Shown here: piece by piece, positions 1 to 27,277 of the stretch
How the letters are laid out: each line of letters opens with the position of its first letter
Position numbering within the stretch: the first letter of the stretch is position 1
Virus record (IMG/VR): IMGVR_UViG_3300030328_002851
Span: 1 to 27,277 of that record
Direction: 5' to 3' (one strand)
Source: a virus
Length of the DNA stretch: 27,277 bases
Program-made: the position numbers and the translations under genes
Notes under the pieces: generated by a model
Told to the model about the DNA's origin: nothing
Databases searched by the model: none
Seen by the model: only the letters and a program-made list of their open reading frames with translations

Positions 1-2
1 AC

Positions 3-341
3 ACTACAAGTTATTCTTTTGTTGATAATCAAAATAGTGGTAGAACAGAAGATTATTGGACTATAAATGATGAAGGAAAGATTTTCTTTAGAACTAACTA
101 TCCTTATCATACAAATCATTCAATTAGAGTTACTTATGAAAGAGGTAGTAGTAGAGTACCTGCTGCTATCCATGAAGCAGCAACAAAACTTGTTGCAGCA
201 GAAGTATTAGTAACGGATGATAATACTATATTAATTGCCGAATCTGGTAATATAGATATTACTAAGAAGCATGAGATTCTAACAACAGAAGCAAATGCTA
301 TTTTAGACGGTAAAAAGAACTTAATTTATTTGATTGATTAA
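3..341 (+). CDS. Head-tail connector-like protein, 5'-truncated by window edge
   Basis: An open frame enters from the left edge and ends with TAA at 339-341, giving the last 112 residues of a longer protein. It has a beta-rich start and then a helical stretch (VPAAIHEAATKLVAAEVL, residues about 51-68) followed by a tail ending in LIYLID. An amphipathic helix in this setting, directly upstream of tail-terminator and tail-tube genes, is what head-tail connector/adaptor proteins (gp6/gp15-like) of long-tailed phages look like. Such proteins form a ring under the portal. The assignment rests mainly on gene order and general appearance, since no diagnostic motif is visible. The true start lies outside the window. 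The next gene begins one base after this stop, so translation is probably coupled. Confidence 0.55.
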   Translation, partial: TTSYSFVDNQNSGRTEDYWTINDEGKIFFRTNYPYHTNHSIRVTYERGSSRVPAAIHEAATKLVAAEVLVTDDNTILIAESGNIDITKKHEILTTEANAILDGKKNLIYLID

Positions 342-342
342 T

Positions 343-561
343 ATGAGTGATGTACTAAAAGATGAATTATTTAGGCAACTATATTCAATCGAAGATAAGT
401 GGAAGCAAAGACAACGGTTAGAAGAGGAATTAGGTATTCCTACATCTGATGAGTTGACATTACAATTCATAAGAGAAGAAAGTGCAGAAATATTACAAAG
501 ATATATGCGAGATACAATTAATAAAAGAATAAAGGATGGTGAACTTTTTGGCGTTAGATGA
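343..561 (+). CDS. Small helical protein of the head-tail joining region, unknown function
   Basis: This encodes 72 residues. The ATG at 343 lies one base after the upstream stop, which makes it a better start than the in-frame TTG at 334 inside the previous gene. The protein is highly charged and looks almost entirely alpha-helical (KWKQRQRLEEELGI, then REESAEILQRYMRDTINKRI); no transmembrane segment or metal-binding motif is seen. It lies between a connector-like protein and a tail-terminator-like protein, where siphovirus genomes often carry a stopper or small joining protein, but stoppers are usually beta-rich and this is not. No family is recognised. Its 3' end overlaps the next gene by 26 nt. 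No clear ribosome-binding site precedes it, so expression probably depends on coupling. Confidence 0.65.
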   Translation: MSDVLKDELFRQLYSIEDKWKQRQRLEEELGIPTSDELTLQFIREESAEILQRYMRDTINKRIKDGELFGVR

Positions 562-1063
562 GGTTAATTTTGTTTTGAAGTTATTAGAAAATAATTGGTC
601 TCAAGCGATTAGTGATGGTGCAGGTATCAGTCAACATACTCCTGGTACTTCGGCTGTCAATTTTATTGATGTGCGTTCTATTGAGCCACAGAAAGGAAGA
701 AGGGTAGATGCAGACGAAAAGGCAATCATTATTGTTTATGAAGATAATGCTTCAATTAGCCATAATACAATAGATTGGGCTGTTAGAGATGAAGAATATT
801 CATTCACAATACACCTTAGAGTATTGCATCAGAAAGATTGGGCAGACTTAACCTTCTCTCGTACTCGTCTGCAAAGTTTATATCAGATAGTCCGTCACAT
901 CATAGAGAGGAACGGGCTTAGACCGAAGGTTGTTGAGGGCGGAGTAACTTATACAGCAGATTTAATGGACATTACAGGCAGAAGTGAGGCTAATGATAGA
1001 GGTAAGCGTTTATTAGGTTACAAAATGTCTGTTACCATGAAAAGGTTCGGAAGAACCACGTAA
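536..1063 (+). CDS. Putative tail terminator (tail completion) protein
   Basis: This encodes 175 residues from ATG 536. The central part alternates beta strands and one long helix: KAIIIVYEDN, EYSFTIHLRVL, then FSRTRLQSLYQIVRHIIERNG, and a final strand pair ending in GYKMSVTMKRFG. That strand-helix-strand layout and size fit gpU/gp17-like tail terminators, which cap the tail tube and join it to the head. Its place just before the tail-tube gene supports this. The start is uncertain: ATG 536 has no well-spaced ribosome-binding site, whereas TTG 548 lies 5 nt after GGTGA (538-542), a motif used elsewhere in this block. From 548 the protein would have 171 residues. Confidence 0.55.
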   Translation: MVNFLALDEVNFVLKLLENNWSQAISDGAGISQHTPGTSAVNFIDVRSIEPQKGRRVDADEKAIIIVYEDNASISHNTIDWAVRDEEYSFTIHLRVLHQKDWADLTFSRTRLQSLYQIVRHIIERNGLRPKVVEGGVTYTADLMDITGRSEANDRGKRLLGYKMSVTMKRFGRTT

Positions 1064-1070
1064 GTAAGTA

Positions 1071-1076
1071 AGGTGA
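1071..1076 (+). promoter_or_regulatory. Ribosome-binding site of the major tail protein gene
   Basis: AGGTGA lies 6 nt before ATG 1083. It favours ATG 1083 over the in-frame ATG at 1089. This is one of several GGTGA(T)-type sites in the block that pair with the GAUCACCUCC end of 16S rRNA. Confidence 0.6.
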
Positions 1077-1082
1077 AAAAAA

Positions 1083-3236
1083 ATGGTTATGAATGAAGTA
1101 TATACAGGAGCAGGGTTAACGGCAACGATGATACCCGAAATAGATTTTGAGTTATCAGAATTGGTAGGCACAACAGCAGGAAGCATAAAAGGAATTAGTA
1201 CAACTAATAGTCAAAAAACATTAACATGGACTGTTAGTAATACCAAGCGATTAGTCCCAGATATTTACAAGGGATGTGTTGCTAAATTAACAGGGTATAA
1301 TTCTAGTGGTACTGCATTAAATAAAGTGTACAATTTACTTATTAAATCAAATACAGAGAATACTATTGTGTTTAATGAAGCATTATCTACTACTGCATCT
1401 GATGTATGGGCATGTACTATACTTGCTTTTGGTTCACCTGTTTTAGCACCAAGCGATACTGCGATTACAGGTAGTGGAGTAACAGCAATTACTGTTACAA
1501 ATGATGGAGCAGGGATACCTTACGCTGCTAATCAATCACTATCCATAAGTGGTGGTGGCGGTTCTGGTGCTGCTGCTAGTTATACACTTACTAAAGATAA
1601 ACACCAAATTACTACTACTGCTGAAAGCGGAACTAATTATGATGGTAAATGGATTAAGATTGAGGTTGCTGCCGCTACAACAATAAAGTATGTGTTTTGG
1701 TTTGATATAGATAATGCTGGTGCATCTGTTCCTTCACATGGAGTAAGTGGCCCAACAAATGTTGAAATCAATACAATAGATTCAAGTGATGCAGCAGGTA
1801 CAGTTGCTACAAAAATTGCTACTGTTATGAATGCACAAACAGGCTTAACTGCCACTGCTTCAGGCAATAAAATTACTGTTGAATCAACTAGTGGTGGTGC
1901 AGTTGGTGCAGTTACTCAAGCATCATCACCGCCATTAACTGTTGTTCAATTAGTTGAAGGTGGAGAAATAGATGCTGTGAGTATTAGTGCAGCAGGTAGT
2001 GGATATAGTAGTGCTTCTGTTGCTAACATAACATCAGGAAGTACAAATGCCACATTTACTGCAACAGTTGGAACAACAACTGCACCAAATCTATTAGCCG
2101 ATAATTGGTTGGGTTTGGTAAATACAATTACTCCACCTACTGTTGAAGCCGAAATGAAACAAATGAATATGGCGTTAGGAGGAACTAGAAACTTTAATTA
2201 TCAATACAAAGGTGCTGAAACTCCTGGTTCTGCTAGTTTAGATGTATCTGCATCTCATGGAATGTGGTTGTACTATGCACTAGGTAATATTAGTTACGCT
2301 ACAAGTGGTGCAGTAAGTAGCAATGACTTATCATCAGGATTAATTAATGATGCAGCGTATGGTAAAGATTCTGGTTCAAATATATACAGAGTAAAAAATG
2401 GAAGTATATTACCTCCTGTACCTGCGGGTACAACTCTTGCAGATTATCACGAAATCACAGGGCCACTAACTTATACTTTTACAGAAAGTAATTCAGGTGA
2501 TTTACCTTCATTTGCATTAGAAGTAACAGCAGAAAAAGGAAATGTTAACTATGCTACTCAAGATACTACTGATGATAAAAGAAAACATTACAGTAAAATA
2601 TACACAGGGCTTCAAGTTAATTCATTAACAATGACTTTTGAAGAAGGACAAGATGTTAAAATGAGCGTAGATGCAATGTGTAGAAAGGTACATGATGCTG
2701 CTTCAAACTATATACCAAAGGCAGGTTTGACTGATAATCTAAATCTATTTAATAGAAAGGCATTGCCTAATGGTACTTTAACTCAAGATGATACAAAACC
2801 GTATATGTTTTCTGATGGTTCTATCAAAGCATTTGGTCAATCATTTGCTAGAATTAAAAGCGGAACGTTAACTGTTAATAATGGATTAACAGCACAGAGA
2901 TTTGTTGGTAATTATGATAGAACAATAGTTTCTGCTATGACCGCAGGACAAAGAACATATGAAGTTCAATTGACTATGTTAATTACTGATAATACGATGT
3001 GGGATGAGTTGAGAAAACAAAACGAAACAGGTTCTTCTATTGGTGATATTGAATTAGAGTTTGAAAAGGATGATAATACAAATGATAAGATTGTAATTAA
3101 ACTAAGAGACTATCTTACTACTGCTGTTGAAGTTCCATTCCCCGATGATAAAGCAGCATTAGAGGTAAGTATGACTCTACAAGCCCGCACTTTAGCATCA
3201 TGCACATATACAGGAAAGTGGATAATACAAGGATAA
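1083..3236 (+). CDS. Major tail (tube) protein with inserted beta modules
   Basis: This encodes 717 residues. The C-terminal half (about 340-717) has the look of siphovirus tail-tube proteins: PPTVEAEMKQMNMALGG, SHGMWLYYALG, LPSFALEVTAEKG, the strand SLTMTFEEGQDVKMSVDAM, then IKSGTLTVNNGL, YEVQLTMLITDNTMWDEL and a final ALEVSMTLQARTL strand. Tube subunits are often 150-350 residues, so this one is unusually large. The extra mass is mostly at about 131-331: two 'GSGY' type glycine-rich modules (131-170, 293-330) flanking a nested beta domain (171-291) that resembles the repeats of the LamG protein at 6242-8917. These parts would probably decorate the outside of the tail. It is followed by a chaperone pair and a tape measure, the normal siphovirus order. 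The tube call is fairly firm; the inserted-domain boundaries are estimates. Confidence 0.75.
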   Translation: MVMNEVYTGAGLTATMIPEIDFELSELVGTTAGSIKGISTTNSQKTLTWTVSNTKRLVPDIYKGCVAKLTGYNSSGTALNKVYNLLIKSNTENTIVFNEALSTTASDVWACTILAFGSPVLAPSDTAITGSGVTAITVTNDGAGIPYAANQSLSISGGGGSGAAASYTLTKDKHQITTTAESGTNYDGKWIKIEVAAATTIKYVFWFDIDNAGASVPSHGVSGPTNVEINTIDSSDAAGTVATKIATVMNAQTGLTATASGNKITVESTSGGAVGAVTQASSPPLTVVQLVEGGEIDAVSISAAGSGYSSASVANITSGSTNATFTATVGTTTAPNLLADNWLGLVNTITPPTVEAEMKQMNMALGGTRNFNYQYKGAETPGSASLDVSASHGMWLYYALGNISYATSGAVSSNDLSSGLINDAAYGKDSGSNIYRVKNGSILPPVPAGTTLADYHEITGPLTYTFTESNSGDLPSFALEVTAEKGNVNYATQDTTDDKRKHYSKIYTGLQVNSLTMTFEEGQDVKMSVDAMCRKVHDAASNYIPKAGLTDNLNLFNRKALPNGTLTQDDTKPYMFSDGSIKAFGQSFARIKSGTLTVNNGLTAQRFVGNYDRTIVSAMTAGQRTYEVQLTMLITDNTMWDELRKQNETGSSIGDIELEFEKDDNTNDKIVIKLRDYLTTAVEVPFPDDKAALEVSMTLQARTLASCTYTGKWIIQG

Positions 3237-3301
3237 TTTCCTGATATGGTGGTGGACAAAATCGAGCAAAAATACACGAATAGGTGGGTTTTTAGATATA
3301 T

Positions 3302-3324
3302 TGGTGGTTTTAAAATAGCCACCA
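3302..3324 (+). other. Hairpin TGGTGG...CCACCA in the gap after the tail-tube gene
   Basis: Arms 3302-3307 and 3319-3324 are perfectly complementary around an 11-nt AT-rich loop. It lies in the 170-nt non-coding gap 3237-3410, the longest gap inside an otherwise closely packed structural block. No U-run follows, so a classical terminator is not indicated; it could be an RNA-processing or translation-control element. An AT-rich TATA-like run (about 3290-3302) lies just upstream. Confidence 0.4.
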
Positions 3325-3363
3325 TAGGAGGCCGAAAATAAAGTAGGTCGTCATTAACATTCC

Positions 3364-3386
3364 ACTAACATTGTAAGTTTGTTAGT
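3364..3386 (+). other. Hairpin ACTAACA...TGTTAGT before the tail-chaperone gene
   Basis: Seven-base arms at 3364-3370 and 3380-3386 enclose a 9-nt loop (3371-3379). It is followed by a run of A and then the AAGGTGG ribosome-binding site at 3396-3402 that serves ATG 3411. Its place 10 nt before the ribosome-binding site suggests a part in setting chaperone expression, but nothing in the sequence proves a function. Confidence 0.4.
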
Positions 3387-3410
3387 AAAAAATTGAAGGT
3401 GGAAAAAAAT

Positions 3411-3764
3411 ATGGAAAATATAGTAAACGATAAGAACAGGCTATTTGCCAAAATAGAAACAGAATGTTATCATTTGAAAGTAGATGCTGAATCAGATGAT
3501 ATATTGAAGGTGTGGGTTAAAGAACCTACATGGCTTCAAGTAGAACAAGCATTATCTAGTATAATGAAACTAGATTCAAACAATGGTATGGAGTTAGACC
3601 TAAACGCAATGTACAAGTTTATGGTTGAAAACTTCATAGAAAAAACAGAACCCGCATTGTCTTCATTAGAGTTAATGAGATTGTCTCCTTATATTGGCAA
3701 TCAATTAAAAGATGTACTACCTAACCCGTTTGAAGATATGTTAGGGGCTGATACGGGAAATTAG
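3411..3764 (+). CDS. Tail assembly chaperone, short form (gpG-like)
   Basis: This encodes 117 residues from ATG 3411, which is 8 nt after AAGGTGG (3396-3402). The upstream in-frame TTG 3393 would overlap that site and is rejected. The protein is acidic and helical (EPTWLQVEQALSSIMKL, PALSSLELMRLSPYIG) and ends in ...LGADTGN before TAG. It lies between tail-tube and tape-measure genes, the place of the lambda gpG/gpGT chaperones that hold the tape measure during tail assembly. Its last two sense codons lie in the heptamer G GGA AAT (3755-3761), just before the stop, and an open -1 frame continues to 3964. No sequence motif alone identifies gpG; position and the frameshift arrangement together make the call strong. 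Confidence 0.8.
   Translation: MENIVNDKNRLFAKIETECYHLKVDAESDDILKVWVKEPTWLQVEQALSSIMKLDSNNGMELDLNAMYKFMVENFIEKTEPALSSLELMRLSPYIGNQLKDVLPNPFEDMLGADTGN
3755..3761 (+). promoter_or_regulatory. Predicted -1 ribosomal frameshift site GGGAAAT
   Basis: Read in the zero frame this is G GGA AAT, an X XXY YYZ slippery heptamer that differs only in the last base from GGGAAAG, the known site of lambda G/GT. The zero-frame TAG (3762-3764) follows at once. The -1 frame is closed upstream by TGA 3749-3751 and open downstream from 3752, so slippage has to occur in this narrow interval, exactly where the heptamer lies. Confidence 0.8.
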
Positions 3765-3964
3765 AATATAGGCGGGCATTTAAAGGTGGACAAGTAACTC
3801 CGCAGGTCGGGGCGAAGGTTGCACTTTACGGTTATTGCCGAGCGTTCAACGTTAACCCAATGGATGCCTACAATACTCCCGCAAAATTAATATTAGAAAT
3901 GTTATCAATACATGGAGAAGCAAAAAAGATAGAACAAGAAGAAATAGAAAAAGCGGTTAAGTGA
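3761..3964 (+). CDS. Tail assembly chaperone, frameshift extension (T domain of gpGT-like protein)
   Basis: This is the -1 frame read after slippage at 3755-3761, giving 67 residues (LEYRRAFKGG ... EEIEKAVK) and ending in TGA 3962-3964. Joined to the 117-residue short form it makes a 184-residue GT-like protein. The extension holds a helical segment with YGYCRAFNVNPMDAY, then PAKLILEMLSIHGEA and a charged C-terminal helix; T domains of other phages similarly end in a helix and bind the tape measure or tail-tube subunits. There is no start codon with a ribosome-binding site at its beginning, and without frameshifting the stretch 3765-3960 would be an unexplained gap. An internal ATG near 3860 could begin a very short separate product, which is less likely. 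The local sequence is visibly richer in G and C than its neighbours. Confidence 0.75.
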   Translation, partial: LEYRRAFKGGQVTPQVGAKVALYGYCRAFNVNPMDAYNTPAKLILEMLSIHGEAKKIEQEEIEKAVK

Positions 3965-3969
3965 TATAG

Positions 3970-5490
3970 ATGGCAACACCATTAAGTGATTTAGGTAAAG
4001 ATATCGAAAGAATAGACGAAGCAATGGCAGGTGCTTTAACTAGATTCGGTAAAATGGGTACAGCAGGACAAAAGGGTTGGACTGCGTTTGCTAGAATTAC
4101 TTCTGGTACTTTAGTCTGGAGATTACAGGCAAGATTGCGTTCTGTAATGAATGTTGTAGAAATAATGACTGATAGACAGGCTAAATATAACATAGAACTT
4201 GCTGATTCTTTTAAGAAAATGGGTGAATTAAAAAACGCTACTAAAAATATTAGAGAGTTTGCCAAAGAGTTTGATGCCATACAAGATATGTTTGTAAATA
4301 AAGCAATAAATAGCAAAGGAGTAATAGACGCACTATCAGGTAATGAAATATTTGACGGTTTGATGCATAAATATGAAAATAATATTGGAAAGGTATTAGA
4401 AAAAGGTAAAGAGTTTTTAGCAGACCAAACAAATAGAGCAGAAAAAGCAATGGCTATGGATAGAGCAGGTGGATTCATACAATATTATGCTAAAGCAGGA
4501 ATGAAAAAGGGAAAAGGTCTACTTGGTGCTTTACAACCTGAGATGAGAAGAACTCTTCATCAATCATTAACCGACCCCTATATTGGCCCACTTACAAAAC
4601 CTGGAGGTGGTATAGATACTATAAAGTCAATAGAAGTGGGTTTTGGAAAGGCATTTAGGTCTCCTAAGATATTTACTAAGATTTTAGGTGGGTTAAGGCC
4701 AACAGCAATTAAACGTTTTGTTAAAAGAAACTTACAAATGGCAACATGGTCTAAAAGAAATAGAAGTTTTGTTAAAAGAAGAGATAAACTATTTATGAAG
4801 TTAGGTAGTGGATTAAAATTATTACCTAAATTAGTAGGTTTAAGTCTTGGTGCTTTAGGTACGTTTATGTTATATGGTGCTGCTGTTTTAATTGGTTTAC
4901 TTCTTGTTATAGCAGTAATCAAAAAGGCTTGGCCATTAATGAAAAAGCAAATGGCATTTATAAATAAGTTTGCAGGTATCACAAAAGCATTCTTTTGGGG
5001 AATAAGTAGAATGTTAGAAGGTCTAATGATGGTATTATCTGGATTATGGGAAGGAGATTTAATTAAAGTATTGAAAGGATTCTGGTGGTATATAATACCT
5101 GGAGTATTAGCAGTAGGATATTCAATTATAGCAGGTATTGCTGCATTACTAGTTACTTTAGCAACATCAATAGTAGTAGGAATAGGACAAGCATTTGCAC
5201 ATGTAATGGGTAAAATTGGAAGTTATATTCCAGGTATGGCAACAGGTGGTTTAGTAAACAAGGGTGGTATAGCAGTTGTTGGAGAAAGAGGCCCAGAATT
5301 AGTTTCCTTACCTACTGGTTCAAGGGTTCATCCTAATGGATATGGCCCATCTGGTAGCACCGTAATCAACGTTAATGTTACAGGTAGAGTAGGTGCTTCT
5401 GATGCAGAAATAAGAGATATAGCAAATAAGGTTGCTAGAGAAATTAATTTAAGAATGAACACTAGAGGAACAATTACAATGGGTGGCTAA
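3970..5490 (+). CDS. Tape measure protein
   Basis: This encodes 506 residues from ATG 3970, 4 nt after GTGAT, which also contains the stop of the GT extension. The N-terminal half is helical and basic. Two long hydrophobic stretches follow, at about 284-317 and 372-407, as in many tape measures that later insert into the host membrane. The C-terminal part has the familiar MATGGLVNKGG and VVGERGPELVSLPTGS region (about 425-450) found near the end of siphovirus tape measures. Tape-measure length sets tail length at roughly 0.15 nm per residue in known phages, so about 75 nm is expected here: a short tail for such large tip proteins. Position after the G/GT chaperones supports the call. No peptidase or lysozyme motif was seen. 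Confidence 0.88.
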   Translation: MATPLSDLGKDIERIDEAMAGALTRFGKMGTAGQKGWTAFARITSGTLVWRLQARLRSVMNVVEIMTDRQAKYNIELADSFKKMGELKNATKNIREFAKEFDAIQDMFVNKAINSKGVIDALSGNEIFDGLMHKYENNIGKVLEKGKEFLADQTNRAEKAMAMDRAGGFIQYYAKAGMKKGKGLLGALQPEMRRTLHQSLTDPYIGPLTKPGGGIDTIKSIEVGFGKAFRSPKIFTKILGGLRPTAIKRFVKRNLQMATWSKRNRSFVKRRDKLFMKLGSGLKLLPKLVGLSLGALGTFMLYGAAVLIGLLLVIAVIKKAWPLMKKQMAFINKFAGITKAFFWGISRMLEGLMMVLSGLWEGDLIKVLKGFWWYIIPGVLAVGYSIIAGIAALLVTLATSIVVGIGQAFAHVMGKIGSYIPGMATGGLVNKGGIAVVGERGPELVSLPTGSRVHPNGYGPSGSTVINVNVTGRVGASDAEIRDIANKVAREINLRMNTRGTITMGG

Positions 5491-5491
5491 A

Positions 5492-6232
5492 ATGACAACT
5501 AATTTTTCTAATTATCAAGGTGGATATCAAAACTATGTTATGTTAGAGTTGGGTAGAAGGGCATCAGGAGATACTACTAATACAGGGTTTACAACAAACA
5601 GAATAGGTCTTTTAGCAACTCAAATAACTATACAAACAAATAAACAATCATTGGCGTTTCCGATTCCATTTTCTGGAGTTATATCTGGAGAAAGCCAAAC
5701 GCTTGCTATTGATGCAGGGATGGCTTCTAAAACAGTAACAGTACAAGGCATGATATTAGACCAAAAAATAACTAAAAAGAATAAGTTCGGAGAAAAAGTA
5801 GAAGCACAAATGACTTCCCATGAAGTTGCTCAATTATTACATTCATATGTTGATTCTTCATTCTTACATGAAGACCAAAACTTATCTAAATTAATTATAT
5901 TAATGCCTAGTAGGGTAGATACTAATTTTGAATATAGAGATGCTTCTCACGAAACTGCTGACCCAACAGAACTGCCTTTAATTCCTTTTACTTGGGCTAA
6001 TCGGGAATATGACATTCCACAAACTTCATCTGGATTTAAATTATCATTTGGTGCTACTCCCTTTCCAAAGGAGATACTTACCGGAACTGAAACTGAAATC
6101 CCTGGAGTTTCAGGATTTATAAATGATTTTGGTTGTGATTTTTCTGGTCAAGAAGGGAATACTGTAACATTCAATTTAACATTTACATCTGCTGCTACTG
6201 CTATATCAGATTTCATTAATTCGGCTATTTGA
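5492..6232 (+). CDS. Putative distal tail / tail-tip adaptor protein
   Basis: This encodes 246 residues from ATG 5492, one base after the tape-measure stop; GGGTGG at 5481-5486 serves as ribosome-binding site. The in-frame GTG 5483 would remove that spacing and is not preferred. The protein is largely beta: IGLLATQITIQTNKQS, a SGESQTLAIDAGMASKTV stretch and a final NTVTFNLTFTSA strand, with one helix TSHEVAQLLHSYVDS in the middle. Distal-tail proteins normally follow the tape measure and link the tube to the hub and receptor-binding parts; the beta-rich N-terminal half would fit. No signature motif is present, so this call rests on position, size and secondary structure. Confidence 0.5.
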   Translation: MTTNFSNYQGGYQNYVMLELGRRASGDTTNTGFTTNRIGLLATQITIQTNKQSLAFPIPFSGVISGESQTLAIDAGMASKTVTVQGMILDQKITKKNKFGEKVEAQMTSHEVAQLLHSYVDSSFLHEDQNLSKLIILMPSRVDTNFEYRDASHETADPTELPLIPFTWANREYDIPQTSSGFKLSFGATPFPKEILTGTETEIPGVSGFINDFGCDFSGQEGNTVTFNLTFTSAATAISDFINSAI

Positions 6233-6241
6233 GGGATAAAG

Positions 6242-8917
6242 ATGACTGGTATATTTGTCGGAGATACAAAATCAATGGTGTTTCCTATATTGTGTGACGC
6301 TCATTTAAAACAAGATTATTCTAAATATAATCTAGCAAATAGTGTATTATCAGATAGACACGGCGTATGGGGATTAACTGAGTTTTCAATCGAGGCAGTT
6401 TTTACTCCATACGATATAAATGGATATGGCAGTAAAACATCAAGTTCTCAAGGAGTATTAAACTCTATAAAAACTGTACCAAGTTTAGGAGTGGGTGCTT
6501 CTAATTCGGCAAATTATCAAAGTTATGACTACTTAGGTACTAACAGAGGCACACACAAAATGATGTTATATCATAATGCTAACTTTTCTTTTTATCTTCA
6601 AAATACTGCTCCCTCAAATATAAACAGACCAGCAGAATATAAATTAGTGGCATCATTCCCTAATATTTCTACTACTGTTGAGAGTGAAACTTTAATATTT
6701 GGTACAAATAAAATGTTTAATTATGTAGATTCAAATAGTTATTATGAAGGAGATATAACTTCATTAAGAAAAATATCCTCTACTGCTACAAACGTTACTC
6801 CATTTCAAAACATTACAATAGCAAGTAATTCTTTGCCTACTAATATTACAGCAGCAGCCGCAACAGGAACAATAACAATGACAGGTTCGCCTGAACAATA
6901 TTATCCTGCTCAATCTGCTACCGCCACATTAACTGCGTCCTCAAACAACTTTACAGTAGACACGTTACCCACTACGGGTACAGGAGAAATAAAGTTCGGT
7001 GCTAATCCTTCTGTTGCTAGTGCTAGTACAACTACAACTGAATACATACAAATAACTAATCAAGACGGTACTGTTACTAAATGGATTTGTGGAGATGGGT
7101 CATCTCCTACTTGGGATGTTGATTCTAATGGTTTTTTAAATACACTTAATTGGCCGTCTAATTCAAGAACATATAGAAGTTCAAGTTCTGCTGAATTAAC
7201 TTTGGCTCAATTAATTAATGCTGTTAATGCATATGATGCAGGTTGGGATGGAACTGTAACAGGTGGCCCAGACCCTACTGATTCAGGAGCAAACCCACCT
7301 TCTATTGTTGCTACATTAACTACTGCAATAAATGGTTCTAGTCCAAACAGAACAGGGGCAGGTGGAAGTATAACAATTGGTGGTGGTATGGCAGAAGGTA
7401 TTGATAGAACACAAATAAGCGGAGGTACTGCTGAAAATGTTGTAACTAATAATTTTATTACAATAGTAGAAAATGGCAGGACTAGAAAATATCATCCTTA
7501 TCCAGATAATGCAGATAACTTTCCTGGGCAACAAGTTACTAGAGGTTCTACTACATTTATTTGCTTTGAAAAGAAGGCCAATGCTAACGCTACTTTACAA
7601 CAGTTAGCCGCAGCGATTAATCATACAAATGGTAACACAGGAATAACTGCTAGTGTTAGTTTGAATGTATTAACATTAACAGATGACTCGGCAGGTACAG
7701 GCGGTAATTCATACAGTGTTAGTAGGACTCATAGTACCATGACTAGCGTTCTTAGTATGTCTAATTTTTCTGGTGGTGAGGCTGCAAATGAGACTGGTAA
7801 ATACATACAAGTAGAGGATAGTGATGGGACTGTAACCAAGTTTCACCCTGTTCATTCTACTAAGTCTGGTATAAGTAATGCATCTAGTTTTAGTTATGGA
7901 GGAAATAGTTACGTTGCTTATGTATATACAGCAGGTTCGTACATTAGTAATTTTATTACTGCTTTTAATAGTGTAACTGCTTTGGATATAACCGCAGGTT
8001 CTCAAAGTGGTAATAATATACCCTTAACTCAAGGCACGACAGGAACTAGTGGAAACACTACAATAACAAATCAAAACTCATTGAGTAATGTATCTGTAAG
8101 TGGTTTTAGCGGTGGAGTTAATGCGTCAACACCAGATAATAAAATTACATTAACAGATGCTTCTGGAGTTGTTAAACAATATAAGGCATCAGTAAATGAA
8201 AGTACAGGTACTACTGATGGAACATATGTTTTCTTTCAAAAGGGTTCAGATACTACTGCAACAGCAAACAATCTAATTACTGCAATTAATGGTACTAATG
8301 GGCATAACGGGTCTATTACTGCTTCTAATCCTTCGAGTAATAATGTGGTAAAGGTAGTTGTAGGACAAGGCAGCAATTATGCATTAACAGAAAATATAGA
8401 CCAAGTTACAATATTAGCAGCGTGGAATACTGCTACAACAGATGAAATAACATTCGCTTCTAGTAGTGAATTAGTTAACATAGGAGTAGGAGAATCTTTG
8501 TATAACTCTAATGGGTTGTTAATAGGAACAGTTGAATCAATAAATAATGCAGTAGTAACAATAAGTGAAGATGCACCTGTTAATGCTGCAACTACAACAA
8601 TATATGCTTCACAGCCTAGAGAGGCTTTGTATTTGGAATCAGTTGTTAAGGTAAGTTGTACATTAAATAAATCAGGAAATGTCAATCTATACATAAATAA
8701 TTCTTTGGCAAAATCACAAATAGTTACTTTTACTGATGGCTTTTCTTTTGGTGCTTCAAATTGCTATATAGGTAATGATGGCACAAATAAAAATACTCAA
8801 TTTATGGGTGAATTATTTGAAATAGCAATGTACAAAAGACCTGCATTAACTAATTTTTATAAGACCTTAAATCCAGGTCATTCCGACATAGTTTTTTATT
8901 ACAGGTTTGGTGATTAA
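6242..8917 (+). CDS. Tail-tip LamG-like protein with four inserted beta repeats
   Basis: This encodes 891 residues from ATG 6242 (GAGGG 6 nt upstream). Residues 1-160 contain a WGLTEFSIEAVFTPYDING start, and residues about 798-891 contain GNVNLYINNSLAKS, NCYIGND and FMGELFEIAMYKRPAL. These two parts together read as one concanavalin/LamG-like sandwich, a fold that often binds glycans. Between them lie four related beta repeats at about 266-396, 405-512, 519-625 and 633-718. Each begins with an I.I.D..G....Y pattern, has a central ATxxxLxxAIN-like helix, and most end with an FSGG-like turn. A further small module (735-790, GLLIGTVESI) follows. The protein precedes the giant hub gene and is probably part of the tail tip, taking part in host-surface contact. 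Exact function is inferred. Confidence 0.6.
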   Translation: MTGIFVGDTKSMVFPILCDAHLKQDYSKYNLANSVLSDRHGVWGLTEFSIEAVFTPYDINGYGSKTSSSQGVLNSIKTVPSLGVGASNSANYQSYDYLGTNRGTHKMMLYHNANFSFYLQNTAPSNINRPAEYKLVASFPNISTTVESETLIFGTNKMFNYVDSNSYYEGDITSLRKISSTATNVTPFQNITIASNSLPTNITAAAATGTITMTGSPEQYYPAQSATATLTASSNNFTVDTLPTTGTGEIKFGANPSVASASTTTTEYIQITNQDGTVTKWICGDGSSPTWDVDSNGFLNTLNWPSNSRTYRSSSSAELTLAQLINAVNAYDAGWDGTVTGGPDPTDSGANPPSIVATLTTAINGSSPNRTGAGGSITIGGGMAEGIDRTQISGGTAENVVTNNFITIVENGRTRKYHPYPDNADNFPGQQVTRGSTTFICFEKKANANATLQQLAAAINHTNGNTGITASVSLNVLTLTDDSAGTGGNSYSVSRTHSTMTSVLSMSNFSGGEAANETGKYIQVEDSDGTVTKFHPVHSTKSGISNASSFSYGGNSYVAYVYTAGSYISNFITAFNSVTALDITAGSQSGNNIPLTQGTTGTSGNTTITNQNSLSNVSVSGFSGGVNASTPDNKITLTDASGVVKQYKASVNESTGTTDGTYVFFQKGSDTTATANNLITAINGTNGHNGSITASNPSSNNVVKVVVGQGSNYALTENIDQVTILAAWNTATTDEITFASSSELVNIGVGESLYNSNGLLIGTVESINNAVVTISEDAPVNAATTTIYASQPREALYLESVVKVSCTLNKSGNVNLYINNSLAKSQIVTFTDGFSFGASNCYIGNDGTNKNTQFMGELFEIAMYKRPALTNFYKTLNPGHSDIVFYYRFGD
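8909..8914 (+). promoter_or_regulatory. Ribosome-binding site GGTGAT deciding the GTG start at 8920
   Basis: GGTGAT lies 5 nt before GTG 8920 and overlaps the last two codons (Gly-Asp) of the LamG protein. It supports a GTG start for the largest gene in the window and couples the two genes. Confidence 0.65.
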
Positions 8918-8919
8918 TA

Positions 8920-11900
8920 GTGGCTGAAAATTACTATTATGTATTGAATGCAGGTAAAAATCAATCAGAAACATTGAATCATACATATGCACAGAGGGAT
9001 GCTGCGTATCCAAGCACAGCATTTTTCTCTACATCTGTCAATCCGATTATAAAAAATCCTGGCATTCCATCGTCTGGAAACTTCGCAGGTGTATCGGGTT
9101 TATCTGCTAACTTTTTTGAGATTAGAATTGCACCATATGATTTAGATGGGAATGGGAGTATAGAAAATAAAGAACCTATGATTTCTGGTGATAGCCATAC
9201 AGGTTTAGTAAATAGAATACATCCAGCAGGTTATTCAGATACTATTACTGATGCTAATCATATAAGCAAACACGCTTCAAACTTACAAGATACTAAATCA
9301 AATAGAATTAGATTAAAGACAGAAACCGGAGGAACATTAGCAGTAGGTAGTAATGGATTAAATATGGATATTAATAACTTTGATTATTTTGTTTTGATTA
9401 ATCCAGAAGTAACAGGCAACGATGGAATAGTAAGCATTAGACCCCATTTTGCTAAAATAAAGGATATTATACAGTTTGATAATTATGGTGATGGTATAGA
9501 GTTTGAGCCTCGTTATCCTTCACCTATACCAAAAGGCACTAAGTTTGAAATATATAAAGGGCCGAATAAAGCAAATACAAATGTAGTGGCTGTATCTTAT
9601 GGGTTAAGAGGTAATACTACTAGTAGTAGTTCTATTATTACAGACAAATATGATGTTAGTAATGTAGTTAGTAGACCAACATGGTATTTTTATGAAGATA
9701 GATTAGTAAATAAAAATCAATTAGATTACGATACTAAATATCAATTAACTAGTTGTAGGTTCTTTAAGAATTGGACTTCTTTAGGTGGTACTGGTTTGAA
9801 TACTAGTGACGGTACTTACCACACTAATACAATAGCAAGTAGTGTGTTAAATGATACAAACTTACAAGGACACACTATATGGGGTAGCGATGGTAGTGGG
9901 GGAGGAATAAAAAGAAATATTGGTAACTTAGTTTCCGCACATCCTTCTGCTCCTGTGCTAGACGATGTAAAGTATGATATTCCTACTGCATCTGATGTAA
10001 TAGGTGGGGCAACTGCCTTTACATTATATTATGGAAGAACAGTATGTCAAAGTGTTTTCTTAACAGAACCAGAATATGGTACTATAATAAGTGATTTAGG
10101 GTCTAAAGGATTAGATGCTGAAATAGTAGATAATATGAAAGAAAAGGATAGAACAGAAATAAATTATGAAACTGGTTCTGCGTCTGCTTTTGACCCCATA
10201 ATTTGGAAGTCTAGTTTCCCTAATTATAAAAGAAACTCTAGTGATAGAAATGTAAATCATAGTAGTTATAGTAATAACACAAACTATACACACGTTCATG
10301 CAGATTTAGTAGGCCCAAAAAGATACTTACATTATCAATCTTCACACATGAAAAACAATGGTATTCCTGCTACATTACATAACATGGTTAATTTACCAAG
10401 AAATAAGGCTTCTCAATTAGCAAGAGCAAGTATATTAGATAATAATGGTATTTGTTTTCTTAAACTAAAAAAGGGTGCTAAATATATAGTAAGAAACAAC
10501 GTTAAAACAGGTGTTTTTGGTGCATATAAATTACCATTCTCTGCTACTAGTAGTGTTGTTGGTGGGGCTTACACAATAACATTGAATCAAATATCAGACG
10601 CATTTGATTGTAGAGATGACTCATTTATTAAAATAGGAGACTCCCTTATAGTAAGAGGCCACTCTTATATTATATCGGCTATTGCTGCACCTAATACTAC
10701 ATCTATGACACAATCATTAACAGTAAATAAAATAAAAAGAGTAGGAGATTCTACTTACTCAACAATGTCATCAATTGACTCTTTTACTTTAGAAGATATT
10801 TATATTAATACGTGGAATGGATTATTGGTTGGTGATTTACCAATAGATACCGAAGCAGTATATAGCAATAATGTGTTTCAAAGATTAACAATAAATGGGA
10901 ACACTATATCAAAGGATAAAACTAATCTCAGTAAAAGTAAATTGACTATTTTATCGGGAGAGTTTTCTGGTATTGATATACCGATTGATTATGGTAATTC
11001 TATAACTAATCATATTAAACTTAAACAACCTAATAAGCAAATGTATATTCCAGACTCAATAGCGTCTAGTAATAATCCATCATTTATAAATTATATAACA
11101 GGTAGTTATGGAATAGATGAAGAGATATTTTCTGGTACTGTTGAAGATACATATCCTAAACTTATCGAGGGGACACCTACATATGAAATAACAGGTAGGG
11201 ATGGCTTATCTAGATTATTGGATAATACAGTAAGTAAAAATCTAGGATATACTAATGAGTTACTATACTCTAGTTTGATACCAATGTTTGATAGCACCCT
11301 TACAGTAGATGTTTCTGGTACAATAGCCACAGGCTCTAAAACATTTAACACCGTTTCATCACCATCTTCAGGTCGAGTTAATGCTTCTTCTCTTAAAAAA
11401 TATGATTTGTTATTCAATGCTGCCACAATGAAATTAATAGGAGAGGTACAAAGTACGTCTGGAACTACTGTTACTATGAGCGACAATGCATTGATTAGTG
11501 GAAATAACAATATTCCTATAAAGGCAGTTAGTTTAAGTGATATCACAACAAATAAGTTTTATTTATCTGGTGTTAAATCTATAAATACAAACCCGATGGG
11601 TACATCTAAACAAACTGATTTAGTTTCGGCAGGAGATAAAGGGCTAGTATTTATTGACGGAGATGAATTGATATATGATACAAATAGAGGACAGTCCACT
11701 AAAAACTTAGCATATACTTCTTCTCAGGGTTCTTATCAAGAAGATAAATCATTGGGGTATGACGTTACTAATGTAAGAGGAATAACTGATAATGATTCTA
11801 GATTTGCATTCAAACTTGGAGATGAAAGTACACCTATTGTAACTGAAAAATCGAAGATTATGCCCTCTTCTACATCTTATTTTTCTATATTAGATATAAG

Positions 11901-14900
11901 TGAAAAAACAGGAGCAGATACAACCATAACAGTTGCACCTACTTTCCCTGTTGTATTAGGGAGTATTGAACTAAACTCAAGCGATACGAGATTTAATAAT
12001 GAAAATGAAGCATATATTTATTTCTTAAACACAAATATACCATATGGAGGATATATACACAAACTAAAGGGGGTTTATGGTGGTGAAAACTATACTCCAA
12101 GTTTGACATTTAAATACCATGATTTACAAAGATTTAGTTCGGGTACTTTATCAATTGATAATAGTTTTAACTCACACAAATCAATATATAATAACTTAAG
12201 AGATTTATCAATAAGTGGTGCTTCTCCTGCTTATGGAATTAAAGGGTATTCAAACACATTATACAATACAGCAGAAATGGCAAATCTATTAACTAATGAT
12301 ATGAACCCAATAGAAGGCAGTAATATAATTAATTCAGATTACAATGAGTTTTACAAAGAGAAAGTAGGAAACTATAAGTTTAAACTATCTGATAATTCTA
12401 AAATAACGCCACCCAACCAATTTGTTAAAGGATTAACTGTTGATACTTTAGTGTATGCAGGTGGTGATATGACTGGTGGTTCACAACATGCAAATAATGC
12501 TAATTTACAAATACAAGCATCTATGGTAACAGGTGATGGCCCAGGTGACGTTGTAAATAATGGTAGTAATTATTTAGTAAACATAGACCCTAAAGTAAAG
12601 AACTATGAGTTAATGGCAATAGGAGATATATATCCAGAATCTATACTAAGACACAATCATTTAGGGTTTAGTAGTAAACCATTTGCTTCTTATGGAATGC
12701 TTTTAGAATCTAACCCAACTAAAGGTAGTTCTGTATCTCATAGTAATTATACAGGAAGTTCTAAAGAAACAATATTAAAAGATAGCAGTTATCAAACTGC
12801 AAATATAACTAGTGCAAGCATATCTACTAATCAAATTAAAAGATGGGGTGTAATGCGTTTAGTTGAAGCAACTTATGATTGGCATTTTAATCCTGTGGAT
12901 GCAGAAACAATGCCAAAAACTTCTACTATACCAGAATTACAAAACTTTCAGTATTGGAGATTTAGTGAACCTGTTCAACCAACAACAGGTAATGGTACTG
13001 CTATTACATATGTAGATACCGACTACGATGAGGGAGAAATATTCTTTAAGACAAATACTAACGCAGAATCTTCATCAAATAGACAGACTGTTACCTTTGA
13101 GCCTTTTGATATATTATATAATGCCACTACTGGCAGTATTATTGGTATGTATAAAGGGACAGCCAATGTATCTTTATATGGTTCAAATGATTCTAGTAAT
13201 TATGTTAGTGGTAATTGGATTTTATTAATGACTGAATCGAGTAATATGCCTTTATATGTATTAAGACAGGAAAAAGTAACCATGTTATCACAGACTTATG
13301 GACTTAGTGCCCCTAATAATATACAAGTCCTAGCACACCGTTGGCCTGGGCTTATGCCATTCAATCTTTATTCTGATACAGGAAACGGAATAGACACACT
13401 AGCAGAAAACCCGATTAAAATGACTAATGTATATCTTGCTAGAGAACCAATAGATAAAGATTATTTTGATTATAATACACTTACAGGAGGTGTAGACCAA
13501 GACTTTGACCCACAGAATATACTAATTCCTTTAATTTCAAGAGTGGATAGAAATAAAAATAGTACAGAAAAAAAATACTACGCAATATCAGCATGGCATG
13601 ATAGTGAACAATGGGAACATGCTAGGGCTAATTTTGCAAGTAATGATGCCCCTACTTATTATCACATATCAAGAGTAATGGATGCTTTAGCACAAGAAAC
13701 CTTTGATGCTGATTTGAGTGTATCAAATCAAAATACAAAGCCTAGAGAGTATTTGATGGGGTTAGGACACATCTATGATAATTGTACTGCTATATTTAGA
13801 GACATCAAAAACAGTATTGGCTCTATGGAATATAACCTAGACAATACTTCTGCTCCTTTAGATTTGGCTTCATTGGCTGACTATACTACCTTCGACCCCC
13901 ATACTGCGGAAGATGAGCAAGACCAACATGGCTTGAATGTTATGATTAAAAGAAAGGGAAAAAATGCATCATTTGTAGGTACTAGAACAGTAGACCGTAT
14001 TCTAAAAGATGAAGAAGGTAGGGCTTCACCAACAAGAACGTCACGTCATCAGGCTAACAACACAAATACAGGTGAACTATTTAATGCTCAAATGTTCGTT
14101 AAACCTAAGTTTAATCTTCTAGGTGCAACAAGTTCGACTCTTGCTTCTAAAGGATATACTCATTCGGACAAAACATTGACATTTAGTATGAATGATAATT
14201 CTACACACAGTTGGTTAGCATTTGTTAATAACTTAGAAGGATACTATTTAGTTTCAGATAAACTCAGCAATAGTCATTTACCTTATAGTGCAAAAACAAC
14301 TACAACGGGGGCATTAGCAGGTAACGCTACTTCTATTCCTTTGACTGATGCAAGTAGTTTTCCAAGTTCTGGAAAAATTAGTATGTATGGGCATTATCAC
14401 GATGTATCGGGTAATGATGTTTTTACTGATGAAATTATAACATACACAGGAAAAAGCGGAAATACCTTAACGGGATGTGTTAGAAATATAGCAGGTAATG
14501 GAGTAACAGATGGTGGATTCTACGAAACCAATGATAGTGCTACAACTGTTAGACTGATAACTGATGTTAAGGAAGGAACTCCTGTATATATCAGTAGAAT
14601 AACATCTCATTCGGTAATATCCGAAAGTGCTGCATCGGCAATTGATGTGGCAGGAGCAAGTGCTGGAAGTACATCACCTAGAACTAAACATACAATAGTT
14701 TTAGATAAAACACTTAATTTAACTACTCATGGGCATACCTTTAGATTGATGAGAATTGCAGATACAACATTTGACGATACTCCTGGTTATTTCAAATTAA
14801 ATCATATGTTTGATACTGGCCTACAATACGATAAAACAACTGACAATCTTCTAACAGCATCAGCAGGAACTACAAATGAATATAGCGAAAATATATACTC

Positions 14901-16296
14901 AATGTTTTTAGTTGCAGATATAGATACTAAAAATGATTACTTAGAAAGAAGGGAATTATCAAACATTGATATGTTTACAAATGGAACTACATATGATTGT
15001 TATATAACTGATGGTAATGTTTCACAGAGAAAATCGCTAACATATGATTCATCACAGTATAGATTTAATTATGAAGGTGAATTAAATGGAGTGGGGATGG
15101 TTTCATTTGGAGAAACCTTTACTTTGACTAGTTCTTCTGATATAAGTATTGAACCAGAAAGACTTTACATAGGCGTTACTGCTTCCTTTGGTACTGATGC
15201 TACTGTTGCTATTGAAGAAATATTAGAAGAAAATAGTATTGATACAAATCTAAAAAATAAAAATATCACATACACAGGGAACATAGTTTCTTCCGTAAGT
15301 GGAGCAAATATTACACTACAAAGTAATGCATCTGGATTATTAAATAATGATTTTATATACACACAGGATGGAGAATATATAGGTCAAATAGCGTCTATAA
15401 GTAACAATGTTATTACAATAAAAGATGCAGATGGAGATAGCACATATGATTTATACACTACTCCTGTTGCCAATGATGAAATAACATTATATACGAAAAA
15501 ACCATTTGTATTAACTACCAACTTTAACGAAAGTAATGTGTTTAATAGCATAAACCACTTATCTAGTAAAGCGGGGCTTGAATATATATTTAATGATAAA
15601 AAAATAGAACTTAGAGATATGGACAATTATCAAACTAAAAGAACATTTTCTCTAAAGTATAACAATGCTTCTAATCTAATTTCCGTTGAAAATAATGAAA
15701 GTCTATTTGATGAGGTATCAAAAGTAATAGTTATAGGGGATAGAGTAAAGGCTACTGTTGAAGACCCGTCTGCAAACGTAACAAGAACAATCAAGCACAT
15801 AGATTCCAATATTAAAGATGTGAAAGAAGCAAAAGTAAAGGCTGAACAAATATTAGAAATACATAGACAAGCACCAAAGAAAATAACTTTAAAAATGCAA
15901 AAGAAAGGATATGAAACTATGAAACCAGGTGATTTAATATCGTTGGATTTCCCTAATCATAATATTCCTGCTGATGATTACATTGTGTTTGAGATAGAAA
16001 ATGCTCTACAACAAATATCAAGCATAACAGTCGGAACATATAATAAACAAATAGCAGAAAGACTAACAGAATTACAATTTAATCAAAGTGATGGGTTTAC
16101 AAATATATTAACTTCTAATTCAACAGTTGAGTTAACTACTCGATTTTTAGACGATGAGTTAATATTTAGAAACCAATCATTGACATATAGAATAACGGAA
16201 GCGGGCGGCGGAGCAATGGGGTATGGTACTCCTATGGGATACACTTCTACCGTAAACTATGGTGTAGAAACAACAACAGAAACAGGAGGAATATAA
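8920..16296 (+). CDS. Giant tail-tip / baseplate hub protein
   Basis: This encodes 2458 residues from GTG 8920. Near the N-terminus, residues 74-85 (DLDGNGSIENKE) match an EF-hand or dockerin-type calcium loop. Hub-like sequence appears in two separated places. The first is about 640-775 (LTILSGEFSGIDI, YEITGRDGLSRLLDNTV). The second is about 2205-2390 (INHLSSKAGLEYIF, then a helix rich in E and K, then ETMKPGDLISLDFP and YIVFEIENALQQISS), resembling gpD/gp27/gp44-type tail hubs. About 1,400 residues are inserted between. They include small 'IG(E/M/Q)' beta modules near 800-870 and 1390-1450 (a third lies at 2115-2195) and a SFPSSG...EIITYTGKSGNTLTG module near 1798-1860. No peptidase, lysozyme or depolymerase active site was recognised. 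The role is probably to close the tail tube and carry the fibres; much of the middle is unidentified. Confidence 0.65.
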   Translation: MAENYYYVLNAGKNQSETLNHTYAQRDAAYPSTAFFSTSVNPIIKNPGIPSSGNFAGVSGLSANFFEIRIAPYDLDGNGSIENKEPMISGDSHTGLVNRIHPAGYSDTITDANHISKHASNLQDTKSNRIRLKTETGGTLAVGSNGLNMDINNFDYFVLINPEVTGNDGIVSIRPHFAKIKDIIQFDNYGDGIEFEPRYPSPIPKGTKFEIYKGPNKANTNVVAVSYGLRGNTTSSSSIITDKYDVSNVVSRPTWYFYEDRLVNKNQLDYDTKYQLTSCRFFKNWTSLGGTGLNTSDGTYHTNTIASSVLNDTNLQGHTIWGSDGSGGGIKRNIGNLVSAHPSAPVLDDVKYDIPTASDVIGGATAFTLYYGRTVCQSVFLTEPEYGTIISDLGSKGLDAEIVDNMKEKDRTEINYETGSASAFDPIIWKSSFPNYKRNSSDRNVNHSSYSNNTNYTHVHADLVGPKRYLHYQSSHMKNNGIPATLHNMVNLPRNKASQLARASILDNNGICFLKLKKGAKYIVRNNVKTGVFGAYKLPFSATSSVVGGAYTITLNQISDAFDCRDDSFIKIGDSLIVRGHSYIISAIAAPNTTSMTQSLTVNKIKRVGDSTYSTMSSIDSFTLEDIYINTWNGLLVGDLPIDTEAVYSNNVFQRLTINGNTISKDKTNLSKSKLTILSGEFSGIDIPIDYGNSITNHIKLKQPNKQMYIPDSIASSNNPSFINYITGSYGIDEEIFSGTVEDTYPKLIEGTPTYEITGRDGLSRLLDNTVSKNLGYTNELLYSSLIPMFDSTLTVDVSGTIATGSKTFNTVSSPSSGRVNASSLKKYDLLFNAATMKLIGEVQSTSGTTVTMSDNALISGNNNIPIKAVSLSDITTNKFYLSGVKSINTNPMGTSKQTDLVSAGDKGLVFIDGDELIYDTNRGQSTKNLAYTSSQGSYQEDKSLGYDVTNVRGITDNDSRFAFKLGDESTPIVTEKSKIMPSSTSYFSILDISEKTGADTTITVAPTFPVVLGSIELNSSDTRFNNENEAYIYFLNTNIPYGGYIHKLKGVYGGENYTPSLTFKYHDLQRFSSGTLSIDNSFNSHKSIYNNLRDLSISGASPAYGIKGYSNTLYNTAEMANLLTNDMNPIEGSNIINSDYNEFYKEKVGNYKFKLSDNSKITPPNQFVKGLTVDTLVYAGGDMTGGSQHANNANLQIQASMVTGDGPGDVVNNGSNYLVNIDPKVKNYELMAIGDIYPESILRHNHLGFSSKPFASYGMLLESNPTKGSSVSHSNYTGSSKETILKDSSYQTANITSASISTNQIKRWGVMRLVEATYDWHFNPVDAETMPKTSTIPELQNFQYWRFSEPVQPTTGNGTAITYVDTDYDEGEIFFKTNTNAESSSNRQTVTFEPFDILYNATTGSIIGMYKGTANVSLYGSNDSSNYVSGNWILLMTESSNMPLYVLRQEKVTMLSQTYGLSAPNNIQVLAHRWPGLMPFNLYSDTGNGIDTLAENPIKMTNVYLAREPIDKDYFDYNTLTGGVDQDFDPQNILIPLISRVDRNKNSTEKKYYAISAWHDSEQWEHARANFASNDAPTYYHISRVMDALAQETFDADLSVSNQNTKPREYLMGLGHIYDNCTAIFRDIKNSIGSMEYNLDNTSAPLDLASLADYTTFDPHTAEDEQDQHGLNVMIKRKGKNASFVGTRTVDRILKDEEGRASPTRTSRHQANNTNTGELFNAQMFVKPKFNLLGATSSTLASKGYTHSDKTLTFSMNDNSTHSWLAFVNNLEGYYLVSDKLSNSHLPYSAKTTTTGALAGNATSIPLTDASSFPSSGKISMYGHYHDVSGNDVFTDEIITYTGKSGNTLTGCVRNIAGNGVTDGGFYETNDSATTVRLITDVKEGTPVYISRITSHSVISESAASAIDVAGASAGSTSPRTKHTIVLDKTLNLTTHGHTFRLMRIADTTFDDTPGYFKLNHMFDTGLQYDKTTDNLLTASAGTTNEYSENIYSMFLVADIDTKNDYLERRELSNIDMFTNGTTYDCYITDGNVSQRKSLTYDSSQYRFNYEGELNGVGMVSFGETFTLTSSSDISIEPERLYIGVTASFGTDATVAIEEILEENSIDTNLKNKNITYTGNIVSSVSGANITLQSNASGLLNNDFIYTQDGEYIGQIASISNNVITIKDADGDSTYDLYTTPVANDEITLYTKKPFVLTTNFNESNVFNSINHLSSKAGLEYIFNDKKIELRDMDNYQTKRTFSLKYNNASNLISVENNESLFDEVSKVIVIGDRVKATVEDPSANVTRTIKHIDSNIKDVKEAKVKAEQILEIHRQAPKKITLKMQKKGYETMKPGDLISLDFPNHNIPADDYIVFEIENALQQISSITVGTYNKQIAERLTELQFNQSDGFTNILTSNSTVELTTRFLDDELIFRNQSLTYRITEAGGGAMGYGTPMGYTSTVNYGVETTTETGGI

Positions 16297-16297
16297 C

Positions 16298-16675
16298 ATG
16301 ATAGTAGATACAGGAAAAAAAGCACTTTTGGATTTAGCAATTGCATCAAATCAATTCAAATATATTGATGTTGGTGATGGTGGTGATGATACATCTGTAT
16401 CTCAAACTAGCCTAGATAATAGTGTTTTGACATCTACTAATACTACAACAATAGCAGATGGTTCGTACAAAAAGGAAGTATCTCCAACTAGAGTTGGTAA
16501 CAATTTAGTATATGAAATATCACTATCTAGTACAGATTTAGCATCAAATGTTATTTCAGAACTAGGGGTTTTCAATAATGCGGGTGTTATGTTAAGTAGA
16601 GTTAATTTTAAGCCTATCGGCCCACTCGCAGCAAGTGAAACTATTAGTTTTACATTTAGAATGGAGATGGCATAA
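16298..16675 (+). CDS. Putative tail-fibre adaptor / collar-like protein
   Basis: This encodes 125 residues from ATG 16298, 7 nt after GGAGGA, with only one base between it and the hub stop. The order is a helix KKALLDLAIA, a FKYIDVGDGGDD loop, strands NLVYEISLS, then ISELGVFNNAGVMLSRVNF and a final SFTFRMEMA strand. The 'IxVGDGG ... ISELGVFNxxGxMLxRxxFxPI ... E.ISFTF' pattern is typical of small phage proteins or fibre N-terminal domains that attach tail fibres to the baseplate. It ends in a TAATG overlap with the giant fibre gene, so the two are translationally coupled and probably made together. Family membership was judged by eye only. Confidence 0.55.
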   Translation: MIVDTGKKALLDLAIASNQFKYIDVGDGGDDTSVSQTSLDNSVLTSTNTTTIADGSYKKEVSPTRVGNNLVYEISLSSTDLASNVISELGVFNNAGVMLSRVNFKPIGPLAASETISFTFRMEMA

Positions 16676-19600
16676 TGCCCCTTAATAATCCAAAGTTCAT
16701 CAGTACGTTAGCCTCGTCTATCACAGGCACTAGTGGAACTAATGATGATGACAGACTAAAAGATGGGACTGATACCCTAAATGCTAATTTAATTAATTCT
16801 CTAAACATTGCTAGTGCAGGGTCTTTTGTTGCTAGTGGAGGAAATATAACTATAACAGCAGGTTCTACATATAGTGCATATGCGTTAACCGAAATAAAAT
16901 ACTTTAGAGATGGTAAATATAAGACACTCGCTGCTGTATCTGCTCAAGAACCAACATGGGCTAAGAATACTGCAAATGATTGGTTTGGATTAATTGTGAT
17001 TGCTGCTAATGATTCAATTGCTTTTAGAGGAAATACTGCACTAGGAAATACAATCGTAGATGGAGCATTACCACTTGAAGGAGATATACCTATTGCAGCA
17101 GTTCAAATATCTAAATCACTAGCAAATGATGCTACAAATAGAAAGGTTCAGTTTTTAGGTATGAACAAACTTAATTCAGAGTTTACTGCTGTTGATAATG
17201 GTAATGTTAGACTTACTATAAACAAAGGCGGTACTTTAACTCACAGACCTTCTTCTACTGATTATACAATAACGCTACCTTCGGCAACAGGTACTCTTGC
17301 CTTATCTGGAGCAAGCGTAAATTATTCACAATTAACAGGTACACACCCAAATATAGATGCTGATAAAATAACAAGTGGTACAATTCCAGATGCCCGTATT
17401 GCATCTGCGTCTACTTGGAATGCTAAACAAGCAGCATTAACATTTGGTAAGGCAAACACTAATGCATTAAAGTTAGAAGAAGCAGTTGCTACTAATGATA
17501 TATTACAAGCAGGTACTAATCAAGTAAAAGGATTAACATATGCACAATTAAAATCTGCATTGACTATTGGGCTTACTGATGTTAGTGGTGATTTAGATGA
17601 TATAGCAGATGGTAGTAATCATAAAAAAATACCAAATGCAGATGCTACTAAAATAAGCAATCTAACTGTTAGTGGAGCAATTGACTTAGATGCTATGAAA
17701 GTTAAATCAGACCGTTTAACTGTTACAGGTGCTATTGATGTAGATGCAATTAACACTAAAGTTGCAGGTATAGCAGCAGGTGCTACTGTTGGTGCTACAT
17801 CTTCTCAAATATCAGATATTGCTGCAAATACTGCTAAGACAGGAATAACTTCTAGCCAAGCAAGTGCTATAACTGCAAACACTGCCAAAACAGGAATAAC
17901 CACTTCCCAAGCAAGTGCAATTACAGCGAATACAGCAAAGGTTGGTATTACTACTACTCAAGCAGATGCCATAACTGCAAACTCAGCAAAGGTTGGTATT
18001 ACTAGTACACAGGCTTCTGATATTACTGCGGCTAAAACTAGAACAGATACATTAACTGATGCGTATATTGAAACAAAGGCTGCGAATAAAATAGATGCAT
18101 TACTTGGTGCTGATTCAAACGCCATTGATACATTAGCACAATTAGAAGATTATTTATTGGATAGTAGTGTATCGGGTGGAATAATACAATCATTAGCAGG
18201 TAAAGTACCTACTACTACAACAGTTAACGGTCATGCCTTATCAGGAAATATCGCAATTACTGCGGCAAATGTAGGATTGGGTAATGTAACAGATGGAGCA
18301 ACGGTTGGTGCAACTACTGCTCAAGCAAATGCAATAGCAGCGAATACTGCTAAAACAGGAATTACAACATCACAAGCAAATGCAATTACTGCAAACACGG
18401 CTAAGACAGGCATTACAACAACGCAAGCCGATGCTATTACAGCGAATACTGCTAAAACAGGTATTACATCTACACAAGCAGGTCATATTACTACTAACAA
18501 TGCTAAAGTAGGAATAACAACAACACAGGCAGACGCAATTACTGCTAATACTTCTAAAGTTGGCATTACTACATCACAAGCAAATGCGATTACTGCTAAC
18601 ACAGCAAAAACAGGAATAACTAGTAGTCAAGCATCAGCAATTACTGCTAATACAGCAAAAACAGGAATAAGTTCGTCACAAGCAACTGCAATAACTGTTA
18701 ATACTGCTAAACCAAAAATATTCTATGCTACTACTGCACCAACATCACTTGCAGAAGGAGATTTATGGCATAAGACAGATGATGACAATCTAGTATATCG
18801 GGCTAATGCAGCAGGAGTTAATAGCATTGTAACATCTGGTGATGGATGGTATGTACATTTATCTCCAACAAGCAAACTAAAATCTCCTGTTAATATAAAT
18901 GGGGTATCTTTTGATGGTTCTGCTAACGTAACTGTTGCGGCAGCAGCAGGTACATTAACAGGTAACACTTTAGCAGCAGGAATAACTTCTTCATCTCTAA
19001 CAGCAGTTGGAACAATAGCAACTGGAACATGGAATGCAACTGCTATTGCTAAAAGTAAGGTTTCTACTAGTGGAACTTGGGCTGATGGTGATATTGCAGA
19101 ATCAAGTATAACTCAACACGAAGCAGCAATATCAATAGGCAATAGTCAACTATCTGGTGCTACTAATTTAGGTAAGGCAATATTAGGTGCTACTAATTTA
19201 GGTAATAGTGAAACTAAGTTTTTGAAAATAGCAACTGATGGTAGCGGTAATCATACTATTACTGCTAGAACAGATACACAAATAAGAGGCGATATTGGTG
19301 CAGGAACAAGTAATCTTGCAGTAGGAACTGGCTCAGGAGATGCACTGGCAGGTAATACTTCAATACCTGCTGATTTAACTGTAAGCGGTGCAGGTACAGT
19401 TCATGCAAATAATTACACTAATACTACATATTCAGTAATGGACACTAACAATAATTATGCAGCAGGATTAGTTAAAGCAGGTAATGCAACTCACGGTAAT
19501 AAGTTCCTTAGACAAGATGGAGAATGGCATGCACCTCCATCTGAATCTGGTGGAATAACAAGTTTAGCAGCAGATTCAACACCACAATTAGGTGGGGATT

Positions 19601-22600
19601 TAGATGCTAATGGAAACAAAATAAAAGCAATAGGTAGTGCTGATTTAATCTTTGAAAAAGATGATGGTCTTTTCTTATTCAAAGATGTTGATTCGGCTAA
19701 CGCTAGTGTTTCAATTGGGCCAAGTTCTATGAAGTTTGATTTTCAAACAGAAGGAGGTGCTAGTGGTGGGGAGGCTGTATTACAATATGTAGATTCTGGA
19801 GGTACTCCTAGAAACTTTATAACTGCTTCTTCCGATACAGTAGCAATAGAAAATAGAGCAGCAAACGGAGAAGTTCATGTTTATGGAAATACATCTACTG
19901 CGGGTAGTAGTGGTAGAACCTTAATAACCACATTTGCAGATACAGCAGTAACAACACAAAAGAAAATTATTGTTTCTGCTCAAGGAGAAGGAATATCATT
20001 TGCTGATTCAGATGAATCCCATTTTGTTACACTAAAGCCTCATGCTACTACAACATCAAATTACGATATTAAACTCCCTGCTGCACAAGGCGGTGCTAAT
20101 ACTATATTGAAGAATGATGGTTCTGGTAACTTATCTTGGGCTGCTGATAATGATACTACTTATGCTAATTTAGCAGCACTTGATAGTACAGCAAATACTA
20201 AACTATCAGGAATTGAAACTAATGCTACTGCTGACCAAACTGCGGCAGAAATCAGAACACTAGTTGAATCCGCCTCTGATTCAAATGTATTCACCGATGC
20301 TGACCACAGCAAATTAAATGGTATAGAGGCTAGTGCAACAGCCGACCAAACAGCCGCAGAAATAAGGACATTAGTAGAATCTGCTTCAGACTCTAATGTA
20401 TTTACAGATGCAGACCATACTAAATTAAACGGTATTGAAGCATCTGCAACAGCAGACCAAACGGCTTCTGAGATAACTGCTTTACTGGATGATGTTGCTA
20501 GTTATACTCTTGGAACTACTGGTTCAGGAACAATAACTATTGCTAATGATTTAGTTGTTACAGGAACTACAACTACCAATAATGTAGAGACTGTAAGTAC
20601 AAGCAATGGTGTAGTGTTTGAGGGGGCGGCTGCTGATGGACACGATATGATTCTTAAGTCTCTAGTAGCAGATAGCAATAAAACAATAAATCTACCAAAT
20701 GCAGCAGGAACAGTATTACTAACTGATGGTTCAGGAGCGTCATTAACAGCATTAAATGGTTCACAAGTTACATCAGGAACAGTAGCGGCTGCTAGAATAG
20801 CGGCTCTTGCTACAAGTAAAATTACATCTGGGACATTTGCTAATGCTAGAATATCTCAAGGAAGTGTAACTCAACATCAAGGAGCATTATCAATTACCGA
20901 ATCTCAGATAAGCGACTTAGGTTCATACATTACTGCTGTTAGGTCTGTAACTGCTGGTGGAAATACATTAGCAAGTAGTGAGACTCTAGCATTTACAGCA
21001 GGTTCTAATGTAACAATTACAGAAAGTGCGGGTGCAGTAACAATCGCATCAACAGATACAAATACAACTTATTCTGTTGGTGATGGAGGTCTAACGCAAA
21101 ACAATTTTACTAATACTCTTAAGTCTAAACTTGATAATATAGCAGCATCAGCAAATAACTATTCTCTTCCTACTGCTGCATCAGGTACATTAGGTGGAGT
21201 AAAAGTAGGAACTAATCTTAGTATAGATGGTAATGGTGTTCTTTCCTCTACTAATACAAATCAACTAACTACTTTTGACATACATGATGGAGATGGAACT
21301 CAAGTAACTATGGCTCATAATAGAGAGTTAAAGTTTGTAGAAGGTGCGGGTATAGACATTAACTTTACAGACGAAACACCTGGAAGTAATGAAGACCCAT
21401 TTGATTTAACTTTCAAAGTTGCAGATAATGGTATAGGAGCAGACCAATTAAATGTTAGTGGTAATGGAACATCAGGATATGTATTAACTTCAGATGGTGA
21501 TGGAACATTTAGTTGGTCTGCAAAAACAACAAATACAAACACTACATATAGTGCAGGTACAGGTATAACCCTTTCATCTACAACATTTAGCCATACTGCA
21601 CATACAGGAGAAGTAACTGGTTCTACTGCTTTAACAATAGCAGACGATGTAGTTGATGAAGCAAACCTAAAGATTTCTAACTCAGGAAGTAACGGGCAAT
21701 TCCTATCTAAACAATCTGGTAATACAGGTGGATTAACTTGGGCTACTGCGGGTGATGTTACATTAACAGGAAGTGAAACTCTAACAAACAAATCCCTAAC
21801 AAGCCCAACCTTAACAGGAACAGTTACGGCAACTGCAACAATCAATGTTAGTGGAAATAACAAGTTGGGAATATCAGATGGTGGTGCAGGTTCACCCACA
21901 CTTAGATTTGTTGATGATACAGACACAGGTATCTATCGCCCTGCGAGTGGACAGTTAGGATTCACATCTAATGCAACCGCACAGGTTATTTTCAAAGATG
22001 GAGCAATAGAGCCTGTCACCGATGATGATATTGATTTGGGGACTTCATCTCTTAAGTACAAGAATGCATACTTTGGATTAGTTGATGCTGAAAACTTCAA
22101 AGTGAATGGTGGTCAAGGTTCTGACGGTCAAGTTCTAACTTCAACAGGAAGTGGTGTTGCTTGGGAAGATGCAGCAGGTGGTGCATCAGGGGCACAAACA
22201 GGAATTACTTCAGTATTAAATGCAAGTTTAGTTGTTGGTAGAGATGCAGATAACAAAATAAGTTTTGATACTGATAACGAAATAAGATTTAGAGCAAACG
22301 GTGCTAATGTATTCAAGGTAGTAGAAAACGATATAATTCCTTTTTCTGATAATGATATTAGTTTAGGTTCATCATCTTACAGATTCAAAAATGCTTATTT
22401 TAATAGCGGGGTTGTTGTTGGTGATGGAACACAACCAATCTCCGCAGGTCAATTGACTGTTGTTCAAGAAGACTCTGATGATTATGGTCATACTCTTCTT
22501 TTGATGGAAGCAGGTGCTACAAGAGGCCCAATAATGACCATGTATAGAAATACTGCATCTCCGGCGGCAGGTGATAGATTAGGTTCTATCAGATTTAATG

Positions 22601-23127
22601 GTGAAGATGGTGGCGGTTCTGCAAGGGACTATGCTAAGATAGAAGCAAAATCTGTTGCAGTTGGAGCAGGTTCACATACAGGTCAGTTAATATTCTCAAC
22701 AACTATTGGTGCTAGTATAACTGATGTTATCTCAATAGATGGTACAACAGGAGGTGCTTATGGTGGATTGTTATACAATCAAACAGGAATAAAAGAACTG
22801 AGTAATATTGTTTCTGCTACAAGTACAGCAAACAATGGCTACATTACATTACTAACAATACCATCAACTTCGTTTTCTGCAATCAAAGCATCTGTTCATA
22901 TTACAGATTCTTCATCTAATGAGGTACAGACAATGGATATTATGTGTCACCATCACGGTTCAGGTGTAGATTATACTTCGTATGGTATAATTTATGATGG
23001 GGCTGCCGCAATAGGAGAAATAGAAGTTAGTGCAGACGGTTCTGATAATATCGTTATTAAGTTCAAGAATACACAAGGTTCAACGGTGAATCTTGCAGGG
23101 AGCATACATGCAGTATGCCATCCATGA
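16675..23127 (+). CDS. Giant repeat-rich tail fibre protein
   Basis: This encodes 2150 residues from ATG 16675 (TAATG overlap; GGAGATGG upstream). The N-terminal part (1-230) has GTNDDDRLKDGTDTL and a beta-rich domain. Thirteen copies of a 17-residue repeat (TGITSSQASAITANTAK type) follow at about 372-456 and 544-679. Then come two full copies and part of a third copy of a 37-residue repeat (ATADQTAAEIRTL..., FTDADHSKLNGIEAS) from 1184, and paired motifs such as DDDIDLGTSSLKYKNAYF and DNDISLGSSSYRFKNAYF in the last quarter. Such low-complexity repeats are known from long trimeric fibres of marine phages. The C-terminal 120 residues (KASVHITDSS, TMDIMCHHHGSG, SIHAVCHP) are non-repetitive and may be the receptor-binding tip. 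No intramolecular chaperone (peptidase S74) motif was seen. Confidence 0.8.
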   Translation: MPLNNPKFISTLASSITGTSGTNDDDRLKDGTDTLNANLINSLNIASAGSFVASGGNITITAGSTYSAYALTEIKYFRDGKYKTLAAVSAQEPTWAKNTANDWFGLIVIAANDSIAFRGNTALGNTIVDGALPLEGDIPIAAVQISKSLANDATNRKVQFLGMNKLNSEFTAVDNGNVRLTINKGGTLTHRPSSTDYTITLPSATGTLALSGASVNYSQLTGTHPNIDADKITSGTIPDARIASASTWNAKQAALTFGKANTNALKLEEAVATNDILQAGTNQVKGLTYAQLKSALTIGLTDVSGDLDDIADGSNHKKIPNADATKISNLTVSGAIDLDAMKVKSDRLTVTGAIDVDAINTKVAGIAAGATVGATSSQISDIAANTAKTGITSSQASAITANTAKTGITTSQASAITANTAKVGITTTQADAITANSAKVGITSTQASDITAAKTRTDTLTDAYIETKAANKIDALLGADSNAIDTLAQLEDYLLDSSVSGGIIQSLAGKVPTTTTVNGHALSGNIAITAANVGLGNVTDGATVGATTAQANAIAANTAKTGITTSQANAITANTAKTGITTTQADAITANTAKTGITSTQAGHITTNNAKVGITTTQADAITANTSKVGITTSQANAITANTAKTGITSSQASAITANTAKTGISSSQATAITVNTAKPKIFYATTAPTSLAEGDLWHKTDDDNLVYRANAAGVNSIVTSGDGWYVHLSPTSKLKSPVNINGVSFDGSANVTVAAAAGTLTGNTLAAGITSSSLTAVGTIATGTWNATAIAKSKVSTSGTWADGDIAESSITQHEAAISIGNSQLSGATNLGKAILGATNLGNSETKFLKIATDGSGNHTITARTDTQIRGDIGAGTSNLAVGTGSGDALAGNTSIPADLTVSGAGTVHANNYTNTTYSVMDTNNNYAAGLVKAGNATHGNKFLRQDGEWHAPPSESGGITSLAADSTPQLGGDLDANGNKIKAIGSADLIFEKDDGLFLFKDVDSANASVSIGPSSMKFDFQTEGGASGGEAVLQYVDSGGTPRNFITASSDTVAIENRAANGEVHVYGNTSTAGSSGRTLITTFADTAVTTQKKIIVSAQGEGISFADSDESHFVTLKPHATTTSNYDIKLPAAQGGANTILKNDGSGNLSWAADNDTTYANLAALDSTANTKLSGIETNATADQTAAEIRTLVESASDSNVFTDADHSKLNGIEASATADQTAAEIRTLVESASDSNVFTDADHTKLNGIEASATADQTASEITALLDDVASYTLGTTGSGTITIANDLVVTGTTTTNNVETVSTSNGVVFEGAAADGHDMILKSLVADSNKTINLPNAAGTVLLTDGSGASLTALNGSQVTSGTVAAARIAALATSKITSGTFANARISQGSVTQHQGALSITESQISDLGSYITAVRSVTAGGNTLASSETLAFTAGSNVTITESAGAVTIASTDTNTTYSVGDGGLTQNNFTNTLKSKLDNIAASANNYSLPTAASGTLGGVKVGTNLSIDGNGVLSSTNTNQLTTFDIHDGDGTQVTMAHNRELKFVEGAGIDINFTDETPGSNEDPFDLTFKVADNGIGADQLNVSGNGTSGYVLTSDGDGTFSWSAKTTNTNTTYSAGTGITLSSTTFSHTAHTGEVTGSTALTIADDVVDEANLKISNSGSNGQFLSKQSGNTGGLTWATAGDVTLTGSETLTNKSLTSPTLTGTVTATATINVSGNNKLGISDGGAGSPTLRFVDDTDTGIYRPASGQLGFTSNATAQVIFKDGAIEPVTDDDIDLGTSSLKYKNAYFGLVDAENFKVNGGQGSDGQVLTSTGSGVAWEDAAGGASGAQTGITSVLNASLVVGRDADNKISFDTDNEIRFRANGANVFKVVENDIIPFSDNDISLGSSSYRFKNAYFNSGVVVGDGTQPISAGQLTVVQEDSDDYGHTLLLMEAGATRGPIMTMYRNTASPAAGDRLGSIRFNGEDGGGSARDYAKIEAKSVAVGAGSHTGQLIFSTTIGASITDVISIDGTTGGAYGGLLYNQTGIKELSNIVSATSTANNGYITLLTIPSTSFSAIKASVHITDSSSNEVQTMDIMCHHHGSGVDYTSYGIIYDGAAAIGEIEVSADGSDNIVIKFKNTQGSTVNLAGSIHAVCHP
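17788..18042 (+). repeat. Five tandem 51-bp coding repeats in the fibre gene
   Basis: These are five in-phase units of 51 bp (17 codons), from GATSSQISDIAANTAK-like to ITSTQASDITAAKTR. Protein sequence is well kept but the third codon positions differ strongly between copies. Confidence 0.85.
18304..18711 (+). repeat. Eight tandem 51-bp coding repeats in the fibre gene
   Basis: This is the second array of the same 17-residue unit, eight copies, ending in ISSSQATAITVNTAK. It is separated from the first array by about 260 bp that encode a non-repeat linker containing LLGADSNAIDTLAQLEDYL. Synonymous variation is again widespread between copies. Confidence 0.85.
19156..19205 (+). repeat. Exact 20-nt direct repeat, 30-nt period
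   Basis: GGTGCTACTAATTTAGGTAA occurs at 19156-19175 and again at 19186-19205, encoding GATNLGK / GATNLGN in the fibre. Unlike the 51-bp units the copies are identical at the DNA level, suggesting a recent duplication. Confidence 0.75.
20224..20460 (+). repeat. 111-bp coding repeats in the fibre gene
   Basis: Two full 37-residue units (20224-20334, 20335-20445) and the beginning of a third, each starting with ATADQT and containing NVFTDADH.KLNGIEAS. Similar 'ATADQT...FTDAD..KL.GIEA' repeats are known in fibres of marine bacteriophages. Confidence 0.8.
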
Positions 23128-23133
23128 GGTGAT
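23127..23133 (+). promoter_or_regulatory. Ribosome-binding site GGTGATT before 23139
   Basis: Within GAGGTGATT, 5 nt before ATG 23139, and beginning at the stop codon of the fibre gene. It is one of the best matches to the 16S rRNA 3' end in the window and fixes the start of the next gene. Confidence 0.6.
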
Positions 23134-23138
23134 TAAAT

Positions 23139-23828
23139 ATGGGTAGACAAGCATTTAGAAGAAGAAAAGCAGACGGAACAATAGACGATGGAACAGGTGG
23201 GGGTGGAACACCAGGATTTGCAACAATAGACATTGCTGAAACTCACGATAATTCATTTCACAAATCCTTTGGGGCTTTTGGTGTTGATGGACAATCAACA
23301 AGTTATACTATGAACTATTTCGTATACCCCAACAATAGTTTTTACGCATATCCTTTTGTTATGCCTAGAGATGGGACATTAGAATCTGTTACTATACAAG
23401 TAGGAACAGCAGGTGACTCAGGAGATGAAGTGGCACTAGCAATTTATCCAAGTGATGCTGAAGGTAATCCCGAAGGCGAAACGGCTATTGTTCGTAAAAC
23501 AGATATAGATGTTTCATCAACTGGATATAAGACAGTAACCTCAATATCAAGCCCTACTGTTACTGGTGGAGGCATATATTGGTTTTGTTTAACTCCAAAG
23601 TTCGGTACTTATCCTGGTACTTGTATACTCAAAGCGACAATAGGAGGAATACCTAACTTATCAGGTAGAGTAGTAGGAGGCAGTTCAAGCACAACTCCTT
23701 TTTCCGGTGTTTCAAGATGGGGTACTTTTAGTGGCGACCCACCTGCAACATTTGGTAGCACTGATATGCAATATAAATCAGGTATGCCAACTGGTAGATA
23801 TGTATTGTTTAATTTGAATTACGCTTGA
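23139..23828 (+). CDS. Beta-rich putative tail-tip / receptor-contact protein
   Basis: This encodes 229 residues. A basic N-terminus (MGRQAFRRRKADGTIDDG) and a glycine-rich linker (GTGGGGTPG) are followed by a domain that looks like a jelly roll: AYPFVMPRDGTLESVTIQVG, DEVALAIYPSDAEGNPEG, then GGGIYWFCLTPKFG and a final RYVLFNLNYA strand. The short basic N-terminus with a flexible linker looks like an attachment peptide, with the sandwich as a possible surface-binding domain. It lies directly after the giant fibre and before a fibre-chaperone-like gene, suggesting a fibre tip or a minor tail protein. No family name can be given from the sequence alone. Confidence 0.55.
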   Translation: MGRQAFRRRKADGTIDDGTGGGGTPGFATIDIAETHDNSFHKSFGAFGVDGQSTSYTMNYFVYPNNSFYAYPFVMPRDGTLESVTIQVGTAGDSGDEVALAIYPSDAEGNPEGETAIVRKTDIDVSSTGYKTVTSISSPTVTGGGIYWFCLTPKFGTYPGTCILKATIGGIPNLSGRVVGGSSSTTPFSGVSRWGTFSGDPPATFGSTDMQYKSGMPTGRYVLFNLNYA

Positions 23829-23840
23829 GGAGGTAATAAT

Positions 23841-24128
23841 ATGGTAGATGTGAGACATGAAATATACAATGAAGATGGAACAGTAACAGAAGAAACTTTA
23901 GATATAACTATAACTTGGGAAGAAATATTTATTGAGAGAGAAACGATGATGAAGAATACTGATTCATTTGTTCTTCCCGATAGAGGACTTACAGATTCTC
24001 AATTATCAGATATTCAAACTTATAGACAAGAATGGAGAGATATTACTGATTATGATGATGCAGACGAAGCATATGAAAACTTACCTGTTTTACCTGATTG
24101 GGTTCTACAAAATAGATTGGTAGGATAA
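23841..24128 (+). CDS. Tail fibre assembly chaperone-like protein
   Basis: This encodes 95 residues from ATG 23841, with a strong GAGGAGGT ribosome-binding site. The second half carries RETMMKNTDSFVLPDRGL, then TYRQEWRDIT and LPVLPDWV. This follows the layout 'R..R...L..TD...LPD.pL......YRQ.LRDI......P..PDW' of the phage tail assembly chaperone family (Phage_tail_APC-like) that is commonly encoded right after tail-fibre genes. Members are thought to help fold or attach fibres and are not usually part of the virion. The N-terminal half (YNEDGTVTEETLDITITWEE) is a short strand-rich segment. The match was made by eye but covers the whole motif. Confidence 0.65.
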   Translation: MVDVRHEIYNEDGTVTEETLDITITWEEIFIERETMMKNTDSFVLPDRGLTDSQLSDIQTYRQEWRDITDYDDADEAYENLPVLPDWVLQNRLVG

Positions 24129-24134
24129 GATAAT

Positions 24135-24494
24135 ATGGTATGGATTGATATAATCAAACAAAGTGGTGGCGGTACTTGCTATCCTGATGCTTATAATTGG
24201 ATGATGGATAACTTTGGTGGGTTTTCTTCTGATACTTCTAATAGGAGAGAGGGTGCTAAGTTAGCACACGCTACTGTAACAGGTACAGGTGGCGGTATAG
24301 AAGGAGTTGAATATGGACATGCATTTATTTTAATTAACGATAATTATGTTATAGATGTAGCAACTGGTAAAGAAGTAGGCTTTCCTAAAGATGTTTATTA
24401 TAAAGTAGGAAACGTAAAGGATGTTAAACTATATACATTTAATGAAATGATACAGGCAGCATTAACTTCTGGTCATTATGGGCCGTGGCATTAA
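24135..24494 (+). CDS. Small Cys-His-Asp protein, possible papain-like hydrolase
   Basis: This encodes 119 residues from ATG 24135 (AGGATAA upstream). The pattern is CYPDAYNWMMDN (C15), LAHATVTGTGGGIEGVEYGHAFI (H45, H62) and YVIDVATGKE (D74), then YYKVG and a C-terminal SGHYGPW. A Cys at the start of a helix, then a His on a strand and an Asp on the following strand is the order of papain-like (NlpC/P60 or transglutaminase-like) catalytic triads, and similar small proteins occur in phages and bacteria without known function. It is the last gene of the structural block, where a lysis or entry enzyme might lie. No activity is established; a non-enzymatic role is equally possible. Confidence 0.5.
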   Translation: MVWIDIIKQSGGGTCYPDAYNWMMDNFGGFSSDTSNRREGAKLAHATVTGTGGGIEGVEYGHAFILINDNYVIDVATGKEVGFPKDVYYKVGNVKDVKLYTFNEMIQAALTSGHYGPWH

Positions 24495-24516
24495 AAATAG
24501 CCGATAGGTCGCATTA

Positions 24517-24538
24517 AAAATTGCCAATTTTCAATTTT
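24517..24538. terminator. AT-rich hairpin after the structural block
   Basis: Arms AAAATTG (24517-24523) and CAATTTT (24532-24538) enclose an 8-nt loop, 22 bases past the stop at 24494. The T-rich end on both strands makes it a possible bidirectional terminator, weaker than the one next to it. A direct repeat GCATTAAAAAT occurs just upstream at 24488-24498 and 24511-24521. Confidence 0.4.
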
Positions 24539-24542
24539 GCAC

Positions 24543-24579
24543 AAAAAAAGTCGGCCTTCTCAGAAACTAAGACTTTTTT
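24543..24579. terminator. Bidirectional terminator-like hairpin at the convergent junction
   Basis: AAAAAAGTC (24544-24552) and GACTTTTTT (24571-24579) form a perfect 9-bp inverted repeat with an 18-nt loop. The A-rich and T-rich arms give a U-run on either strand, as expected between two convergent transcription units. On the minus strand the last codons and stop of the zinc-ribbon gene (24560) lie in its loop. Confidence 0.55.
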
Positions 24580-24633
24580 CAGACCATAGAGAGTTACATT
24601 CTCTACATTCCCAAATCTTAAGTTTCTGAGAAG
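24556..24633. repeat. 13-bp inverted repeat interlocked with the terminator
   Basis: CTTCTCAGAAACT (24556-24568) and AGTTTCTGAGAAG (24621-24633) are perfect inverted copies 52 nt apart; the match extends to about 16-17 bp with one extra base. The left arm lies in the loop of the terminator-like hairpin 24544-24579, so the two pairings have pseudoknot order. Both arms are inside or touch the zinc-ribbon coding region. Confidence 0.7.
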
Positions 24634-24709
24634 AACCTACATAAGACCCTAATATTCTTCTAGGGATAGTTTCTACACCACAACTTTTGCACTTAACCTT
24701 AAGTGCCAC
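24560..24709 (-). CDS. Small zinc-ribbon protein
   Basis: This encodes 49 residues (MALKVKCKSCGVETIP... to ...WSEKSLSF) ending in TGA at 24560. Two CxxC knuckles, CKSC (C7, C10) and CREC (C35, C38), spaced 24 residues apart, form a zinc ribbon with a KIWEC lead-in to the second knuckle. Such small zinc ribbons are common in archaeal and phage genomes as regulators or accessory subunits; no specific partner can be named. The start is GTG 24709, which overlaps the end of the 52-aa membrane gene by 11 nt; an alternative in-frame GTG lies 9 nt further upstream. It is the last gene of the minus operon and ends inside the terminator-like hairpin. Confidence 0.65.
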   Translation of the reverse strand: MALKVKCKSCGVETIPRRILGSYVGSSQKLKIWECRECNSLWSEKSLSF

Positions 24710-24857
24710 CGCGTTCACGTTCCTCGTTGATTAGATTTTCCATATATTCTTCAATTGTTTGATTCGATACCTTATCAGAACCAAACGCAGCGAAGAACAG
24801 TAAACTAATCACAAGGATAAAAACGAACCACAATATTATTTCTACTGTACTTACCAT
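24699..24857 (-). CDS. Small membrane protein, 52 residues
   Basis: MVSTVEIILWFVFILVISLL opens a single transmembrane helix (about 5-25), followed by a polar tail that includes NQTIEEYMENLINEERER, an amphipathic charged helix. The ATG overlaps the exonuclease stop as TAATG (24857-24859), and GGAGG lies 10 nt upstream in the exonuclease's last codons. A short helix with a charged cytoplasmic tail would suit a membrane anchor or a small regulator; it does not have the two or three helices typical of most holins. No family is recognised. Confidence 0.6.
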   Translation of the reverse strand: MVSTVEIILWFVFILVISLLFFAAFGSDKVSNQTIEEYMENLINEERERGGT

Positions 24858-25465
24858 TACCACTCAACCTCCATTTTTGTTTCTTCTTCATCATCAATAG
24901 AATATCCTTTTACAAAACCATTATCTTTTCCATGTTTCCATAAATCATAAACTAATTGACAATCTTTAACACAATACTTAGCAACTTCTTCATAACCACC
25001 TGCTTTCCATACGACAGGTGCATCAGCACTATCCATTATCTTTTCAGAACCTAATGTGTGTTGAACTAAATTGTTTAGGCTATATCGTTGCTTTGTTATT
25101 GTACTAATTAATCTACTTGTGTCTAAGTATTGCTTTGTATTGAAATACTTGTTGATACAAAAAATATCCATAGCATCTCTTAATACAGGCAAATCAAAGG
25201 CAGCAATATTATGTCCTAGTAATATGCCACCTTCTTTATGTAGGTCATCTAAATCAAACTTAAGTTCTCTAAGTGATTTGATGACAGTACCGCTTTTTTG
25301 TAAATCGTCTAATGATTTCATCAGTTCTTGTTCTACATATACAGTTCCTACACTACCATCCCAAGTACAAACAACAGATGGCTGAAACATATGTGTATTG
25401 CTCCAACCACCTATATCATTGGCAAAGTTTTTTGTTTCGATATCAATCGCTACTACTTTACTCAT
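24857..25465 (-). CDS. DEDDy-type 3'-5' exonuclease
   Basis: This encodes 202 residues from ATG 25465. A longer in-frame start (25537) would run across a small membrane gene and is rejected, because the protein then begins just before motif I. Motif I is VVAIDIETK (D8, E10), motif II LLGHNIAAFDLPVL (D91), and motif III YCVKDCQLVYDL (Y164, D168). These are the DEDDy exonuclease motifs of the RNase H-like fold, as in DnaQ relatives and the exonuclease domains of family B polymerases. A YLDTSRLI segment at about 113-120 is also typical. It lacks a polymerase domain, so it is a free-standing proofreading, repair or recombination nuclease. It shares an operon with a DUF3987-like ATPase, consistent with a replication or recombination role. 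The start overlaps the previous stop as ATGA. Confidence 0.8.
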   Translation of the reverse strand: MSKVVAIDIETKNFANDIGGWSNTHMFQPSVVCTWDGSVGTVYVEQELMKSLDDLQKSGTVIKSLRELKFDLDDLHKEGGILLGHNIAAFDLPVLRDAMDIFCINKYFNTKQYLDTSRLISTITKQRYSLNNLVQHTLGSEKIMDSADAPVVWKAGGYEEVAKYCVKDCQLVYDLWKHGKDNGFVKGYSIDDEEETKMEVEW

Positions 25466-25590
25466 CCTATCCATACTCCTATGATTCCTGCGATAACTAT
25501 ACCTGTTACTCCAACAATTGTTTTTGTTGCTTCCCATACAGTCTCAGCATCGTGAATTAATACTTCTGATAATGTCGTTTCATCATCCAT
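25462..25590 (-). CDS. Small membrane protein, 42 residues
   Basis: MDDETTLSEVLIHDAETVWEATKT is an acidic, probably helical N-terminal part; TIVGVTGIVIAGIIGVWIG forms one transmembrane helix at the end (about 24-42). The ATG overlaps the DUF4177-like gene's stop (TAATG) and the TGA overlaps the exonuclease start (ATGA), so the frame fits exactly between its neighbours. A precise fit of this kind is strong evidence that it is a real gene despite its size. Its topology differs from the 52-aa protein downstream (helix at the C-terminus rather than the N-terminus). Function unknown. Confidence 0.65.
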   Translation of the reverse strand: MDDETTLSEVLIHDAETVWEATKTIVGVTGIVIAGIIGVWIG

Positions 25591-25832
25591 TATTCACCAC
25601 CACCCCATAGGCTACTTAGAGTTCTTTCTCTTTCTTCCTTTGGTTCTATAACCTTAACAATTTTCTTTCTTCTAAGAAATGTTACTATTTTATCAGTACC
25701 AATTGATAGATTATCATATGCAGCCCATCCTTCATCACCTTCTGCATTTAAATTATCTATCATATTTTTTGGGCCATTAATTATATTGAATACAAGAAAC
25801 TTATATTCATATTTATCTCCTTCATAACTCAT
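25590..25832 (-). CDS. DUF4177-like small protein
   Basis: This encodes 80 residues. The order YEYKFLVFNI, then IDNLNAEGDEGWAAYDNLSI, then KIVTFLRRKK follows DUF4177-type proteins (strand 'YEYKVV', helix ending in 'L..EGWEL', strand ending in 'LKR'), a small widespread family without assigned function. A basic and acidic C-terminal tail (RRKKIVKVIEPKEERER) extends beyond the domain. The start overlaps the ATPase stop as ATGA and its own stop overlaps the next start as TAATG. It sits between a probable helicase and an exonuclease, but nothing shows that it takes part in DNA metabolism. Confidence 0.6.
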   Translation of the reverse strand: MSYEGDKYEYKFLVFNIINGPKNMIDNLNAEGDEGWAAYDNLSIGTDKIVTFLRRKKIVKVIEPKEERERTLSSLWGGGE

Positions 25833-27268
25833 TCGTTTTCCTCCTTTAATTTAATATACGCACTTTTATCTATTTTCTTTTCTATGAAATATTCTTCAAT
25901 GCCTTTTTTCCACCAATTGTAAACTGTTGCTTGGCTCTTTTTAGTGTGCTTCCTAACCTCTTGTAATAACAATCTTTTGTGTACCCAACCCTCGCTTTTG
26001 TCCATTTTATTGTATATTCCTTTAAATACTCCAATATTCGCTTGTTCAGCAACGGCCTGTCTTTCAACTCTTAGGGCTTCATCAAGCCATGATACGAGGC
26101 TCTTATAACATTGTCGAACTAAATATGCAGCCTGTTCTACGTTTTTTGCAGTAACAATGAACCTTTTATCTTTATCGTTAATACTTGGGGCTTCAGCCAC
26201 CGCACATAATACTGCTAGTTTCTGTATGTGTTTTAATATTCTATTAATGAAAGTTTCAACCGCAGTAAACACTTCAGGTCTACTATGCTCGATATATTGT
26301 TCCATCAGAATACATTCTCTTAACAAAGCATCCTTTGCTCTAGGTGATATTCTGATTACTTTAAGAGGGTCTTGACCCACATCATCATATCTTTCTTTTA
26401 CAGCATCGTATATTTTTGCTAGAGCAACTGCATATTTTAACTTAGGTGCTTCTTTTTCTGTTATAGTACCAAAATCACTTATTAGTTGCCTTCTCATTTT
26501 CTTTTGTATATCTTGAGGAACTTCCCAAATAAATGTTAGAAGTCTTTGCAGTACCCCTTTTTCAGTAATAACTGAAGTAAGAGTTTTAGGTATATACGAT
26601 GTAGCATAAATAGAACGCTTACATCTACATTCAATAGGTTCATCACCTTGTTTTAACTTCTTAGATATAATCCATGTTTCTCCATGTAATGTATTCATAA
26701 ATGTATTAAGATATACAATTGCATTTTCTTTGTGTTGTGATTGTTTGAATATACCTGAATACTCAAACTCGTCCCATACTGCTAAACCTTCTCCGTCTAA
26801 CTGCCCTGGCACTTGCACTACGACATCAACTGTTCTTGTTCTTCCTTCTTCATCTTCAACTTCTTCTCTTTGTTGTTCAAAAGAACCAATTAACGCTGCA
26901 TCAGTATAATCAGTTATATCAAAAAGGTCAAACTCAGTACCATGCTTTTCATTGATTAACCTAAACGCTTCCTTAACAATAGGCAAATACCAATTGGTTA
27001 AAGTAGATTTACCTGTACCTGATGTTTGTAGCCAAAGAAACTGCAATCTAGTATCGTCAATATTAGCCCCACTAGGTATTGCTATCATATCTTTAACTAA
27101 CTGTCCTACCATGCAAAAGAAAGATAGCGTTGCAGGTGTGTAATTATAATTTGATGCTTTTACTGCATCTGCGGTATAACTAACCGCAACAGCAGGTAAG
27201 GTTACTTTAGTAACTTCTTCCTGCATACCATTATCTATAAAATTATAGTATAGTTCGTCTTCATCCAT
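25829..27268 (-). CDS. DUF3987-like P-loop ATPase, probable replicative helicase
   Basis: This encodes 479 residues from ATG 27268. Walker A is LWLQTSGTGKSTL (residues about 99-111), and Walker B-like acidic residues occur in EGLAVWDEFEY. Other recognisable parts are SFFCMVGQLVKDMI, DDTRLQFLW, DLFDITDYTDAAL, GIFKQSQHKEN and VLQRLLTFIWEVP. This is the style of DUF3987/YfjI-like ATPases, often found in phage replication modules beside or fused to primases. No primase active site is seen here, so the primase part would be elsewhere. The last 60 residues hold a helix-turn-helix-like stretch (TKKSQATVYNWWKKG) that may bind DNA. The bases before the start read GAAGAATAATGG, so an upstream gene probably ends here in a TAATG overlap. 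Confidence 0.65.
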   Translation of the reverse strand: MDEDELYYNFIDNGMQEEVTKVTLPAVAVSYTADAVKASNYNYTPATLSFFCMVGQLVKDMIAIPSGANIDDTRLQFLWLQTSGTGKSTLTNWYLPIVKEAFRLINEKHGTEFDLFDITDYTDAALIGSFEQQREEVEDEEGRTRTVDVVVQVPGQLDGEGLAVWDEFEYSGIFKQSQHKENAIVYLNTFMNTLHGETWIISKKLKQGDEPIECRCKRSIYATSYIPKTLTSVITEKGVLQRLLTFIWEVPQDIQKKMRRQLISDFGTITEKEAPKLKYAVALAKIYDAVKERYDDVGQDPLKVIRISPRAKDALLRECILMEQYIEHSRPEVFTAVETFINRILKHIQKLAVLCAVAEAPSINDKDKRFIVTAKNVEQAAYLVRQCYKSLVSWLDEALRVERQAVAEQANIGVFKGIYNKMDKSEGWVHKRLLLQEVRKHTKKSQATVYNWWKKGIEEYFIEKKIDKSAYIKLKEENE

Positions 27269-27277
27269 TATTCTTCT

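Follow-up and report, generated by a model that had tools for sequence, protein, structure and literature searches.

The analysed stretch of DNA, referred to here as the window, comprises 27,277 nt (positions 1-27,277 of IMGVR_UViG_3300030328_002851), with the feature under study at 3,411-3,964. The following elements were assigned:

1083..3236, + strand: major tail tube protein gene (Pfam Phage_tube_2, E 1.1e-18; matches in phage records to haloarchaeal viruses only)
3397..3402, + strand: AGGTGG ribosome-binding site of the G-like gene (sequence; the same AGGTGG precedes the start in all relatives)
3411..3764, + strand: tail assembly chaperone, short (G-like) form, 117 aa, TAG stop at 3762-3764 (phrog_25860, predicted fold, gene position)
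3743..3752, + strand: Shine-Dalgarno-like element AGGGGCUGAU, putative stimulator upstream of the slip site (anti-SD pairing, frozen synonymous sites)
3749..3751, + strand: TGA closing the -1 frame upstream, which limits the shift to 3752-3764 (sequence)
3755..3761, + strand: slippery heptamer G_GGA_AAT (X_XXY_YYZ conserved in 66/66 loci)
3761..3964, + strand: T-like domain, the extension in the -1 frame, 67 codons followed by TGA 3962-3964 (open frame, omega, phrog_9001)
3970..5490, + strand: tape measure protein gene (PHROG tape measure families; 79 homologous loci)

The order tail tube, chaperone, tape measure corresponds to the placement of G/G-T in lambda. The G-like gene was taken to start at ATG 3411, behind AGGTGG, and not at TTG 3393 of the mechanical ORF; the equivalent ATG behind AGGTGG is the start in all relatives, which supports this choice. 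At 717 aa, the tail tube protein is of unusual length, and its Phage_tube_2 match is confined to the C-terminal half, the N-terminal half looking like an inserted or added domain. Two very long ORFs were also observed in the window: one at 8920-16296 (2458 aa), with no PHROG match, and one at 16675-23127 (2150 aa), with many near-identical 'AITANTAKTGITSSQA' repeats.

Codons 3750-3764 read GAT ACG GGA AAT TAG, so that the heptamer abuts the stop codon of the G-like gene. After a slip of one base back, the -1 frame is open for 67 codons (LEYRR...EKAVK in translation). A preliminary description of this DNA had pointed to a G GGA AAT heptamer placed directly before the stop of the gene preceding the tape measure, to a 67-codon -1 frame open to 3962, and to the upstream TGA as confining slippage to 3752-3764; all three were confirmed. 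The stated one-base difference from the lambda site GGGAAAG is also correct and concerns the last base only.

The G-like proteins were identified by family and by fold. A match to phrog_25860 ('tail assembly chaperone') was obtained for 39/39 members. The predicted fold of the window's protein (mean pLDDT 83) matched the tail assembly chaperone of Haloarcula hispanica tailed virus 2 (HHTV-2) with an E value of 5.8e-7 and a TM score of 0.70; Bacillus phage chaperones and Mu FS-gp41 gave weaker fold matches. Solved structures gave no match to the fold model, and a sequence search of phage records with G gave none either; the link of G to haloviruses is visible only by direct comparison (HCTV-5) and by fold (HHTV-2). 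For the -1 extension, phrog_9001 (also 'tail assembly chaperone') was matched in 17/33 relatives, with a best E value of 2.2e-7. The window's own extension matched PHROG weakly (E 0.027), and its family assignment rests on the relatives. Since G matches phrog_25860 and the -1 frame phrog_9001, both frames carry chaperone parts, and both are homologous to known tail assembly chaperones. The extension profile also matched HCTV-5 and HHTV-2 weakly, and the extension is likely homologous to theirs.

The virus very probably infects uncultured ocean archaea. Among 50,697 phage records searched, its tail tube protein matches haloarchaeal viruses only. The relatives carry a two-part (split) PolB, RFC and TFB, and searches of control genomes for RFC and TFB gave matches in archaea only. 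PCNA, primase, MCM and Cpn60 families, which would be expected of magroviruses, were not found in the relatives, and the window itself is a 27 kb fragment without PolB, RFC or TFB genes. The same trio, split PolB, RFC and TFB, is reported for Aoguangviridae, a family of magroviruses whose genome map also labels a tail assembly chaperone (PMC10768690). The archaeal, magrovirus-like assignment is based on the presence of these three genes in the relatives, and the best reading is a magrovirus-like virus (Magrovirales) of Poseidoniales. A host search in genomes returned one contig, L086 (NZMJ01000011.1, 10.5 kb), in a MAG labelled Maricaulis. It carries the same chaperone and frameshift site at 72% identity, and is probably a misbinned archaeal virus contig in a bacterial bin.

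The conservation of the heptamer was assayed in relatives collected by a tape measure protein scan, which yielded 79 related viral loci. The comparison set consisted of 66 loci, namely the window and 65 relatives with a full G homologue (55-93% identical), or 49 non-redundant loci after removal of near-copies. Exactly one in-frame X_XXY_YYZ heptamer was found in the overlap, in register, in 66/66 loci, close to the 3' end of G as in lambda. It occurred as GGGAAAC (45 loci), GGGAAAA (8), GGGAAAT (7) and AAAAAAA (6). Elsewhere in these genes, in-frame heptamers of this type occupy 0.45% of codon positions (31/6854), giving a chance of roughly 2% for one heptamer in a four-codon overlap; conservation across loci removes chance occurrence. 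On the protein tree, at least 7 changes among the four forms are needed, 3 of them for A_AAA_AAA. The codon before the heptamer's GGA or AAA varies (ACG, ATG, AAG, GAG), its last base always being the one that the heptamer requires. Indeed, the changes are coupled, with G before GGA and A before AAA (ACG GGA <-> ACA AAA), so that the ability to slip is kept throughout. The glycine codon of the heptamer is frozen (GGA in 43/43), and the 0-frame stop lies, depending on the locus, between 7 and 28 nt downstream of the first heptamer base while the position of the heptamer stays constant. The comparison of homologous contigs proposed in the preliminary description thus gave a positive answer: the site is conserved and, where it is changed, both halves change together and it stays slippery.

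The second half of that comparison, an intact extension under purifying selection, was borne out as well. No stop interrupts the -1 extension in the 49 non-redundant loci, and both other frames contain stops in 49/49. In close pairs, omega was about 0.30 for the extension versus 0.16 for G, indicating that the -1 extension is under purifying selection. In the window, 105 nt of the -1 frame follow the heptamer before the first ATG, GTG or TTG, which falls near the middle of the conserved extension; among loci this first start lies 12 to 138 nt past the heptamer, and at 30 nt or less in only 27/66. The extension is therefore an open frame under coding selection without a start of its own, as in the lambda arrangement.

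A further conserved feature was found upstream of the heptamer; like the start at ATG 3411 and the hairpin of some clades described below, it had escaped the preliminary description. In 49/49 loci, a 10-mer that begins 12 nt upstream of the heptamer can base-pair with the 3' end of archaeal 16S rRNA, which we take to be AUCACCUCCU, at -8.3 to -11.7 kcal/mol. The window's element lies at the weaker end of this range (-8.3 kcal/mol); other 10-mers in these genes gave a background of -1.0 +- 2.1 kcal/mol (sd). Similar pairing energies were obtained at the starts of the window's own genes. The element reads AGGGG[A/C]UGAU in most loci; the A_AAA_AAA clade and the loci closest to it have AGGAGGAGGAU instead. 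AGGGG is separated from the heptamer by 7 nt (10 nt for the GGAGG of HCTV-5). Synonymous choice within the element is frozen, with Gly GGG in 41/41 and GAT in 30/30, whereas an invariant Gly 20 codons upstream takes all four codons. This freezing is located exactly at the element and the heptamer. An SD-like stimulator upstream of the frameshift site is established for bacterial dnaX. By analogy, the element may act as an upstream stimulator of slippage.

Downstream RNA structure was also assayed. No significant downstream structure was detected in the window (z -0.2), none was common to its clade (clade z -0.4), a single consensus fold over all clades gave no structure, and Rfam returned no match in the window. 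A hairpin emerged only when groups were folded separately: the L017 group displayed a strong one about 7 nt downstream of the heptamer (group z -8.6), at 2411-2480 of L017 and at equivalent positions in L007, L008, L010, L027, L069, L072, L078 and L086. Taken alone, the L017 hairpin folds at -23.6 kcal/mol (z -4.4). In the group, which comprises nine related sequences selected by having the hairpin and is not one tree branch, 93% of cells were paired and both-side changes occurred at 4/18 pairs, above every shuffle. These data are supportive of, but not conclusive for, a hairpin in the L017 group. Stimulators differ between clades, and the window clade, without significant downstream structure, must have stimulators that differ from those of textbook sites. 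Since this clade lacks the downstream hairpin, a classification of the window site as dnaX-like was not adopted; it works like dnaX at most in part. For the whole group of marine archaeal viruses, we lean towards the view that internal SD pairing at a fixed distance is the main and ancestral -1 stimulator, downstream hairpins having been gained only in some clades. If true, this would be, within the literature searched, the first comparatively established archaeal frameshift stimulator.

Altogether, the locus most probably encodes a programmed -1 ribosomal frameshift that makes a lambda G / G-T chaperone pair in a marine archaeal tailed virus, a reading to which we assign a probability of about 95%. 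The lambda-style frameshift put forward in the preliminary description is supported by the conserved heptamer, the intact and selected extension and the chaperone family matches. According to this model, most ribosomes would read ACG GGA AAT TAG and terminate there, yielding the 117-residue G-like chaperone. In a smaller share of ribosomes, pausing while GGA occupies the P site and AAT the A site, both tRNAs would re-pair one base back, on GGG and AAA. Reading would then continue through ...ADTGN-LEYRR... to give a 184-residue G-T fusion. As its conservation suggests, element 3743-3752 may pair with the 16S rRNA 3' end in the elongating ribosome, favouring the pause and the backward slip. In E. 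coli, GGGAAAT is probably a weaker slippery site than GGGAAAG. We infer that the fusion is made, and likewise its share relative to the short form. If the products behave as in lambda, binding to the tape measure would fall to the G part and recruitment of tail tube subunits to the T-like part, and neither part would remain in the finished tail.

The strong SD-like element just upstream could instead serve as the ribosome-binding site of a separate protein, the extension being translated by internal initiation or termination-reinitiation. The HHTV-2 record, which lists the counterparts, genes 47 and 48, as two distinct proteins, would agree with this. However, the first -1-frame start in the window comes 105 nt past the heptamer and its position varies among loci, and initiation needs neither a conserved heptamer nor coupled ACG-GGA / ACA-AAA changes. 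Internal initiation was thus rejected for lack of a usable start, and a separately made extension is very unlikely; a start codon suited to this role, named in the preliminary description as an observation that would speak against frameshifting, was not encountered.

The frame could also be changed during transcription, by slippage of RNA polymerase on a homopolymer run, and A_AAA_AAA in six relatives could suit such a process. The other 60/66 loci, including the window, carry GGGAAA[CTA]. Stretches of one base are there at most 3-4 long, too short for this candidate, which was rejected; moreover, the conserved anti-SD element makes sense in translation only. Transcriptional slippage is therefore extremely improbable. 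We consider just as improbable that the -1 frame is a non-functional leftover, produced when a frameshift mutation or a sequencing error joined or disrupted two genes. The two frames do overlap by only a few codons, but separate assemblies show the same layout, in 66 loci altogether (49 non-redundant), and the extension is under purifying selection. Programmed ribosomal frameshifting is thus the reading retained in the comparison below.

The site is a well-supported new case of an already known frameshift type. The reference system is the tail assembly chaperone frameshift of lambda G / G-T (Xu, Hendrix and Duda 2004; described in PMC5009743). As in lambda, tail tube and tape measure genes flank the chaperone gene, the -1 frame overlaps the 3' end of G, and the heptamer is of the G_GGA_AAN type; a short and an extended chaperone form are predicted here as they occur there. 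Unlike in lambda, the Z base is T and not G, a strong SD-like element stands upstream, and the translation system is archaeal.

Among archaea, a 2021 review lists one -1 frameshift tested experimentally (PMC8211752), that of Saccharolobus solfataricus fucA1 at a heptamer (PMC8211752); the other cases are a handful of predictions in haloarchaeal viruses. fucA1 shares with the present site a -1 shift on archaeal ribosomes at a heptamer, but it is a cellular gene without tail function or a conserved pair of short and long products. Frameshifting of the chaperone gene is reported or annotated for HVTV-1 and HCTV-1/2/5 (PMC5009743, PMC8211752), and predicted for Hardycor1 with an identical G_GGA_AAT (PMC7911831). 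The earlier remark that few sites are documented in archaea is therefore fair, but the group is not empty. Within the part of the primary literature that was covered, nothing linked magroviruses with frameshifting, and any claim of priority extends no further than that.

The HCTV-5 and HVTV-1 records show the same layout, an annotated joined chaperone with G_GGA_AAG, and GGAGG 10 nt before it. In HHTV-2 (KC292024.1, 4974-5486), the -1 frame that holds gene 48 is already open ahead of the stop of gene 47, and GGAGG stands 10 nt upstream of GGAAAAC TGA; genes 47/48 probably represent an unannotated frameshift at a non-canonical site. The haloarchaeal viruses thus resemble the present ones in their archaeal host, in the gene, in the heptamer types and in detectably related G parts (HCTV-5 by sequence, HHTV-2 by fold). 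They differ in that the present viruses are marine and magrovirus-like, with dozens of diverged loci, switching between G and A heptamers and an SD-like element at a fixed position in all loci. The HCTV-5 extension has about 113 codons versus 67 here.

E. coli dnaX likewise combines an SD-like element with a downstream X_XXY_YYZ heptamer, and a downstream hairpin is found in some clades here; the gene is unrelated, the window clade has no hairpin, and the SD spacing is shorter here. Comparative support is far stronger than for earlier archaeal cases. The natural variants supplied (four heptamers, two SD forms, presence or absence of the hairpin) can be used to study archaeal frame shifting, and in annotations of these viruses both frames ought to be merged into a single chaperone. 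What stands out most here is the unusually constant SD-like element at its fixed position.
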